A DNA stretch of 64,000 bases, taken from positions 1 through 64,000 of the forward strand of contig NZ_CYSR01000036.1 of NCBI RefSeq assembly GCF_001458395.1. Direction: 5' to 3'. Below, one piece after another: positions 1-64,000 of this stretch; positions within the stretch are counted from its first letter, which is position 1, and each line of letters opens with the position of its first letter. This DNA comes from Leisingera aquaemixtae (GTDB lineage Bacteria > Pseudomonadota > Alphaproteobacteria > Rhodobacterales > Rhodobacteraceae). Under the pieces are notes generated by a model that worked only from the letters and a program-made list of their open reading frames with translations, did no database searches and was not told the origin of the DNA. A program made the position numbers and the translations under genes.

Positions 1-383
1 CGGACCAGCTGATCAAGGGCGGCCTGGACATCGTGACCGGCGGCACCGACACCCACGTCATGCTGGTCGACCTGCGGCCCAAGGGCGTGACCGGCAACAT
101 CGCCGACAAGGCACTGGGGCGCGCCCATATCACCACCAACAAGAACGGCATCCCGTTCGACCCGGAAAAGCCCACCGTGACCTCGGGCCTGCGCCTGGGC
201 ACGCCTGCCGGCACCACCCGCGGCTTCGGCGAAGCGGAGTTCCGCCAGATCGCCGACCTGATCATCGAGGTGATCGACGGGCTGGCGGCCAGCGGTGAAG
301 AGGGCAACGCGGATGTGGAAGCGTCGGTGCGCGCCAAGGTCGCGGACCTCTGCGCCCGCTTCCCGCTCTACCCGAACCTGTAA
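1..383 (+). CDS. glyA: Serine hydroxymethyltransferase, C-terminal part (cut by window start)
   Basis: The reading frame is already open at base 3 and ends with TAA at 381-383, so only about the last 126 residues are present. The residues [13 protein letters not shown] followed by a [16 protein letters not shown] stretch are typical of the C-terminal domain of SHMT, the PLP enzyme that interconverts serine and glycine and charges tetrahydrofolate with a one-carbon unit in the cytoplasm. The active-site lysine lies upstream, outside the window. A strong terminator follows 26 bp after the stop, so this is the end of its transcription unit. Confidence 0.95.
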
Positions 384-409
384 GCCCTTTCGGGACTGAC
401 AGAAACGAA

Positions 410-440
410 CCGCCGCGGCCCCTCAGCCGCGGCGGTTTTT
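410..440 (+). terminator. Rho-independent terminator of glyA
   Basis: Perfect 10-bp GC-rich stem, CCGCCGCGGC (410-419) pairing with GCCGCGGCGG (426-435), a 6-nt loop, then TTTTT (436-440). Confidence 0.92.
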
Positions 441-792
441 CCTTGCCGCAAAGGCAGCCCTCCCGCGCCCCGCCGGTGCATCGCTGATGCCCCGGCACGG
501 GCCTTGGGCCCGGCAGCGCCCCTAAGAGGGGCGCTGCCCGCGCCGTGCGGCCCGCACGGCGCCCTGCCCAACGCTTTCGGGACGGCCGCAGGCAGGCCGG
601 AAAGGGGCGGGAGCGCTTGGTGCGGTTCAACGGAGCGCAAAACCCCGCCCGGGCTCTGGACACCGCGGGTCAAACACGCGCACATGCCGACCGCTTCCTG
701 ATTGCGTTTTCAGAAAGATCAGGGAAAGGTTTTCCGGCAGGCCCGAGGGTTAGCTAATGTTTTGAACCAAGAAATTGTAGAGCAGCCATCTT
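441..792. other. Gene-free region with two back-to-back perfect palindromes
   Basis: No convincing gene is seen in these 352 bases. Two GC-rich palindromes lie almost adjacent: arms 512-523 and 527-538 (12 bp, 3-nt loop) and arms 541-550 and 552-561 (10 bp, 1-nt centre). They lack T tracts, so they are not simple terminators, and they resemble in composition the dispersed GC-rich element seen at 6053 and 18202. The right part (about 700-790) is AT-richer and probably holds the promoter of the following DUF817 gene. Confidence 0.6.
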
Positions 793-1692
793 ATGATCCC
801 TTTCCAAGACTCACAGCCGGCGAACCGGACCCGGCGCCTGGAGCGCCGGTTGGGCGACGGGATGCGGGCACGCCTGCCGCTGGCCGCCACCGAGTTCATC
901 ATGTTTACCCTGAAACAGGGGTGGGCCGCCATCTTCGGAATCCTGCTGCTGGCCGGGCTGATTTTCACGGGCTGGATCTGGCAGCCGGAATGGCCGCTGG
1001 CCCGCTATGACGCGCTGCTCATCTATGCGCTGGCGCTGCAGGGGCTGCTGCTGGCCGCCGGCATGGAGAGCTGGCGCGAGGTGCGGGTGATCCTGCTGTT
1101 CCACCTGACCGGAACCGCGATGGAAATCTTCAAGGTGCAGGCGGGCAGCTGGACCTATCCCGGGGCAGGAGTTATCAAGCTGTACGATGTGCCGCTGTTT
1201 TCCGGTTTCATGTATGCCGCCGTCGGCTCTTACATGGCGCGGGTGATCCGGTTGTTCGACATGCATTTCGCCCCCTACCCGCCGTTCTGGACCACGGTGC
1301 TGCTGGCCGCTGCAATCTATGGCAACTTCTATGCCCACCACTATCTGCCAGACATCCGGCTGGGCCTGTTTGCCGCTACCGTGCTGCTGTTTGCCCGCAC
1401 CCGCATCTGGTTCCGCATCGGCGAGCAGTTTTACTGGATGCCGCTGCCGCTGGCGGCGTTTCTGTCGAGCTTTTTCCTGTGGCTGGCGGAGAATGTCGGC
1501 ACCGGCACGAAAACCTGGCTCTACAACGGTCAGGCCAGTGGCGAGTGGGTGAGCCTGGCAAAAATGGGGTCGTGGTATCTTCTGCTGTACGTCAGCTTTG
1601 TCACGGTAACGCTGGTGTTCCGCGATGCGCTGTCTCCGGCTGCCGCGGCGGACCGCCCGCCGCCAGCTGCCGCGCGGCAGCGGCAAGCTTAA
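793..1692 (+). CDS. DUF817 family integral membrane protein
   Basis: The 299-residue product carries a basic N-terminal segment of about 36 residues followed by roughly eight hydrophobic helices (for example residues 40-62, 75-92, 135-155 and 240-265). The stretches around LKQGWAAIFG, WQPEWPLARYDAL and TGTAMEIFKVQAGSW are typical of the DUF817 family, whose function is unknown. Family members usually have the N-terminal RRLERRLG-like segment, so the ATG at 793 is preferred over the ATG at 901, although no clear Shine-Dalgarno is seen at either. It stands alone: the next gene is on the other strand. Confidence 0.82.
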   Translation: MIPFQDSQPANRTRRLERRLGDGMRARLPLAATEFIMFTLKQGWAAIFGILLLAGLIFTGWIWQPEWPLARYDALLIYALALQGLLLAAGMESWREVRVILLFHLTGTAMEIFKVQAGSWTYPGAGVIKLYDVPLFSGFMYAAVGSYMARVIRLFDMHFAPYPPFWTTVLLAAAIYGNFYAHHYLPDIRLGLFAATVLLFARTRIWFRIGEQFYWMPLPLAAFLSSFFLWLAENVGTGTKTWLYNGQASGEWVSLAKMGSWYLLLYVSFVTVTLVFRDALSPAAAADRPPPAAARQRQA

Positions 1693-1744
1693 GGGCGGCC
1701 GGTCAGGAGAGGCTTTCACATCGCAGGCCGCGTAAAGCGGGAAA

Positions 1745-2110
1745 TCAGACCAGCCCGCGCCAGCGCAGGACCACCACCAGCAGGATAAGAACCACCAGCA
1801 GCGAAAACGCCATGCTGCCCAAGACCCCCAGCCAGAACCCCTTGCGCCGGTCGGCAATGTCGATTTCCTTCAAGTGCGCCTTAACCTCGCGGGCGGCGCC
1901 GCGCAGCGGTTTTTCGTCCACCGTCTGCCGCAGCTTGGGGTGTTCCAGCAGCGGCAGCGCACCGGCCAGTTTCATGCCCTGCTTGTAAACCCGCCGCGGC
2001 AGGCGGCGGCGGACAAGTTTCAGCGCGGCGGCGAGGTCGCCGGAAGCGTGCTCGCGCTCCTTCAGGAGCGTGCGGATGTCTTCGATATCCTGATCCAGGC
2101 TGGCGGCCAT
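1745..2110 (-). CDS. Conserved hypothetical protein with C-terminal membrane anchor
   Basis: A 121-residue protein. Residues 1-85 are soluble, charged and mostly helical (an EDIRTLLKEREHASGDLAAALKL-like stretch suggests a coiled-coil-prone segment), and residues 94-116 form one very hydrophobic helix (VLGSMAFSLLVVLILLVVVL) followed by a short basic tail. This is the topology of a tail-anchored inner-membrane protein. No family with known function was recognised. It is convergent with the DUF817 gene and divergent from the hydrolase at 2214. Confidence 0.7.
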   Translation of the reverse strand: MAASLDQDIEDIRTLLKEREHASGDLAAALKLVRRRLPRRVYKQGMKLAGALPLLEHPKLRQTVDEKPLRGAAREVKAHLKEIDIADRRKGFWLGVLGSMAFSLLVVLILLVVVLRWRGLV

Positions 2111-2213
2111 TGCGGCACTCTCCCTCGGCTGATGTGTTGGGCCACCCTAGCCCGCGCCCGCGCCCGCCTCAATGGGGCTGGCAAGCCTTTGCCTGCCCGG
2201 TTATCAAGGCGCC

Positions 2214-2972
2214 ATGCTGAACACGATCATTCATGGCTCTGCCACCGGAACCCCCCCGCTCCTGATTGCCCATGGCCTTTATGGCTCGGCCCGCAACTGG
2301 GGCGTCATCGCCAAGCGCCTGTCGGATGAGCGGCAGGTGGTTGCGGTGGACATGCGCAACCACGGCGACAGCCCCCGCAGGGACAGCCACACCTATCCGG
2401 AGCTGGCGGAGGATCTGGCGGAGGTGATCACGGCCCATGGCGGCCGGATGGATGTGATCGGCCATTCGATGGGCGGCAAGGCGGCGATGATGCTGGCGCT
2501 CAATCACCCCGAGGCGGTGCGCAAACTGGTGGTCGCCGACATCGCGCCGGTGGCCTATGGCCATACTCAGATCCAGTATATCCACGCGATGAAGTCATTG
2601 GACCTGGAGAGCATCGAGCGCCGCCCCGAGGCCGCCGCCCGGCTGGCTGAGGCCGGGGTGGACGCTGCGCTGCAGAGCTTTTTCACCCAGTCGCTGGACC
2701 TGCCGAACAAGCGCTGGAAGCTGAACCTGGACACGCTGGCAGAGCAGATGCCGAACATCATGTCCTTTCCGCAGACGGAAGCCGCCTGGGACGGCCCTGC
2801 GCTGTTCCTGTCAGGGTCGGACTCGGATTACGTGCTGCCGCAGCACCGCGGCGAAATCCGCGCGCGGTTCCCGAATGCCCGGTTTGCCAAGCTGCCCGGC
2901 GCGGGCCATTGGCTGCACGCCGAGAAGCCGCGGGAGTTCGAGGCCGCCGCGCGGGTGTTCCTCAACGCCTAG
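2214..2972 (+). CDS. Alpha/beta-fold hydrolase (YbfF/ABHD11-like esterase)
   Basis: A 252-residue alpha/beta hydrolase. Visible elements: oxyanion-hole HG at residues 20-21, D46-M-R-N-H-G loop, nucleophile elbow GHSMGG with Ser85, a late Asp in the LFLSGSDSDYV strand and the catalytic His in GAGHWLH near residue 228. The NHGDSP loop and overall length match the YbfF/ABHD11 group of short-acyl esterases; the substrate is unknown. ATG at 2214 is chosen over the ATG at 2172 because the fold begins at once after it. It overlaps the convergent gene at 2969 by 4 bp. Confidence 0.85.
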   Translation: MLNTIIHGSATGTPPLLIAHGLYGSARNWGVIAKRLSDERQVVAVDMRNHGDSPRRDSHTYPELAEDLAEVITAHGGRMDVIGHSMGGKAAMMLALNHPEAVRKLVVADIAPVAYGHTQIQYIHAMKSLDLESIERRPEAAARLAEAGVDAALQSFFTQSLDLPNKRWKLNLDTLAEQMPNIMSFPQTEAAWDGPALFLSGSDSDYVLPQHRGEIRARFPNARFAKLPGAGHWLHAEKPREFEAAARVFLNA

Positions 2973-3157
2973 GCGCCGCGGGCATAGAGCTGTCTTGCGA
3001 CCAGCCAGGCGACCGGCATCCCCAGAACGGCGCCGGCAGCAGCGGCGGCAAGGATCGCTTGTGTCGTGACCAGCCCTGCTGCAAGCACAGCGATCACCCC
3101 GGCACCTGCCAGGCTGCTGCCGATCAGCGAATACAGGATGGATGCAAGACGCAACAT
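2969..3157 (-). CDS. Small two-helix membrane protein
   Basis: A 62-residue protein made of two hydrophobic helices (about residues 5-28 and 33-54) separated by a short turn, with a basic C-terminus. Homologues of this length and pattern are common in Rhodobacterales and some database entries label them 'CTP synthetase'; nothing in the sequence supports that enzyme name. The 3' end overlaps the upstream hydrolase tail to tail by 4 bp. Confidence 0.65.
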   Translation of the reverse strand: MLRLASILYSLIGSSLAGAGVIAVLAAGLVTTQAILAAAAAGAVLGMPVAWLVARQLYARGA

Positions 3158-3253
3158 GGGCTTTCTCCTTTGCCTCTGACTGTTCTGTGCACAGGCATAG
3201 GGATTCGCGAATATATACGCCTTGATCCTGATCAGTTCGGCATTGATGCAATT

Positions 3254-4246
3254 CTAGCGCGTGTACATCTGCTTCTTAAAGGCCCGCGTCCGGTCCGTCG
3301 CCGCGGCGGAGCCGTCGTGGTAGGTGCCGAACCATTTGTCGAAGGGGATCTCCGAGGTGCCGTAGTTGCACTCGAAATAACGGTGGTGCAGCTGGTGGAA
3401 GAAATCGCCGGCCTTGGCCGCCTCTGTGTCCCCGGCGATCACCCGTTCGAAACCGGAATGCGACAGCACCGGGCTGACCTGCTGGAACATCGCATGGAAC
3501 ACCAGGTGCAGCGGGTGCGAGGGCACGATCAGGTGGATGAAATAGGTGGTGAAGTAGAGCAGGTTTTCATACCAGTGGTTGGAGATCCCTGACCACGGCC
3601 CGATGTTGACGTTGCGGTGGTGGACTGCATGCACGTGTTTATAGAGCCGCGGGTGATGCTCCAGCCGGTGCACCCAGTAGAAATGCAGGCCGGACCACAT
3701 CGGGATCAACAGCATCCAGACCACGCACCACACGGGGGCTTCGGCGAATGTCACGGTGGGCACCCAGCCATTGGCCATCAGCCAGTAGATGCCCCATTGA
3801 TAGACGGTGGCCACGGTGATGGCGCTGCCAAGGGTCCACCACATGTTGTCCAGCACCTGGTTCTTGAAGGTAAATGTGCCGTTGCCCCGCGACAGGTCGC
3901 GTGTGTCGAACTTTTTCTGCATACCCTGGCCCTTGCGGATGTAGAGCCACCAGTGCAGCCCCCCGGCCACCGCGGCCTGCGGCAGCAGGTTGGCAAGCCA
4001 GACCTGCAGCATCCAGCCGGGGCGGAAGGCGGCCATCTCTGCCAGCGGCGGCAGCAGCCAGGCGTAAAGGGCGAGCGCCAGCAGGAGGCAGACCGTCAGC
4101 GACGTGATCTCCATCCAGGCGCCGCGGTACCATCTGAGGACCGCCGCCGGGCGCGGCGGCCAGCTGAACAGCGGGTTGAGCGGCACCTGCCCCTTGGGGT
4201 GATAGTGCCAGCGGTCCGCCTCGCGGTCGGGGAGCGTGCCGTGCAT
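3254..4246 (-). CDS. Sterol desaturase / fatty acid hydroxylase superfamily protein
   Basis: A 330-residue membrane di-iron enzyme candidate. Four hydrophobic segments precede and separate the characteristic histidine clusters: HFYWVHRLEHH, HAVHHRN, a later H in the HPLHLVFH segment, and FHQLHHRYFECN. These ligands bind two irons in the superfamily that hydroxylates or desaturates lipid chains using O2. The lipid substrate cannot be told from sequence. It lies 23 bp downstream of the class II aldolase gene on the same strand, so the two are probably cotranscribed; the LysR gene at 5142 is the likely regulator. Confidence 0.85.
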   Translation of the reverse strand: MHGTLPDREADRWHYHPKGQVPLNPLFSWPPRPAAVLRWYRGAWMEITSLTVCLLLALALYAWLLPPLAEMAAFRPGWMLQVWLANLLPQAAVAGGLHWWLYIRKGQGMQKKFDTRDLSRGNGTFTFKNQVLDNMWWTLGSAITVATVYQWGIYWLMANGWVPTVTFAEAPVWCVVWMLLIPMWSGLHFYWVHRLEHHPRLYKHVHAVHHRNVNIGPWSGISNHWYENLLYFTTYFIHLIVPSHPLHLVFHAMFQQVSPVLSHSGFERVIAGDTEAAKAGDFFHQLHHRYFECNYGTSEIPFDKWFGTYHDGSAAATDRTRAFKKQMYTR

Positions 4247-4269
4247 CGGGTTGCCTCCTGTCCCAGGTT

Positions 4270-5028
4270 TCAGGTTGCGTAGTTGGAGCCCTCGTCGTCG
4301 AGGATCGCCTTCAGCTCCGCCAGGTGGCGTTCCGCCTGATCGGGGTAATCCTCCAGCTCCTGCGCGGTCTTCTCGGCGATCTCGTCGCTCAGCACCCGCA
4401 GTTCCCGGCCGGTTTGCAGGGCGCGGATATAGGTCTCGGCGGCGCGCTCGAAGTAATAGAGCCGGTTGAAGGTGTCCGCGACGCTATCGCCAATGACCAG
4501 CACGCCGTGGTTGCCCATGATCATCACCTTGACCTTGGGGTCCGTCAGCATCCCGGCGCAGCGCGCGCCCTCGTCTTCAAACGCCAGGCCGCCGAAATCA
4601 TTGTCGACCACATAGCGGCCATAGAAAGTGGCGGTGTTCTGGTCGATCGGCGGCAGGGTGCTGTCGGCAAGACAGGCGAGCACGGTGGCGTGGATGGAAT
4701 GCACATGCATGACGCAGCGCGCATGCGGGCACAGGCGGTGGATGGAGCCGTGCAGGCCCCAGGCGGTCGGGTCCGGCGCGCCGGGGCGCTCCATCGTCTT
4801 GGGGTCGTCCGCATCCAGCAGCAGGAGGCTGGATGCCTTGATGCGCCGGAAATGCGCCTGGTTCGGGTTCATCAGGAATTGGGTTCCGTCCTCGTTCACC
4901 GCCAGGCTGAAGTGGTTGGCGACGCCCTCATGCATGTGCAGCCGTTCGGTCCAGCGGAAGGCCGCGGCCATGTCGACGCGCTCCTGCCAATGGGTGAGGT
5001 TCGGGCTCAGCGCCGCTTGCGTGTTCAT
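4270..5028 (-). CDS. Class II aldolase/adducin family protein
   Basis: A 252-residue protein of the aldolase II/adducin fold. The Zn-binding pattern is visible as HVHSIHA in the middle of the protein and GNHGVLVIG with a third His further on; an early GVANHFSLAV stretch is also typical of the family. Members include sugar-phosphate aldolases, epimerases and decarboxylating enzymes, so the reaction is not determined. It is the first gene of a minus-strand pair with the sterol-desaturase gene and divergent from a LysR regulator, with a palindromic operator candidate between. Confidence 0.85.
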   Translation of the reverse strand: MNTQAALSPNLTHWQERVDMAAAFRWTERLHMHEGVANHFSLAVNEDGTQFLMNPNQAHFRRIKASSLLLLDADDPKTMERPGAPDPTAWGLHGSIHRLCPHARCVMHVHSIHATVLACLADSTLPPIDQNTATFYGRYVVDNDFGGLAFEDEGARCAGMLTDPKVKVMIMGNHGVLVIGDSVADTFNRLYYFERAAETYIRALQTGRELRVLSDEIAEKTAQELEDYPDQAERHLAELKAILDDEGSNYAT

Positions 5029-5106
5029 TCCTGCGCCTCCGGAAGTGCGGTTGCGTTATTGGTGCCAGCCGGATTGTCAGCTGACAAACAATGGATTCAA
5101 CCGCTA

Positions 5107-5127
5107 TGCATTAAGGAAACTAATGCA
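5107..5127. promoter_or_regulatory. LysR-type operator candidate between aldolase and LysR genes
   Basis: Perfect inverted repeat TGCATTA-N7-TAATGCA in the 113-bp divergent intergenic region. It satisfies the T-N11-A rule of LysR-family binding sites (T at 5111, A at 5123) and is centred 25 bp upstream of the LysR start codon. Confidence 0.6.
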
Positions 5128-5141
5128 CAGGTCATACATCC

Positions 5142-6032
5142 ATGCCGCCCCCCGGATCGCCGCCCTCCTCCCTGCCCCCGCTGACCTGGCTGCGCGCCTT
5201 CGAGGCCAGTGCCCGGCACTTGTCGTTCACCCGCGCCGCGGCGGAGCTGAACCTGACGCAATCGGCAATCAGCCAGCATGTGCGCAGCCTGGAGAACTTC
5301 CTGGGCCGGGAGCTGTTCATCCGCAAAACCCGCGCGCTGGAGCTGTCGGAGGCCGGGGCGAATTACATGCCGATTGTGCGCGAGGCCTTTGACCTGATCG
5401 CGGCCGGAACCCAGGCCTTTACCGGCGGCGATCAGGGGCGCCATCTGGTCTTGCAGTGCAATATGGCCTTTTCGGTGTTCTGGCTGTCGCCGCGCTTGCC
5501 GCGGCTCTATGCGCGGTTCCCTTGGCTGGTGCTGAATATCGTGACACCGATCTGGGACCCGGAACGCCATGCCAGCTCTGCCGGGACCGAGATCCGCTTT
5601 GGCCGCCCGAACGATATGTCGGCAGCTGCGGTCCGGCTGACGCGGGACCGCTTCTATCCGGTCTGCGCACCGGGCTATCAGGGCGGCGCGGTTGATTTCA
5701 GCACTGCCACGCTGCTGGATTGTGCAGGCGTCACAGGCTCCTGGGGGGCGTGGTTCAAGTCGCAGAACCGGCCGTTTGACCGCAATCACGAGATCAGCCT
5801 GGCCTCTACTTACGTGATCGCCATGACCGCGGCGGTGAACGGGGCCGGGATATCCATGTCCCATGACACCCTGGCGGGCGGACTGCTGGAGAGCGGCCAG
5901 CTGGTCCGGGCCAGCGATCATTCGGCGGAGCAGCTGGAGAGCTATTTCCTGATGCCGCCGCCGAGCCATGCCAGCACTCCGGCGTCGCGGGCGTTTCTGG
6001 AGTGGCTGGAGGGGGAATTGCCGCCGGTATAG
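5142..6032 (+). CDS. LysR-family transcriptional regulator, GcvA-like
   Basis: A 296-residue regulator. An N-terminal winged HTH (about residues 13-72; LTWLRAFEASARHLSFTRAA then LTQSAISQHVRSLE) is followed by a substrate-binding domain with the GcvA-type pattern (PRLPRLYARFP, a late ISMSHDTLAGGLLESGQLV). It is divergent from the class II aldolase/sterol desaturase pair, which it probably controls together with its own gene through the palindrome at 5107-5127. The effector is unknown. Confidence 0.9.
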   Translation: MPPPGSPPSSLPPLTWLRAFEASARHLSFTRAAAELNLTQSAISQHVRSLENFLGRELFIRKTRALELSEAGANYMPIVREAFDLIAAGTQAFTGGDQGRHLVLQCNMAFSVFWLSPRLPRLYARFPWLVLNIVTPIWDPERHASSAGTEIRFGRPNDMSAAAVRLTRDRFYPVCAPGYQGGAVDFSTATLLDCAGVTGSWGAWFKSQNRPFDRNHEISLASTYVIAMTAAVNGAGISMSHDTLAGGLLESGQLVRASDHSAEQLESYFLMPPPSHASTPASRAFLEWLEGELPPV

Positions 6033-6052
6033 AAAATACCGCCCGGCGGCAC

Positions 6053-6096
6053 GCCGGACAGCACCCGTCCGCCCCCCCATGGGCGGGCCCTGCCCT
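6053..6096. repeat. GC-rich dispersed hairpin element, copy A
   Basis: This 44-base block matches the block at 18202-18243 closely: both share GCCGG-CAGC-CCCGTCCG, then CCC-CATGGGCGGGC and end in GCCCT. The CCCGTCC and GGGCGGG parts can pair with one G-T wobble. It follows a stop codon, as REP-like elements usually do. Confidence 0.55.
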
Positions 6097-6241
6097 CACC
6101 GGCCACCAGCCACTTTCAAAAATCTCCAACAAGTCCTGCCGAATGTTCGCAATACGCCCGCCGCTTGCGCCATTTGCCGCATGCTGTTAAACGCGCGCCA
6201 CCGGTCGCAGCCTACCCGGTCACCAAAACAAGGGTTCAAAC

Positions 6242-6943
6242 ATGAAGACTATCGTTATCTGCTCGGGCGGGCTGGATTCCGTTTCGCTTGCCCATATGGT
6301 CGCTGAGGAGCATCAGCTGACCCGTCTTGTCTCCTTCGATTACGGCCAGCGCCACAGGAAGGAACTCGACTATGCCGCCGCCGCCGCCAAACGGCTGGGT
6401 GTGCCGCATGACATCATCGACATGCGCGGCATCGGGGCGGCGCTCTCCGGCTCGGCCCTGACCGATGACATCGACGTGCCGGACGGCCACTACGAAGAAG
6501 AGACCATGAAGGTCACCGTGGTGCCGAACCGGAACGCGATCATGCTGACCATCGCCTATGGCATTGCTGCCGCCAACGGCGACGACGCTGTGGCGACGGC
6601 GGTGCATGGCGGGGATCATTTCATCTATCCGGACTGCCGCCCGGCGTTTACCGAGGCGTTTGACGCCATGCAGCGCGCGGCGCTGGATGGATACGCCGAC
6701 GTGCGGCTGTACACCCCCTTCGTGCACCGCACCAAGGGCGACATCGTCACCGCAGGTGCTGCGCACAACACCCCCTTTGCAGAGACCTGGTCCTGCTACA
6801 AGGGCGGTGAGAAGCACTGCGGGCGTTGCGGCACCTGCGTTGAACGGCGCGAGGCCTTCCATCTGGCGGGCATCGAGGATCCGACGGACTATGCCGACCC
6901 GGATTTTTGGAAGGCGGCGATTGCTGCCAAGGACGGCGCCTGA
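6242..6943 (+). CDS. queC: 7-cyano-7-deazaguanine synthase QueC
   Basis: A 233-residue ATP-dependent enzyme converting 7-carboxy-7-deazaguanine and ammonia to preQ0 in queuosine synthesis. The PP-loop SGGLDS sits at residues 8-13, and the C-terminal zinc site C-x7-C-x2-C-x2-C is present in the segment SCYKGGEKHCGRCGTC. First gene of queC-queD-queE-queF. The stop overlaps the queD start by one base (TGATG). Confidence 0.97.
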   Translation: MKTIVICSGGLDSVSLAHMVAEEHQLTRLVSFDYGQRHRKELDYAAAAAKRLGVPHDIIDMRGIGAALSGSALTDDIDVPDGHYEEETMKVTVVPNRNAIMLTIAYGIAAANGDDAVATAVHGGDHFIYPDCRPAFTEAFDAMQRAALDGYADVRLYTPFVHRTKGDIVTAGAAHNTPFAETWSCYKGGEKHCGRCGTCVERREAFHLAGIEDPTDYADPDFWKAAIAAKDGA

Positions 6944-7296
6944 TGTTCCGGATCACCAAGGAATTCCACTTCTCCGCCTCGCACCAGCTGACCCACCTGC
7001 CGCCGGACCATCAATGCGCCCGGCTGCACGGCCACAACTATGTCGTGGTGGTGGAGCTGGCGGCGAAGGAGCTGAACAGCGACGGCTTTGTGCGCGACTA
7101 TCACGAGCTGAAACCGCTGAAGGACTACATCGACGGAACCTTCGACCACCGGCATCTGAACGACGTGCTGGACGGGTATTCGACGGCGGAAAACATGGCG
7201 AAGCATTTCTATGACTGGTGCAATGCACGCTGGCCGGAGGTTGCTGCGGTGAAGGTTTCGGAGACGCCCAAGACCTGGGCGGAATACCGGCCATGA
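6943..7296 (+). CDS. queD: 6-carboxy-5,6,7,8-tetrahydropterin synthase QueD
   Basis: A 117-residue member of the 6-pyruvoyl-tetrahydropterin synthase fold. Zinc ligands His14, His29 and His31 and the catalytic Cys25 (in [11 protein letters not shown]) are all visible. It makes 6-carboxy-tetrahydropterin from dihydroneopterin triphosphate, the second step of the queuosine pathway. The start at 6943 is fixed by the one-base overlap with the queC stop; its own stop overlaps the queE start (ATGA). Confidence 0.97.
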
Positions 7297-8003
7297 CAAC
7301 ATTGCGCATCGCGGAAATCTTCGGCCCCACGATCCAGGGCGAGGGCGCCCTGATCGGGGAACCCACAGTCTTTGTGCGCGCCGGCGGCTGCGATTACCGC
7401 TGCTCCTGGTGCGACTCGATGCACGCGGTCGACAGCGCCTACCGGCATGACTGGGCGGTGATGTCTCCCGAGGACGTCATGGCAGAGGTGCGCCGCCTGT
7501 CCGGCGGCAAGCCGCTGACCGTCTCGATCTCCGGCGGCAACCCGGCGATCCAGGACTTCGCCCCGGTGATCGCTTACGGCAAGGCGGAAAGCTACCGTTT
7601 TGCCTGCGAGACCCAAGGCTCGGTCAGCAAGCCCTGGTTTGCCGATCTCGACATGCTGGTGCTGAGCCCCAAGCCGCCCTCCAGCGGCGAAACGGTGGAT
7701 TGGAAGGCCTTTGACCGTTGCCTTGAAGCGGCAGAGGGCTGCGGTCAGGCAGTGATGAAGATCGTGATCTTTGACGACAAGGATTACGCCTGGGCCAAGG
7801 CCGTGGCAGAGCGTCACCCGGAGCTGCCGCTGTACCTGCAGCCCGGCAACCCGGAGGTCGACCCGGAACAGCCCGTCGATCTGAACCAGGCCACGGACCG
7901 CCTGCTGTGGCTGATTGAAAAAGTGACCGGCGACGGCTGGTTCACCCCCCGCGTCCTGCCCCAGCTGCATGTGCTGGTCTGGGGCAACAAGCGCGGCGTC
8001 TGA
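7293..8003 (+). CDS. queE: 7-carboxy-7-deazaguanine synthase QueE (radical SAM)
   Basis: A 236-residue radical S-adenosylmethionine enzyme that contracts 6-carboxy-tetrahydropterin to 7-carboxy-7-deazaguanine. The iron-sulfur motif is Cys33-x3-Cys37-x2-Cys40 ([10 protein letters not shown]), preceded by the family's [11 protein letters not shown] and followed by a [11 protein letters not shown] stretch. The start ATG at 7293 overlaps the queD stop by four bases, so translation is coupled. Confidence 0.96.
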
Positions 8004-8019
8004 CGACAAGGAACCTGAT

Positions 8020-8484
8020 ATGTCTGACAGCATCTACAGCAACCTGAAGCAGCTGGGCGGCGACACCATCGTGCCGCAAAGCCCGGAAGAGGCAGAACTG
8101 GAGCGGGTGCAGAACCCGCAGGCCGATGTGGCCTACAACGTGCGCTTCACCGCGCCTGAGTTCACCTCGCTCTGCCCGATGACCGGGCAGCCGGACTTTG
8201 CCCATCTGGTGATCGACTATGTGCCGGGCGACTGGCTGGTGGAAAGCAAATCGCTGAAGCTGTTCCTCACCTCCTTCCGCAACCACGGCGCCTTCCACGA
8301 GGATTGCACCGTCTCCATCGCCCGCCGCCTGGCGGATTTCCTGGAGCCGCAATGGCTGCGCATCGGCGGCTACTGGTATCCGCGCGGCGGCATCCCGATC
8401 GACGTGTTCTGGCAGACCGGCCCAATGCCCGAAGGCGTCTGGATCCCGGACCAGGGCGTGCCGCCCTACCGCGGCCGCGGCTGA
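8020..8484 (+). CDS. queF: NADPH-dependent 7-cyano-7-deazaguanine reductase QueF (unimodular)
   Basis: A 154-residue tunnel-fold enzyme that reduces preQ0 to preQ1. The nucleophile Cys52 and the general acid Asp59 are in [10 protein letters not shown], and the NADPH-binding ESKSLKLF follows at about residues 75-82. The length is that of the short, single-domain QueF type. The ATG at 8020 has a good upstream AAGGA sequence. It is the last gene of the operon, followed by a terminator. FolE, the GTP cyclohydrolase that feeds the pathway, is not in the window. Confidence 0.96.
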
Positions 8485-8508
8485 GCCGGTATTGCTGCAG
8501 AAATGAGG

Positions 8509-8542
8509 ACGGCCCGGGATCTGATGGTTCCCGGGCCGTTTT
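8509..8542 (+). terminator. Terminator of the queCDEF operon
   Basis: Perfect 11-bp stem ACGGCCCGGGA (8509-8519) with TCCCGGGCCGT (8529-8539), a 9-nt loop and a short TTTT tail. Confidence 0.88.
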
Positions 8543-8697
8543 ATTGTCTGCCTGGCGGCGCATCTTGCGCGCCGTCTCCGCCGCAGCGCAGGCCCGCGCG
8601 GGAACCGGTTTTCCTGCCAAGCGTTATGCCTCCAATGCCGCAGGCGGCCCGGCCCCTGCGGCCATCAGCACGACATATGCGCAAAGGAGGGGAAACA

Positions 8698-9618
8698 ATG
8701 GCAACGGACTACACGCAAGGCGACCGCATTGTCCGGCATTCGCCCGCGGGCAGCAGCAACAGCCCCGAGGTTTGGGGCCTGTATGAACCGGAAAGCGGAT
8801 CGGTCCAGTATATTTGCGCCGATCCCTCGACACGCAAGGCGGCGCTGATCGACGTGGTCTGGGATTTCGACCCGAAAAACGCGGGCACCGCACAGGACAG
8901 CATCGACCACGTGATGCGGGTGGTCGAACAGGAAGGCCTGACGCCCGCCTGGATCCTGGACACCCACCCGCACGCCGACCACTTTATGGCCTCCGCCCGG
9001 CTGAAAGAGCGCACAGGCGCACCCACGGCGATTGGCGAAAAGGTGCGCGAGATTGCTGAGCTTTGGCGCGGCTACTACCACATGCCGGAGGCATTTGATC
9101 CCAGCCGCGACTTTGACCGGCTGCTGGCGGATGGCGACACAATCGAGCTGGGCGACCTTCAGATCCGGGTAATGCTGTCGCCCGGTCACACGCTGGGCTC
9201 AGTCAGTTATGTCTGCGGCGATGCGGCGTTTGTCCATGACACTCTGATGCACGCCGACGCGGGGACCGCGCGTGCGGACTTCCCCGGCGGTTCCGCCGGG
9301 GAGCTTTGGCAGTCCATTCAGCAGATCCTCTCCCTGCCGGAAAACACCCGCCTGTTCGTCGGCCACGATTACGGCACCGATGACCGGGACGCCCCCGCGT
9401 GGGAGGCCACGGTGGCAGAGCATCTGGCGCGCAACCCGCATGTGAAGGCCGGGACCCGCAAGGAAGACTGGATCAAGCAGCGCACCGAGCGCGACAAAAC
9501 CCTCTCCCTGCCGGACCGGATGCTGGCCGCCCTGCAGGTGAACCTGCGCGGCGGCCGCCTGGGCGCGGCGGAAAGCGACGGCAATCATTACCTGAAAATC
9601 CCTGTCAACAAATTCTGA
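8698..9618 (+). CDS. MBL-fold metallo-hydrolase, persulfide-dioxygenase/Blh-like
   Basis: A 306-residue metallo-beta-lactamase-fold protein with the metal motif H90-x-H92-x-D94-H95 (THPHADH), a second His in LSPGHTLGSVSY and a third in VGHDYG. The arrangement resembles ETHE1-type persulfide dioxygenases and the Blh proteins of BigR-regulated sulfide-responsive operons. The start at 8698 is chosen for its AAAGGAGG Shine-Dalgarno. The rhodanese gene begins 11 bp after the stop, supporting a role in sulfide or persulfide detoxification. No BigR-like repressor gene is next to it. Confidence 0.85.
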   Translation: MATDYTQGDRIVRHSPAGSSNSPEVWGLYEPESGSVQYICADPSTRKAALIDVVWDFDPKNAGTAQDSIDHVMRVVEQEGLTPAWILDTHPHADHFMASARLKERTGAPTAIGEKVREIAELWRGYYHMPEAFDPSRDFDRLLADGDTIELGDLQIRVMLSPGHTLGSVSYVCGDAAFVHDTLMHADAGTARADFPGGSAGELWQSIQQILSLPENTRLFVGHDYGTDDRDAPAWEATVAEHLARNPHVKAGTRKEDWIKQRTERDKTLSLPDRMLAALQVNLRGGRLGAAESDGNHYLKIPVNKF

Positions 9619-9628
9619 GGTGCGGACA

Positions 9629-10018
9629 ATGGCACAAACCATGGAAGAGATGGTCGAAACCGCCCGGGCGCAGACCAAGACGGCCAGCCCCCAAGATGCC
9701 CATGACGCGGCCGCAGCCGGCCACGTCATCCTAGACGTGCGCGAGCCCGGCGAACTGCAGCAGGACGGCTGCGTCTCCGGCAGCCTGCATATTCCCCGCG
9801 GCGTGCTGGAATCAAAGGCCGATCCGGACAGCGGCGCCGCCGAGGCCGCGCTGACCAGCCGGCGCGATGATGCGGGTATCTACGTGCTCTGCGCCTCCGG
9901 CGCCCGGGCCGCACTGGCCGCGCACACGCTGTGCCAGATGGGGTATGACGCTGCCATCATCGAGGGCGGCCTGCAGGCCTGGAAAGACGACGGCCTTCCG
10001 GTTGAGGGCGCGTCCTAA
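9629..10018 (+). CDS. Rhodanese-like sulfurtransferase
   Basis: A 129-residue single-domain rhodanese. DVREPGEL precedes the active-site loop, where Cys88 sits in CASGAR, the expected CxxGxR-type persulfide loop, and a GGLQAWKDDGLPV end is typical. It probably transfers sulfane sulfur to or from the product of the metallo-hydrolase encoded just upstream in the same operon. An in-frame GTG at 9620 is possible but ATG at 9629 is more likely. Confidence 0.9.
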   Translation: MAQTMEEMVETARAQTKTASPQDAHDAAAAGHVILDVREPGELQQDGCVSGSLHIPRGVLESKADPDSGAAEAALTSRRDDAGIYVLCASGARAALAAHTLCQMGYDAAIIEGGLQAWKDDGLPVEGAS

Positions 10019-10210
10019 CGCCGCTGACGTCCTTCACGGCACATGACAGTCAGGCACGGCGCCGCCGCCGTGCCGGCGGGAGGCAACAGTAGCGCGCCCC
10101 CTGCCCTCCCACAGCCGCGCCGCGAGCGGGATGGTCCGCAAAAAGCAGGTGCCTGCCAGCCGCATTTTTGCCTCGGCCTGCCGCCAATATTGTTGCACCT
10201 CATAGCTGCA

Positions 10211-10228
10211 TTACCTTCCCCAAGGTAA
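10211..10228. promoter_or_regulatory. Palindromic operator candidate upstream of GNAT-like gene
   Basis: Perfect inverted repeat TTACCTT-CCCC-AAGGTAA in an AT-rich stretch 114 bp upstream of the start codon at 10342. There is no T tract, so it is not a terminator; the adjacent HTH gene product is an obvious candidate to bind it. Confidence 0.45.
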
Positions 10229-10341
10229 AGCAGATCATTTTCCGAAATTTTATTTAAGATTTTATGCAACTTGAACTCTTTAGCGGCGCTAGAAAGTTTT
10301 TCGGGCTATTCGAGTGGAAGACTTTACGACAGGGGACTTTA

Positions 10342-11028
10342 ATGAATTCGCTCGATATGGGAAAAACGCTTTCGGGATACTTGCATACGCTTTCGCAGGC
10401 CGGCCTGCAGGTCGAAATGTTCACGGATTTCGAGAAAGTGCCCGAGACCGCCGCCCTGTCAGGCCGCCAGTTCCAGATGCCCGGCTTTGCCATTGAGCGC
10501 ACCGACCACACCGAGAATTCGGCTTTCTGGCTGTTTTTGAAGGAGAACGGCACCTATATCGGCGGCGCGGCGGCAATGCTGCAGGACCTGGGCCGGGAAA
10601 CTCTGGCAGATTTCCTGATGCGCACCTCCCGCCACCAGTTTCCCAACCCGGCAGGCGGCGGTGTCGAGAGCGTGGCCGAGCCGCTGGCCCGCGAAGTCAG
10701 CGGGCGGCTGGCTTATATCGGCGAATTGAACTTCCTGCCGGGCCGCCGCGGCAAACGCGCTGAGCGGCTGGCGCCCTTCATGCGGATTTTTCAGATTCTG
10801 GCGATCCAGAAATGGGATGTGGATTGGATCTATGCCTTCATCCCCGACCGCCACATGCAGGCGCGGCTGGATCTGGTTTACGGCTTCACCCGGGCGATCC
10901 CGCGCGCGCAGAAATGGCGCGCCCCGGAACCGGAGGTGCGCAGCAGCACCGAATGGTTTGTCGGCTCTTCCCGGCTGGAAATGGAGCACATGCTGCTAAG
11001 CGACCTAGCCGAATTTGATATCCTGTGA
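10342..11028 (+). CDS. GNAT-like / acyl-homoserine-lactone-synthase-like acyltransferase candidate
   Basis: A 228-residue protein not firmly recognised. The central part (FWLFLKENGTYIGGAAAML, then RLAYIGELNFLP and the basic GRRGKRAERL) fits strands and the CoA-binding motif A (R-x-x-G-x-A) of the GNAT fold shared with LuxI and FeeM-type N-acyl amino acid synthases; the later WIYAFIPDRHMQARLDLVYGF resembles the next GNAT strand-helix unit. The ATG at 10342 has AGGGG six bases upstream, while the ATG at 10264 has no ribosome site. The gene overlaps the HTH gene tail to tail by 24 bp. The function is inferred from fold only. Confidence 0.45.
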   Translation: MNSLDMGKTLSGYLHTLSQAGLQVEMFTDFEKVPETAALSGRQFQMPGFAIERTDHTENSAFWLFLKENGTYIGGAAAMLQDLGRETLADFLMRTSRHQFPNPAGGGVESVAEPLAREVSGRLAYIGELNFLPGRRGKRAERLAPFMRIFQILAIQKWDVDWIYAFIPDRHMQARLDLVYGFTRAIPRAQKWRAPEPEVRSSTEWFVGSSRLEMEHMLLSDLAEFDIL

Positions 11029-11799
11029 GAAATTGGCCACCAGGAGCTTGCCGTCCGGCAGGTAAACCGGCGCCAGGACCCGCCGGTACTGGCGGGTAAA
11101 GAGGCGGGCGGTCCGCAGTTTCACATCAATCGAGGGGGGGGTGATGACCGGCTCGCCGCGGTTGATCGCCTCGCTGTGGGCCATCACCAGATCGGCGTTC
11201 AGCTTGTCGCTGAAGCCGTTCAGCGTATCCCGCAGCTGGCCGCTGCTGGACACCTCAAAGCAGACCGAGGCGAGGCTGTGCCGCCCGGACTGGATCGGCT
11301 GGATCCGGTTCCCTTCCGGGTCCGGCGGATCGAACATGTCCACCGCGTGCTGCAGCTGGTCGAACCCTTCCAGGCGGCCGCTGTTGGAAAACCACCAGTC
11401 CAGGAAATCCTGCAGCGAAACATCGCAGCCGCTGTACTGGCGGCTGCGGGCGGCGGCCTGCATCTGCGCGTTGAGAATCTCAAACGCCTTGCTGCCGGGC
11501 CCGCCCGCCTGGCGTTCCGGCAGCAGCTCCAGCCCGGCGGTATCGGAGGAAAAGTAGCGGAACGACACCCCCAGCCCGCGCGACAGCGCGTCCAGCGTGC
11601 TCCAGCCGATCTCGCGCTCATTCTTCAGCGCGCTGTTAAATGTGCCGTAAGGAATACCGCATTTCAGCGCGGCCTGCCGGTTGGACAAATTTAAATCCGC
11701 GAGCAAAGCGGAAATTTTCTGATGGATCAGCGCCATATGCCAAAGATCTTTCACATTCTGTGCGACATCTTGCATAATATTATCGTTACAGCAATGCAA
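11005..11799 (-). CDS. XRE-like HTH regulator with C-terminal PAS-like sensor domain
   Basis: A 264-residue protein. Residues 26-80 form a Cro/C1-like HTH (ISALLADLNLSNRQAALKCG, then IPYGTFNSALKNE and STLDALSRGLGVSFRYFS). The remainder, from DFLDWWFSNSGRLEGF onward to YRRVLAPVYLPDGKLLVANF, has the length and alternating pattern of a single PAS domain. The true start could also be ATG at 11775 or 11736, since none has a strong ribosome site. It converges with the GNAT-like gene and overlaps its 3' end, and sits beside tRNA-Leu. The ligand is unknown. Confidence 0.6.
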   Translation of the reverse strand: MHCCNDNIMQDVAQNVKDLWHMALIHQKISALLADLNLSNRQAALKCGIPYGTFNSALKNEREIGWSTLDALSRGLGVSFRYFSSDTAGLELLPERQAGGPGSKAFEILNAQMQAAARSRQYSGCDVSLQDFLDWWFSNSGRLEGFDQLQHAVDMFDPPDPEGNRIQPIQSGRHSLASVCFEVSSSGQLRDTLNGFSDKLNADLVMAHSEAINRGEPVITPPSIDVKLRTARLFTRQYRRVLAPVYLPDGKLLVANFSQDIKFG

Positions 11800-11900
11800 T
11801 CTTTACGTGATCGCGCCAAGTCCCCTTTGCACGGGAACTTCAAGCCAAGCGGCGCCGGAGCGGAACGGTTCTGTCAGGGCTGATGCGGCAATGGAGCCGG

Positions 11901-11986
11901 TGGTGCGGACGGCGGGACTCGAACCCGCACGGCCATAAGGCCAGGAGATTTTAAGTCTCCGGTGTCTACCATTCCACCACGTCCGC
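11901..11986 (-). tRNA. tRNA-Leu (anticodon TAA)
   Basis: Read on the minus strand the sequence folds as a class II tRNA. The acceptor stem GCGGACG (11986-11980) pairs with CGTCCGC (11911-11905). The anticodon stem is GGAGA/TCTCC around loop CTTAAAA, so the anticodon is TAA. A long variable arm (TGGCCTTATGGCC) and the T-loop GTTCGAGTCC are present, and CCA is encoded at 11903-11901. Confidence 0.96.
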
Positions 11987-12094
11987 CGGCGGCACCGCCG
12001 GGCGGCGCCACAGCAGCAGGTCTAGCCTCCTGATTTCTGACGGACAATCGGTTTTCGGCGTTTGCCGGGAAATTTCTCGGTTGTGCGCGCGCTG

Positions 12095-12700
12095 CTACAG
12101 CTCCATATCCCCGGCCCCCGGCGGCGCCAGCGGCCCGCCGGGATCGGCCAGGTAACGCTCCGGCAGCCAGGGGTTCAGCGCCAGCGCTTCTGCCAGCGCG
12201 ACCCGCGCCTCCTCCAGCCGCGACAGGCCGTACAGCGACAGCGCCCGCCCGCTCATCGCCGCGACGTGGCGCGGCGACAGCTCCAGCGCCCGGTCCAGAT
12301 CCCGCAGCGCGGCGGCAAAATCGCGGCGCAGGTAATGCACAAAGGCGCGCTGGTTGTAGCCCTCGGCATAGCCGGGGCAATAGGCGATCAGCTGATCGAA
12401 ATCCTCCAGCGCGCCGAGGAAATCGAACGACGAGCGCCGGGTCATGCCGCGGTTTAGGATCTCCTGCGCACGCTCATCCGGGGCATCGGCCCAGAACTCC
12501 CACATGCGGTTGGCGATCTCGCGCGCCTGCGCCTCGCTGCCGGCCTGCTGGACCTCGCTCAGCAGCCCTTCGAGCGGCGTGCTGTGATCAGGTGCGGACG
12601 GGCAGCCGGCGGCGGCGGCCTGCGCTGCCAGCAGCAGGGCCGCAGCCGGTAGAACACAACTGGCTGGACGCTGCGGGGGTCGGGAAACAAATCTGAACAT
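12095..12700 (-). CDS. Exported TPR-repeat protein
   Basis: A 201-residue protein with an N-terminal signal peptide (basic start, then hydrophobic AAALLLAAQAAAA to about residue 31, cleavage near AAA-GC). Three degenerate TPR repeats follow (around LNRGMTRRSSFDFLGALEDF, AFVHYLRRDFAAALRDLDRA and ALSLYGLSRLEEARVALAEA). A cysteine directly after the signal (AGC) leaves open a lipoprotein, although no full lipobox is seen. Probably periplasmic and involved in protein contacts; no specific role can be named. Confidence 0.78.
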   Translation of the reverse strand: MFRFVSRPPQRPASCVLPAAALLLAAQAAAAGCPSAPDHSTPLEGLLSEVQQAGSEAQAREIANRMWEFWADAPDERAQEILNRGMTRRSSFDFLGALEDFDQLIAYCPGYAEGYNQRAFVHYLRRDFAAALRDLDRALELSPRHVAAMSGRALSLYGLSRLEEARVALAEALALNPWLPERYLADPGGPLAPPGAGDMEL

Positions 12701-12767
12701 GCCCCCAATGCTGGCACATTTGCAGTTTCGATCAAGTCACCTGTGCGCGCGCAGCTTCCGCAACACC

Positions 12768-13259
12768 CTAAAGCGGCCCCAGTGCGCCGTCTTCCTTCAC
12801 CGCCTCCATCGCCACATAGGTGGAGGTCGAGGAGACATGCGGCAGGGAGGAGATCTTCTCCCCCAGCACCGCCCGGTAATCGGTCATCGAGCGGGTGCGC
12901 ACCTTCAGCAGATAGTCGAAATGCGAGGCCATCATATAGGCCTGTTCCACCTCGGGCAGCTTGGACACCGCGGCGTTGAACTTGGCCAGCGCCGCCTGCC
13001 GGGTATCGTCCAGCTTCACCTCGACAAAGGCCACATGGTCCAGCCCCAGCCGGATCGGGTCCACCAGGGCGCGGTAGCCGGTGATGATGCCCTCCGTCTC
13101 CAGCCGTTTGAGCCGGGTTTGGGTCGGGGTTTTCGACAACCCGATCCGGCGGGCCAGGTCAGCGACGGAAATCCGGCCGTCCTCCGCCAGCACATTCAGA
13201 ATCGCCCGGTCAAACCTGTCGATATCAGGAAAGGCCAATTGAACCGTCTCCTTGCTCAT
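12768..13259 (-). CDS. putR: Lrp/AsnC-family regulator PutR (proline-responsive activator of putA)
   Basis: A 163-residue Lrp-family regulator: winged HTH at about residues 14-70 (FDRAILNVLAEDGRISVADL, LSKTPTQTRLKRLE) and a C-terminal RAM ligand domain (VEVKLDD...HFDYLLKVRTRSMTDY). It is divergent from putA with 105 bp between, the standard arrangement in alphaproteobacteria, where PutR activates putA in response to proline. This PutA lacks its own DNA-binding domain, which fits the need for a separate regulator. Confidence 0.9.
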   Translation of the reverse strand: MSKETVQLAFPDIDRFDRAILNVLAEDGRISVADLARRIGLSKTPTQTRLKRLETEGIITGYRALVDPIRLGLDHVAFVEVKLDDTRQAALAKFNAAVSKLPEVEQAYMMASHFDYLLKVRTRSMTDYRAVLGEKISSLPHVSSTSTYVAMEAVKEDGALGPL

Positions 13260-13274
13260 CTTTCCGCCACTTGA

Positions 13275-13367
13275 CCTGCATGTTACACATTTTCAGGCGA
13301 TTGTCCCGCCAGAAAGCGTGTATTCTATGCAAAAGCCCTGCATGTTATCTGTGGAGTCCCCTGCATG
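13275..13367 (+). promoter_or_regulatory. putR-putA intergenic region with repeated CCTGCATGTTA sequences
   Basis: The 11-mer CCTGCATGTTA occurs twice in the same orientation, at 13275-13285 and 13337-13347, and its first eight bases occur a third time at 13360-13367 across the putA start codon. Lrp-family regulators often bind several spaced sites, so these are candidate PutR sites. Confidence 0.5.
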
Positions 13368-16300
13368 ACCACCCAATCCAAGCTGCGCTACCGGATCGAC
13401 GCCGGCACCTATGCCGATCAGACTGCCATGCGCGACCGGCTGGTTGCCCAAGCCGCCCTGTCCGATGCCGACCGCGCCCGGATCTGTTCCAGCGCCGCCG
13501 CCCTGGTGCGCGACATCCGCGGCCATTCGGCGCCCGGGCTGATGGAGGTCTTCCTGGCCGAATACGGCCTGTCGACCGAGGAAGGCATCGCCCTGATGTG
13601 CCTGGCCGAAGCGCTGCTGCGGGTGCCGGATGCCGACACCATCGACGCGCTGATCGAGGATAAGATCGCGCCGTCGGACTGGGGCAAGCACCTGGGCAAA
13701 TCCACGTCGTCGCTGGTCAACGCGTCGACCTGGGCCTTGATGCTGACGGGTAAGGTGCTGGACGAGGACCGCAGCCCCATCGGCGCCCTGCGCGGCGCCA
13801 TCAAGCGCCTGGGCGAGCCGGTGATCCGCACCGCCGTCAGCCGCGCGATGAAGGAGATGGGCCGCCAGTTCGTGCTGGGCGAAACCATCGAAAGCGCGAT
13901 GAACCGCGCCGCCGGGATGGAGGCCAAGGGCTACACCTATTCCTACGACATGCTGGGCGAGGCCGCCCGGACGGAGGCCGACGCGTCGCGCTATCACCTG
14001 TCCTACTCCAAGGCGATTTCGGCCATTGCCGCCGCCTGCAACAGCGACGACATCCGCAAGAACCCCGGCATCTCGGTGAAGCTCTCGGCGCTGCATCCGC
14101 GCTATGAGCTGGCGCAGGACGCCAGCGTGATGGAGCATCTGGTGCCGCGTCTGAAGGCGCTGGCGCTGCTGGCCAAGGCCGCCAAAATGGGCCTGAATGT
14201 GGATGCCGAGGAAGCCGACCGCCTGTCGCTGTCGCTGGAGGTGATCGACGCCGTGGTCTCCGACCCGGCGCTGGCGGGCTGGGACGGCTTTGGCGTGGTG
14301 GTGCAGGCCTACGGCCCCCGCGCCGGCCTGGCGATCGACGCGCTGCATGAAATGGCGGAGAAATACAACCGCCGCTTCATGGTGCGGCTGGTGAAGGGCG
14401 CCTATTGGGACACCGAGATTAAGCGCGCCCAGGTCGAGGGCGTCGATGGCTTCCCGGTCTATACCTCCAAGCCGCTGACCGATGTCTCCTACATCTCCAA
14501 CGCCCGCAAGCTGCTGGGGCTGACGGACCGGATCTATCCGCAGTTCGCGACCCACAACGCCCACACCGTTGCCGCCATCCTGCACATGGCCGACGGCATG
14601 GATAAGGGTCTTTACGAGTTCCAGCGCCTGCACGGCATGGGTGAAACCCTTCACCAGATGGTCCTGGAGCAGAACAAGACCAACTGCCGGATCTACGCGC
14701 CCGTCGGCGCGCACCGCGATCTGCTGGCCTATCTGGTGCGGCGTCTGCTGGAAAACGGCGCCAACTCCTCCTTTGTGAACCAGATCGTGGACGAAAACGT
14801 GCCTCCGGAGGTTGTGGCCGCGGACCCGTTTGATGCCGTCGCAGATGTAACCCGCAAGATCCCGACCGGGCCGGAGCTCTATGCGCCGGAGCGCCCCAAC
14901 TCCAAGGGGTTCGACCTGGGCCATGCGCCGACGCTGGCAAAGATCGATGAGGCCCGCGCGCCCTGGCGCAACCACCAGTGGCAGGCCGCGCCGCTGCTGG
15001 CAGGCGATGCCCAGCCCGAGGCCGCCAAGGATGTGACCAGCCCCACCGACCTGAGCGTCGCCGGCACCGTCAGCCAGTGCAGCCCCGAAGATATCGAACT
15101 GGCGCTGGCGCTGGCAGATCCCTGGGACGCCCCGGCAGAGGAGCGTGCGGCAATCCTGAACAAGGCCGCTGACCTCTACGAGGAAAACTACGGCGAACTG
15201 TTCGCCATTCTCGCCCGCGAGGCCGGCAAGACCATTCCCGATGCGGTTGCCGAGCTGCGCGAGGCGGTGGATTTCCTGCGCTACTATGCGGCGCGCATTC
15301 CCGATGCGCCGCCCGCGGGCATCTTCTCCTGCATCTCGCCGTGGAACTTCCCGCTGGCGATCTTCACCGGCCAGGTCTCTGCCGCGCTGGCCGCGGGCAA
15401 CGCGGTGCTGGCCAAGCCCGCCGACCAGACGCCGCTGATCGCCCACCGCGCCGTGCAGCTGATGCACGAGGCCGGGGTGCCGCGCAGCGCCCTGCAGCTG
15501 GTGCCGGGCCGCGGCAGCGTGGTCGGGGCTGCCATCACCTCCGACCCGCGGGTGAACGGCGTCGCCTTCACCGGCTCCACCGCCACCGCCCTGCGCATCC
15601 GCAAGGCGATGGCCGACAACCTGCAGCCGGGCGCGCCGCTGATTGCGGAAACCGGCGGCCTGAATGCAATGATCGTCGATTCCACCGCGCTGCCGGAACA
15701 GGCGGTGCAGGCGGTGATCGAAAGCGCCTTCCAATCCGCCGGCCAGCGCTGCTCGGCGCTGCGCTGCCTTTATCTGCAGGACGACATTGCGGATACCGTG
15801 CTGAAAATGCTCAAGGGTGCGATGGACTGTCTGCGCCTGGACGATCCCTGGCACCTATCCACCGACAGCGGCCCGGTAATCGACGAAGGCGCCCGCGCAG
15901 GGATCCTGGCCCACATCGACAAGGCCCGGGCCGAGGGCCGGGTCATGAAGGAGCTGATGGCGCCGCAGGGCGGCACCTTTGTCGCGCCCACGATGATCGA
16001 AGTGCCCGGCATCAGCGCGCTGGAGGAGGAGATCTTTGGCCCCGTGCTGCATGTGGCCCGGTTCAAGTCGCACCAGCTGGATCAGGTGATTTCCGACATC
16101 AACGCAACCGGTTACGGCCTCACCTTCGGGCTGCACACCCGCATTGACGACCGGGTGCAGCATGTCTGCGACCGGGTGCATGCGGGCAACATCTATGTGA
16201 ACCGCAACCAGATCGGCGCGATTGTCGGCAGCCAGCCCTTCGGCGGCGAGGGCCTGTCGGGCACCGGCCCCAAGGCAGGCGGCCCCTTCTACCTCAACCG

Positions 16301-16778
16301 CTTCTGCGCGCCGGACCGGCAGCAGGTCAGCGCCGAGTGGGACACTGAAACCGCCGCGCTGCCGGGGGCCAGCGGCGTTCCTGCGCAGCCCGTCACCACC
16401 TCCCTGCCCGGCCCGACCGGTGAGTCAAACCGCCTGACGGTTTCGGCCCGCCCGCCGCTCCTGTGCATGGGCCCGGGACCGGAGGCCGCCGCGGAACAGG
16501 CCAAGCAGGTGATCAGCCTCGGCGGCACCGCGATTGAGGCGCATGGCCTTCTGGGCCTGAACCAGCTGCAGACCATCGAGGGCATCTCCGGCGTGCTGTG
16601 GTGGGGCGATGAGGCGACGGGGCGCGACATCGAGCAATGCCTCGCCAAGCGCGACGGCCCGATCATCCCCCTGATCCCCGGCAAGCCCGACCGCGCCCGC
16701 GTCCTGGCAGAACGCCACGTCTGCGTCGACACCACCGCCTCTGGCGGCAACGCGCAGTTGCTCGGCGGAAACGCCTGA
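13365..16778 (+). CDS. putA: Bifunctional proline dehydrogenase / L-glutamate gamma-semialdehyde dehydrogenase PutA
   Basis: A 1137-residue enzyme that oxidises proline to glutamate in two steps. Residues of about 60-480 form the FAD proline dehydrogenase TIM barrel (ISVKLSALHPRYE, RFMVRLVKGAYWDTEIKRAQ, FATHNAHTV). Residues of about 520-990 form the NAD-dependent aldehyde dehydrogenase with Glu762 (AETGG) and catalytic Cys796 (GQRCSALR). A C-terminal domain of about 140 residues follows. The N-terminal ribbon-helix-helix repressor domain of enterobacterial PutA is missing, consistent with the separate PutR gene. Confidence 0.97.
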   Translation: MTTQSKLRYRIDAGTYADQTAMRDRLVAQAALSDADRARICSSAAALVRDIRGHSAPGLMEVFLAEYGLSTEEGIALMCLAEALLRVPDADTIDALIEDKIAPSDWGKHLGKSTSSLVNASTWALMLTGKVLDEDRSPIGALRGAIKRLGEPVIRTAVSRAMKEMGRQFVLGETIESAMNRAAGMEAKGYTYSYDMLGEAARTEADASRYHLSYSKAISAIAAACNSDDIRKNPGISVKLSALHPRYELAQDASVMEHLVPRLKALALLAKAAKMGLNVDAEEADRLSLSLEVIDAVVSDPALAGWDGFGVVVQAYGPRAGLAIDALHEMAEKYNRRFMVRLVKGAYWDTEIKRAQVEGVDGFPVYTSKPLTDVSYISNARKLLGLTDRIYPQFATHNAHTVAAILHMADGMDKGLYEFQRLHGMGETLHQMVLEQNKTNCRIYAPVGAHRDLLAYLVRRLLENGANSSFVNQIVDENVPPEVVAADPFDAVADVTRKIPTGPELYAPERPNSKGFDLGHAPTLAKIDEARAPWRNHQWQAAPLLAGDAQPEAAKDVTSPTDLSVAGTVSQCSPEDIELALALADPWDAPAEERAAILNKAADLYEENYGELFAILAREAGKTIPDAVAELREAVDFLRYYAARIPDAPPAGIFSCISPWNFPLAIFTGQVSAALAAGNAVLAKPADQTPLIAHRAVQLMHEAGVPRSALQLVPGRGSVVGAAITSDPRVNGVAFTGSTATALRIRKAMADNLQPGAPLIAETGGLNAMIVDSTALPEQAVQAVIESAFQSAGQRCSALRCLYLQDDIADTVLKMLKGAMDCLRLDDPWHLSTDSGPVIDEGARAGILAHIDKARAEGRVMKELMAPQGGTFVAPTMIEVPGISALEEEIFGPVLHVARFKSHQLDQVISDINATGYGLTFGLHTRIDDRVQHVCDRVHAGNIYVNRNQIGAIVGSQPFGGEGLSGTGPKAGGPFYLNRFCAPDRQQVSAEWDTETAALPGASGVPAQPVTTSLPGPTGESNRLTVSARPPLLCMGPGPEAAAEQAKQVISLGGTAIEAHGLLGLNQLQTIEGISGVLWWGDEATGRDIEQCLAKRDGPIIPLIPGKPDRARVLAERHVCVDTTASGGNAQLLGGNA

Positions 16779-16799
16779 GCTATCGGCGCTAAGCACTTG

Positions 16800-16825
16800 A
16801 CGCTGGGCCATTTCCGGCCCAGCGT
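16800..16825 (+). terminator. Hairpin after putA
   Basis: Perfect 10-bp stem ACGCTGGGCC/GGCCCAGCGT with a 6-nt loop, followed by TTCCCT only. It ends 6 bp before the rhomboid start codon, so it may both end the putA transcript and shape translation of the next gene. Confidence 0.6.
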
Positions 16826-16831
16826 TCCCTC

Positions 16832-17602
16832 ATGTTTCCAATCCGCGACCACAACCCGTCCGGCCGCAGGCCCTATGTCGTCTATGCGCTGATTGCCGCA
16901 AACGTCTTGGCCTATATCTACTACACCGCCAGCTATGCTTCGCCGCGCGCGCTGGCCTATTTCTATGACGCCTACGCAATTGTCCCGGCCGAGATCATCC
17001 ATGGCTACGGGTTTGAAACCCTCTTCACTTCCCTGTTCATCCATGGCGGGCTGATGCACCTGGGCGGCAACATGCTGTTCCTGTGGATCTTTGGCGACAA
17101 CCTGGAAGAGGAGATGGGCCATCTCCCCTTCCTGCTGTTCTACCTGCTCAGCGGGCTTGGCGCCGGGCTGATTCATGTGATGTCCGCACCCGGGTCCATG
17201 GTTCCAACGGTTGGCGCCTCCGGCGCCATTGCCGGCGTCATGGGCGGCTATCTCTTGATGTTCCCAAGGGCGCGCGTCGATATCCTGCTGATCCTGATCA
17301 TCTATTTCCGCATCTTCACCATCCCCGCCTTTGTGATGCTGGGCGTGTGGCTGGCGATTCAGTTTTTCGGCGGCCTCGGCTCTGACCCCAACCAGGGCGG
17401 CGTCGCCTATTGGGCCCATGCCGGAGGTTTTGCGGTGGGGCTGATCCTGTGCCTGCCCCTGTGGCTGCGCCGCGGCGGCCCGGCGTTCTGGAACCGCACC
17501 CACGGCACCCCGCCGCATCCGGAGAACGAGTATGAACTCTCCGCCAGCCGCATCCCCAAACTGCCGCGCAAAAAGCGCAATCCGGGCCCTTGGGGGAAGT
17601 GA
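16832..17602 (+). CDS. Rhomboid-family intramembrane serine protease
   Basis: A 256-residue protein with six or seven hydrophobic segments. The catalytic dyad is visible: Ser130 in GASGAIAG and His196 in YWAHAGGFAVG. The HGGLMHLGGNMLFLWIFGDN loop is also diagnostic. Rhomboids cleave single-pass membrane proteins within the bilayer. The C-terminal 50 residues are cytoplasmic and basic (KLPRKKRN). No Shine-Dalgarno precedes the ATG at 16832, where a stable hairpin sits instead. Confidence 0.92.
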   Translation: MFPIRDHNPSGRRPYVVYALIAANVLAYIYYTASYASPRALAYFYDAYAIVPAEIIHGYGFETLFTSLFIHGGLMHLGGNMLFLWIFGDNLEEEMGHLPFLLFYLLSGLGAGLIHVMSAPGSMVPTVGASGAIAGVMGGYLLMFPRARVDILLILIIYFRIFTIPAFVMLGVWLAIQFFGGLGSDPNQGGVAYWAHAGGFAVGLILCLPLWLRRGGPAFWNRTHGTPPHPENEYELSASRIPKLPRKKRNPGPWGK

Positions 17603-17803
17603 GACAGCCCCCGGCTTAAGCCATGGCATGTGGAAAAGGCGGCCTGCGCAACTTTCGAAACAAGCTACTGGTAAACACGCAAGCCGCCCCCCCCGACGGG
17701 CATCGGGGCAAGTAAATGGTAGGGCTGCGCCTAAGGTTTTTACGGGGAATTATCTCCGGTCTTAGTCAGCCTTGCGCCGCAAAGACCCAGAAAGGACCAT
17801 CGA

Positions 17804-18181
17804 ATGCCCCACCTGAAAGCCACCTGCCACTGCGGCGCCGTTGAGATCGAGGCGGAGTTCCCCCAGGGCCTCGCCTCTGCCGCGCGCTGCGACTGTTCCT
17901 TCTGCCGCCGCCGCGGGGCGGCTGCCGTCACCGCCCTGACCGCCAGCCTGAAGGTGCTGAAGGGGGCCGAAAACCTTACCCTCTACACCTGGGGCAGCCA
18001 TACGGCGAAGCATTATTTCTGCAAGACTTGCGGCATCTACACCCACCACCAGCGCCGCTCAGATCCGAAAGAATGCGGCGTCAACCTGGGCTGCATCGAG
18101 GGCGCCAATCCGCGGACGCACGCCGGGACCTATGGCGAGATTCCCTGGAACGACGGGGTGAACCATCCCTCGGATCAATAA
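17804..18181 (+). CDS. GFA-family (glutathione-dependent formaldehyde-activating-like) zinc protein
   Basis: A 125-residue protein with the cysteine pattern of the GFA fold: CHCG at residues 8-11, CDCSFC at about 29-34, and CKTCG at about 73-77. The fold binds zinc and, in some members, glutathione; most members, including probably this one, have no proven formaldehyde activity. It is a monocistronic gene preceded by a 200-bp region and followed by a dispersed GC-rich hairpin element. Confidence 0.85.
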   Translation: MPHLKATCHCGAVEIEAEFPQGLASAARCDCSFCRRRGAAAVTALTASLKVLKGAENLTLYTWGSHTAKHYFCKTCGIYTHHQRRSDPKECGVNLGCIEGANPRTHAGTYGEIPWNDGVNHPSDQ

Positions 18182-18201
18182 CTCTTTCGCCTGGCCGACA
18201 G

Positions 18202-18243
18202 GCCGGGCAGCGCCCGTCCGGCCCCATGGGCGGGCACCGCCCT
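18202..18243. repeat. GC-rich dispersed hairpin element, copy B
   Basis: Second copy of the element at 6053-6096; the core CCCGTCCG...CATGGGCGGGC is shared. GCCCGTCC (18212-18219) can pair with GGGCGGGC (18228-18235), one pair being G-T. Confidence 0.55.
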
Positions 18244-18272
18244 GTTGGTGGGAAAGCAGACCTATTCGGAAC

Positions 18273-18298
18273 AAAAAAACGCGGCCCTTCAGCCGCGT
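18273..18298 (-). terminator. Terminator of the inositol monophosphatase gene
   Basis: Stem ACGCGGC (18279-18285) with GCCGCGT (18292-18298), loop of 6 nt; on the minus strand it is followed by a run of seven T (AAAAAAA at 18273-18279 on the plus strand). Confidence 0.85.
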
Positions 18299-18325
18299 CT
18301 TCTATCCCTAAATGTCCGGACTAAC

Positions 18326-19111
18326 TCAGCCCCGGATCACCTTGGCGAAGTTCTCGAAAATCGGCTCGTTCGAGCAAACGACAGACCCGCTGTCGATGAT
18401 GCCCGCGTCCGGGTCGATCGCCTCGGCCAGACCGCCGGCCTCTTTCACGATGATGATGCCGGCAGCCAGATCCCAAGCGTTCAGGCGGCGCTCCCAGAAG
18501 CCCTCGTAACGGCCTGCGGCCACATAGGCCATGTCCAGCGCAGCCGAGCCCCAACGGCGCACGCCGGCGCAGGCGGGCATCAGGCGGGCCAGATCCTGCA
18601 GCGTCAGCGGCAGGTCGGCGCGGCCGCCGAACGGCACGCCGGTGGCAAAGATCGACTCGATCATCCGGTGGCGGCCCGACACGCGGATACGGGTGTCGTT
18701 CATCCAGGCGCCTGCGCCCTTCTCGGCAAAGAACATCTCATCCTTGGCAGCGTCATAGACCACGCCTGCCACGATCTTGCCCTTGTGCTCCAGCGCGATG
18801 GAGATCGCCCAGTGCGGCAGCCCGTGCAGGAAGTTGGTGGTGCCGTCCAGCGGGTCGACGATCCAGCGGCGGGTGGGGTCTTCGCCCTCGATCTCGCCGC
18901 CCTCTTCCGCGATCCAGCCATAGGTCGGGCGGGCGTTGCGCAGCTCATCCTTGATGATCTTCTCGGCGGCGATGTCGGCCTTGGAGACGAAGTCGCCCGC
19001 GCCCTTCATCGACACCTGCAGGTTTTCCACCTCGCGAAAGTCTTTCACCAGGGAACGGCCAGCCTTGCGGGCGGCTTTGATCATCACATTGAGGTTTGCG
19101 CTGCCAATCAT
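18326..19111 (-). CDS. suhB: Inositol-1-monophosphatase family protein SuhB
   Basis: A 261-residue Mg-dependent phosphatase. Metal ligands are visible as E69/E70 (WIAEEGG), D86 and D89 in DPLDGTTNF, and the late Asp in NAWDLAAG near residue 212. Length and motifs match SuhB, which hydrolyses inositol monophosphate and in enterobacteria also acts in rRNA transcription. It stands alone with its own terminator. Confidence 0.92.
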   Translation of the reverse strand: MIGSANLNVMIKAARKAGRSLVKDFREVENLQVSMKGAGDFVSKADIAAEKIIKDELRNARPTYGWIAEEGGEIEGEDPTRRWIVDPLDGTTNFLHGLPHWAISIALEHKGKIVAGVVYDAAKDEMFFAEKGAGAWMNDTRIRVSGRHRMIESIFATGVPFGGRADLPLTLQDLARLMPACAGVRRWGSAALDMAYVAAGRYEGFWERRLNAWDLAAGIIIVKEAGGLAEAIDPDAGIIDSGSVVCSNEPIFENFAKVIRG

Positions 19112-19302
19112 GTCTGCAGAATCCTGTCACGTCGGGGAGATGCCGGGTCAAACCGTGCCTATACGCCCCCTGCCCCCGAATGCCAAGGGGCTTTGCCGGC
19201 AAGGATGCAACAGCCCTGACGCCCGGTTACAGCCCGGCAGGCGGTTGAATTCCGCCCCCGCGAGGCCCAGTCTCTGCTGCAATCATTACAAGGAGGACTC
19301 CC

Positions 19303-20322
19303 ATGCCCGACCAGATGCAGCGTATCGTGCTGGCCAGCCGCCCCGAAGGCCAGGCCAGCGAAGAGAACTTCCGCCTGGAAAGCGTGGACATGCCCCAGCC
19401 CGGCGACGGCGAAGTGCTTGTCAAAATTCACTATATGTCGCTGGATCCTTACATGCGCGGGCGCATGAACGCAGGCAAATCCTATGCGCCGCCGGTGGAG
19501 ATCGGGGAAACCATGACCGCGGGCGGCGTCGGTGAGGTGATTGCCTCCAACAGCCCTGATTTCCAGCCGGGCGACTTTGCCCTCGGTGCGTTCGGCTGGG
19601 CCAGCCACGCTTGTGCGCTGGCCAGCGATATCCGCAAGCTGGACCCGGATATGGCACCGCTCACCACCGCACTTGGCGCTCTCGGCATGCCGGGGTTTAC
19701 CGCCTGGCATGGCTTGGACGCCTATGGCCGCCCGCAGGCAGGCGAAACCCTGGTGGTTGCCGCCGCCACCGGCCCGGTCGGCTCCATGGTGGGACAGCTC
19801 GCGAAACAGAAAGGCCTGCGGGTGGTCGGCATTGCCGGCGGTGCCGACAAGTGCAAGCTGGCGGTCGAGACCTTCGGCTTTGACGCCTGCCTCGACCACC
19901 GCGCCTATGCCAGTGCCGAAAGCCTGAGCGAGGCCCTGGCGGCAGAATGCCCGGACGGCATCGACATCTATTACGAAAACGTCGGCGGCAAAGTGCTGGA
20001 AGCGGTGCTGCCCCTGATGAACACCTTCGGCCGCATCCCGGTCTGCGGCATGATCGCCTGGTACAACAGCGCCGAGACGGATCTGACCGCGCCGGCCATC
20101 TGGCGCACGGTGCTGACCAAGTTCCTGTCGGTCAATGGCTTCATCATCTTCAACCACTACGACCGCTATGGCGATTTCCTGGGCGAAGTGGCCCCCAGGA
20201 TCGCCAGCGGCGACATCAGGTATCTGGAGGATATCGCGGAAGGGCTGGAGAACGCCCCCCAGACCTTCCTGTCGATGATGCAGGGCGGCAATACCGGCAA
20301 GCAGATCGTCAAGCTGGTCTGA
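19303..20322 (+). CDS. NADP-dependent oxidoreductase, MDR superfamily (CurA/leukotriene B4 dehydrogenase-like)
   Basis: A 339-residue medium-chain reductase without structural zinc cysteines. YMSLDPYMRGRMN near residue 45, the Rossmann segment VVAAATGPVGSMVGQLAKQKG near 150 and DIYYENVGGKVLEAVLPLM near 222 are hallmarks of the zinc-free group that reduces alpha,beta-unsaturated ketones. An AAGGAGG Shine-Dalgarno precedes the ATG. Monocistronic. Confidence 0.9.
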   Translation: MPDQMQRIVLASRPEGQASEENFRLESVDMPQPGDGEVLVKIHYMSLDPYMRGRMNAGKSYAPPVEIGETMTAGGVGEVIASNSPDFQPGDFALGAFGWASHACALASDIRKLDPDMAPLTTALGALGMPGFTAWHGLDAYGRPQAGETLVVAAATGPVGSMVGQLAKQKGLRVVGIAGGADKCKLAVETFGFDACLDHRAYASAESLSEALAAECPDGIDIYYENVGGKVLEAVLPLMNTFGRIPVCGMIAWYNSAETDLTAPAIWRTVLTKFLSVNGFIIFNHYDRYGDFLGEVAPRIASGDIRYLEDIAEGLENAPQTFLSMMQGGNTGKQIVKLV

Positions 20323-20355
20323 GCCGCGCGCCGGCATCCGCCGGATCACGCAACC

Positions 20356-20401
20356 GCGCGGAGCGGGCACAGGCGCCGGACCGGCGCAGGCCGCTCCGCG
20401 C
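20356..20401. terminator. Nested hairpin between convergent genes
   Basis: Outer arms of 10 bp (20356-20365 and 20392-20401) enclose an inner perfect hairpin GCGCCGG-A-CCGGCGC (20373-20387). It lies between the convergent oxidoreductase and metR genes. No T tract is present, so intrinsic termination is uncertain. Confidence 0.45.
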
Positions 20402-20419
20402 CCGTCCTGGCGGCGGCAT

Positions 20420-21325
20420 CTATTGATGCTGCAGCTTGCGTGCCTCCACCTTTGCCAGGCGGATCAGATCCTGCATGAAGGGCTTCTCGCGGTCCTCCGT
20501 CCGGATCGCGGCATACAGGCTGCGGGTGATGCCGGTTTTGGTCAGCGGCCGGGTCACATAATCCGAAGAGTACTTCACCTCCCGTACCACCCAGTCCGGC
20601 AGCACCGACACCCCGCGGTTGGAGGCGACCAGCAGCAGGATCACCGCCGTCAGTTCCACCTGCCGGATCGAGGCAGGCTCCACCCCCGCCGGGATCAGCA
20701 GCTGGCTGAACACATCCAGCCGGACCTTGTCCACCGGATAGGTGATCAGGCTCTGGCCGATGAAATCCTCCGCCTCGATATAAGGCTTTTCCGCCAGCGG
20801 ATGCTGCGCTGAAGCTACAAAGACAGGATTGTAATCAAACAGCTCGATAAACTCGACACCGGCAATGTCCTCCGGGTCGGAGGACACCACCAGATCCACC
20901 TCCTCCTTCAGAAGCGCAGGCAGCGCGTCAAAGGCCAGGCCCGGACGGATATCCACATCCACGTCGCCCCAGTTCTTGCGGAAGCCCTCCAGCACCGGGA
21001 ACAGCCATTCGAAACAGGCGTGGCATTCGATAGCGATATGCATCCGGCCAGTATTGCCATCCCGCAAGGAGGAAAATTCCGCTTGCGCCGCTTCGACTTG
21101 CGGCAAAACCTGCTCTGCCAGCCGCAACAGCCGCAGGCCCGCGGGGGACAGTTTCATCGGCTTGGACCGGCGGATGAACAGTTCCACCCCGGCCTGGTCC
21201 TCCAGCCCCTTCACCTGATGGCTCAGTGCGCTTTGGGTGATGTTCAGCTGCTCCGCAGCCCGGGCCAGCCCGCCGGCCTCATGGATGGCCTTGATGGTGC
21301 GGAGATGGCGGAATTCGATATGCAT
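20420..21325 (-). CDS. metR: LysR-family regulator MetR
   Basis: A 301-residue regulator. The HTH (GGLARAAEQLNITQSALSHQ) and the effector domain with IECHACFEWLFPVLEGFRKNW, EVDLVVSSDPEDI and ITYPVDKVRLDVF match enterobacterial MetR closely by eye. MetR uses homocysteine as co-inducer and controls methionine synthesis genes. It is divergent from metF with 98 bp between, where a near-consensus MetR site is found. Confidence 0.92.
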   Translation of the reverse strand: MHIEFRHLRTIKAIHEAGGLARAAEQLNITQSALSHQVKGLEDQAGVELFIRRSKPMKLSPAGLRLLRLAEQVLPQVEAAQAEFSSLRDGNTGRMHIAIECHACFEWLFPVLEGFRKNWGDVDVDIRPGLAFDALPALLKEEVDLVVSSDPEDIAGVEFIELFDYNPVFVASAQHPLAEKPYIEAEDFIGQSLITYPVDKVRLDVFSQLLIPAGVEPASIRQVELTAVILLLVASNRGVSVLPDWVVREVKYSSDYVTRPLTKTGITRSLYAAIRTEDREKPFMQDLIRLAKVEARKLQHQ

Positions 21326-21359
21326 TCTATCAGATCGCTCATGTTAATCTTGAGTATTA

Positions 21360-21372
21360 TGAAATTGTCTCA
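21360..21372. promoter_or_regulatory. MetR binding-site candidate
   Basis: TGAA-N5-CTCA, one mismatch from the enterobacterial MetR consensus TGAA-N5-TTCA, midway in the metR-metF divergent region. Confidence 0.5.
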
Positions 21373-21423
21373 CAATGCTGCGCGTGCAACAAGTGCAAAC
21401 AGACACATAGCGAGAGACCTGAG

Positions 21424-22293
21424 ATGACGACGCCCAAGATTTCCTTCGAATTCTTCCCGCCGAAAAATCTCGAAGCCTCCTTCCGGCTTTGGGACACCGT
21501 GCAGGTCCTCGCTCCGATGGATCCGCGCTTTGTATCGGTGACCTATGGCGCAGGCGGCACCACCCGCACGCTGACCCGCGATGCGGTTGCGACCCTGCAC
21601 AATTCCTCCGGCCTTAATGTGGCCGCGCATCTGACCTGCGTGAATGCTTCCAAGGCGGAAACGCTGGAGATCGCCGACCAGTTTGCCGAGGCCGGCGTGA
21701 CCGAGATCGTCGCCCTGCGCGGCGACCCGCCCAAGGGCGAAGGCAAGTTCACTCCGCATCCCGAAGGCTTTGCCGACTCGGTGGAACTGATCAAGGGTCT
21801 GGCGGCGCGCGGCGGCTTCACCATCCGCGTCGGCGCCTACCCGGACTGCCACCCGGAGGCCGCCAGCCAGGCCGCCAACGTGGAATGGCTGAAGCGTAAG
21901 CTGGATGCCGGCGCTGATGAGGCTCTGACCCAGTTCTTCTTTGAGGCGGAAACCTTCTTCCGCTTCCGCGACGCCTGCGAAAAGGCGGGGATCGACGGCA
22001 GCAGGCTGACTCCCGGCATCCTGCCGATCGAGAACTGGAAGGGCGCCCGGAATTTCGCCAAACGCTGCGGCACCGTGATCCCGGATTGGGTCGAAAACGC
22101 CTTTGACAAGGCGCTGCGCGACGGCCGCGAGGAGCTGCTGGCCACGGCACTGTGCACCGAGCTGTGTTCGGACCTTCTGGAAGGCGGCGTGGACAAGCTG
22201 CATTTCTACACCCTGAACCGCCCGGAACTGACCCGCGACGTCTGCTTCGCCCTGGGCGTCACCCCCAAGGTGGCACTGGAGAACGTGGCGTAA
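21424..22293 (+). CDS. metF: Methylenetetrahydrofolate reductase
   Basis: A 289-residue flavoprotein TIM barrel. ISFEFFPPKN at the start, SVTYGAGGTTR, HLTCVNASK, EIVALRGDPPKG and QFFFEAETFFRF are the expected MetF signatures. It reduces 5,10-methylene- to 5-methyl-tetrahydrofolate for methionine synthesis. Its divergence from metR shows specific regulation. A cobalamin-dependent synthase gene is not next to it. Confidence 0.97.
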   Translation: MTTPKISFEFFPPKNLEASFRLWDTVQVLAPMDPRFVSVTYGAGGTTRTLTRDAVATLHNSSGLNVAAHLTCVNASKAETLEIADQFAEAGVTEIVALRGDPPKGEGKFTPHPEGFADSVELIKGLAARGGFTIRVGAYPDCHPEAASQAANVEWLKRKLDAGADEALTQFFFEAETFFRFRDACEKAGIDGSRLTPGILPIENWKGARNFAKRCGTVIPDWVENAFDKALRDGREELLATALCTELCSDLLEGGVDKLHFYTLNRPELTRDVCFALGVTPKVALENVA

Positions 22294-22359
22294 GCCTTGC
22301 AGGCCCCGGCGCGCGGTTCCTAATGCGGGGGACACCCCCCCGCCAAGGACCCGCGCGCC

Positions 22360-22839
22360 ATGTTTTATGCCAAACAGCCTTCCGACCTGCTGACGATAGA
22401 GCAGATATCCCGGATCTCCGGGCTTGAGTTCATGCAAGGCATTCTGGAGGGCCGCCTGCCCGGCCCGCCGATTGCCGAGACGCTGGGTTATTACCTGCAC
22501 AGCGTTCAAGAAGGCCGGGTTGAGTTCCGCGGCACGCCCGAATTCCACGTCACCAATCCGATGGGCACCGTGCATGGCGGCTGGTACGGCACGCTCTTGG
22601 ACAGCGCCATGGCCTGCGCGGTGATGACCAGGGTGCCGCCGGGCTCGGTCTACACAACGCTGGAATTCAAGATCAACATCCTGCGGCCGATCCCTCTGGG
22701 CACCCTGATCGGCTGCACCGGCACCGTCGACCATGCCGGCCGCTCGACCGGGGTGGCGCATGGCGAGCTTCGCGGGGTTGAGGACGGGCGGCTTTACGCG
22801 ACCGGATCCACCACCTGCATCGTGATGAAAGCCGCCTAG
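22360..22839 (+). CDS. PaaI-family hotdog thioesterase
   Basis: A 159-residue hotdog-fold protein with the conserved NPMGTVHGGWYGTLLDSAM segment, where the HGG and the following Asp form the active site of PaaI-type acyl-CoA thioesterases, and a late YTTLEFKINILRPI strand. The substrate acyl-CoA is unknown. It starts 66 bp after metF and could be read from the same promoter. Confidence 0.88.
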   Translation: MFYAKQPSDLLTIEQISRISGLEFMQGILEGRLPGPPIAETLGYYLHSVQEGRVEFRGTPEFHVTNPMGTVHGGWYGTLLDSAMACAVMTRVPPGSVYTTLEFKINILRPIPLGTLIGCTGTVDHAGRSTGVAHGELRGVEDGRLYATGSTTCIVMKAA

Positions 22840-22933
22840 CCCCGGCCGCCGGTTTTTTGCCGCGGGCCTTGTCGGCCGCATTTTTGCAATTATCTTCAAT
22901 CCCGTAACCTGACACGCAGCGGAAGGGCCGGCC

Positions 22934-23449
22934 ATGCCGCCAAATACCTTCGCGCGGGCCGCCACCGCCCGCATTCAAATCCTGGCCCCCGCCGCAGAGC
23001 TGGATTTCCTGGACACGCAGTCCATTGTTCTGCCAGTTCCGGTCACCCCGCTAGAGGCCTGGACCCTGATGCACGCGCGGCCGCTGCCGGGCCTGAAGCT
23101 GGCGTTCTGGCTGCGGGACGCGATATCGGCCTGTTTTGGCGTCAAACGCATCGGCGGCATCACCAGCAAGCCGCACACGGGCGTGCAGCCCGGTGACAAG
23201 CTGGATTTCTTTCTGGTGGAAGCCGTGTCGGATACGGTCCTGACCCTGACCGTGCGGGACAGGCACCTGGACGTGATGACCTGTTTAACCAGCAGCGCCG
23301 GCGTCCTGTCCGTGACCTCCTCGGTCAAGACGCGGAACCGGTTTGGCCGCGCCTACATGATCCCGGTCCGGCCCGCCCACAAGCTGATTGTCGCCCTGTC
23401 CCTGAAGCGCCTGAAGCAGGCGCTCGAGCAGCGCCGCGCCGCCGTCTGA
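22934..23449 (+). CDS. DUF2867 family protein
   Basis: A 171-residue protein. The stretch DRHLDVMTCLTSS and the later NRFGRAYMIPVRPAHKLIV are typical of DUF2867, a polyketide-cyclase-like family often fused or adjacent to NAD(P)-binding proteins. No catalytic residues can be assigned. Monocistronic; convergent with the DUF2235 gene. Confidence 0.78.
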   Translation: MPPNTFARAATARIQILAPAAELDFLDTQSIVLPVPVTPLEAWTLMHARPLPGLKLAFWLRDAISACFGVKRIGGITSKPHTGVQPGDKLDFFLVEAVSDTVLTLTVRDRHLDVMTCLTSSAGVLSVTSSVKTRNRFGRAYMIPVRPAHKLIVALSLKRLKQALEQRRAAV

Positions 23450-23537
23450 TCCGACAGCCCTCCCGCTGCATCTTGCCTGCAAGCGGGACTGACGGTTTCC
23501 TTGAAACCAGGAAACCAGCCGGGCCAGCCCTCCCCCT

Positions 23538-24614
23538 TCAGGTCTTGGAGAACATCGCCAGCCAGCCGCCGGACGATGCGGCGTTCTGTCTTCCCGCATC
23601 GACACTGCTGTGCAGCCGTTCGCTGGAGTCCAGCCCGACCCGGCGGCGGCTGCGCAGCAGGAAGATTTTGGCCCAGCCCTGCCATGTGCCGACCGAGGGC
23701 GCCTTGGGGTCGACCGGAAAGCGCATCCGCCAGTCGCTGGGCAGCGGCAGGCCGCGTTCCTCCGCTTTTTCCAGCATCCAGATCAGCGAGACATTGGCCA
23801 GCGGCCGCGCTTCCTCGAAGCCGCCCAGCTGGCCGCCCACATCGCCATGGGCGCCGCGGAACCAGACCTGCTCGACGTGGCCGTTCCAGCCCTTGGGGCA
23901 GTCCCACAGCACCGGCTTGAACACGTCGCGCGTCTCATCCAGTGCCAGCGCGTGATAGCCGCTTTTGATATGGGGACCCAATGTATGGTTGTGGAAATTG
24001 TGCTGCTTTTCCGCCCAGCGCCACAGCAGCGGCAGCCGCAGGCCCAGCGCCTTGACGGTGTCCCAAACGCCGACCATCTCGATCTCAACCTCGCCGTGGC
24101 AATACGCCTTAGTGAAGGCGGTGCCGGTCTTGGAGCGCCCGTTCAGCCGGTAATGGCGGTAGGCGGGGCGGATGTTGCGCACGGTGGCGTGCTCCGGCTT
24201 CAGCAGGCCGATCCGGTCGATCACACCGGCCAGCGAGCGCACCGCATAGGCCCCGCGGGAGTAGCCGAACAGATAGATCCGGTCGCCCGGCCGGTAGCGC
24301 GAGGCGAGATAGCCATAGGCGCGGCGGATCTGGCGGTTGATGCCGCGGCCCATCATCACGTCCGGCGCGCTGCCCCAGCCCTTCCACTGGACGCCGGATT
24401 CGTAAAAGACCGAGACCTGGCCGCTGGTCTGGCTGCACAGCCGGTACAGCTGGCCGGCGTGGGTTTCATGCCCCGCCTCCAGCGTCGACATGGTGCCGTC
24501 CAGGATGATCACATGCGCCTGCGGCCCGCGCAGCTTGGTTTCGCCGGAGTGCTCCGAGCGCAGCGGCCGTCCCAGCCACCCTAGAACCCTTTTACTCAGC
24601 TGCTTCAGAAACAT
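23538..24614 (-). CDS. DUF2235 (T6SS phospholipase Tle1-like) alpha/beta hydrolase
   Basis: A 358-residue hydrolase. The start VIILDGTMSTLE, nucleophile elbow GYSRGAYAVRSL, an Asp in EMVGVWDTVKALG and the late VWFRGAHGDVGG with His are the DUF2235 signatures. Some family members are type VI secretion lipase effectors, but no VgrG, PAAR or immunity gene is nearby, so this is more likely a housekeeping esterase. Its start overlaps the 3' end of the upstream molybdenum-enzyme gene by 23 bp, indicating one transcript. Confidence 0.85.
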   Translation of the reverse strand: MFLKQLSKRVLGWLGRPLRSEHSGETKLRGPQAHVIILDGTMSTLEAGHETHAGQLYRLCSQTSGQVSVFYESGVQWKGWGSAPDVMMGRGINRQIRRAYGYLASRYRPGDRIYLFGYSRGAYAVRSLAGVIDRIGLLKPEHATVRNIRPAYRHYRLNGRSKTGTAFTKAYCHGEVEIEMVGVWDTVKALGLRLPLLWRWAEKQHNFHNHTLGPHIKSGYHALALDETRDVFKPVLWDCPKGWNGHVEQVWFRGAHGDVGGQLGGFEEARPLANVSLIWMLEKAEERGLPLPSDWRMRFPVDPKAPSVGTWQGWAKIFLLRSRRRVGLDSSERLHSSVDAGRQNAASSGGWLAMFSKT

Positions 24615-26889
24615 CCCTAAGCACTTCCCAAATCCTCAGCGGGGTGAACGGCATGTCCACCTGCCGCACGCCGCGGTCCCAGACCGCGTCCTGCACCGCG
24701 TTTGCCACCGCTGCCAGCGCGCCGACGGTGCCCGCCTCGCCGCAGCCCTTCATCCCCATCGGGTTCTGTGTCGAAGGCACCGGCTCGGAGGTGAATCCAA
24801 TCATGGGAACGCCGCTGGCCCGCGGCAAGGCATAGTCCATGAACGAAGCCGTGAGCAGTTGTCCGTCCTCGTCATAGACAACACGCTCCAGCATGGCCTG
24901 TCCCAGCCCCTGCGCCACCCCGCCGTGCACTTGGCCTTCGGCCAGCACCGGGTTGATCAGATTACCGAAATCGTCGACTACAGTGTAGCGCTCCACAGCG
25001 GAATTCCCAGTCTCCGGATCGATCACGACCTCGGCAACATGGGCACCGTTCGGAAACGAGCGCCCCGGCAGCCGGGCCCGCGCCGCGTGACGCTGCAGAT
25101 CAAGCCGCCCGTGCGCGCGGGCCATCTCTGCCGCTTCTAGCATGGTGGGGGTCAGGTTGGAGCCCGGTGCGCGGAAGGTTTCGCCGTCAAACCCGACAGC
25201 CTCTTCCTCCACCCCCATCTCCTCCGCCAGGAAGGGGATGAAGGCGGCGATCATCGCATCCACCGCCGCCAGCGGCGCATTGGCCTGCGTCGTCACCGAC
25301 CGCGAGCCGCCGGTACCGCCGCCCGTGGCGATGCGGTCGCTGTCGCCCTGGATGACCTGGATCTTGTCTGCCGGGATACCGCTCTGGTCGGCCAGAAACT
25401 GGGCATAGACGGTTTCATGCCCCTGTCCGTTGCTTTGCGTGCCGACATAGATATGCACCCGCCCGTCCTCCAGAAACTCCACTTCCGCGCTTTCCGAAGG
25501 ATCGCCCAAAATGCTTTCGATATAGTAACAAAGCCCGGCGCCCCGTAACTTGCCGCGTTTACCATCTTCGGCGCGGCGGGCCGCGAATCCCGCGATATCA
25601 GCCTCTTGCGCGGCGCGGCTCAGGACTTTGCTAAAATCGCCTACATCATAGGTCTCTCCGGTGACGGTGTTGTAGGGAAACGCGTCAGCCGGAATGAAGT
25701 TCCGCCGCCGCAGCTCCCAAGGATCCACCCCCAGCTCGCGGGCGGCCCGGTCCATTGCCCGCTCCAGCACATAGATCGCCTCCGGCCGTCCGGCGCCGCG
25801 GTAGGCGTCGACCTGGGTGGTGTTGGTATAGATCCCCTCCACCTGCAGCCAGGCGGTCTGAATGTCGTAGACGCCTGCCAGCACGCGGCTGAACAGCTGG
25901 GTCTGAATCGGCTGGCCGAAATGAGAATTATACGCGCCAAGGTTGCAGCGGGTGGTGACCCGGTAGGCGGTGATCTTGAGGGTTTCGTCAAAGGCCAGTT
26001 CCGCCAGCGAGGTGAGGTCGCGGCCGCCATTGTCGCTGAGCATCGCCTCAGAGCGGTCCGACATCCAGAACACCGGCCGGCCCAGGGTCCGGGCGGCATG
26101 GGCGACCGCGAAATACTCCGGATAAGGCATCGCCTTCATGCCAAAGCCGCCGCCCACATCGGGCGTGGTGACTTTCACAGCGGCCTCGTCCAGCCCCAGT
26201 TTGGCGGCAAGCTGGGACTTCATCGCCCAGACCCCCTGCCCGCCGTAGCAGAAATGCAGCCGTTCTTCGGACCACTCGGCAAAACAGCCGCGCGGCTCCA
26301 TCGAATTGACGATGATCCGGTTGTCCTCGACCTGCAGCGCAACAGTATGGGCCGCGCTTTGGAACGCCGCCGCGGTGGCCGCCTCATCGCCCATGCCCCA
26401 GTCAAACGCCTTGTTGTCCGGCACCCCCGCATGCAGCGGCTCACCGCCCGGCAGCACGTCCAGCTTCACCGGCAGATCGTCGATGTCCAGTTCGATCAGC
26501 TCCCCGGCATCGCGGGCCTGATCCAGTGTCTCCGCTATGACCACCGCCACCGGCTCCCCGACATAGCGCACCCGGCCGCGCGCCAGCATCGGGCGCTCGG
26601 GCGCCGCGCCTTTGGTGCCGTCGCGGTTCGTCACCAGCGAGCCGTCCATGGAGGTGTCGATGCCCGCAGCTTCCAGATCGGCCAGGGTGATCACCGCATG
26701 GACGCCCTCCGCCGCGCGCGCATCCTCGACGTCCAGCGCTGAGATTTCCCCATGCGCCACCGGGCTGCGCAGCACCCATACGCGCAAGGCGTCCGCCGGG
26801 GCAGCATCCTCGATGTACCGCCCCTGGCCGGTCAGGAACCTGAGGTCCTCGACCCGCTTTACCGGCTGGCTTTTCCCGAATTTTTCCAT
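24592..26889 (-). CDS. Xanthine dehydrogenase-family molybdopterin-binding large subunit (CoxL form II-like)
   Basis: A 765-residue aldehyde oxidase/xanthine dehydrogenase type subunit. GQGRYIEDAAP and VRYVGEPVAVVIAET mark the a/b hammerhead domain, GGGFGMKAMPYPE and a late GMKGCGEAGTVGA mark the Mo-pterin domain with the catalytic Glu in GEAG. The active-site loop reads AYRGAGR, the form II (not CO-oxidising) type. The medium FAD and small 2Fe-2S subunits normally encoded beside it are absent here, so it must pair with subunits from elsewhere or work unusually. Confidence 0.9.
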   Translation of the reverse strand: MEKFGKSQPVKRVEDLRFLTGQGRYIEDAAPADALRVWVLRSPVAHGEISALDVEDARAAEGVHAVITLADLEAAGIDTSMDGSLVTNRDGTKGAAPERPMLARGRVRYVGEPVAVVIAETLDQARDAGELIELDIDDLPVKLDVLPGGEPLHAGVPDNKAFDWGMGDEAATAAAFQSAAHTVALQVEDNRIIVNSMEPRGCFAEWSEERLHFCYGGQGVWAMKSQLAAKLGLDEAAVKVTTPDVGGGFGMKAMPYPEYFAVAHAARTLGRPVFWMSDRSEAMLSDNGGRDLTSLAELAFDETLKITAYRVTTRCNLGAYNSHFGQPIQTQLFSRVLAGVYDIQTAWLQVEGIYTNTTQVDAYRGAGRPEAIYVLERAMDRAARELGVDPWELRRRNFIPADAFPYNTVTGETYDVGDFSKVLSRAAQEADIAGFAARRAEDGKRGKLRGAGLCYYIESILGDPSESAEVEFLEDGRVHIYVGTQSNGQGHETVYAQFLADQSGIPADKIQVIQGDSDRIATGGGTGGSRSVTTQANAPLAAVDAMIAAFIPFLAEEMGVEEEAVGFDGETFRAPGSNLTPTMLEAAEMARAHGRLDLQRHAARARLPGRSFPNGAHVAEVVIDPETGNSAVERYTVVDDFGNLINPVLAEGQVHGGVAQGLGQAMLERVVYDEDGQLLTASFMDYALPRASGVPMIGFTSEPVPSTQNPMGMKGCGEAGTVGALAAVANAVQDAVWDRGVRQVDMPFTPLRIWEVLRDVSEAAE

Positions 26890-26937
26890 GCTCGCCCCCT
26901 GTCCGCGCTGGCTGCTGTTGCGGGGGCGAGACTACTG

Positions 26938-28089
26938 TCAGCGGGCCGCTTGTCCAGCCAGCTCAATCACCGTCGCCACGTCAGACAGGCCATAGCCGTT
27001 GAATTGCGTGCTCATGGCCGAGGAATAGGCGCCCAGCCCCGGAAACAGCACATAGTCCCCCGCGACGCAATCGCAAGGCAGCGGCAGCCCGTCCGGCAGC
27101 CGGTCAAGACTGTCGCAGGTCGGCCCGAACACCACCCGCGGCTTGCGCACACCGCTGCGGTGGGTGCCGTCGGAGGCCACAACCTCAACCCGCCCCGGCA
27201 GCCCCATGTCGCGGATATCGACCAGGCCGCCATAGATCCCGTCGTTCAGGAACACCACCGCGCCGTCCTTGCGCATCCCCTTGATGCGGGCGGCCAAGGT
27301 GAAGCTTTCGGAGACCATCGCCCGGCCCGGCTCGCAGATCAGCGTGGGCTTCTGAGCGCCGAACGCCTGATCCGCTGCGGTGGCAATCGCGGCAAAGACC
27401 TTTTCCAGATCCGGCGCCACGCCATCGCGGTTGGCGGCAAAGCCGCCGCCCACATTCAGGCGCGCAATCCGCACTCCCGCCGCATCGACGATCCGCTTTG
27501 CGGCATGGACATATTCGACCCAGGCCGTCTCATCTTCGCACTGAGTGCCCGGGTGGAAACACAAGGCAGGCGTCCAGCCCTTGGCCGCCACCTGCTTCAG
27601 CAGTTCCACCGCCTCCTCCGGCGCGGCGCCGAACTTGCTGCCGAAATCATAGGCCGCGCCCGCCACCGGCAGCGCAAAGCGCACGGCGATCTCGCAGGCG
27701 CGCGGCACAGCGTCCAGCTTCTCCAGTTCGCTCAGCTCATCCACCGACCAGCTGGCGACGCCGTGTTCGATCCCGGCGGCGATCTCCGCCTCGGACCGCA
27801 TCGGGTTGTTGTAATGCATCACCGCATCGGGGCTGGCGGCGCGCACCGCCTCCATCTCTGCGGGCGAGGCCACATCAAAGGCGGTGATCCCCGCCGCCAC
27901 AAGGTTGGAAAGAACCGCCGGGTGCGGGTTGGCCTTGACCGCATAGGTCACCAGCCCCGGAAACCCCTGGCTGAACCGCCGCGCCACCTCGTGCAGGACC
28001 CGCGGCGAGAAATACAGGATCGGATGATCCGGCGCGCTGCGGGCCAAGTGGGACTCAGGCGAAAGCCAAAGCGGGGGAATCTGCTGCAT
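26938..28089 (-). CDS. Type III PLP-dependent decarboxylase (ornithine/lysine/diaminopimelate type)
   Basis: A 383-residue alanine-racemase-fold decarboxylase. The PLP lysine is Lys52 in TYAVKANPHP, the phosphate-binding glycines are in LNVGGGF, the EPGRAMV segment follows, and VFGPTCDSLD contains the catalytic cysteine of the eukaryotic-type ornithine decarboxylase group. The likely product is putrescine or cadaverine. It is divergent from an Lrp regulator at 28194, which probably controls it. The amine-catabolism cluster at 34403-42791 may use the product. Confidence 0.9.
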   Translation of the reverse strand: MQQIPPLWLSPESHLARSAPDHPILYFSPRVLHEVARRFSQGFPGLVTYAVKANPHPAVLSNLVAAGITAFDVASPAEMEAVRAASPDAVMHYNNPMRSEAEIAAGIEHGVASWSVDELSELEKLDAVPRACEIAVRFALPVAGAAYDFGSKFGAAPEEAVELLKQVAAKGWTPALCFHPGTQCEDETAWVEYVHAAKRIVDAAGVRIARLNVGGGFAANRDGVAPDLEKVFAAIATAADQAFGAQKPTLICEPGRAMVSESFTLAARIKGMRKDGAVVFLNDGIYGGLVDIRDMGLPGRVEVVASDGTHRSGVRKPRVVFGPTCDSLDRLPDGLPLPCDCVAGDYVLFPGLGAYSSAMSTQFNGYGLSDVATVIELAGQAAR

Positions 28090-28143
28090 CTGTAACCCTC
28101 ATTCGTTTTACATATTTTCCGTGAGTTTTCCGTCGATTCCGCT

Positions 28144-28178
28144 CGTCACTTTGCCTATAGTGACGAAAACTTCCGTCA
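28144..28178. promoter_or_regulatory. Repeated CGTCA half-sites between decarboxylase and Lrp genes
   Basis: CGTCAC (28144-28149) and GTGACG (28160-28165) form a palindrome with 10-bp spacer; TGACG (28161-28165) and CGTCA (28174-28178) form a second with 8-bp spacer. A TATAGT -10-like box (28156-28161) lies inside. Fits cooperative binding by the divergent Lrp regulator. Confidence 0.5.
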
Positions 28179-28193
28179 GATCGCAGGCAGAAC

Positions 28194-28631
28194 ATGCAAA
28201 CCGACGACACCGATCAGCGCCTTGTCACACTGCTGCGGGAGAATGCCCGCCGCCCGGTGGCCGAGCTGGCGCGCCATCTTGGCCTTGCCCGCACCACAGT
28301 GCAGGCCCGGATCGAGCGGCTGGAGGCCACTGGGGTGATCACCGGCTACACGCTCAAATCCTGCGCCGCCGCCCGCCCGCCGCTGCAGGCCACGGTGCTG
28401 ATGTCGATCGAGCCGCGCAGCGGGCCGGAGGTGCTGGCGCGGCTGCGCAAACTGCCGGGGGTTGAGGTCGTTCACACCACCTCCGGCCGGTTCGATCTGC
28501 TGGCGCAGGTGGTGGCGCAAAGCACTGCGGAACTGGACGAAACCATCGACAAGATCGCAGAAGCCCGCGGGGTGCGCTCGTCGGAAAGCCTGATCCACCT
28601 GGCGACCAAGCTGGACCGGACCGGGCAATAA
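28194..28631 (+). CDS. Lrp/AsnC-family transcriptional regulator
   Basis: A 145-residue regulator: HTH at about residues 5-58 (LVTLLRENARRPVAELARHL, LARTTVQARIERLE) and a RAM domain (VEVVHTTSGRFDLLAQVVAQ). It is divergent from the PLP decarboxylase with 104 bp between, and is probably its local regulator, sensing an amino acid such as ornithine or lysine. It differs clearly from PutR at 12768. Confidence 0.9.
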   Translation: MQTDDTDQRLVTLLRENARRPVAELARHLGLARTTVQARIERLEATGVITGYTLKSCAAARPPLQATVLMSIEPRSGPEVLARLRKLPGVEVVHTTSGRFDLLAQVVAQSTAELDETIDKIAEARGVRSSESLIHLATKLDRTGQ

Positions 28632-28998
28632 GGGGCAGACGGTCCGCGCGCGATCCAGATGCCTGCGGCGGAGATTACGGCCGCCGGGCCTAAGGTGTCG
28701 CGCCCTCCGGAAAATCGTGCGCCCGGCCCGTACCGCGGAATGCGCGTCAGCAGGGGCCGGGCGTCTTTGATTTCGGCGCCGCTGCGGGGCGCTTGAAAGA
28801 CCGGTGCGCCACCGCTGTTCCGCGCGGCGCTTGGTTAACGGAAAACGCGCCCGCCCGCCGCTGGTTCCATAAAAGTTGACCGATGCCACGCCCGGCAGGC
28901 CGCCGCACTGCCCCGGTGCCGCTGGGACTTTCCCTTTGCCGCCCCTTTCGGTAAGGGATAGCGCGACCCCAAATTTACACGCACGCAGGACCTAGCGC
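28632..28998 (+). other. Gene-free leader region upstream of valS with one long-stem hairpin
   Basis: No gene is seen in these 367 bases. A perfect 9-bp inverted repeat GCCCGGCCC (28721-28729) and GGGCCGGGC (28754-28762) with a 24-nt loop, followed by GTCTTTGATTT, may end the Lrp transcript or be part of a valS leader. No T-box was recognised, as expected outside Gram-positives. Confidence 0.5.
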
Positions 28999-31900
28999 AT
29001 GGCGATGGAAAAGACATTCAACGCGGCCGAAGCCGAGAGCCGCCTTTACAAGGCCTGGGAAGAGGCCGGCTGTTTCAAGGCAGGCGCAAATGCCAAGCCG
29101 GAAGCCTCCACCTATTGCATCATGATCCCGCCGCCGAACGTCACTGGTGTGCTGCACATGGGCCATGCCTTCAACAACACGCTGCAGGACATCCTGATCC
29201 GCTGGAAGCGGATGCAGGGGTACGACACCCTGTGGCAGCCGGGCACCGACCACGCGGGGATCGCGACCCAGATGGTTGTCGAGCGTGAGCTGGCCAAGAC
29301 CCAGCAGCCGTCGCGCCGCGAGCTGGGCCGCGAGCAATTCCTGGAGAAGGTCTGGGAGTGGAAGGAAAAATCCGGCGGCACCATTGTTGAGCAGCTGAAA
29401 CGCCTCGGCGCGTCCTGCGATTTCTCCCGCACCGCCTTCACCATGGCGGGCGCCCATGGCGACACCCGCGTGGGCCACGAGAACTCCCCCAACTTCCATG
29501 ACGCCGTGATCAAGGTGTTTGTGGAGATGTACAACAAGGGCCTGATCTACCGCGGCAAGCGGCTGGTCAACTGGGACCCGCATTTCGAGACCGCGATCTC
29601 TGACCTTGAAGTCGAGAACATCGAGGTTGCGGGCCACATGTGGCACTTCAAGTACCCGCTCGCGAATGGCGCCACCTACACCTATGTGGAGAAGGACGCC
29701 GACGGCAACGTCACGCTGGAGGAAGAGCGCGACTATATCTCCATCGCGACCACCCGGCCCGAGACCATGCTGGGCGACGGCGCGGTTGCGGTGCATCCCA
29801 GCGATGAGCGGTATGCGCCCATCGTCGGCAAGCTGTGCGAAATCCCGGTCGGCCCCAAGGAACACCGCCGCCTGATCCCGATCATCACGGACGAATACCC
29901 GGATAAGGACTTCGGCTCGGGTGCGGTGAAGATCACCGGCGCGCATGACTTCAACGACTACCAGGTTGCCAAGCGCGGCGGCATCCCGATGTACCGCCTG
30001 ATGGACACCAAGGGCCAGATGCGCGACGACGGCGCCCCCTACGCGGAAGCCGCCGGCATTGCCATGGCAGTGGCCAAGGGCGAGCAGACCCTGTCAGAGA
30101 ATGAAGCCGACGCCATCAATCTGGTGCCGGACGACCTGCGCGGTCTGGACCGGTTCGAGGCACGCAATCTGGTGGTGGAGCAGATCACCCGCGAAGGCCT
30201 GGCGGTGATGCAGACCGTCACTAAGACCGACCCTGAGAGCGGCGAGGACGTTCAGGTGCAGGTGCCTTACGTCGAGAACAAACCGATCATGCAGCCCTTC
30301 GGCGACCGCTCCAAGGTTGTGATCGAGCCGATGCTGACCGACCAGTGGTTCGTGGACGCGGAAAAGGTTGTCGGCCCGGCGCTGGACGCCGTGCGCAATG
30401 GCGATGTGAAGATCCTGCCGGAGAGCGGCGAGAAGACCTATTACCATTGGCTGGAAAACATCGAGCCCTGGTGCATCTCGCGCCAGCTGTGGTGGGGCCA
30501 TCAGATCCCGGTTTGGTATGTCCCCGGCGAGGAGGACTGGTACCCGATCTGCGCCGCGACTGAGGAAGAGGCGCTGGAAAAGGCGCGTCTTCAGTCCGCT
30601 GAAGGCACCGAATTCCGCATTGTCGCCGATCAGCACGAAGCGGCGCGGGTTCTGGCCGAACAGGTCAAGCTGATGGATGTGCAGGACGAAGGCGCGATCC
30701 GCAGCTTTGACGGGCCGATGCAGGTGCCGATGTTCCGCGACCCGGATGTGCTGGACACCTGGTTCTCCTCCGGCCTCTGGCCGATCGGCACGCTGGGCTG
30801 GCCGGACACCACTCCGGAAATGGAGAAGTACTTCCCGACCTCGACCCTGGTCACCGGGCAGGACATCCTGTTCTTCTGGGTTGCCCGGATGATGATGATG
30901 CAGCTGGCGGTGCTGGACGAGAACCTGCCGGTCAAGAAGCGCATCCCCTTCGACACCGTCTACCTGCATGGCCTCGTGCGCGACGCCAAGGGCAAGAAGA
31001 TGTCGAAATCCACCGGCAACGTGGTCGACCCGCTGGAGATCATCGACGAGTTCGGCGCCGACGCGCTGCGCTTCTCCTCCGCCGCGATGGCGGCGCTTGG
31101 CGGCGTGCTGAAGCTGGATATGGAGCGGCTCAAGGGCTACCGGAACTTTGGCACCAAGCTGTGGAATGCGGTGAACTTTGCCCATTTCAACAACGTCTAT
31201 GACCCGAACGTCCCCGCCTACGCCTGCCCGGATGCCAAGGCAGCCGTGAACCAGTGGATCATTGGCGAGACCGCCAAGGTGCGGGTTGAAGTGGACGCCG
31301 CCCTAGAGGCGTTCCGCTTCAACGATGCGGCCAACGCGCTCTATGCCTTTGTCTGGGGCAAGGTCTGCGACTGGTACATCGAGCTGTCAAAGCCGCTGTT
31401 CGGCTCCGACGATGAGGCGGTGATTACCGAGACCCGCCAGACGCTGGGCTGGGTGCTGGATCAGTGCATGATCCTCCTGCACCCGATCATGCCCTTCATC
31501 ACCGAGGAGCTGTGGGGCAACACCGCCAAGCGTTCGAACATGCTGGTGCATGAAGACTGGCCGGCCTACGGCACCGAGCTGGTCAACCCGCAAGCGGACG
31601 CCGAGATGAACTGGGTGATCACCGCAATCGAGAACATCCGCTCCACCCGCGCGCAGATGCATGTGCCGGCCGGGGCCAAGATCCCGATGGTGGTGACCGA
31701 ATTCTCCGATCAGGCCCGCGCGGCCTGGGAGAAGAACGAGGCGATGATCCAGAAACTGGCCCGCATCACCTCGCTGGAACAGGTGGAGAGCTTCCCCAAA
31801 GGCTGCGCCTCGGTCGCTGCTCCTGGCGCCTCCTTCGGGCTGCCGCTGGCGGATGTGATCGACGTGGACGCCGAAAAGGCGCGCCTGGAAAAGACCCTGG

Positions 31901-32070
31901 GCAAGCTGGCCAAGGAGCTGGGCGGCCTGCGCGGGCGGCTGAACAACCCGAAATTCGCGGCCTCCGCCCCGGAAGAGGTTGTGGCAGAGGCGCGCGAAAA
32001 CCTCGCCGCACGCGAAGAAGAGGAAGCCAAAGTCAAGGAAGCGCTGGCACGCCTGGCTGAAATCGGCTGA
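28999..32070 (+). CDS. valS: Valyl-tRNA synthetase
   Basis: A 1023-residue class I synthetase that charges tRNA-Val. The HIGH motif reads HMGH near residue 52 ([18 protein letters not shown]), KMSKS is at residues 667-671, the editing domain shows [17 protein letters not shown], and the C-terminal 65 residues form the coiled-coil arm ([19 protein letters not shown]). The ATG at 28999 is preferred; an in-frame ATG lies two codons later. A strong terminator follows. Confidence 0.98.
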
Positions 32071-32097
32071 CACGGCCCTGCCGTTAATCATGGTTGA

Positions 32098-32125
32098 AAC
32101 GCCCGCCGTGTCTGGCGGGCGTTTT
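32098..32125 (+). terminator. Terminator of valS
   Basis: Perfect 10-bp stem AACGCCCGCC (32098-32107) with GGCGGGCGTT (32114-32123), 6-nt loop, T-rich tail. Confidence 0.92.
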
Positions 32126-32259
32126 CCTTTCCGGCGCAACATACTGAACCAACCGCAAATTCCGCCAGAACGGCAAATTCTTAATAACCGCCCCATTGTG
32201 TTCGGCACGGATTTGTATCAGCCTGAACTCAACCATAAAAAGAAGGGAGGCTGCACCCC

Positions 32260-32553
32260 ATGCCCAAAGGATACTGGGTGGCCCACGTGGATGTGAATGA
32301 CGCGGAGCGTTACAAGGATTACATCAGCGCCAACGGGCCCGTGTTTGCGGAATACGGCGCCAGGTTCCTGATCCGCGGCGGCCCGAAGGAAGTGCGCGAA
32401 GGGCAGATGAAGGCGCGCACGGTAGTGATTGAATTCAAGGATTTCGCAACCGCAAAAGCCTGCTATGATTCAGTGGCCTACCAGGACGCCAAGGCCTTGC
32501 GCGATCCGGTGTCTGCCGGTGATATGGAAATCATCGAAGGCTACGGCGAATAA
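32260..32553 (+). CDS. DUF1330 domain protein
   Basis: A 97-residue ferredoxin-like alpha+beta protein of the DUF1330 family (KGYWVAHVDVNDAERYKDYI, GARFLIRGG, RTVVIEFKDFATAKACYDS, and a DPVSAGDMEIIEG end are standard). Dimeric alpha-beta barrel fold, biochemical role unknown. A strong AAGGGAGG ribosome site precedes the ATG by nine bases. Confidence 0.88.
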   Translation: MPKGYWVAHVDVNDAERYKDYISANGPVFAEYGARFLIRGGPKEVREGQMKARTVVIEFKDFATAKACYDSVAYQDAKALRDPVSAGDMEIIEGYGE

Positions 32554-32590
32554 TCCCGCGCCCCGCCGCGCAGCTGACTGAGGTCATCGA

Positions 32591-33058
32591 ATGCCCCTGC
32601 TTAAGAAATTCTTCCAAGCTTTCCGCCCGTCCGAACCGCCGGCCCTGCCTGACCCGGATGCCGAACTGGCGCTGGGGGCGCTCTTGGTGCGGGTGGCGCA
32701 ATCCGACCGCGACTACCAGCTGGAGGAGATCAGCCTGATCGACCGGATCCTGGCCCGGCTTTACCAGCACAACGCGATCGAGGCCGCCAAGGTGCGCGCC
32801 ACCTGCGAGAAGCTGCACGCCGCGGCGCCGGAAACCGACACCTTCGGGCGGCTGATCCGCGAAACCACCGGCCTGGAGGAGCGCCTCGCCGCGCTGGACG
32901 CGCTGTGGGAAGTGGTGCTGGCCGACGGCAGCGCCCACGAGGGCGAAGTCACCATCGTCGAGGAGGCCCGCAAGGCGATGGGCCTGTCCTATACCGACAG
33001 CCAGAAGGCCCGGGAGCGCGCCGAGGAGAAACTCGGCAGCACCGCTGGAGAGCATTGA
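32591..33058 (+). CDS. TerB-like (tellurite resistance TerB) protein, first of a tandem pair
   Basis: A 155-residue, all-helical TerB-fold protein. LGALLVRVAQSDRDYQLEEISLIDRILA and the later ALWEVVLADGSAHEGEVTIVEEA hold the paired acidic positions that resemble the TerB metal site (D-x-x-Y, then DG). TerB proteins act in stress and membrane surveillance. The stop overlaps the start of the second copy by one base (TGATG). Confidence 0.85.
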   Translation: MPLLKKFFQAFRPSEPPALPDPDAELALGALLVRVAQSDRDYQLEEISLIDRILARLYQHNAIEAAKVRATCEKLHAAAPETDTFGRLIRETTGLEERLAALDALWEVVLADGSAHEGEVTIVEEARKAMGLSYTDSQKARERAEEKLGSTAGEH

Positions 33059-33498
33059 TGTTCCGGGAGCTTCTGCACCGCCTGCTGGAGCCCGCGCCTG
33101 CCACGCTGGATGACGAAGGCGCGCGGCTGGCGCTGACCGCGCTGCTGGTGCGGATTGCCCGCTCCGACCACAATTATTCCGAAGTTGAAAAGGACCGCAT
33201 CGACCGCATTCTGGCGGCCCGCTACGGGCTGGACACCGGCGGCGCGCTGATCCTGCGCGAACAGGCGGAGGCGATGGAGGCCGAGGCCCCCGACACCGTC
33301 CGCTTTACCCGCGCGATCAAGGATGCCGTGGCCTATGAGGACCGCACCGGCGTGCTCGAGGCGCTGTGGCAGGTGGCCCTGGCCGACGGCCGCCGCGATG
33401 CGAACGAAGACGCGCTCTTGCGGCTGTCAGCCAGCCTGCTGGGGGTATCGGACGTGGACAGCGCCAAGGCGCGCCAACGGGCAGAGGCTGCTTTATGA
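33058..33498 (+). CDS. TerB-like protein, second of a tandem pair
   Basis: A 146-residue paralogue of the preceding gene, with the same LTALLVRIARSDHNYSEVEKDRIDRILA helix pair and VALADGRRDANEDALL. The two copies are clearly diverged, so the duplication is old. Its start is fixed by the TGATG overlap upstream, and its stop overlaps the next start by four bases (ATGA), so three genes are translationally coupled. Confidence 0.83.
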   Translation: MFRELLHRLLEPAPATLDDEGARLALTALLVRIARSDHNYSEVEKDRIDRILAARYGLDTGGALILREQAEAMEAEAPDTVRFTRAIKDAVAYEDRTGVLEALWQVALADGRRDANEDALLRLSASLLGVSDVDSAKARQRAEAAL

Positions 33499-34268
33499 TT
33501 GCTCATCTTGAAATGTACGACCGCCCGGAAACCGCGGCGGCAAACGACCGGTTCTGGGCCTCGATCCGCGATCACCTTGGCGGCGGCCCCGGGCAGCTGA
33601 CCCGCGGCGCCGATTTCTGGGAGGTCTGGAAATCCCCCGATCTGCTGCTGTCGCAGACTTGCGGCTGCCCTTACCGCACCCGGCTTTATGGCGAGGTAGA
33701 GCTTGTCGGCACCCCCGACTACGGCCTGCCCGGCTGCCCGCCCGGCCATTACAACAGCGTCTTTGTTGCCCGCAAAGAGGACGCAGGCCAGCCCCTTGGC
33801 AGCTTTGCCGGACGCCGCTTTGCCTACAACGAAGCGCTGTCGCAATCCGGCTGGGCGGCGCCGATGGTGCATCTGCATGACCGCAGCATCCTGCCCGGCG
33901 CGCTGGTGGACACCGGCGGCCACCGGCTGTCTGCCGAAGCCGTGGCCGAGGGCCGCGCCGACTTTGCCGCGCTGGACGCGCTGACCTGGGAAATGGTCCG
34001 TGAATTCGATGGTTTCGCCGCCGGGCTGACAGAGATCGAGCGCACCGAGCCCACGCCTGGGCTGCCCTACATCACCGCTTTGGGCGGCGACACCAAGGCG
34101 CTGTTTTCCGCAATCGAATCCGCCATCCGCGGGCTGGACCCGGAGACCCGCCGCCTGCTGCACCTCAACGGCCTCGTTCAGATCGCTCCCAGCGGCTACC
34201 TGGCGGTGCCGACGCCGCCTGGCCCGGTGCTGACCAGTCAGCGCATCCGCACTGCAGAGCTGACGTAG
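33495..34268 (+). CDS. PhnD-like (phosphonate-type) periplasmic-binding-fold protein without signal peptide
   Basis: A 257-residue protein of the PhnD-type binding fold (CGCPYRTRLYGEVELVGTPDY and, later, GRRFAYNEALSQSGW, with ADFAALDALTWEM are typical). It starts MIAHLEMYDRP with no signal sequence, so unlike transport PhnD proteins it probably stays in the cytoplasm. It has no permease or ATPase partner here and is coupled to the TerB pair, which suggests a sensing rather than transport role. Ligand unknown. Confidence 0.78.
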   Translation: MIAHLEMYDRPETAAANDRFWASIRDHLGGGPGQLTRGADFWEVWKSPDLLLSQTCGCPYRTRLYGEVELVGTPDYGLPGCPPGHYNSVFVARKEDAGQPLGSFAGRRFAYNEALSQSGWAAPMVHLHDRSILPGALVDTGGHRLSAEAVAEGRADFAALDALTWEMVREFDGFAAGLTEIERTEPTPGLPYITALGGDTKALFSAIESAIRGLDPETRRLLHLNGLVQIAPSGYLAVPTPPGPVLTSQRIRTAELT

Positions 34269-34402
34269 CGCCCCCTTCCAAAACGGCGGCACACTCCCCC
34301 GTTTTGCGGCTTGCGGTGCCAGCTTGTGCGGTTTGAACGTTGCATTCGGTCTTTTTTTCGGTCCAATAAGAACGAATTTCCACTCATAGGGACAACGACA
34401 CC

Positions 34403-35182
34403 TTGACCGATACAACGCCCGTTCTGCAAATCCGCGGCCTGCACAAATCCTATGGTGAGCTGGAAGTGATCAAAGGCGTGGATATCACCGCCCACAAGGG
34501 GGATGTGGTTTCGCTGATCGGGTCTTCGGGGTCGGGCAAGTCCACCCTTCTGCGCTGCTGCAACCTGCTGGAAGACAGCCAGGAAGGCGAGATCCTGTTC
34601 AAGGGCGAACCCGTCACCTGGACCGGCCAGGGGCTGAACCGCCGCCCCTCCGACGCCAAGCAGATCCTGCGCATCCGCACCAATCTCAGCATGGTATTCC
34701 AGCAGTTCAACCTGTGGGCCCATATGACCATCCTGCAGAACGTGATGGAAGCGCCGGTCACCGTGCTGGGGCGCGACAAGTCTGAGGTGGAGGAGAAAGC
34801 CCGCTATTACCTGACCAAGGTCGGGATCGGCGACAAATGCGATGTCTACCCCGCCCAGCTGTCGGGCGGCCAGCAGCAGCGCGCCGCGATTGCCCGCGCG
34901 CTGTGCATGGAGCCCGAGGCGCTGCTGTTTGACGAGCCCACCTCCGCTCTTGATCCGGAGCTGGAACAGGAAGTGATCAGGGTGATCAAGGACCTGGCTG
35001 CCGAAGGCCGCACCATGATGATCGTGACCCATGACATGAAAATGGCTGCCGACGTCTCCAGCCACGTCGTCTTTCTGCACCAGGGCCTGATCGAAGAAGA
35101 AGGCACCCCCGACGAAGTCTTTGGCGGCACCCGCTCCGAGCGGCTGCGCGCCTTCCTTTCCTCGACGCGCCACGCGCATTGA
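34403..35182 (+). CDS. Polar amino acid/amine ABC transporter ATP-binding protein
   Basis: A 259-residue ABC ATPase of the HisP/GlnQ class. Walker A GSSGSGKST, Q-loop FQQFNLW, signature LSGGQQQR, Walker B LLFDEP and the switch His in VTHDM are all present. The start is TTG at 34403; no in-frame ATG exists before the Walker A region and an AGGGA sequence lies about ten bases upstream. First gene of a transporter operon with the binding protein and two permeases downstream. Confidence 0.94.
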   Translation: MTDTTPVLQIRGLHKSYGELEVIKGVDITAHKGDVVSLIGSSGSGKSTLLRCCNLLEDSQEGEILFKGEPVTWTGQGLNRRPSDAKQILRIRTNLSMVFQQFNLWAHMTILQNVMEAPVTVLGRDKSEVEEKARYYLTKVGIGDKCDVYPAQLSGGQQQRAAIARALCMEPEALLFDEPTSALDPELEQEVIRVIKDLAAEGRTMMIVTHDMKMAADVSSHVVFLHQGLIEEEGTPDEVFGGTRSERLRAFLSSTRHAH

Positions 35183-35229
35183 GCAATAACAAACAAGTCC
35201 AACAACCAACCAAAAACGGGAGTATACTC

Positions 35230-35937
35230 ATGAAATCACTGATCCTTGGCACCGCCGCCCTGGCGCTGTCCGCGGGCATGGGCCTGGCAGAGACGGTGCG
35301 CCTGGGCACCGAAGGCGCCTATGCGCCGTGGAACTTCGTCAACGACGCGGGCGAAATCGACGGTTTCGAGCGCGAGCTGGGCGACGAGCTGTGCAAGCGT
35401 GCCGAGCTGACCTGCGAGTGGGTCAAGAACGACTGGGATTCGATCATTCCGAACCTGGTATCCGGCAACTACGACACCATCATCGCCGGCATGTCGATCA
35501 CCGACGAGCGTGACGAGGTGATTGACTTCACCCAGCCCTACACGCCGCCGGATCCGTCCGCCTATGTTGCCCAGTCGGCAGACATCGACCTGGAATCCGG
35601 CGTGATTGCCGCCCAGGCCACCACCATCCAGGCCGCCTTTGTGGCCGAGCAGGGCTGGACCCTGGTTGAGTTTGCCACCCCGGAAGAAACCGTCGCCGCC
35701 GTGCGCAACGGCGAAGCTGACGCGGTTCTGGCCGACAAGAGCTTCCTCGACACCGTGGTTGGTGACGATCTGGTGATGCTCGAAAAGACCGAAGCTCTGG
35801 GCGGCGGCGTCGGCATGGGCTTCCGCGAGTCGGACGCTGAGCTGCGCGGCAAGTTCGATGCGGCGATCCAGTCGATGAAAGATGACGGCTCGCTGAACGA
35901 ACTGATCGCCAAGTGGGAAGTGTCCTCCCAGTGGTAA
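35230..35937 (+). CDS. Periplasmic solute-binding protein of the polar amino acid/amine transporter
   Basis: A 235-residue family 3 solute-binding protein. Residues 1-20 are a signal peptide (MKSLILGTAALALSAGMGLA, cleavage before E). EGAYAPWNFVNDAGEIDGFE, the NLVSGNYDTIIAGMSITDER stretch and DFTQPY mark the binding fold. The ligand is probably a basic amino acid or polyamine-like amine, judged from the downstream gamma-glutamylation genes. Followed by two hairpins and then the permease genes. Confidence 0.93.
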   Translation: MKSLILGTAALALSAGMGLAETVRLGTEGAYAPWNFVNDAGEIDGFERELGDELCKRAELTCEWVKNDWDSIIPNLVSGNYDTIIAGMSITDERDEVIDFTQPYTPPDPSAYVAQSADIDLESGVIAAQATTIQAAFVAEQGWTLVEFATPEETVAAVRNGEADAVLADKSFLDTVVGDDLVMLEKTEALGGGVGMGFRESDAELRGKFDAAIQSMKDDGSLNELIAKWEVSSQW

Positions 35938-35940
35938 TCT

Positions 35941-35988
35941 GATCCTGTTCCAGGATCTGCAGGCCCGCCGCCGCGGCGCGCGGGCCTG
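35941..35988 (+). promoter_or_regulatory. Two hairpins between binding-protein and permease genes
   Basis: GATCCTG-TTC-CAGGATC (35941-35957) and CAGGCCCG (35960-35967) pairing with CGGGCCTG (35981-35988). Such structures often limit read-through and stabilise the upstream mRNA, giving more binding protein than permease. Confidence 0.6.
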
Positions 35989-36047
35989 ATTCATTCTCTT
36001 CCGGCGGCCATGCTGCCGGGCACGGCCGGAGAAAGACAGGCACTAAC

Positions 36048-36932
36048 ATGTTTTCCTATTGCACGGACCCGTCCACGCTTGAGGGGCTGAGCTGGCTCAG
36101 CTGCTACCTGACCACGGGCAAGCACTTGAACCTTTACATCTCGGTCGTCGTGGTTCTGGTCCTGCTGGCCATCACCGCCCCGGTTGCGCTGCTGTTCGGC
36201 TTCGGCGCCGCCAGCGCCGCCCGCTCCAAGTTCCTGCCGCTGCGCTGGTTCGGAAAGGGTTATACCAGCATCGTGCGGGGCGTGCCGGACATCGCGTTCT
36301 TCCTGTTTTTCGTCATCGCGCTGGACCAGGCGTTCGAATGGATGCGCCACAAGGTGAAGTGCCCGGACTGGGATCAGCCGATCCGGCAGGGCATCGACTT
36401 TGTGGTCTGCGACGCAGCCAAGCTGCCGCTGTCCGCATCGCCGCAGTGGGTGCATGAAACCTACGGCTTTTTCCTGGCGGTTCTGACCTTCTCGATTGTC
36501 TTCGGGGCCTTTGCCGCCAACGTTCTGTACGGCGCCATGCGGGCCGTTCCGCGCGCCCAGATCGAAACCGCCGAGGCCTATGGCATGACCACACGCCAGG
36601 CGTTCTGGCGCATTCTGGTGCCGCAGATGTGGGTCTATGCGCTGCCGGGCCTGTCGAACCTGTGGATGGTGCTGATCAAGGCGACGCCGCTTTTGTTCCT
36701 GCTGGGGGTCGAGGACATCGTTTACTGGGCGCGGGAGCTGGGCGGCACCAAGACTGAGCGTTTCACGGAATACCCGCATCCGAACTGGCATGTCTGGTAT
36801 TTTGCGGCGCTCTTGGTGTTCTACCTCTGCTTCACCAAGGTGTCCGAAGTGGTTCTGGCCCGGATCATGAAGCGCCTGACCAAAGGCCAGGCCACAGCGG
36901 GCGGCGAAGCACAAAGAAAGGCAGCGGCATGA
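36048..36932 (+). CDS. Amino acid/amine ABC transporter permease (HisQ-like)
   Basis: A 294-residue inner membrane protein with about five or six helices. The EAA loop is visible as ETAEAYGMTTRQAFWRILVPQMW. Loop between helices (MRHKVKCPDWDQPIRQG) is longer than in classical HisQ. Its stop overlaps the start of the second permease (ATGA), so the two subunits are made together. Confidence 0.9.
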   Translation: MFSYCTDPSTLEGLSWLSCYLTTGKHLNLYISVVVVLVLLAITAPVALLFGFGAASAARSKFLPLRWFGKGYTSIVRGVPDIAFFLFFVIALDQAFEWMRHKVKCPDWDQPIRQGIDFVVCDAAKLPLSASPQWVHETYGFFLAVLTFSIVFGAFAANVLYGAMRAVPRAQIETAEAYGMTTRQAFWRILVPQMWVYALPGLSNLWMVLIKATPLLFLLGVEDIVYWARELGGTKTERFTEYPHPNWHVWYFAALLVFYLCFTKVSEVVLARIMKRLTKGQATAGGEAQRKAAA

Positions 36933-37735
36933 GTTGCGTTGAAACCATCCAGGCCTATGCCTTCCGCTCCCTGGGGATTGGCGAACGGCTGCTGCCGCGC
37001 GGCGAATATACCCTGTGCGAGCATTTCACCCTGATCGGCTCCGGCCTGATCTGGAATGTCTACTTCGGCGCGCTGGCGCTGACGACCGGCTTTTTCCTGG
37101 CGGTGGCGCTGGCGGTGGGCAAGTCCAGCCCCAACCCGCTGTGGCGCAAACCGGCGGAGTGGTTCATCTTCTTGTTCCGCGGCAGCCCGCTGTTCATCCA
37201 GTTCTTCTTTGCCTATGCCTGCTTCCTCAGCCTGAAAAGCGTCTCCAGCTTCTTTGACCCGTTCACCTCGGCCTGGCTGGGCGCCCTGGTCGTGCTGTTC
37301 TTCAACACCGCCGCCTATTCGGGGGAGATCTTCTATGGCGCGCTGCTGTCGATCCCCAAGGGCGATATCGAGGCCGCGGACGCCTATGGCATGTCCGGCT
37401 GGACCCGGTTCCGCCGCATCACCTTCCCGACCATGCTGCGGCTGGCCTGGCCCGCCTACACCAACGAGGCGATTTTCCTGTTCCACGCCACCACGCTGGT
37501 GTTCTTCTCCGGCTTCCCGGCCTGGCGGCAGCAGGGTGATGCGCTGTATTACGCCAGCTACTTCGCGGACAAGACCTTCAACCCGTTTGTCCCCTACCCG
37601 ATCCTGGCGTTCTACTTCATCCTGCTGACGCTGGTGATCATCGCCATCTTCGGCGCGGTGAACAAACACCTGAACAAGCACCTGCCCCAGGAACGGCGGA
37701 GAAAATTTCGCTTGCGTCCTAATCTGATCCGGTAG
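36929..37735 (+). CDS. Amino acid/amine ABC transporter permease (HisM-like)
   Basis: A 268-residue membrane protein, partner of the preceding permease. The EAA loop reads IEAADAYGMSGWTRFRRITFPTM cut into IEAADAYGMSGW and RRITFP; FLFRGSPLFIQFFFAYACF is the conserved membrane segment before it. The basic C-terminal tail (QERRRKFRLR) is cytoplasmic. Last gene of the transporter operon. Confidence 0.9.
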   Translation: MSCVETIQAYAFRSLGIGERLLPRGEYTLCEHFTLIGSGLIWNVYFGALALTTGFFLAVALAVGKSSPNPLWRKPAEWFIFLFRGSPLFIQFFFAYACFLSLKSVSSFFDPFTSAWLGALVVLFFNTAAYSGEIFYGALLSIPKGDIEAADAYGMSGWTRFRRITFPTMLRLAWPAYTNEAIFLFHATTLVFFSGFPAWRQQGDALYYASYFADKTFNPFVPYPILAFYFILLTLVIIAIFGAVNKHLNKHLPQERRRKFRLRPNLIR

Positions 37736-37743
37736 TATCCATT

Positions 37744-37829
37744 ATTTGATCAAATTCAGAGCCCAGGTGTCCGGCCACAGAATCCTGCGAGTTCATGGGC
37801 AAACCCTAGGCCGCGCTGGATTATGATCA
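37744..37829. promoter_or_regulatory. Promoter region of the GS/GATase/oxidase cluster with two TGATCA palindromes
   Basis: A perfect 12-bp palindrome ATTTGATCAAAT at 37744-37755 and a second TGATCA at 37824-37829 in an AT-rich context (TTATGATCAAAAATTGGACC) lie upstream of the first glutamine synthetase-like gene. They are candidate operators for a GntR-like or similar regulator not in the window. Confidence 0.45.
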
Positions 37830-37926
37830 AAAATTGGACCAGGGGTGATAAGCTGCCCCGGCCCTGCTGCGCCCCGTCCGGGGGCGCTGGCGGCCGGCGG
37901 TGCCCCCGAAACCGTCAGGTGATTGG

Positions 37927-39261
37927 ATGAAGAACTGGCTCAGGAAAAACCCGCATGTGCGCACCATCCGCGTTGCGGCGGCGGACATCAACGGTCAGGC
38001 CCGGGGCAAGCGCGTCCCTGCCCGCTTTGCCGACAAGGCGGTCGAGGAAGGCACCCGCTTTCCGCTGTCGGTTCTGAACCTGGACATCTGGGGCGAGGAT
38101 ATCGACGACAGCCCGCTGGTGTTTGAGAGCGGCGATGCCGATGGGGTGCTGAAGCCGACTGAGCGCGGCTTTGTGCCGATGCCCTGGCTGGACGCGCCTT
38201 CGGCGCTGCTGCCGATCTGGATGTACCGTGAAGACGGGCGCGCCTACGAAGGTGACCCGCGCCACGCGCTGCGCGCCGTGGTCGACCGCTACAAGGCGCT
38301 GGGGCTGACCCCGGTGGTCGCGGTGGAGCTGGAATTCTTCCTGATCGACGACAGCGGCAAGAACCTGCAGGTGCCGACGTCGCCGCGGTCCGGCAAGCGC
38401 CGCAAGGCGGCGGAAACCATGTCGATCCGGGCGCTGGACCAGTTCGACACCTTCTTCACCGATCTCTACGACGCCTGCGAGGACATGGACATCCCCGCCG
38501 ACACCGCGATTTCCGAGGCGGGCCTGGGTCAGTTCGAAATCAACCTGATGCACGGCCCCGACGCGCTGCGCGCCGCCGATGACGCCTGGCTGTTCAAGAT
38601 GCTGGTCAAGGGCCTCGCCCGCCGCCACGGTTTTGCCGCCAGCTTCATGGCCAAACCCTATGAGGACTACGCCGGCAACGGGTTGCACACCCATTTCTCG
38701 GTGCTGGATCAGGACGGCAACAACATCTTTGACGACGGCGGCCCCAAGGGCACCGATGCCATGCGCCACGCCGTCGGCGGCTGCCTGAAGGCAATGGGCG
38801 ATTCCACCCTGGTGTTTGCGCCGCACGGCAACAGCTATGACCGGATGGTGCCGGGCGCCCACGCCCCCACCGGCATCTGCTGGGCCTACGAGAACCGCAC
38901 CGCCGCGATCCGCGTGCCCTCCGGCAGCCCCAAGGCGCGCCGGATTGAGCACCGCTTTGCCGGCGGCGACGTGAACCCCTACCTGATGCTGACCGCCATT
39001 CTCGGCGCCGCGCTTTATGGGATCGAGAACAAGATCGAACCCTCGGAGCCGATCACCGGCAACGCCTATGCGCTGGACCTGCCGCAGGTGCCCAACACCT
39101 GGCAAAGCGCCATCGACGCGTTCGAGAACTCGGACATCATCCCGCAGTTCTTCTCCGCCGAGATGATCCGCAACATGGTGCTGACCAAGCGCCAGGAGCT
39201 GCATTACATGGAAGAACTCACCCCGGAAGAGCGGGTGGAGATCTACCTGGATACGGTCTGA
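37927..39261 (+). CDS. Glutamine synthetase-family protein (gamma-glutamylamine synthetase, PuuA-like)
   Basis: A 444-residue glutamine synthetase-like ligase. Visible GS parts: PVVAVELEFFLID (metal Glu), SEAGLGQFEINLMHG, FMAKPYEDYAGNGLHTHFSV (active-site His), GSPKARRIEHRFAGGDVNPYL (Arg/Glu). The adenylylation loop of GlnA is absent. Such proteins attach glutamate to amines such as putrescine. A CAGG ribosome site precedes ATG 37927. It belongs with the GATase, second GS-like and FAD oxidase genes downstream. Confidence 0.88.
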   Translation: MKNWLRKNPHVRTIRVAAADINGQARGKRVPARFADKAVEEGTRFPLSVLNLDIWGEDIDDSPLVFESGDADGVLKPTERGFVPMPWLDAPSALLPIWMYREDGRAYEGDPRHALRAVVDRYKALGLTPVVAVELEFFLIDDSGKNLQVPTSPRSGKRRKAAETMSIRALDQFDTFFTDLYDACEDMDIPADTAISEAGLGQFEINLMHGPDALRAADDAWLFKMLVKGLARRHGFAASFMAKPYEDYAGNGLHTHFSVLDQDGNNIFDDGGPKGTDAMRHAVGGCLKAMGDSTLVFAPHGNSYDRMVPGAHAPTGICWAYENRTAAIRVPSGSPKARRIEHRFAGGDVNPYLMLTAILGAALYGIENKIEPSEPITGNAYALDLPQVPNTWQSAIDAFENSDIIPQFFSAEMIRNMVLTKRQELHYMEELTPEERVEIYLDTV

Positions 39262-39336
39262 CCTAACGGTGGCTTGCCCGCCGTCCTGGCGGCGGGCTAC
39301 CGTCCCGTGCAGCGAACTTCTTCTGACTGGTGACTT

Positions 39337-40017
39337 ATGAAAATCGGCATCCTGCAAACCGGCCACTCCCCCGAAGACCTGTATGAACCGTTCGGCGATT
39401 ACGACGGCATGTTCCGCGGCATGCTGGATGGCAAGGGGTTCGAGTTTCAGACCTGGGCCGTGGTGGACGGCATCTTCCCGGATGGGCCGCAGGACGCCGA
39501 CGGCTGGCTGATCACCGGCTCCAGGCATGGCGCCTATGAGGATCACGCCTGGATCCCGCCGCTGGAGGACCTGATCCGCGCCATCCACGCCAGCAAACAG
39601 CCGCTGGCCGGCATCTGCTTTGGCCATCAGATCATCGCCCAGGCGCTTGGCGGCAAGGTCGCCAAGTTCGAAGGCGGCTGGGCTGTGGGCCGCGTCACCT
39701 ACCAGACGCAGGACGGCCCGCTGACCCTGAACGCCTGGCACCAGGACCAGGTGGTGGAGTTGCCCGAGGGCGCGCGGGTGCTGGGCGGGAATGATTTCTG
39801 CCGCAACGGCATCCTGGCTTATGGCGACCACATCATCTCCTGGCAGCCCCACCCCGAGTTTCCCAGCGCCTTTGTCGGCGGCCTGATAGAAAAACGCGGC
39901 CGCGGCGTGGTGCCCGACGAGGTGCTCGACCGCGCTGCTGCCGGTCTGGATGCCCCCGTGGATAATCAAAACATCGCAACCTTCCTCGCAGAGTTTTACA
40001 GGAAAGAGAGGACCTAA
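39337..40017 (+). CDS. Class I glutamine amidotransferase-like protein
   Basis: A 226-residue GATase with the catalytic triad: Cys in AGICFGHQ, His and Glu in WQPHPEF. The ICFGHQ form is of the GMP-synthase-like type, not the GVCRG form of PuuD. It lies between two GS-like genes and overlaps the second by one base, so it may hydrolyse the gamma-glutamyl product or supply ammonia. The exact reaction is inferred from context. Confidence 0.87.
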   Translation: MKIGILQTGHSPEDLYEPFGDYDGMFRGMLDGKGFEFQTWAVVDGIFPDGPQDADGWLITGSRHGAYEDHAWIPPLEDLIRAIHASKQPLAGICFGHQIIAQALGGKVAKFEGGWAVGRVTYQTQDGPLTLNAWHQDQVVELPEGARVLGGNDFCRNGILAYGDHIISWQPHPEFPSAFVGGLIEKRGRGVVPDEVLDRAAAGLDAPVDNQNIATFLAEFYRKERT

Positions 40018-41375
40018 TGTCAGCCTGGCTCGACGCCCTTCCCGATGCAGCAAAATCCTATCTGGAGGGCCGTCGTCTCGACGAAGTTGAATGCGTTATC
40101 TCGGACCTTCCCGGTATCGCCCGTGGCAAGGCGGTACCGGCATCGAAATTTGCAAAGACCGATTTTTTCCATCTGCCAGACAGCATCTTTTACCAGACCA
40201 TCACCGGCGACTGGGCCGATGCTGCGGATGACGACGGCTGGATCGAAAAGGACATGACCCTGAAGCCGGACATGTCCACGGCCACGGCCGCGCCCTGGAC
40301 CGCGGACTGGACGCTGCAGGTGATCCATGATGCCTATGACCGGGACGGCGATCCGATCCCCTACAGCCCGCGCAACGTGCTGAAGCGGGTGGTGCAGCTT
40401 TATCACGACAAAGGCTGGAAGCCGATTGTGGCGCCGGAAATGGAATTCTTCCTGGTGTCGCGCAACCTGGACCCGGCGCATGAAATCAAGCCGATGATGG
40501 GCCGCTCCGGCCGCCCGGCGGCTGCGCGGCAGGCCTATTCGATGACCGCGGTGGACGAATTCGGCCCCGTGATCGACGACATCTACGACTTTGCCGAGGC
40601 GCAGGGGTTCGAGATCGACGGCATCACCCAGGAAGGCGGCGCCGGCCAGCTGGAAATCAACCTGCGCCACGGCAACCCGGTCAAGCTGGCGGATGAGGTG
40701 TTCTACTTCAAGCGGCTGATCCGCGAGGCCGCGCTGCGCCACGACTGCTTTGCCACCTTTATGGCCAAGCCGATCGAGGATGAGCCCGGTTCCGCGATGC
40801 ACATCCACCATTCGGTGATCGACATGGAGACCGGAGAGAACATCTTCTCAGGCCCGCAGGGCGGCGAGACCGATGCATTCTTCCACTTCATCGCCGGGCT
40901 GCAGAACCACCTGCCCGCGGGTCTTGCGGTCATGGCGCCCTATGTGAACTCCTACCGCCGCTACGTGAAGGACCACGCCGCGCCGATCAATCTGGAATGG
41001 GCGCGCGACAACCGCACCACCGGCATTCGAATCCCGCTGTCCGGTCCTGAAGCGCGGCGGGTGGAAAACCGCATCGCAGGCATGGACTGCAACCCCTATC
41101 TGGGCATCGCCCTGTCACTGGCCTGCGGCTATCTCGGCCTGATCGAGGAGCAGCGTCCGCGCAAGCAGTTCAAGGGCAATGCCTATGACGGGGATGGAGA
41201 CATTCCGCAGGTGATGGGCGAGGCGCTCGACATGTTCGAGGAGGCCACCGCCCTGCATGAGGTGCTGGGCCCGGATTTCGCCCGTGTCTACTCCATCGTG
41301 AAACGTGCGGAGTACGAGGAGTTCCTGCAGGTGATCTCGCCCTGGGAGCGCGAGCACCTGCTGATGAACGTCTGA
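40017..41375 (+). CDS. Glutamine synthetase-family protein (second copy, PuuA-like)
   Basis: A 452-residue GS-like ligase, clearly diverged from the copy at 37927. GS elements: PIVAPEMEFFLVS, QEGGAGQLEINLRHG, FMAKPIEDEPGSAMHIHHSV, GPEARRVENRIAGMDCNPYL. It probably glutamylates a different amine or forms a hetero-oligomer with the first copy. The start overlaps the GATase stop (TAATG). Confidence 0.88.
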   Translation: MSAWLDALPDAAKSYLEGRRLDEVECVISDLPGIARGKAVPASKFAKTDFFHLPDSIFYQTITGDWADAADDDGWIEKDMTLKPDMSTATAAPWTADWTLQVIHDAYDRDGDPIPYSPRNVLKRVVQLYHDKGWKPIVAPEMEFFLVSRNLDPAHEIKPMMGRSGRPAAARQAYSMTAVDEFGPVIDDIYDFAEAQGFEIDGITQEGGAGQLEINLRHGNPVKLADEVFYFKRLIREAALRHDCFATFMAKPIEDEPGSAMHIHHSVIDMETGENIFSGPQGGETDAFFHFIAGLQNHLPAGLAVMAPYVNSYRRYVKDHAAPINLEWARDNRTTGIRIPLSGPEARRVENRIAGMDCNPYLGIALSLACGYLGLIEEQRPRKQFKGNAYDGDGDIPQVMGEALDMFEEATALHEVLGPDFARVYSIVKRAEYEEFLQVISPWEREHLLMNV

Positions 41376-41480
41376 AACCTCAGGCGCTGCGCCCCGGTGC
41401 AGCGCCCGTGCAATTGAGTATTTACAGAAAGATGAAGAGCAGGCGACGCGCTGGCGGGCCTGCTCCTGATGAGGTGCGTG

Positions 41481-42791
41481 ATGGGGATGAACCTGCTCTA
41501 TTCCAATGACCGCAAGGGCGAGTACCCGGACAGCTGGTATGCGGCGACGGCCATTCCGATGGAGCACTTTGCAGCCCTTGACGGCGCGGTGGCCGCGGAC
41601 GTCTGCGTTGTGGGCGGCGGCTATACCGGCCTGTCGGCAGCGCTGCATCTGGCCGAAGCGGGAATGTCCGTGGTGCTGCTGGACGCGCAGCGGGTGGGTT
41701 TTGGCGCCTCCGGGCGCAACGGCGGCCAGCTCGGCAGCGGCCAGCGCATGGACCAGGAGGGTCTGGAGGCGCTGATGGGCGGGCCGGAGGCGCAGAAGCT
41801 CTGGCAGCTGGGCGAGGATGCCAAGGATCTGGTGAAATCGCTGATCGCCCGCCACGGCCAGGACTGCCACTTGAAACCAGGCGTCGCCTGGACCGCCTTT
41901 TCCGAAAAGGAGGCGGCAGAGCTGCATGACTATGGCCGCCACCTGCAGGACCGCTACGGCTACGGCAGCATTGAGCTGCTCGGCCAGGACGCCTGCTGGG
42001 CCATGTGCCCCTCGCCCGCCTATAAGGGCGGCATTCTGGATCATGGTGCGGGGCATCTGCATCCGTTGAACTATGCCTTCAGCCTGGCCCGTGCGGCTGC
42101 GGCTGCCGGGGCCGTCATCCACGAGGGCAGCGAGGTTCTGGAGATCGAGGAAGGCGCCAAGCTGCGGATCCGCACCGCGGGCGGCAGCGTCACCGCCGAT
42201 CACCTGGTCCTGGCCTGCAACGGCTATCTTGGCGGCCTGAATGGCCAGGTGGCCGCGCGGGTCATGCCGATCAACAACTTCGTGGTGGCGACGGAGCCGC
42301 TGGGCGAGGACGCCGCCCGGGTGCTGGCCCGCGACGTGGCGGTGGCGGATACCAAATTCGTGGTCAACTACTTCCGGCTCAGCCACGACAAACGGCTGCT
42401 GTTCGGCGGCGGCGAAAGCTATGGCTACCGCTTCCCCTCCGATATCCAGGCCACCGTGCGCAAGCCAATGACGGAGATCTTCCCGCACCTGAAGGACGTG
42501 AAGATCGATTACGCCTGGGGCGGCACCCTGGGTATCACCATGAAGCGGATGCCCTATCTGGCGCGGCTGGCGCCCAACGTGCTGACCGCCTCGGGCTATT
42601 CCGGCCACGGTGTCGGCACTGCCACCCATGCGGGCAAGCTGATGGCGCAGGCGATCCAGGGCCAGGCAGAGGGGTTTGACACCCTGGCCCGCGTTCCTGC
42701 CCCACGCTTTCCCGGCGGGCCGCGGATGCGCTCGCCGCTCCTGGTGCTGGCGATGACCTGGTTTGCCCTGCGCGACCGGCTTGGCGTTTAG
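41481..42791 (+). CDS. FAD-dependent oxidoreductase (gamma-glutamylputrescine oxidase PuuB-like)
   Basis: A 436-residue DAO-family flavoenzyme. The dinucleotide-binding motif VVGGGYTGLSAALHLAEAG follows about 30 residues of N-terminal segment ending in DVCV; GFGASGRNGGQ is the typical second FAD motif of PuuB-type oxidases, and GYSGHGVGTATHAGKL is the C-terminal FAD loop. It would oxidise the gamma-glutamyl amine to an aldehyde. ATG 41481 has GAGG six bases upstream; ATG 41487 is an alternative. No PuuC aldehyde dehydrogenase is seen nearby. Confidence 0.88.
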   Translation: MGMNLLYSNDRKGEYPDSWYAATAIPMEHFAALDGAVAADVCVVGGGYTGLSAALHLAEAGMSVVLLDAQRVGFGASGRNGGQLGSGQRMDQEGLEALMGGPEAQKLWQLGEDAKDLVKSLIARHGQDCHLKPGVAWTAFSEKEAAELHDYGRHLQDRYGYGSIELLGQDACWAMCPSPAYKGGILDHGAGHLHPLNYAFSLARAAAAAGAVIHEGSEVLEIEEGAKLRIRTAGGSVTADHLVLACNGYLGGLNGQVAARVMPINNFVVATEPLGEDAARVLARDVAVADTKFVVNYFRLSHDKRLLFGGGESYGYRFPSDIQATVRKPMTEIFPHLKDVKIDYAWGGTLGITMKRMPYLARLAPNVLTASGYSGHGVGTATHAGKLMAQAIQGQAEGFDTLARVPAPRFPGGPRMRSPLLVLAMTWFALRDRLGV

Positions 42792-42933
42792 GCGCTCCTG
42801 AGCCGGTTTTCGCGCAACTTCGCAACAACCCTGTGAAATTTTGCCGGGCGTGGCAAATTCCGCCGCGTCCCCTCTTGGCAGCAGCCCTGGTTAGTTTTAC
42901 GTTTCCTGAAGCAACAATTCAGGATTTTGAAAT

Positions 42934-44139
42934 ATGGCCCTGCCGCCCAACGTTCATGACGCTGAGCCCATTCCCGCAGCCGCCCGCGAGGCCATCGACG
43001 CGCTGATGCAATCGGGCGATCTTTTCCGCTACACGGCGCCTGATGACGCGCCGGTCACGCTGCTGGAACAGGAATACGCTGAACTGCTGGGCAGCAAATA
43101 CGCGCTGGCGGTCTCCTCCTGCTCGGCGGCGCTGTTCCTGTCGCTGAAGGCGCTGGGCCTGCCCCGCGACGCCCGGGTGCTGATCCCGGCCTTCACCTTC
43201 GCCGCCGTGCCGTCCTCAGTCGTCCATGCCGACTGCGTGCCGGTGCTGTGTGAGGTGGCGGACAACTACCGTATCGACATGGCTGATTTCGAAGCCAAGC
43301 TGGACGGCGTGCAGGCGGTGATCATCAGCCACATGCGCGGCCATACCTCCGATATGGATGCGATCATGGCGCTGTGCGATGCCCGCGGCATCCCGGTGGT
43401 CGAGGACGCGGCCCATTCGCTGGGCACCACCTGGAACGGCCGGAACATCGGCACCATCGGCAAGGTGGGCTGCTTCTCCTTCCAGTCCTACAAAATGGTC
43501 AACGCTGGCGAAGGCGGCATCCTGATCACTGACGACGCCGACCTGATTGCGCGCGCCGTGATTATGTCCGGCGCCTATGAGCACAACTGGAAAAAGCACA
43601 AGGGCCCGCACGGCGATAACACCCCGGAGCTGGCGCAGGCCTTTGCCAAGTGGCAGAACCAGCTGCCGCTTTATAACCTGCGGATGAGCAACCTGTCGGC
43701 GGCCGTGATCCGCCCGCAGCTGCCGGAACTGGCGCGCCGGGTGCGCGACGGGCTGGCCAACCACGACTATGTGGCAGCCCGCCTGAACGCCTCCCCCTTC
43801 TTCGACGTGCCCGCACCGCTGGGCCCGGAACGCCGCGCGCCGGATTCGATCCAGTTCAACCTGGCAGGCCTCAGCGAAGACCAGACCCGCGCCTTTGCCG
43901 CCACGGCGGAAGCCAAGGGCGTCAAGGTGCAGGTCTTTGGCCTGTCCACCGACAACGCCCGTGCCTTCTGGAACTGGCAGTTTTTGCGTGACCTGCCCGA
44001 TCTGCCGCAGACCCGCGCCATGCTGATGAAGGCCTGCGACGTACGCCTGCCGGTCCGCCTCAGCCGGGCAGAGTTGGACGTGATCGCGGATATCCTGCTG
44101 GGTGCGGTTGAAGAGACCATGGGCAAGGCCGCCGCCTGA
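42934..44139 (+). CDS. DegT/DnrJ/EryC1/StrS-family aminotransferase
   Basis: A 401-residue fold-type I PLP enzyme. VVEDAAHSLGTTW carries the PLP-ring Asp, and CFSFQSYKMVNAGEGG carries the internal aldimine lysine (SYK). Family members transaminate nucleotide-linked sugars or related carbonyls. No sugar nucleotide genes are nearby and a separate 142-bp promoter region precedes it, so a link to the amine cluster is uncertain. A strong terminator follows. Confidence 0.88.
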   Translation: MALPPNVHDAEPIPAAAREAIDALMQSGDLFRYTAPDDAPVTLLEQEYAELLGSKYALAVSSCSAALFLSLKALGLPRDARVLIPAFTFAAVPSSVVHADCVPVLCEVADNYRIDMADFEAKLDGVQAVIISHMRGHTSDMDAIMALCDARGIPVVEDAAHSLGTTWNGRNIGTIGKVGCFSFQSYKMVNAGEGGILITDDADLIARAVIMSGAYEHNWKKHKGPHGDNTPELAQAFAKWQNQLPLYNLRMSNLSAAVIRPQLPELARRVRDGLANHDYVAARLNASPFFDVPAPLGPERRAPDSIQFNLAGLSEDQTRAFAATAEAKGVKVQVFGLSTDNARAFWNWQFLRDLPDLPQTRAMLMKACDVRLPVRLSRAELDVIADILLGAVEETMGKAAA

Positions 44140-44164
44140 GACGCAGCCAAGACCTGACAGTTGC

Positions 44165-44191
44165 AGCCCCGGCCCTGCGCCGGGGCTTTTT
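44165..44191 (+). terminator. Terminator of the DegT aminotransferase gene
   Basis: Stem AGCCCCGGC (44165-44173) with GCCGGGGCT (44179-44187), loop CCTGC, then TTTT. Confidence 0.9.
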
Positions 44192-44231
44192 CGTGATTGC
44201 AATCCGGGCGTGTGCCGTCCACCTTGCCGCC

Positions 44232-44753
44232 ATGAAAGCCCCATTGAAATTCAAGCGGCGCCCGGCAACCGCGCTGGTTGCGATGGCCAACTCCCTGAGC
44301 ATGGGGGATCCGATCCCCAAGGGCGACCTGAGCCGGATCATTGGCGCGGTTGTATCGGACCGGGCAGAACGCGCCGCGCTGCTGGCCGCCATCCGCGCCG
44401 CCAATGACCCGGACTGCGGTCTTGCCGTGGCCGACCTGCTGACCGCCTTTGCCACCGAGGCGGCGGAGGCTGAGGCGCAGGCCCGCGACGCGGATCAGGT
44501 GATCGGCCAATGGGCGCAGCGGCTGGCAGCCGGCGCGCTGCTGGCAAGCTTTGGCGCGGCGATCGCGGGCACGGTGACCGGGGGGCTGGCTTTTGGACTC
44601 ATCCTGCTGTCGTTTTCGGGTTTCATCTTCGCAACCGCCTCCCGGATCGGCGGCCGGGTGAAAATGCGCCACCGCGCGCAGGAGCGCGACAGCGCCGAAA
44701 CCCTTGCCCGCCACGTGCTGGAAGCCGGTAAGCTCGGCGCGGACGGGAAGTGA
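44232..44753 (+). CDS. Hypothetical membrane protein with long helical N-terminal region
   Basis: A 173-residue protein. The N-terminal 100 residues are soluble and helix-rich (LSRIIGAVVSDRAERAALLA, then VADLLTAFATEAAEAEAQAR), followed by two hydrophobic helices (about 104-122 and 126-144) and a charged tail. The N-terminal IPKGDLSRIIGAV might be a small regulatory domain, but no family was recognised. ATG 44232 is chosen because the basic MKAPLKFKRRP start is plausible. It is probably cotranscribed with the small gene at 44807. Confidence 0.6.
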   Translation: MKAPLKFKRRPATALVAMANSLSMGDPIPKGDLSRIIGAVVSDRAERAALLAAIRAANDPDCGLAVADLLTAFATEAAEAEAQARDADQVIGQWAQRLAAGALLASFGAAIAGTVTGGLAFGLILLSFSGFIFATASRIGGRVKMRHRAQERDSAETLARHVLEAGKLGADGK

Positions 44754-44806
44754 TATGGAATTTTCAGCTTTGTTGCCTTATATAGGGGAAGCAACCGGAG
44801 AAACGC

Positions 44807-45001
44807 ATGTTTGAAGCCATGGGACTCGAAACAGTCATCGTCAGCACAATCGTCGGCGCCTGCGCCCTGTCCTTTGGCGCCAGCGCTTATCTGTTCCTGC
44901 GCGCGCGGCCAGCAGCTGAGGCCAAGACCCTGGACGAGATCGTGAAGAACGCGCCATACCACCGGCTGCACAATGTGCTGAAGGTCGAAGCCGGGTCGTG
45001 A
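44807..45001 (+). CDS. Small single-helix membrane protein
   Basis: A 64-residue protein with one hydrophobic helix (about residues 9-31) and a cytoplasmic polar tail. The AAAGGAGA-like sequence before ATG is a reasonable ribosome site. No function known. A bidirectional terminator follows. Confidence 0.6.
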   Translation: MFEAMGLETVIVSTIVGACALSFGASAYLFLRARPAAEAKTLDEIVKNAPYHRLHNVLKVEAGS

Positions 45002-45042
45002 CATAACCCTGCACCATACCCTGCACCAAGCCCCCTTATAGA

Positions 45043-45075
45043 AAAAGCCCCCGCCAAGCTGGACCGGGGGCTTTT
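45043..45075. terminator. Bidirectional terminator between the small membrane protein and phaR
   Basis: Perfect 10-bp stem AAAAGCCCCC (45043-45052) with GGGGGCTTTT (45066-45075); A tract on one side and T tract on the other serve both strands. Confidence 0.92.
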
Positions 45076-45110
45076 CTGTGGGATTTTCTGCCGGCGCGAG
45101 CCGCTCAGCC

Positions 45111-45668
45111 TCACTTCATCTTCGACAGCTTTTCCTGCAGCTCCGCCAGCTGCTTCTTGATGTCGTCCAGATCTTCGCCGCTGCCGCCGGATTTCTCCTC
45201 CTCGCGCCCGCCGCCGGTCCAGCCCGCCGTGCCAAAGCCGCTGGTCATCGCCTTCAGGAACGCCTCCTGCTGCGCCTTCACCGCTTCGAACCCCGGCATC
45301 TTGGCCATCGGGTTCATCGCGGTCATGTTTTCCATCATTTTCGACTGGCTTTCACGCAGCATGTCGAATGAGGTCTGCAGGAACTGCGGCATTACCCCGC
45401 CGCCGGGCACCATGTAGCTGCGCACCAGATCGTTCAGCACATTCACCGGCAGCACGTTCTCTCCGCGGCTTTCATGCTCGGCAATGATCTGCAACAGGTA
45501 CTGGCGGGTCAGGTCATCGCCGGTTTTCAGGTCGACGATCTGCACCTCGCGGCCATCCCGGATAAACCCCGCGATATCCTCCAGCGTGACGTAATCGCTG
45601 GTCTCGGTATTATACAGCCTGCGGCTGGCATACCGTTTGATCAGCAAGGGTTTGTCCTGTTCTGCCAT
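45111..45668 (-). CDS. phaR: Polyhydroxyalkanoate synthesis repressor PhaR
   Basis: A 185-residue DNA-binding repressor. The N-terminal PHB/PHA accumulation regulator domain (IKRYASRRLYNTETSDYVTL, then FIRDGREVQIVD and TGDDLTRQYLLQII) is a hallmark of PhaR; the C-terminal half is Gly/Met-rich and ends in a short coiled coil (LDDIKKQLAELQEKLSKM). PhaR binds PHA granules and represses phaP until polymer forms. It lies about 3 kb from phaP and phaC, whose promoter regions contain its box. Confidence 0.95.
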   Translation of the reverse strand: MAEQDKPLLIKRYASRRLYNTETSDYVTLEDIAGFIRDGREVQIVDLKTGDDLTRQYLLQIIAEHESRGENVLPVNVLNDLVRSYMVPGGGVMPQFLQTSFDMLRESQSKMMENMTAMNPMAKMPGFEAVKAQQEAFLKAMTSGFGTAGWTGGGREEEKSGGSGEDLDDIKKQLAELQEKLSKMK

Positions 45669-45867
45669 GTGTTCCCTCCCCGGTCATGACGCATCGCAGC
45701 AAAGCCTATGCCACTGCAGAACAAAAGGGAAGCCTCAGCGCTGTTTCCGCAACATTTGATCCTGCCAGCCCCGGTGGCGGCCTGCTGCGGCAGGCCTTGA
45801 CGTGAACCGGGCTTCAGCTTTTAAAGGTCTGTCCTGCAGCAGATTCCGCGGCAGGAGCGCATTGAAA

Positions 45868-46737
45868 ATGAAAGTTCTGATTCTCGGCGGCACCGGATCC
45901 ATCGGCACCGCCGTCACCCGGGAACTGGTCCGCAGCGGCCACCAAGTCACCGGCCTCAGCCGCTCGGCGGCCTCGGACAGCAGGCTGGGCGCGATGGGCG
46001 CCCGGCCCCTGCGCGGCGATCTGCGCCGCCCCGAAGGCTGGGTGCAGGAGGTTGCCAGCACCGATGCGCTGATCCAGCTGGCCGCCACCTTCGGCGATGG
46101 CATGGCCGCGGCCGACACCACGGCCATCGCCGCCATCCTGCACCAGGCCTCCCGGCGCCCTGAACCGCTGCGGCTGCTCTACACCGGCGGCTGCTGGCTC
46201 TATGGCGCCACCGGCGACAGGATCGCCAATGAGGCCAGTCCGCTGCGGCCGATCAAACCCTTTGCCTGGATGCAGGAAAACGGCCAGAGGGTTCTGGCCT
46301 CCCCTGCCCTCTCTGCCGCTGTGGTGCATCCGGCGATGGTTTACCACGCGGACGGCGGCGTTTTCAGCCGCTATCTTGAGGCTGCCCGCAGCGCCAGGCC
46401 GTTTGAGATCTGGGGCAGCATCACCACCCGCTGGCCGCTGGTCCACCGGTCGGATCTGGCCCGGGCCTACCGGCTGTTGCTGGAACAGCCGCAGCTTACC
46501 GGCCACTTCAACGCCAGCGCCGAAACCGGGGTTTCAGTGGCGGACATCACCGCGGAGATTGCCCGCCGCCACGCGCATGATGCAAGCTATGTGGTGCGCA
46601 GCTTGAAATATGTGCTGACGAAACACGGCGCCTGGGCAGAACGGCCGGCATTGGACCAGCAGATGGAGTCCGGCAAGCTGCGCCGCCTGGCGGGCTGGCA
46701 GGTGAAGCATTCTAACTTCCGCACAGCGCATTTCTGA
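45868..46737 (+). CDS. NAD-dependent epimerase/dehydratase (extended SDR) family protein
   Basis: A 289-residue Rossmann protein. The glycine-rich motif LILGGTGSIGTAV at residues 4-16 binds NAD(P); YTGGCWLYG replaces the usual YxxxK region and no clear catalytic Tyr-Lys pair is seen, so it may be an atypical SDR (isoflavone-reductase-like) that binds rather than turns over. An AGGAG sits about ten bases upstream of ATG 45868. It interrupts the PHA locus and its role is unknown. Confidence 0.75.
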   Translation: MKVLILGGTGSIGTAVTRELVRSGHQVTGLSRSAASDSRLGAMGARPLRGDLRRPEGWVQEVASTDALIQLAATFGDGMAAADTTAIAAILHQASRRPEPLRLLYTGGCWLYGATGDRIANEASPLRPIKPFAWMQENGQRVLASPALSAAVVHPAMVYHADGGVFSRYLEAARSARPFEIWGSITTRWPLVHRSDLARAYRLLLEQPQLTGHFNASAETGVSVADITAEIARRHAHDASYVVRSLKYVLTKHGAWAERPALDQQMESGKLRRLAGWQVKHSNFRTAHF

Positions 46738-46854
46738 CGCCGAAGCGGAACACATTGAATCAGATATTTTATTTTTTGCATCTAAAGAGCACCAAAAAAT
46801 TCTCAATATGATACAATTAGCGTCAGGTCTTTCGAGTCTGCGGTACCGGGGAAA

Positions 46855-48603
46855 ATGGCTGACCAAGGGGACGGGCAAAAACAAGCTGCCATACTGATTG
46901 CTGATGTGGCCGGATATTCCGCCCTGGCTGAGGCCCGGGAATCGGAAACCATTGCTGCGGTCCGCGATCTGGGCAGCCGCATCATCGCCCCGGCGGCACG
47001 GGAGCATGAAGGACGGGTTGTCAAAACAGTGGGTGACGGGTTCCTGCTGGAATTCCCTTCAGCAGTGCCCGCAGTCAAGGCGGCCATGGCGATTTCCAGC
47101 AAGGCCGCCGCCTGCCGCAACGGCCCCCGCGGGCTGAGTCTGAGGCTGCGGATGGGCATCCACGCGGGCCTGGTGTTCCCCGCTGGCGATGACCTGCTGG
47201 GCAATTGCGTGAATATCGCCGCCCGCTTGCAAAGCCTTGCCGCGCCGGGGGAGATCTGCATTTCCGGCACCGTGCACGAACAGGTCCGCGGCCGGGTCGG
47301 CGCGGCCTTCGACGACCTCGGATTGCAGCAGGTCCGCAATATCGCAGAGCCGGTGCGGATCTACCGCATCACCGGCAACTCGCTGCCCGCCCTGGAGCCG
47401 GAAGGCCCCTCGCCAGAGGCATCGGTGGCGGTGCTGCCCTTTTCCAGCGCCTCTCGCGCCAGCGAACACACCGAAGCCATGGCGCAGACGCTGACCGAGG
47501 ACATCACCATCGGCCTGTCCCGGTTCCGGGCGCTGCGCGTTGTCTCCCGCAATGCGGCGCAGCGCTTTGCCGCCAGCGGCGCCGGGGCGCCGGTTGTCGC
47601 GGCTGAGCTGGGCGTCCGCTACCTGGCCGAAGGCAGCGTCCGGCAGCTGCCCGGCAGGCTGCGGATCACTGTCACGCTGTCCGATGGCACCAGCGGCCTG
47701 TCGCTGTGGAGCGGCCGGTATGACCGGGATCTGTCCAATGATTTCGCCCAGCAGGATGTGCTGGCGGCGCAGATCACTCAAACCCTGGCGACGCAGCTGC
47801 AATCCATCTCGCGGCAGAAGTCCGCCGCGCAGGCTGCAAAACGCGGCACGCTGACCGCACGGGAGCTGGTGATGCAGGCCAAGTCCGTCATTCTGGACTC
47901 CCGCGGCAGGCTTAAGAAGTGCCGCGCCCTGTACCAGCAGGCCTGCGATGCCGATTTCGGCAATGCGACCGCCTACTCCGGGCTGGCGCTGACCTATCTG
48001 GTGGAGTGGATGAGCGGCTGGGCAATGTCGGCGGAACTCACTCTGGACAAGGCCTTTCCGCTGCTGCGCCATGCCGCCCGGATCGACCCGCTCGACAGCG
48101 TTGCGCAACGCAGGCTGGCCGTGATGCATTTGTGCAAGGGCAATTTCTCCCTGGCGGAGGACCATTTCCAGCGCGCCCTGATGCTGAATCCCAACGATAC
48201 CGATGCCATGGCGTTCCGCGGACTGTCGCTGATTTACCAGGGCAGGCCGGAAAAGGCGCTGGCCGAACTGGACCAGGCAACGGCGCAGAACCCGTTCCAC
48301 CCGACCTATTTCCACTGGTTCCGCGGGCTCGCGCTCTACATGTGCCGGGCCTATGATCCGGCGGTTTCAGAGGTGTCTAAGGCGATTGAGCTGTTTCCGC
48401 GCTTCCCGGCGCCGCACCGCCATCTGGCCGCCTGCTACGCGCAGCTGGGGAACCGGCCCGCGGCCGCGCGCGAATGCGGGCGCATCCTGGACCTTGAGCC
48501 GAAATTCTCGGTGGCCCGCATCAGCAAGACGCTGCCTTTTGCCAGGGCGCAGGATCTGGAGCATTACTGCGACGGCCTGCGGCAGGCCGGATTGCCGGAA
48601 TGA
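46855..48603 (+). CDS. Class III adenylate/guanylate cyclase with C-terminal TPR repeats
   Basis: A 582-residue protein. Residues 8-175 are a cyclase homology domain with both metal Asp residues, Asp17 (ILIADVAGYS) and Asp61 (KTVGDGFLLEF), and the dimer-interface NCVNIAARLQSLA; so it may be active. A middle segment (about 195-320; VAVLPFSSAS, RYLAEGSVRQLPGRLRIT) resembles the TolB-like domain found in many rhizobial cyclases, and residues 345-570 form TPR repeats. No membrane helix is seen. The AT-rich 117-bp upstream region is its likely promoter. Confidence 0.87.
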   Translation: MADQGDGQKQAAILIADVAGYSALAEARESETIAAVRDLGSRIIAPAAREHEGRVVKTVGDGFLLEFPSAVPAVKAAMAISSKAAACRNGPRGLSLRLRMGIHAGLVFPAGDDLLGNCVNIAARLQSLAAPGEICISGTVHEQVRGRVGAAFDDLGLQQVRNIAEPVRIYRITGNSLPALEPEGPSPEASVAVLPFSSASRASEHTEAMAQTLTEDITIGLSRFRALRVVSRNAAQRFAASGAGAPVVAAELGVRYLAEGSVRQLPGRLRITVTLSDGTSGLSLWSGRYDRDLSNDFAQQDVLAAQITQTLATQLQSISRQKSAAQAAKRGTLTARELVMQAKSVILDSRGRLKKCRALYQQACDADFGNATAYSGLALTYLVEWMSGWAMSAELTLDKAFPLLRHAARIDPLDSVAQRRLAVMHLCKGNFSLAEDHFQRALMLNPNDTDAMAFRGLSLIYQGRPEKALAELDQATAQNPFHPTYFHWFRGLALYMCRAYDPAVSEVSKAIELFPRFPAPHRHLAACYAQLGNRPAAARECGRILDLEPKFSVARISKTLPFARAQDLEHYCDGLRQAGLPE

Positions 48604-48618
48604 TCCCCTGAAACGCAA

Positions 48619-48644
48619 AAGGACAGGCCTTACGGCCTGTCCTT
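48619..48644. terminator. Bidirectional terminator between cyclase and phaP genes
   Basis: Perfect 11-bp stem AAGGACAGGCC (48619-48629) with GGCCTGTCCTT (48634-48644) and a 4-nt loop; pyrimidine-rich tails on both strands. Confidence 0.85.
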
Positions 48645-48698
48645 CTTCACGGTCCGGCTCCGTCAGGGAGGAGAGCGAGGGCCGGATCGTGGTCGTTC

Positions 48699-49148
48699 TT
48701 ACTTGGCAGTTGCCGAAGCTTTTTTCGCTGCGGTGGTCACCTCGTCGGTGGCCTTCTTCATCGCAGCGGTTGCTTCTTCGGACATGTCCTTGCCGGCCGC
48801 CATCATCAGTTCGACGGTGTCCATCTGGACCTTCTTGGCCACTTCGGCGAAGGCAGCCATGTTTTCGGCAGCCACTTCAGCGGAAGCGGAGGCGAAGTCG
48901 GTTGCCGCCTTGGCATAGTCGGCCGGCTCAGCCTTGACCTTGGAAACGTCGCTCAGCTTGGCGATGGTTTCTTTGGTCCACTTGCTGGAGATCTCGGCGG
49001 ATTTGCCGGCAGCGTCCAGCGCAACGGCGGACAGCTTCTCGTTCAGGGCTGCGGTGTTTTTGAAGACGTCTTCCATTGCTTTGGTGTCAACCGGGAAGGC
49101 GCCCATGAAGTCTTTCATCATCGCGGTGAAGTCTTGGGTCTTTGCCAT
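48699..49148 (-). CDS. phaP: Phasin (polyhydroxyalkanoate granule-associated protein PhaP)
   Basis: A 149-residue, almost entirely helical protein rich in Ala, Lys and Glu, with no cysteine. Amphipathic segments (YAKAATDFASASAEVAAENM, FAEVAKKVQMDTVELM) are typical of phasins that coat PHA granules and keep them small. It sits downstream of phaC and its promoter region contains two PhaR boxes. Confidence 0.92.
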   Translation of the reverse strand: MAKTQDFTAMMKDFMGAFPVDTKAMEDVFKNTAALNEKLSAVALDAAGKSAEISSKWTKETIAKLSDVSKVKAEPADYAKAATDFASASAEVAAENMAAFAEVAKKVQMDTVELMMAAGKDMSEEATAAMKKATDEVTTAAKKASATAK

Positions 49149-49215
49149 AGTTCTAATTCCTCAGAAAGCTGCAGCAGGACCATCCTGCGCTCTTAGCATG
49201 AAAGGAATATGCGCG

Positions 49216-49226
49216 CTGCACTGCAG
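49216..49226. promoter_or_regulatory. PhaR box 1 upstream of phaP
   Basis: CTGC-ACT-GCAG, an exact match to the published Paracoccus PhaR target CTGC-N3-GCAG, 68 bp upstream of the phaP start. Confidence 0.75.
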
Positions 49227-49245
49227 CATTTCAAGGGTTTTGATG

Positions 49246-49256
49246 CTGCGGCGCAG
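49246..49256. promoter_or_regulatory. PhaR box 2 upstream of phaP
   Basis: CTGC-GGC-GCAG, a second exact CTGC-N3-GCAG match 30 bp from box 1, i.e. about three helical turns, so both lie on one face of the DNA. Confidence 0.75.
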
Positions 49257-49279
49257 AAAAAATTTCTGCGCCTGCAATA

Positions 49280-51082
49280 TCAACGGTTTGCCTTGACCTT
49301 CACATAGGATCCCGGCGCCGGCATCAAAGAGGGATAGCCCGAATCCCCCACCTCGCGGGCGGGAACCTGCTTGCCGGACCGTTTCTTGAGCCAGTCATTC
49401 CAGCGCGGCCACCACGACCCCTCGTGGTACTGAGCGCCTTCCATCCAGGCCTCGCTGTCCCCCTTCAGGTCGTCGTTGGTGTAATGGCCGTACTTCTTCT
49501 TGCTGGGCGGATTGACGATGCCCGCGATATGGCCGGACTGCGACACGATAAAGCTTTTGCTGCGCGACCCCATCTGCTGCACGCCGCGGTAACAGTCCTT
49601 CCAGCGGGCGATGTGATCGGTTTCGCAAGTAATCGACATCACCGGCACATCCACGTCCTTGAGTTGAAGCTTGTGGCCCATCAGCTCGAACCCTTCGCCG
49701 GCGAATTTATTGTTCTGGCACAGGCCGCGCAGGTACTGAATCGCCATCCGCCCCGGCAGGTTGGCGCCATCGCCGTTCCAATAGAGCAGATCAAAGGCGG
49801 GCGGCGTCTCGCCCATCATGTAGCTTTTCACCGCCGGGCCATAGATCAGGTCCTTGGAGCGCAAGAACGACATGGTGCGCGCAATCACCCACGACCGCAG
49901 CAGCCCCTCCTGTTCCACCTGCGCCTCGATCCCGTCGACGAAATCGTTCTGCAGGAAGGGGGTGAACTCGCCCTGGTCGCCGAAGTCGGTCAGCGTGGTG
50001 AAGAAGGTTGCCGATTTCACCGATTTGTCGCCGCGCTGTTTCAGCAGCGACAGGGTCAGGCTCAGGGTGGTGCCCGCGATGCAGTATCCCACCGCGTTGA
50101 CCTGATCGGCCTTGCAGACCTCCTTGGCCTTTTCGATCGCGGCCAGGAAGCCCTCTTGGATGTAATCCTCCATCCCCACATCGGCGAGGCTGGCGTCGGG
50201 ATTGACCCAGGACACCACAAACAGCGTGTAGCCCTGCTCTGTCACCCATTTGATCAGGCTGTTCTGCGCCTTCAGGTCGAGGATGTAGAATTTGTTGATC
50301 CAGGGCGGGAACAGCACAATCGGGGTTTCATGCACGGTGTCCGTCACCGGCTTGTACTGGATCAGCTCCATCATCCGGTTGCGGTAGATCACGTCTCCCG
50401 GCGTGGTGGCGATGTTGCCGCCCAGCTCAAACGCGCTTTCATCCGCCAGCCGCACCACCAGCTCGCCGTTGTTGGCCTCCAGGTCGGTGACCAGGTTCTC
50501 CAGCCCGTCGATCAGCGACTGGCCCTCGGTTTCCACCGCTTTTTCCAGCGCGTCCGGATTGGTCGGCAGGAAATTGGTCGGCGACATCATCTCGATGATC
50601 TGATCGGCAAAGTAGCTCAGCCGCTGCTTGTCCTTGGCATCCATCTCACCTGCACTCTGCACCGCCTTGCGGATCGCCTCGGCGTTGGTCAGGTACTGCT
50701 GTCTGACATAATTGAAGTACGGGCTGCTCTGCCACAGCGGATTCGAAAAACGGCGGTCCGTGGGGCCGCCGTCATCCGTGCTGTCCAATTGTCCGGTCAG
50801 AGCTTTCTGCGCTTCGGCGAAATTCAGCACAGACTTGCTCCAGAATTCGAGCTGATGCTCCAGAAGTTTGGCGGGATTCTGCATGGCCTCCGTCCAATAG
50901 GCGGTTGCTGCACGCGCATAAAGCTCTTGATTCGGACCGTCCAGAGCCGGGTTGTGCGGCACTTTACGGGACATAACGTCAGCCAGGCGCTTGCTCAGCT
51001 CCTCGACGCGGATCATATTTTCCTTAAGTTTTTCAAAGCTCTCAGAATTGGACGTTGCGGATACTTCGTCACTAGTTGTCAT
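49280..51082 (-). CDS. phaC: Class I poly(3-hydroxyalkanoate) synthase
   Basis: A 600-residue PHA polymerase. The lipase-like box GYCIAG carries the catalytic Cys334; the catalytic Asp is in TCETDHIARWKD and the His in SGHIAGIVNPP. The N-terminal 180 residues form the D-loop/dimerisation part. The length is typical of class I, PhaE- and PhaR-subunit-independent synthases making PHB from 3-hydroxybutyryl-CoA. It is divergent from phaZ. Confidence 0.97.
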   Translation of the reverse strand: MTTSDEVSATSNSESFEKLKENMIRVEELSKRLADVMSRKVPHNPALDGPNQELYARAATAYWTEAMQNPAKLLEHQLEFWSKSVLNFAEAQKALTGQLDSTDDGGPTDRRFSNPLWQSSPYFNYVRQQYLTNAEAIRKAVQSAGEMDAKDKQRLSYFADQIIEMMSPTNFLPTNPDALEKAVETEGQSLIDGLENLVTDLEANNGELVVRLADESAFELGGNIATTPGDVIYRNRMMELIQYKPVTDTVHETPIVLFPPWINKFYILDLKAQNSLIKWVTEQGYTLFVVSWVNPDASLADVGMEDYIQEGFLAAIEKAKEVCKADQVNAVGYCIAGTTLSLTLSLLKQRGDKSVKSATFFTTLTDFGDQGEFTPFLQNDFVDGIEAQVEQEGLLRSWVIARTMSFLRSKDLIYGPAVKSYMMGETPPAFDLLYWNGDGANLPGRMAIQYLRGLCQNNKFAGEGFELMGHKLQLKDVDVPVMSITCETDHIARWKDCYRGVQQMGSRSKSFIVSQSGHIAGIVNPPSKKKYGHYTNDDLKGDSEAWMEGAQYHEGSWWPRWNDWLKKRSGKQVPAREVGDSGYPSLMPAPGSYVKVKANR

Positions 51083-51106
51083 ATAAAGGAATCCCTCATA
51101 GGCTTT

Positions 51107-51117
51107 CTGCTATGCAG
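51107..51117. promoter_or_regulatory. PhaR box between phaC and phaZ
   Basis: CTGC-TAT-GCAG, an exact CTGC-N3-GCAG match, 25 bp upstream of phaC. A looser CTGC-N5-GCAG follows at 51127-51139. Confidence 0.65.
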
Positions 51118-51216
51118 AATACTCGTCTGCAAAAGGCAGGGCAAAGCGGCGATTGGTCCGATGTTCCGGATTTTCTGGTCCGATGACGCGGGGACAGAGC
51201 CCGTAAGGAGACGCGC

Positions 51217-52503
51217 ATGCGATACATGATGACCTACGACCTGATGGAGACCGTCCGGAACACCAACCAATGGCTGGGTGCCACCGCCCTCTCCATGGCA
51301 TCTTACCCGGTCTTTTCCGCCTTGCCAAATCCTGCGCTCAGCTGGATGGCGGCCTGGGGCGAAGTGACCGAACGCACCTACCAGCGGATGGTGGTGAAAC
51401 CCGCGTGGGGCATCCGCACCTTCACCTGCGAAGACGGCAAAGACCATCTGGTCGACATTACCACCGTGGTAGAACGCCCCTTTGGCGACCTGATCCATTT
51501 CAAGGTCAACGGGCGCGCAGAACAGCCGCGCAAGGTGCTGCTGGTTGCGCCGATGTCCGGCCACTACGCCACCCTCCTGCGGTCCACCGTCAAAAGCTTG
51601 CTGGTGAACTGCGAAGTGTATGTGACCGACTGGCACAATGCCCGCGACATTCCTGTTTCCGCAGGGAAATTCGATATCGAGGACTACACGCTCTACCTCG
51701 TCGACTTCATGCGGGAGCTGGGTCCCGACACCCATGTCGTCGCGGTCTGCCAGCCGGTGCCGCTGACGCTCGCCGCCACCGCCTACCTGGCGGAGCGCGA
51801 GCCGGATGCGCAGCCTTCCTCGCTGACCCTGATCGGCGGCCCGGTGGATCCGGACGCCACCCCGACGGAGGTCACTGACTTCGGCCGCCGCGTCACCATG
51901 GGCCAGCTGGAGGAAACCATGATCCAGCAGGTCGGCTTCAAATACCCGGGCGTCGGGCGCAAGGTCTACCCTGGCCTGCTGCAGCTCGCCTCCTTCATGT
52001 CGATGAACGGCGAACGCCATACCAAGGCGTTCCTGGACCAGATCCAGCGCGTCTCCCGCGGGGAAGCCTCGGACCACGACGCCCACAACCGGTTCTACGA
52101 CGAATACCTGGCGGTGATGGACATGACCGCCGAATTCTACCTGTCGACGGTGGAGCGCATCTTCAAGAAGCGCGAGATCGCCCGCAACGTCTTCACCGTC
52201 AACGGCCACAAGGTCGATTTCAGCAAGATCACCGATGTAGCGGTCAAGACCGTCGAAGGCGCCAAGGACGACATCTCCGCCCCCGGCCAGTGCGTCGCGG
52301 CGCTGGACCTTTGCACCGGCCTGCCGGAAAGCAAAAAGGCCAGCCACTTGGAACCGGGCGCCGGCCACTACGGGATCTTTGCCGGCCGCAGCTGGCGCGA
52401 CAATATCCGCCCGCTGGTGATCAACTTCATGAACGCCAACAGCCGCAGCACACCGGCCCGTAGACCGGCCAGCAAACCGGCCAACAAGAACACGGCTGCC
52501 TGA
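51217..52503 (+). CDS. phaZ: Intracellular polyhydroxyalkanoate depolymerase
   Basis: A 428-residue intracellular PHB depolymerase. The active-site Cys178 sits in VAVCQPVPL, in place of a lipase-box serine, as in the Ralstonia PhaZa1 group; conserved VTDWHNARDIP and EYLAVMDMTAEFYL are also seen. There is no signal peptide. It is divergent from phaC, so synthesis and degradation share one regulatory region with PhaR boxes. An unidentified low-complexity Ala/Pro/Lys tail ends the protein. Confidence 0.95.
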   Translation: MRYMMTYDLMETVRNTNQWLGATALSMASYPVFSALPNPALSWMAAWGEVTERTYQRMVVKPAWGIRTFTCEDGKDHLVDITTVVERPFGDLIHFKVNGRAEQPRKVLLVAPMSGHYATLLRSTVKSLLVNCEVYVTDWHNARDIPVSAGKFDIEDYTLYLVDFMRELGPDTHVVAVCQPVPLTLAATAYLAEREPDAQPSSLTLIGGPVDPDATPTEVTDFGRRVTMGQLEETMIQQVGFKYPGVGRKVYPGLLQLASFMSMNGERHTKAFLDQIQRVSRGEASDHDAHNRFYDEYLAVMDMTAEFYLSTVERIFKKREIARNVFTVNGHKVDFSKITDVAVKTVEGAKDDISAPGQCVAALDLCTGLPESKKASHLEPGAGHYGIFAGRSWRDNIRPLVINFMNANSRSTPARRPASKPANKNTAA

Positions 52504-52507
52504 CGGG

Positions 52508-53080
52508 ATGGGCGGCGGCCTGGCATTCTCCTGCAATTGCGGGACCTTGCGCGGCGAAGTTTCAGCAGCGGGTGTCAAAGGCGGCACCCGCGTCGTCTGC
52601 TACTGCGCCGACTGCCGCGCCAACGAGCTGTATCACGGCCAGCCGGATCCGGCCCCGGATCCGGTCGATTTGTTCCAGCTGTCGCCCGACACCATCACCA
52701 TCACCCACGGCGCAGAGCAGCTGAGGGCGATCCGCTTGGGCCGCCGCGGCCCCTTGCGCTGGTACGCCGCCTGCTGCGGCACGCCTTTTGCCAACACGCT
52801 GGCCAAGCCCGGCCTGCCCTTTGCCGGCATGCGCTCCAACCTGTTTCAGGATCCGTCCGCCCTGGGCAAGATCCGCGCCCGGGCCTTCCTCCCCGTTCCC
52901 GGCAAACAGTCCAGAACCAAGGGCGGCGGCGCCATGGCCTTGGGCATCCTCAGCCGGATGATCACCGCCCGCCTGTCGGGCCGCTGGAAAGACACGCCAT
53001 TCTTTGATGCGGACACCGGCAAACCGGTGGCAGAGCCCGAACTGCTCAGCAAGGCACAGCGCGCCGCGCTCTACCCTTAG
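52508..53080 (+). CDS. DUF6151 (GFA-like) family protein
   Basis: A 190-residue protein with a GFA-like cysteine pattern: CNCG near residue 9, CYCADC near 31, and ACCGTPFANT near 89. DUF6151 members are related to GFA proteins and presumably bind zinc. It follows phaZ by four bases, so it is translated from the same mRNA, but the functional link to PHB is unknown. Confidence 0.8.
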   Translation: MGGGLAFSCNCGTLRGEVSAAGVKGGTRVVCYCADCRANELYHGQPDPAPDPVDLFQLSPDTITITHGAEQLRAIRLGRRGPLRWYAACCGTPFANTLAKPGLPFAGMRSNLFQDPSALGKIRARAFLPVPGKQSRTKGGGAMALGILSRMITARLSGRWKDTPFFDADTGKPVAEPELLSKAQRAALYP

Positions 53081-53799
53081 GCCGGCACTGCCAGCCAGTG
53101 CAGCAGCGCCCGGTTCACCGCATCGGGCGCCTCCAGCACCGGGAAATGCCCCGCCTCCGGGATGACCTCCAGCCGCGCGTGCGGGATCAGCTGCGCCAGC
53201 AGCTCCTGCTTGGCACGCGGCACGATCGTGTCATGCTCCCCCGCCAGCACCAGCGTTGGCACATGCACCCGCCGCATCGTGGCCTGCTGGTCGGGCCGCC
53301 GCTGCAGGGCGCGCGCCTGCGCCACATACAGTTCCGGCCCCAGTTCCATCCCCATGTGGCAGAACAGGCTGTGCACCTCCAGCCGCGACGGCCCCGGCGC
53401 CAGCGCCTCCATCGGCAGCGCCGCGCGCAGGACATCCTCCAGCCGGCCAGTGCGTGCGGCAATGATTTGCGGCTCCCGGTCGGCGGCCTGCTCCGGCGTC
53501 TCCGCCAGCGGGCTTGCCCCCATCAGGCACAGGCGGCTGATCCGTTCCGGCGCCCGGCGCACCAGCTCCATCGCCAGGATCCCGCCCATCGACATCCCCG
53601 CCAAGGCAAAGCGCGGCGGCAGGTGGCTCAGCATCCGGGCGGCAATCTTCTCTACCGTGTCGCCGCCTGCCAGCGGCAGAACCATCACCGGCATGCTGCC
53701 GGAAAATGTCCTGATCTGAGCGTCAAAGATCCGGCCGTCGCACATCATCCCCGGCAGCAGAACCAATGGTTCGCGGCTCGGTTGCTGGTCATGAGGCAT
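53077..53799 (-). CDS. Alpha/beta-fold hydrolase
   Basis: A 240-residue hydrolase. VLLPGMMCDGRIF is the oxyanion region, AGMSMGGILAMELVRR is the nucleophile elbow with the Ser, and LVLAGEHDTIVP and AGHFPVLEAP give Asp and His. ATG 53799 is preferred over 53838. The 3' end overlaps the convergent DUF6151 gene by 4 bp. Probable ester or lactone substrate. Confidence 0.85.
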   Translation of the reverse strand: MPHDQQPSREPLVLLPGMMCDGRIFDAQIRTFSGSMPVMVLPLAGGDTVEKIAARMLSHLPPRFALAGMSMGGILAMELVRRAPERISRLCLMGASPLAETPEQAADREPQIIAARTGRLEDVLRAALPMEALAPGPSRLEVHSLFCHMGMELGPELYVAQARALQRRPDQQATMRRVHVPTLVLAGEHDTIVPRAKQELLAQLIPHARLEVIPEAGHFPVLEAPDAVNRALLHWLAVPA

Positions 53800-53921
53800 A
53801 TCCTGCCCTCGCGGTTTGGCTGCCACCCGTCTCTGCAACTGTGCGGAGAGGCGGCAGCCGGATCAAGAAAAACCTCCCCAAGGCAGCGGTTTGCCGAACC
53901 GCTGCCGCCGCCGCGCCACGC

Positions 53922-54347
53922 TCAGTAGCCGTTCCAGCGGAACGCGCCATTCTGCGCCAGCGGCGAAAACGGGTTGAAGGCGATCTCCCAGACATGCCCG
54001 TCCGGGCTGCGGAAATAGCCATGATGCCCGCCCCAGAACACATCCTGCGCCGGTTTCAGCACCTCTGCCCCCGCGGCCTCAGCCGCCGCCAGCAGCTCTG
54101 CCACCGCCTCCCTGCTGCGGGTGTTGTGGCTCAGCGTCATCGCGCCGGTGCCCAGCTCCGCTTCCGGCACCCCGATATCTTCCGCCAGCGCCGCCAGGGG
54201 GTAGAGGCCCAGCGTCTGCGAGATCAGGTCAAAGGCGATCACCCCGTCCGGGCTCTCCGCCCGCTGCCAGCCCAACGCCTCGTAAAAGGCCGCGGCCTTC
54301 TCCATATCCGGCACGCCCAGCGTGATCAGGCTTACCCTCTGTTCCAT
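53922..54347 (-). CDS. VOC (glyoxalase/bleomycin resistance) family protein
   Basis: A 141-residue vicinal-oxygen-chelate protein. VSLITLGVPDMEKAAAFYEA begins the first beta-alpha-beta module and GYFRSPDGHVWEIAFNPF ends the second; the GHVWEI Glu is a typical metal ligand. Too general to assign a substrate. Confidence 0.85.
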   Translation of the reverse strand: MEQRVSLITLGVPDMEKAAAFYEALGWQRAESPDGVIAFDLISQTLGLYPLAALAEDIGVPEAELGTGAMTLSHNTRSREAVAELLAAAEAAGAEVLKPAQDVFWGGHHGYFRSPDGHVWEIAFNPFSPLAQNGAFRWNGY

Positions 54348-54535
54348 TTCTGAAATTCCTCATTCAATAAAAACCTTTGCCTTCAGCCGCCCGCATGACC
54401 CCGGTAAAGGCCGGGGCGCGCTCTGCGGCACCGCAACTCTAATGGCTTTGCCCAACTGGACCGATACGTGAACAAGCCACTGCAATCGCAAATGCCTTGG
54501 CAGCCTGTCGGCATTTCGATCACCTTAATGCCGCT

Positions 54536-55285
54536 TCAGGCACCGCCCAGCACGTCAAGCACAGCGTTTTCGATCAACTTCAGGCAGGCAGCGTCCGAGA
54601 ACCGGTGATCAGCATCTTTCACCAGGGTAAGCCGCATGTCCGGGCAGGTCGCATGATCCATCAGCCGCAGCGCTGTTTCCGTGGACACCGCGGTGTCCGC
54701 GGTGCCCTGCAGGCAGCGCGTCCTGAACGGCAGAAACAGCGGCGAGCGCAGCACCAGGTGCTTGCGGCCGTCCTCGATCATCCGCTTGGAGATATGGTAA
54801 GGCTCCATGTAATCGCTCGGCAGCTCCACATAGCCGCGGCTCGCCAGCTCCGCCTTCTGCGCCTCGGAGAAGTTGGCCCAATAGCCGTCCTCGGTGAAAT
54901 CCGGCGCCGCGGCGATGGTCACCATGCCCTTGATCCGCTCCGGCATCTCCCGCGCCAGCAGCAGCGCCTGCCAGCCGCCCATGGAGGAACCCACCGGCAC
55001 GATCTCGCCCTCTGTCAGCTCTTGCACCGCCTCCAGCGTGTCCTCATGCCAGTCACCGATGCAGCCCTCCTCGAAAGTGCCGGAGCTTTCGCCATGGCCA
55101 GAGTAGTCAAACCGCAGAAACGCCTGCCCGCGCGCCCGGGCCCAGGCTTCCAGATGCACCGCCTTGGTGCCCTCCATGTCCGACTTCAGCCCGCCCAGAA
55201 ACACCACGCACGGCCCCTGCCCTTCGCTCTTGTGATAGGCAATGCGGCGGCCCTTGGCGGTGCCGAGAAACGATGTGGCGGGCAT
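54536..55285 (-). CDS. Alpha/beta hydrolase (ABHD10-like)
   Basis: A 249-residue hydrolase. FLGGLKSDMEGTKA, RFDYSGHGESSG, nucleophile elbow GSSMGGWQALLLA, an Asp-containing LQGTADTAV strand and DADHRFSD. The pattern matches mitochondrial ABHD10 (acyl-glucuronide/palmitoyl thioesterase) homologues common in alphaproteobacteria. Monocistronic; divergent from the DUF4105 gene. Confidence 0.85.
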   Translation of the reverse strand: MPATSFLGTAKGRRIAYHKSEGQGPCVVFLGGLKSDMEGTKAVHLEAWARARGQAFLRFDYSGHGESSGTFEEGCIGDWHEDTLEAVQELTEGEIVPVGSSMGGWQALLLAREMPERIKGMVTIAAAPDFTEDGYWANFSEAQKAELASRGYVELPSDYMEPYHISKRMIEDGRKHLVLRSPLFLPFRTRCLQGTADTAVSTETALRLMDHATCPDMRLTLVKDADHRFSDAACLKLIENAVLDVLGGA

Positions 55286-55419
55286 GTCATTGGTCTCCTG
55301 TCCTTTTCCTCAAAATGTGGCATGGCTCCGCCTTACCTGCAAGCGGCAGCACAGCCTGCTTGCAAGTCCCCTGCCGGTCTCCTTATGGTCTGCCGGAAAA
55401 TTCCGGGGGGGCCGCGGGC

Positions 55420-56424
55420 ATGTCAAAATTCTTCAAAACCGCGGTGCTGGCCGCTGCCGTCCTCGCGGTGGCGCTGGCCACTGCCTGGGCGGCGCTGGCG
55501 CTGTGGTACCGGCTGCCCTTCGCCACGCTGCCGCGCGCCGCCCTGTCGGGCGGGTTTGCCTTGCTGGGCGTTGCCGTCACCGCCGGATTGTTCCGCAGCC
55601 ACGCCCTGCGGGCGCTCACCACCTTCACCCTGGCCCTCGCCGCAGTCATCCTGTGGTGGTCCACCCTCAACCCGCCCGAAGACGGCACCTGGTCGCCCGA
55701 TGTGGCGCGCCAGGTCACCGGCGAGGTGCAGGGCGATATCCTGACCCTCACCGATGTCCGCAACTTCACCTGGGAAACGCCTGATGACTACAAGGTGAAC
55801 TGGGAAACCCGCAGCTACGACCTCACTGCGCTGCAGACCGTGGACCTGTTCATGTCCTATTGGGCGGGGCCGCAGATGGCGCATATGATCGTCAGCTTCG
55901 GCTTTGAGGACGGCGAGCAGATCGCCTGGTCGGTCGAGGTGCGCCGCCAGGAGGGCGGCGGCTTCTCCCCCGTGGCCGACCTGTTCAAATCCAACACCCT
56001 GGTGATGATCGCCGCGGATGAGCGCGACCTGGTCGGCACCCGCACCAATGCGCGCGGCGAAGACGTGCAGCTGTTCCGCATCGGCGTCAGCCCCGACACC
56101 GGTCGCGCCCTGCTGCTGCGCTATGTGGCCGCCGCGAACAGCCTTGCCGCGCAGCCGCAATGGTACAATTCGCTCACCACCAATTGCACCACCGTGGTGA
56201 TGGCGCTGATCCGCACCTTCGCCGCTGAGGTGCCGCTGGACTGGCGGGTTCTGGCCAACGGCTACCTGCCGGAATACGCCTGGGAGCAGGGGGTTCTGGA
56301 CCAGACCCGCAGCGTCGAGGAGCTGCGCGCGCTCGGCAGCATCACCCCGATTGCCCAGGCGCATGGCCTCACCCCCGACTATTCCGCCGTGATCCGCGAA
56401 GGCGTCCCCGCGCCCGCCCCTTGA
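55420..56424 (+). CDS. DUF4105 (Lnb N-terminal-like) membrane protein
   Basis: A 334-residue protein. Three hydrophobic helices occupy about residues 7-90; the rest is probably periplasmic. DYKVNWETRSYDL, HMIVSFGFEDGEQIAWSVE and NCTTVVMALIR (with a Cys in NC) are typical of DUF4105, now linked with Lnb lipoprotein acyltransferases; the conserved Cys in NSLTTNCTT is a possible nucleophile. Start at 55420 gives a proper N-terminal helix. Confidence 0.8.
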   Translation: MSKFFKTAVLAAAVLAVALATAWAALALWYRLPFATLPRAALSGGFALLGVAVTAGLFRSHALRALTTFTLALAAVILWWSTLNPPEDGTWSPDVARQVTGEVQGDILTLTDVRNFTWETPDDYKVNWETRSYDLTALQTVDLFMSYWAGPQMAHMIVSFGFEDGEQIAWSVEVRRQEGGGFSPVADLFKSNTLVMIAADERDLVGTRTNARGEDVQLFRIGVSPDTGRALLLRYVAAANSLAAQPQWYNSLTTNCTTVVMALIRTFAAEVPLDWRVLANGYLPEYAWEQGVLDQTRSVEELRALGSITPIAQAHGLTPDYSAVIREGVPAPAP

Positions 56425-56583
56425 CCGGGGTCCCGTTCTTCTGGCTGAAAATATCCCGGGGAGCGCGAGGGGCCGGCCCCTCGCCTTCTTGACACGCCGC
56501 GCCACGGCTGCCAAATCACCCGCACACCATAACCCGCAACCGGGCGTTCTGTGGGCGCCAAACCGACGAGGAGCAGCCAGCAA

Positions 56584-58530
56584 ATGGCCCAAATCTCTCT
56601 CACCTTCCCCGATGGCAATGCACGATCCTATGACGCAGGCGTCACGCCCGCGCAGGTAGCTTCCAGCATTTCCACCTCGCTGGCCAAAAAGGCCATCTCC
56701 GCCACCGTCAACGATCAGCACTGGGACCTGCAGTGGCCGATCGAAGCGGACGCCACCATCGCCATCCACACCATGAAGGACGAGGCCCAGGCCAATGAGC
56801 TGATCCGCCACGACCTGGCGCATGTGATGGCGCGCGCGGTGCAGGAAATCTGGCCCGACACCAAGGTCACCATCGGCCCGGTGATCGAGAACGGCTGGTA
56901 CTACGACTTCGACCGCGCGGAGCCCTTCACCCCCGAAGACCTCGGCGCGATCGAAAAGAAGATGAAGGAAATCATCAACAAGCGTGATGAAGTCCGCACC
57001 GAGGTATGGGAGCGCGACCGCGCGATCCAGCATTACACCGACAACAATGAACCCTATAAGGTCGAGCTGATCGAAAGCATCCCCGGTGATGAGCCGCTGC
57101 GGATGTACTGGCACGGCGACTGGCAAGACCTCTGCCGCGGCCCGCACCTGCAGCACACCGGCCAGCTGCCGGGCGATGCATTCAAGCTGATGAGCATCGC
57201 AGGCGCCTACTGGCGTGGCGACAGCTCCCGCGCAATGCTGCAGCGGATCTACGGCGTTGCCTTCACCGGCAAGGAAAAGCTCAAGGCCCACCTCACCATG
57301 CTGGAGGAGGCCGCCAAGCGCGACCACCGCAAGCTGGGCCGCGAGATGGACCTGTTCCACATGCAGGAAGAGGCGCCGGGCCAGATCTTCTGGCACCCCA
57401 ACGGCTGGACCGTCTACACCCAGTTGCAGGATTACATGCGCCGCCAGCAGCGCAAGGGCGGCTATGTCGAGGTGAACACCCCGCAGGTTGTTGACCGCAA
57501 GCTGTGGGAACGCTCGGGCCACTGGGATAAATACCAGGAAAACATGTTTATCGTCGAAGTGGACGAGGAGCACGCCCGCGAAAAGGCAGTGAACGCGCTG
57601 AAGCCGATGAACTGCCCCTGCCACGTGGAGATCTTCAAGCAGGGCCTCAAGTCCTACCGTGATCTGCCGCTGCGGATGGCCGAATTCGGCTCCTGCAACC
57701 GCTATGAGCCTTCGGGCGCGCTGCACGGCATCATGCGGGTGCGCGGCTTTACTCAGGACGACGCGCATATCTTCTGCTCGGAAGATCAGATCGAATCCGA
57801 AACCGCAACCTTCATCGAGTTCCTGTCGACGATCTACAAGGACCTCGGGTTCGAGAAGTTCTCGGTCAAGTTCTCCGACCGGCCGGACACCCGCGCCGGG
57901 TCCGATGAAGTCTGGGACAAGGCCGAGGCCGCGCTGCTGTCCGCCACCCGCGCCGCGGGGATCGAACCGGAACTGAACCCGGGCGAAGGCGCCTTTTACG
58001 GCCCCAAGCTGGAGTTCGTCCTGACCGACGCCATCGGCCGCGACTGGCAGTGCGGCACCCATCAGGTCGACTTCGTTCTGCCGGAACGCCTGGACGCCAC
58101 CTATATCGGCGCCGACGGCGCCAAGCACCGCCCGGTGATGCTGCACCGCGCGACGCTGGGCAGCTTCGAGCGCTTCATCGGCATCCTGATCGAGGAGCAC
58201 GCGGGCAAGCTGCCGTTCTGGCTGGCGCCGCGCCAGGTAGTGGTCGCTTCGATCACCTCGGAAGCCGACGATTATGTGCATGAGGTCGTGGCCGAGTTGA
58301 AGAAGGCCGGCGTGCGCGCCGAGGCCGACATTCGCAACGAGAAGATCAACTACAAGGTCCGCGAGCATTCGGTGGGCAAGGTGCCGGTCATTCTGGCCGT
58401 CGGCCACCGCGAGGTCGAGGAGCGCACCGTCTCCGTGCGCCGCCTTGGCGAGAAGCAAACCAAGGTCGAGAGCCTCGAAAATGTTACAAAGGCGCTGGCG
58501 GCGGAAGCGACCCCGCCCGATCTTCTGTAA
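56584..58530 (+). CDS. thrS: Threonyl-tRNA synthetase
   Basis: A 648-residue class II synthetase. Residues 1-62 are the TGS domain, followed by the editing domain ([12 protein letters not shown], the HxxxH zinc-like site), the catalytic core with [11 protein letters not shown] (zinc Cys) and GMxRFGLxE-like regions ([14 protein letters not shown]), and the anticodon domain ([17 protein letters not shown]). ATG 56584 follows GAGGAG. A strong terminator follows. Confidence 0.97.
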
Positions 58531-58555
58531 CAATTCCCGCCATTTTCAACGCAAG

Positions 58556-58579
58556 CGGCCCCCACCCGGGGGCCGTTTT
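58556..58579 (+). terminator. Terminator of thrS
   Basis: Perfect 8-bp stem CGGCCCCC (58556-58563) with GGGGGCCG (58568-58575), loop ACCC, then TTTT. Confidence 0.92.
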
Positions 58580-58717
58580 GTTTCTGCCCCCTCCCAAACC
58601 CCTTAAAACCATAGATTTGCGCATTTTTGACGGGCCGCTTCGGGTCACAGGCTCTGACGCGGATGTGAGACACGGCCTCGTGACTTAAACTCTGGAAAAC
58701 CTCGGGTTAGTGTTTGC

Positions 58718-58732
58718 GTGTCATCACGACAC
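58718..58732. promoter_or_regulatory. Inverted repeat upstream of the bufferin precursor gene
   Basis: GTGTC-N5-GACAC, 30 bp upstream of the start codon, in the 182-bp gap after the thrS terminator. Candidate operator for a metal- or stress-responsive regulator of the operon. Confidence 0.4.
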
Positions 58733-58761
58733 CGCATGTAGAACCGAAAGGAATTCACGAG

Positions 58762-59067
58762 ATGTCGAACACCGCAAAATCCCTGGCCGTTGCAGGTGCC
58801 GTTGCCGCCGCTCTGACCGCAGCGTCCACCATCCCCGCCGCCGCCGGCACCAAGGAAAAGTGCTACGGCGTGTCGCTGGCAGGCCAGAACGACTGCGCCG
58901 CAGGCCCCGGCACCACTTGCGCAGGCACCTCGACCGTCGATTACCAAGGCAACGCCTGGACCCTGGTTGACGCAGGCACCTGCGAAGGCATGGACCTGCC
59001 GGCCATGGCAGACGGCACCGAGCGCAACGGCTCTCTGGAGCCGCTGGAGCGTGACCTGCCGGCATAA
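58762..59067 (+). CDS. bufA: DUF2282 bufferin-type RiPP precursor peptide (BufA1-like)
   Basis: A 101-residue precursor. Residues 1-28 are a Sec signal peptide ([18 protein letters not shown], cleavage near AAA-G). The core has four Cys: C34 ([15 protein letters not shown]), C45, C53 ([10 protein letters not shown]) and C74 (AGTCEGM). This is the DUF2282 pattern of copper-buffering bufferins described in Caulobacter, where some Cys are modified by the DUF692 enzyme before export. It is the first gene of a four-gene operon with AAAGGAATT upstream. The dibasic-like KEK before C34 is conserved in the family. Confidence 0.88.
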
Positions 59068-59135
59068 TTGCCGCTCGAATTCAGGGGCGGGAGTGCGAAT
59101 TCCCCCCCCTTTTGCCCCCGGATACAGGCCCCGCC

Positions 59136-59990
59136 ATGCTTGACGCCGCTGCCCATGACACACTGCCCGCCGCCCCCGGCGTTGGCTACAAGCCGCAGCA
59201 TTTTGCCCAGATCACCGCGGGCTCCGGCGCCGTCAAATGGCTGGAAATCCACGCCGAAAACTACATGGGCGGCGGCGGCCGCCCGCTGGCGCAGCTGCGC
59301 CACCTCGCCGAACGCTTTGCCATGTCGGTGCATGGCGTCGGCCTCTCCATCGGCGGCGAAGGGCCGCTGGACGCGGATCACCTCGCCCGGCTCAAACACC
59401 TGGCAGGATGGCTGAACCCCGCCAGCTTCTCCGAGCATCTAGCCTGGTCCACCCACGACAGCCACTTTTACAACGACCTGCTGCCGCTGCCCTACACGGA
59501 CGCCAGCCTGCAGCGGATCTGCGATCATATCGACCAACTGCAAGAGACCATCGGGCGGCGGATGCTGCTGGAAAACCCCTCCAGCTACCTCGCCTTCGCC
59601 GAAAGCACCTGGGCAGAGCCGGAGTTCCTGGCGGAAATCTCCCGCCGAACCGGCTGCGGGCTGCTGTTGGATGTCAATAACGTCTTTGTCTCCGCCAGCA
59701 ATCTGGAGTTCTCGCCGCAGGGCTACATCGACGCCTTCCCGCTGGACAAGGTGGGTGAAATCCATCTGGGCGGTCATGACGAGGATGACGACGGCCAGGG
59801 CCGCCCGCTGCTGATCGACAGCCACGGGCGCGAAGTGGCGGATCCGGTCTGGGCGCTCTTGGACTATACGCTGGCGAAGTCCGGCCCCAGGCCGGTGCTG
59901 ATCGAATGGGACAACGACGTGCCGGACTGGCCGGTGCTGGAAGCAGAGGCCGCCCGCGCCGCAACCGCGCTGGAGCGCATTCCGGCATGA
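59136..59990 (+). CDS. bufB: DUF692 multinuclear non-heme iron oxidase (MNIO, BufB/MbnB-like)
   Basis: A 284-residue TIM-barrel MNIO. The family's metal residues are visible as EIHAENYMG, SVHGVGLSIGG, FSEHLAWS, LLENPSSYL, LLLDVNNVFVSASN and EIHLGGHDEDD. MNIO enzymes oxidise precursor cysteines with O2; relatives act on methanobactin (MbnB), 3-thiaglutamate (TglH) and bufferins. ATG 59136 is used; a TTG at 59112 would add eight residues. The stop overlaps the next start by four bases (ATGA). Confidence 0.92.
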   Translation: MLDAAAHDTLPAAPGVGYKPQHFAQITAGSGAVKWLEIHAENYMGGGGRPLAQLRHLAERFAMSVHGVGLSIGGEGPLDADHLARLKHLAGWLNPASFSEHLAWSTHDSHFYNDLLPLPYTDASLQRICDHIDQLQETIGRRMLLENPSSYLAFAESTWAEPEFLAEISRRTGCGLLLDVNNVFVSASNLEFSPQGYIDAFPLDKVGEIHLGGHDEDDDGQGRPLLIDSHGREVADPVWALLDYTLAKSGPRPVLIEWDNDVPDWPVLEAEAARAATALERIPA

Positions 59991-60742
59991 GTGTCAGCCA
60001 GGCAGACTTCACCCGCGCCATGATGGATGCGGGCCAGCCGGTGCCGGACGGGCTGACCGATCACCTCGGCCAGCCTGCGGGCCGCCGGTTCAGCGTCTAC
60101 CGCAACAATGTCGCGGTCTCGCTGACCGAGGCGATGCACAGCGCCTTCCCGGTGATTTCGAAACTCCTGGGCAAGCAGAACATGGACGGGCTGGCAGGCA
60201 TCTACCTGCGCCGCCACCCGCCGTCGTCGCCGCTGATGATGTTCTACGGCGCAGAGTTCCCGACTTTTCTGGAAGGCATGGAGCAGCTGAAGCATCTGGG
60301 CTACCTCGGCGATGTGGCCCGGCTGGAGCTGGCGCTGCGCCGCGCCTACCACGCCGCCGATGCCGCCCCCATCGCGCCGGAGGCGCTTGGCGCGCTGCCG
60401 CCGGATGCGCTGCTGGACACGCGGCTGGAACTGGCGCCTGCGGTGCAGGTGCTGCGCTCGCCCTGGCCCCTTCACGCCATCTGGCGCTACAACACCGAAG
60501 ACGGCGCGCCCAAGCCCGCGGCACAGGCCGAGGACGTGCTGATCACCCGCCCCGAATTCGACCCCATTCCCCAGGTCCTGCCGCCCGCCGGCGCGGTCTG
60601 GATCAGCGCCCTGATGGCGGGCGCCACCATCGGCGCGGCGATGGAACAGGCCGCCGCCGAAAACGAAGCATTCGACCTGGGCGCCACCCTGGCCCTGCTG
60701 TTGCAGGGCGGTGCGGTCACAGGACTGAACAGCAAAGGGTAA
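59987..60742 (+). CDS. bufC: DUF2063 (putative DNA-binding-domain) RiPP recognition partner BufC-like
   Basis: A 251-residue protein. The N-terminal DUF2063 domain (about residues 3-100; QADFTRAMMDAG, RRFSVYRNNVAVSLTEAMHS, FPVISKLLG, DGLAGIYLRRHPP) is the standard partner of DUF692 enzymes, thought to bring the precursor to the oxidase rather than to bind DNA. Translationally coupled to bufB by an ATGA overlap. Confidence 0.92.
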   Translation: MSVSQADFTRAMMDAGQPVPDGLTDHLGQPAGRRFSVYRNNVAVSLTEAMHSAFPVISKLLGKQNMDGLAGIYLRRHPPSSPLMMFYGAEFPTFLEGMEQLKHLGYLGDVARLELALRRAYHAADAAPIAPEALGALPPDALLDTRLELAPAVQVLRSPWPLHAIWRYNTEDGAPKPAAQAEDVLITRPEFDPIPQVLPPAGAVWISALMAGATIGAAMEQAAAENEAFDLGATLALLLQGGAVTGLNSKG

Positions 60743-60746
60743 GACC

Positions 60747-61310
60747 ATGCACGCACTAGTCTCCATTCACGACGCCGTTTTCCGCCAGGTTGAAAGGGCC
60801 GGCAACTGGCTGCTGCCGCTTGCGGCGCGCTTTGTCTTCGCCTCAACGCTGCTGCTCTATTTCTGGAATTCCGGCCTGACCAAGCTGGGCGACGGCATCT
60901 TCGGCCTGTTCAGCCCCTCAATCGGCGCCTACAGCCAGATTTTCCCAAAGCAGCTGGAGGCGGCAGGCTATGACGTGGACCAGCTGGGTGTCTTTCACTG
61001 GGCTGTGGCCCTGGCAGGCACCTACGCCGAGTTCATCCTGCCTCTGCTGATCGTGATCGGGCTTCTGACCCGGCTGGCCTCGCTGGGCATGATCGGCTTT
61101 GTGGCCGTGCAGTCGCTGACCGACATCTATGGCCACGGGGCCACCGATGACAAAACCCTTGGCGCGCTGTTTGACCGTTTCCCCGATGCGGTAATCCTCG
61201 ATCAGCGGCTGCTCTGGATCTTTCTGCTGTCCGTCCTGGTGGTCAAGGGCGCGGGCGCCCTGTCCGTGGACACCCTGCTGCGGCACCGGATGCAACCTGC
61301 CATCGCCTGA
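60747..61310 (+). CDS. DoxX-family membrane protein of the bufferin operon
   Basis: A 187-residue protein with four hydrophobic helices (about residues 22-45, 82-102, 108-125 and 145-165). FVFASTLLLYFWNSGLTKL and YAEFILPLLIVIGLLTRLASL are DoxX-like. DoxX proteins often accompany DUF692/DUF2063 genes, possibly as a quinone-linked or redox membrane partner. It starts four bases after bufC and is the last gene before a bidirectional terminator. Confidence 0.87.
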   Translation: MHALVSIHDAVFRQVERAGNWLLPLAARFVFASTLLLYFWNSGLTKLGDGIFGLFSPSIGAYSQIFPKQLEAAGYDVDQLGVFHWAVALAGTYAEFILPLLIVIGLLTRLASLGMIGFVAVQSLTDIYGHGATDDKTLGALFDRFPDAVILDQRLLWIFLLSVLVVKGAGALSVDTLLRHRMQPAIA

Positions 61311-61327
61311 CGCTCTGGCGCAGAAAC

Positions 61328-61364
61328 AAAAAAGGCGCCCTGCCCCCGGCAGCGGCGCCTTTTT
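61328..61364. terminator. Bidirectional terminator after the bufferin operon
   Basis: Perfect 11-bp stem AAAAAGGCGCC (61329-61339) with GGCGCCTTTTT (61354-61364), enclosing a small CTGCC/GGCAG inner hairpin; A and T tracts serve both strands. Confidence 0.92.
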
Positions 61365-61380
61365 CGTTTCCCGGCAAGCC

Positions 61381-61755
61381 TCAGAAATGCGCCTTGGGCT
61401 CATCCGGCTGGCCCGCGGCCAGCGCCATCAGCCCGGCAGTGGCGGCAAAGCTGATCGGGAAAATGGTAAAGACATTAAAGCCGAAGCCCGCGTACATCCC
61501 GGCCGCAGACCCCAGCAGCAGCACGCCGCCCCACAGGGCCCGCGCCCGCGCCATCGCACCGCCGGCAATCGCCAGCAGCGGCGACAGCACCGCCAGCAGG
61601 CGCAGCTGCTGCACGTTGCCGACCTGCTCCGCCAGCCCTTCGATCTCGCCGAAATGCTCGACAGCGGCGGTATAGCCGTAGCCGAAAAAACCCACAATCA
61701 TGCCGAAAATCCCGGCGGTAATCCCCAGAACCAGGGCTGCGTTGCGCATCGTCAA
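61381..61755 (-). CDS. Small membrane protein, DUF4064-like
   Basis: A 124-residue protein with four hydrophobic helices (about 7-29, 48-66, 72-90, 95-115) joined by short loops. The spacing and the first helix (LVLGITAGIFGMIVGFFGYG) resemble DUF4064-type proteins. Function unknown. It converges with the bufferin operon and shares its terminator, but belongs to the minus-strand group. Confidence 0.65.
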   Translation of the reverse strand: MTMRNAALVLGITAGIFGMIVGFFGYGYTAAVEHFGEIEGLAEQVGNVQQLRLLAVLSPLLAIAGGAMARARALWGGVLLLGSAAGMYAGFGFNVFTIFPISFAATAGLMALAAGQPDEPKAHF

Positions 61756-61791
61756 TCTCCCGAAAACTGCCGCACCGACATAATCAGCCGG

Positions 61792-62109
61792 TCACGCGGC
61801 ACCAAGGGCCGCCTTCGTGTTCTGATCCCAACCCAGGAATAATTCCCCGTCACGCTCGATCAGCGGCCGCTTCATCAGTGCCGGATGCGCCCGCAGCAGA
61901 TCCAGCGGCTCACCGGCGCGCTCTTCTTCGCTCAGGCCGCGCCAGGTGGTTGACCGCGTGTTGACCAGCTTGGCCCCGAATTGCGCATAAGCCGCCTCCA
62001 GCAGACCGTCCGGCATTCCGTCTGCCCGGATATCGGACAAAGTCGAATCAGGAAGCTGTTTCAACGCCTTGCGGCACGTATCGCAGGTCTTCAGCCCGTA
62101 GATTTTCAT
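61792..62109 (-). CDS. ArsC/Spx/YffB-family thioredoxin-like protein
   Basis: A 105-residue protein with the ArsC/Spx fold. MKIYGLKTCDTCRKALKQL carries a CxxC (Cys9, Cys12), and KRPLIERDGELFLGWD is the conserved RPL-type segment. The two-Cys and no arsenical-resistance neighbours suggest a YffB/Spx-like reductase of unknown substrate. ATG 62109 is preferred because the fold begins there. Confidence 0.88.
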   Translation of the reverse strand: MKIYGLKTCDTCRKALKQLPDSTLSDIRADGMPDGLLEAAYAQFGAKLVNTRSTTWRGLSEEERAGEPLDLLRAHPALMKRPLIERDGELFLGWDQNTKAALGAA

Positions 62110-62298
62110 ACATCCCCCTATGTCCCGCGCCGCGGCGAGCACAATTTATGGTAGAATTCACCGGTTTTTCTTGATTTTCGCCCGGCCCGTGTAACACTCA
62201 AGGTTGTCCGGCTTCCCCCGCGGAATTTTGGCAGGGTGCGGGCCGGATGCCCTGGGCAGCCCCCATGGCGGAGTGCAAAGTAGAAGGAGACACGGGAA

Positions 62299-62505
62299 AT
62301 GCCAAGCGGCACCGTGAAGTGGTTCAACACCACCAAAGGGTACGGGTTTATTGAACCCGATGAAGGCGGCAAGGATGTGTTTGTGCACATTTCAGCGGTA
62401 GAGCGGTCGGGCATGACCGGCCTCGCCGACAATATGAAAATCGGCTACGAGCTGTCCGAAGGCCGCGACGGCCGGAAAATGGCTGCGGAGCTTAAGGCGC
62501 TTTAA
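62299..62505 (+). CDS. Cold-shock protein (CspA family)
   Basis: A 68-residue single cold-shock domain. The RNA-binding motifs KGYGFIEPD and DVFVHISAVE are RNP1 and RNP2. It binds single-stranded nucleic acids and melts RNA structure in the cold. A 5' leader of up to about 190 bases between the start codon and the divergent ArsC-like gene could hold a thermosensor, as in other csp genes. AGAAGGAG precedes the ATG. Confidence 0.97.
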   Translation: MPSGTVKWFNTTKGYGFIEPDEGGKDVFVHISAVERSGMTGLADNMKIGYELSEGRDGRKMAAELKAL

Positions 62506-62575
62506 TCAACTGATGATGCACTGCGCCCGGACTTGGGCTGGGCGCAGGCACTGACGGGCCGGGGATCTTGCCCCG

Positions 62576-63055
62576 TCACGCCCGCCGCAGATATTCAACC
62601 ATCACGCAGGCCGGGTCGCTGTCCCGCAGGACCGTTTCACCGGCCTTGACCCATTTGTCCGGCTCGAACGCCGGAAAATAGGCGTCAGCATCTGCAATGG
62701 TCAGATCCACCTCAGTAATCAGCAGCCGGTCCGCCATGCCCAGCATGCCGCGGTAAATCCCTTCGCCGCCAATGCCGTAGACGCGCCTGTACCCCTGCGC
62801 AGGGGCTTCCGCCACCGCCGCCTCGATTGACGGCAGCACGATGTCTGCCGCCTCGGGGTTTGAAGACACCACCAGGTTCAGCCGGTTTTTCAACGGCTTC
62901 ACCGGCAGGCTGTCCCAGGTCCTGCGGCCCATGATGATGGCGCCGCCCAATGTCTCGCGCTGGAACGCCTTCAGATCCTCGGGCGCAAACCAGGGGATAT
63001 CGTTGTCCTTGCCAATGGCCCCGTTGCGCGCCCGCGCAGCGATCAGGGTGATCAT
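62576..63055 (-). CDS. folA: Dihydrofolate reductase
   Basis: A 159-residue DHFR. ITLIAARARNGAIGKDNDIPW starts the fold with the Met20-type loop, followed by APEDLKAFQRETLGG, IIMGRRTWDSLP, VVSSNPEA, and YGIGGEGIYRGML. It recycles dihydrofolate formed by thymidylate synthase, whose gene should lie upstream in the same operon but is truncated here. ATG 63055 replaces the longer reading frame. Confidence 0.96.
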   Translation of the reverse strand: MITLIAARARNGAIGKDNDIPWFAPEDLKAFQRETLGGAIIMGRRTWDSLPVKPLKNRLNLVVSSNPEAADIVLPSIEAAVAEAPAQGYRRVYGIGGEGIYRGMLGMADRLLITEVDLTIADADAYFPAFEPDKWVKAGETVLRDSDPACVMVEYLRRA

Positions 63056-63074
63056 GGGTAAACTTCCTTTGAGA

Positions 63075-63371
63075 TCAGACCGCGACCGGCGCCTTGATCG
63101 CCGGATCAGGGTCATAGTTCAGGATCTCGAAATCCTCGTATTTGAAATCGAAGATCGAGCTGCCCTGCCGCTTGATCCGCAGCTGCGGCAGCGGCTTGGG
63201 CGTGCGCGACAGTTGCAGCCGCACCTGCTCCACGTGGTTGGAATAGATATGCGCATCGCCCATCTTATGGACAAAATCCCCCGCCTCATAGCCGGTCACA
63301 TGCGCCAGCATCGCCAGCAGCAGCGCGTAGGAGGCGATGTTGAACGGTTTTCCGGTCACCCGCAATTTCAC
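63075..63371 (-). pseudogene. thyA: Thymidylate synthase, C-terminal fragment only
   Basis: About 95 residues match the last third of Thy[72 protein letters not shown] (split). The upstream region, including the catalytic PxCH cysteine and the dUMP site, is missing, and no N-terminal thyA is found on either strand within the window. A GTG codon (63371-63369) with AGGAGG nine bases upstream could start a 98-residue peptide [10 protein letters not shown]..., but it would be inactive. Normally folA and thyA form one operon; here the host must rely on ThyX or another copy. Confidence 0.85.
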
Positions 63372-63527
63372 TATTATCGCCCTCCTATCGACCAGGCTGC
63401 GTTTCGAATCGGTTTCACGCCCAATGTGTATCGGTGGCTTAGATCTCCAAGCCCTCCTACCCATTTGAAAGACAGTTTATCCCTTTCCAAAGCAGAAAAA
63501 AGTGCCGCGCGGCTTGATAGCCTCCGG

Positions 63528-63605
63528 GGGGCCAGCAGTGCAAGCGCGTCGGGCGCGGAGCCCTCAAATAGCTCAAGCGCCCGACGCGCTTGCACTGCTG
63601 GCCCC
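63528..63605. repeat. Large perfect palindrome (29-bp arms, 20-bp centre)
   Basis: Bases 63528-63556 are the exact reverse complement of 63577-63605. The centre (63557-63576) holds a minor GAGC...GCTC pairing. The size and perfection exceed any intrinsic terminator in the window, and no T tract follows on either side. Possible origins: MITE-like element, a recombination or excision site, or a strong terminator/insulator. Confidence 0.9.
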
Positions 63606-63708
63606 TGTCGATTTGCTTGGCACCATGTTCAGTTACACTGAAGTTAAATCAAGGTCAGTCTTACACTAACAAGCAACCCAACCCAGTCAGATCAGCCCCA
63701 GCATACAG

Positions 63709-63963
63709 TCAATCGTCACAATTGATATTCTTCGTTGCACGCATCAACCTATCGACGACATCATCAGCGCCTTGATAGCCAACTTTAAGTCCGTCCAGGC
63801 CAACGGAGACGTGAAGAATTGCAGGCGCAGGAGCCGTCTTCGCTTCCTGGGCATACCAACTCTCAAAATCTTTGACGTGGCGATCAGAGCCCTGCGCAAT
63901 CAGCGCTGCCAGGATGCAATCATGCAGTTTTTGCCAAGACTGCAGCACCGTTTCGTCACTCAT
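63709..63963 (-). CDS. Hypothetical protein near the island edge
   Basis: An 84-residue, acidic, soluble protein (MSDETVLQSWQKLHDCILAA at the N-terminus, C-terminal SVGLDGLKVGYQGADDVVDR). No family was recognised. A GGGAAAG ribosome-site-like sequence precedes the ATG at 63963. Its codon use is less GC-biased than that of the core genes, fitting foreign origin. Confidence 0.5.
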   Translation of the reverse strand: MSDETVLQSWQKLHDCILAALIAQGSDRHVKDFESWYAQEAKTAPAPAILHVSVGLDGLKVGYQGADDVVDRLMRATKNINCDD

Positions 63964-64000
63964 ATCACTTTCCCGGTTCAAATGCCGTAGCACGTCACCG

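Follow-up and report, generated by a model that had tools for sequence, protein, structure and literature searches.

A canonical Buf1-type bufferin operon in Leisingera aquaemixtae with a conserved upstream box and without the Caulobacter regulator

The four-gene locus described here is, by its sequence, a canonical Buf1-type bufferin operon and an ordinary member of the published kind. The best overall explanation, to which we assign a probability of roughly 0.85, is that its product is a cysteine-modified periplasmic peptide which would hold copper, with the chemistry, the disulfide and the role in copper binding carried over from the literature on related systems. Within the window, i.e. 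the whole stretch of 64,000 nucleotides that was analysed, all four genes are located on the forward strand as intact reading frames, and the set of DUF2282, DUF692 MNIO, DUF2063 and DoxX genes claimed in the preliminary description is present in full, each with a Pfam match above the cut-off. bufA (58762–59067, ATG at 58762) encodes a Buf1-type DUF2282 precursor of 101 aa (PF10048, 2.6e-24), bufB (59136–59990) an MNIO maturase of the former DUF692 family with 284 aa (PF05114, MbnB_TglH_ChrH, 1.3e-100), bufC (59987–60742) a DUF2063 partner protein of 251 aa (PF09836, 5.2e-23) and bufD (60747–61310) a DoxX-family membrane protein of 187 aa (PF07681, 4.5e-7). Genes for these four components form the core of Buf1 clusters (PMC12452194). 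The tight gene order that had been proposed applies to the last three genes, as bufB and bufC share the sequence ATGA (59987–59990) and only 4 nt lie between the end of bufC at 60742 and the start of bufD at 60747, but not to bufA and bufB, which are separated by 68 nt containing a conserved stem-loop.

The absence of a DUF2282 match, which would have spoken against the earlier interpretation, does not apply, as the precursor scores 85.4 bits with PF10048 (cut-off 22.4). As described before, its cysteines are C34, C45, C53 and C74, with none elsewhere in the 101 aa, and the spacing C-x10-C-x7-C-x20-C is found in 103 of 104 family precursors. Four conserved cysteines are reported for Buf1 precursors, the central ones being modified and the outer pair disulfide-bonded, and both the cysteine spacing and the DoxX partner, which had been singled out for comparison with known bufferins, are standard for Buf1 clusters (PMC12452194). 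Inspection of the N-terminus by eye revealed K6, a hydrophobic run and the motif AAA ahead of G29, and a signal peptide is thus plausible. The NCBIfam model for BufA2 precursors (NF050166) gave 18.7 bits against a cut-off of 60, so that BufA is not of the BufA2 type, as expected for a Buf1 precursor. A phmmer search of BufA against the PDB yielded one match at E 0.16, which was taken as chance, and an AlphaFold model built from 6 sequences (mean pLDDT 59.7) was too poor for use.

BufB scored 367.9 bits with the NCBIfam model MNIO_BufB (cut-off 310), identifying a bufferin-type MNIO next to the precursor, and matches the PDB entry 3bww at 1.3e-42. Residues H66, E146, D179, N182, H210, D228, H230, E257 and D259 are invariant in all 104 aligned sequences, and H214 is retained in 102 of the 104. 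This set, which presumably includes the iron ligands, marks a candidate active site. In BufC, the DUF2063 domain (PF09836) expected of a PME-type 1 partner spans residues 5–95, and the length of 251 aa fits a DUF2063 partner carrying an RRE fold in its C-terminal half. A BufC profile of 25 sequences matched 8hci_C, annotated as 'RiPP Recognition protein', over positions 38–150 at an E value of only 0.0061; phmmer of BufC against the PDB gave nothing up to E 1, and the AlphaFold model from 3 sequences (pLDDT 40.1) was likewise too poor for use. The NCBIfam models HvfC (49.6 bits, cut-off 142) and HvfX (25.5 bits, cut-off 80) both remained below their cut-offs. On the features that lend themselves to such analysis, namely Pfam and NCBIfam matches, cysteine pattern and gene order, the earlier interpretation as a bufferin-type RiPP operon is supported.

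The two strong terminators suggested to flank the operon were also recovered. Hairpins were judged by folding against dinucleotide shuffles and by a purpose-made hairpin score instead of the terminator scan, which missed both the forward-strand terminator after bufD and the stem-loop after bufA. The terminator of the upstream gene thrS (58553–58578, forward strand) has a stem of 11 pairs, 8 of them GC, and the region 58540–58590 folds at z -3.89, while that after bufD (61329–61364, forward strand; region 61305–61365) reaches z -4.68, with the other strand also foldable at z -3.45; for each of the two, none of 200 shuffles was as good. The stem-loop after bufA (59084–59113, forward strand), placed by means of the genus alignment, is accompanied by a run of four T and carries a single C-C mismatch at C59105, where 20 genus members have G. 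In the window's own sequence (59060–59125), the fold exceeds shuffles by only a modest margin (z -2.0; 10 of the 200 shuffles fold equally well), and a strong hairpin after bufA is present in 90 of 103 family loci, compared to 2–12 of 103 in control windows. A general role of this element as an intrinsic terminator is not supported, as at least four T within the nine bases following the stem occur in only 23 of 104 family loci.

The region upstream of bufA differs from what is known of Caulobacter. Here, a candidate promoter/operator block (58654–58731, forward strand) comprises CTGACGC (58654–58660), GTGAGACACGGCCTCGTGACTT (58665–58686), GGGTTAG (58704–58710), a possible -10 element, and TGTCATCACGACA (58719–58731). 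These blocks are largely invariant in the window and 20 genus members, with the box present in all 21, and we infer from the sequence that they serve as a promoter. NrsF (PF06532) had no match in the organism's own genome, whereas the Caulobacter control was positive, and the element GTAAC-N16-18-CGAA was found within 250 nt upstream of bufA in none of the 21 (the window and 20 genus members); family-wide, it occurs in one of 78 thrS-linked operons and in 8 of 26 others. The sigma-F/NrsF control of the Caulobacter bufferin operon is missing here. Copper induction is thus not to be assumed for this operon. Among the entries listed in a literature search, mostly of papers available without subscription, none dealt with bufferin regulation in Rhodobacteraceae as judged from titles and the opening lines of abstracts.

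The pattern GTG-N3-CAC-N6-GTGA is located upstream of 50 of the 78 thrS-linked family operons (shuffles 0.05). A near form of the box has a single match in the organism's own genome, and of 54 matches throughout the family 38 are upstream of bufA. It might be speculated, with some reserve, that most thrS-linked operons of the family are under the control of an undescribed and largely operon-dedicated regulator acting through a CTGACGC-CGTGA-N2-CAC-N6-GTGA box that replaces sigma-F/NrsF, and that DUF2282 has a second, enzyme-free role. A rather doubtful view is that the CGTGA box is an ordinary promoter element of the chromosomal site, or the site of a regulator with other targets, rather than a metal-responsive operator. 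No linked regulator gene was seen, the pattern as written is absent from 28 of the 78 thrS-linked operons, and the 16 matches elsewhere in the family exceed the 5 obtained with the reversed pattern. In addition, thrS adjoins bufA in 78 of 105 fetched family loci, so that the box in related sites may be shared by descent; however, it is retained across genera where most flanking columns are not, and the single near-form match in the own genome and the 38 family-wide matches upstream of bufA also speak against this view.

The closest known system is the Caulobacter vibrioides Buf1 operon (CCNA_03363-03366 / CC3254-CC3257), which has the identical four-gene order, four conserved cysteines and DoxX as the last gene (PMC3511200, PMC8224329, PMC12452194); apart from the lack of NrsF and of the GTAAC element, the operon studied here is distinguished by its linkage to thrS and its different conserved upstream box. 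The gold-induced (GIG) operons of Cupriavidus metallidurans and Legionella pneumophila also comprise DUF2282, DUF692, DUF2063 and DoxX genes (PMC5413113) and are regarded as bufferin clusters (PMC12452194). That of Legionella resides on an integrative conjugative element (PMC5413113), whereas the present operon is chromosomal, with conserved thrS linkage. The captophorins (fontiphorin, oxazolin and gonophorin) similarly depend on an MNIO and a DUF2063-type partner, which make 5-thiooxazoles (PMC12668002), and the modification of Buf2, described as not identified, is thought to be similar (PMC12452194); the precursor here is, however, a DUF2282 protein and neither of the EGKCG repeat type nor of the six-cysteine Buf2 type.

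By analogy with these systems, BufA would be synthesised with a Sec-type leader and, in the cytoplasm, BufB aided by BufC would oxidise C45 and C53 to 5-thiooxazoles. Following export, C34 and C74 would form a disulfide, and the thiooxazoles would bind copper in the periplasm, with BufD as a putative accessory membrane protein. The Caulobacter operon of like gene order is copper-induced, and a sigF mutant is copper-sensitive (PMC8224329). Transcription in this genome would depend on a promoter of a type other than sigma-F, and the precursor may be kept at a higher level than the enzymes by the stem-loop that follows bufA.

It is improbable that a peptide of like chemistry serves a ligand or stress other than copper, such as gold, cadmium, chromate, or oxidative or sulfur stress with DoxX as the key player. 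The Legionella GIG operon responds to gold as well as copper (PMC5413113), the homologous Caulobacter operon responds to chromate and cadmium (PMC3511200), and for a Microbulbifer MNIO/DUF2063 thiooxazole cluster no copper response was seen (PMC12538549). Since NrsF is missing here and another promoter box is present, the inducer may differ as well. On the other hand, copper binding is described as a general trait of the products of MNIO/DUF2063 clusters (PMC12668002), and Caulobacter Buf1 improves growth under excess copper (PMC12452194). It is highly implausible that the operon has decayed or fallen silent and persists by chance as a relic: the window's stem-loop mismatch, which the 20 relatives lack, and a DoxX identity of just 50–61% in four of the 20 genus members are set against four intact reading frames, high identity across these members (bufA 92–99%, bufB 86–93%, bufC 78–92%) and the occurrence of DUF2282 in all 21 genus genomes.

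Of 149 family genomes, 106 contain DUF2282 and 105 contain MNIO; the two sets differ only in G150, in which MNIO is absent genome-wide. This genome and two further relatives (L182 and G389) possess a DUF2282 peptide with the outer cysteine pair only, both central cysteines being gone, and the three peptides form one clade; tblastn with BufB (E 1e-3 or better) gave no match in 9 kb of the locus in L182 and 18 kb in G389. Of 291 genomes of the order matching a two-cysteine profile, 30 loci were examined for cysteines, two having two and 28 having four. If BufB and BufC read the leader, lower leader conservation would be expected in the enzyme-free peptides; their leader identity to the window's BufA is 0.26–0.36, and some four-cysteine precursors of low core identity are equally low (0.22, 0.34, 0.37). 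The loss of the central pair where no enzyme gene was found lends independent support to the published assignment of cysteine roles. As part of the tentative joint reading given above, the clade would have lost bufBCD and both modified cysteines and retained the outer pair, the leader and the C-terminal tail, which suggests that a disulfide-only DUF2282 peptide may itself be functional. No paper on DUF2282 peptides lacking the central cysteines was seen among the entries listed in a literature search by titles and opening lines of abstracts, mostly of papers available without subscription.

These three cases are perhaps a natural cysteine experiment, in which the putative targets of BufB are lost where the enzyme gene was not found and the putative disulfide pair stays, and the two-cysteine peptides point to an unmodified form of DUF2282 peptide. 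Many bufferin operons of the family that are without the Caulobacter regulator share a box which is mostly confined to the site upstream of bufA.

The operon is an ordinary, well conserved member of the bufferin kind. The genes bufA (58762-59067), bufB (59136-59990), bufC (59987-60742) and bufD (60747-61310) lie in the place and on the plus strand that the preliminary description had given them, and the HMM search it proposed matched their products to DUF2282, MNIO, DUF2063 and DoxX, respectively, each above the Pfam curated cut-off, with BufB also exceeding that of the NCBIfam bufferin maturase. The tight gene order holds for the ATGA overlap of bufB and bufC and the 4-nt gap between bufC and bufD, but not throughout, since 68 nt separate bufA from bufB. 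The strong terminators claimed on either side were borne out, as those behind thrS, the upstream gene, and behind bufD form much stronger folds than shuffled sequences do.

In the 4.6-Mb genome (40 contigs, the window being part of C36), DUF2282, MNIO and DUF2063 have a single match each. DUF2282 occurs in all 21 genomes of the genus, and the 20 genus loci fetched all contain the four buf genes and thrS, which is interrupted by a contig end in one case. Identities to the window among these 20 members are 92-99% for bufA, 86-93% for bufB and 78-92% for bufC; those of bufD are 81-98% in 16 members and just 50-61% in four (L055, L060, L061, L068), suggesting that DoxX has been swapped in the latter, in which bufA, bufB and bufC stay at 84-99% despite the low DoxX identity. 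Thus, the operon's terminal gene may be exchanged by itself. Among named records, Tritonibacter mobilis matches residues 32-101 of BufA at 94%, and a Tritonibacter scottomollicae locus is 84% (bufA), 80% (bufB), 69% (bufC), 78% (bufD) and 86% (thrS) identical to the window. The organism is probably an alphaproteobacterium of the Roseobacter group.

At the family level, 106 of 149 genomes have DUF2282. One locus from each genome other than our own (n=105) was classified from tblastn matches to the window proteins (E 1e-3), a search that may have missed a diverged DoxX or BufC. The operon is linked to thrS at 78 loci: 75 are thrS-bufABCD, two have two bufA copies and one is thrS-bufAB, where the fetched stretch stops at a contig end. 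The layouts without thrS comprise bufABCD (16), bufABC (9), bufAB (1) and bufA alone (1). In L079 and L140, bufA copies stand in tandem ahead of a single bufBCD set. Two genomes (G146 and G082) together have three additional MNIO matches on contigs other than the bufferin contig, of which two are distant (E 4.0e-42 and 1.5e-38).

The best PDB match of BufB is 3bww (E 1.3e-42), followed by the DUF692 family protein of 8hci and MbnB, and a profile of 25 BufC sequences matches the MNIO partner chain 8hci_C (E 0.0061). In an alignment of 104 proteins, BufB residues H66, E146, D179, N182, H210, D228, H230, E257 and D259 never vary, and 102 of the proteins share H214; D259 apart, we take these residues to have ligand roles. 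The counterpart of D259 in 3bww is the Asp of ERDF. As the catalytic base proposed for FonB is likewise an Asp with Phe as the next residue (Asp249, Phe250; PMC12668002), D259 probably occupies the position of Asp249, judging from the 3bww alignment and the Asp-Phe likeness.

C34, C45, C53 and C74 are, as described, the sole cysteines of BufA. A start was called for 104 family precursors (L179 was dropped), of which 103 show C-x10-C-x7-C-x20-C, three of them with one extra leader cysteine. The spacing, which had been flagged for comparison, is the same in the window and is thus standard. A published scheme for such peptides, comprising thiooxazoles at the central cysteines, a disulfide of the outer pair and periplasmic copper buffering (PMC12452194), is the best explanation for this operon: C45 and C53 would be converted to thiooxazoles, C34 and C74 would form a disulfide, and the mature peptide would buffer periplasmic copper.

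The sole exception, L162 of genome G150 (Rhodobacteraceae bacterium DSL-40; L181 in the genome collection), has lost both central cysteines and kept the outer two. A comparison of lists showed that the 105 of 149 family genomes with MNIO are the DUF2282 genomes minus G150, which is rated 100% complete and in which a genome-wide search found no MNIO. An alphaproteobacterial MAG (L182) encodes a second two-cysteine DUF2282 peptide, at a 9-kb locus that gave no match to BufB. By Pfam, the surroundings of this gene (2701-4966 of L182) include a zinc peptidase, a VTT-domain protein and DsbB; reading frames similar by appearance adjoin the G150 gene (2244-4655 of L162), the HMM scan having covered L182. 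A DsbB-type, disulfide-forming enzyme near a peptide with one cysteine pair may reflect chance or function. A profile of both peptides, run over 390 genomes of the order, matched 291, with G389 ranking next after the queries; inspection of 30 loci showed two cysteines in G150 and G389 and four in the other 28. The G389 gene lies at the common site directly 3' of thrS, with no match to bufB, bufC or bufD in 18 kb (best E 0.2) and no CGTGA box, a conserved upstream block, on either strand. A phylogeny of 107 peptides, built on 72 columns and with many unresolved forks and long end branches, places the three two-cysteine peptides in one clade (support 99/93), whose neighbor, weakly supported (87/69), is the thrS-linked four-cysteine peptide of L094. 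The simple reading of these three sequences, apparently of one origin, would be a single loss of the enzyme genes along with both target cysteines, the absence of MNIO being established genome-wide for G150 alone.

The Caulobacter operon is copper-induced (PMC8224329) and under the control of sigma-F and NrsF via GTAACC-N16-CGAA (PMC3511200). In contrast, NrsF was absent from our genome when searched for, and other upstream blocks are conserved: an alignment of the window with 20 genus members revealed CTGACGC, GTGAGACACGGCCTCGTGACTTAA, GGTTAG and TGTCAWCACGACACC as largely invariant, and putative -35 and -10 elements might be assigned upstream of bufA. GTG-N3-CAC-N6-GTGA precedes 50 of 78 thrS-linked (dinucleotide shuffles, 0.05) and 2 of 26 other family operons, whereas GTAAC-N16-18-CGAA shows the opposite trend (1/78 versus 8/26). 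NrsF occurs in 22 of the 149 family genomes (21 above cut-off), in 12 of them no more than 6 kb from bufA. Eleven of these 12 operons lack the link to thrS; the twelfth is that of G030, where NrsF separates thrS from bufA and which alone among the thrS-linked operons shows the GTAAC pattern. With up to 3 mismatches allowed, the 22-base box has a single site in our genome, at this operon; the relaxed GTGANNCACNNNNNNGTGANT likewise matches here and nowhere else in the genome. Across the 149 genomes the relaxed pattern has 54 matches, 38 within 600 nt upstream of the DUF2282 stretch of bufA and 16 elsewhere, and the reversed pattern has 5 in total; the box is thus chiefly, though perhaps not exclusively, associated with the bufferin operon. 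On a Paracoccus liaowanqingii plasmid (NZ_CP040764.1), bufABCD is followed by genes annotated as thioredoxin-family, sigma-70 and DUF1109 (NrsF-type), a sigma-F-type arrangement that is plasmid-borne in this Rhodobacterales species. On the conjugative IncF plasmid p78-Pyelo_2 of E. coli (CP048869.1), a TetR-type regulator gene precedes a complete DUF2282-DUF692-DUF2063-DoxX operon. Plasmid records that match the window's BufA (tblastn, E 0.01) number 60 for Escherichia and 17 for Klebsiella, the operon layout having been read in p78-Pyelo_2.

A GC-rich hairpin follows the bufA stop codon. Of the 21 genus sequences, 20 have its CCCGCCC arm; the window has a C-C mismatch (C59105), and its fold at this site is only modestly better than shuffles (z -2.0). 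In the family the hairpin is kept though its sequence varies: at 90 of 103 loci it outscores each of 20 shuffles (six control windows: 4, 4, 2, 6, 12 and 12 of 103), and a separate hairpin run gave 86 of 104. Plain termination is the less likely role, because at least four T among the nine bases 3' of the stem occur at only 23 of 104 loci; stabilization of the RNA or partial attenuation is more likely.

None of our findings contradicts the published chemistry, and the enzyme-free branch supports a split of roles between central and outer cysteines. Two side results of the operon comparison merit a test at the bench.
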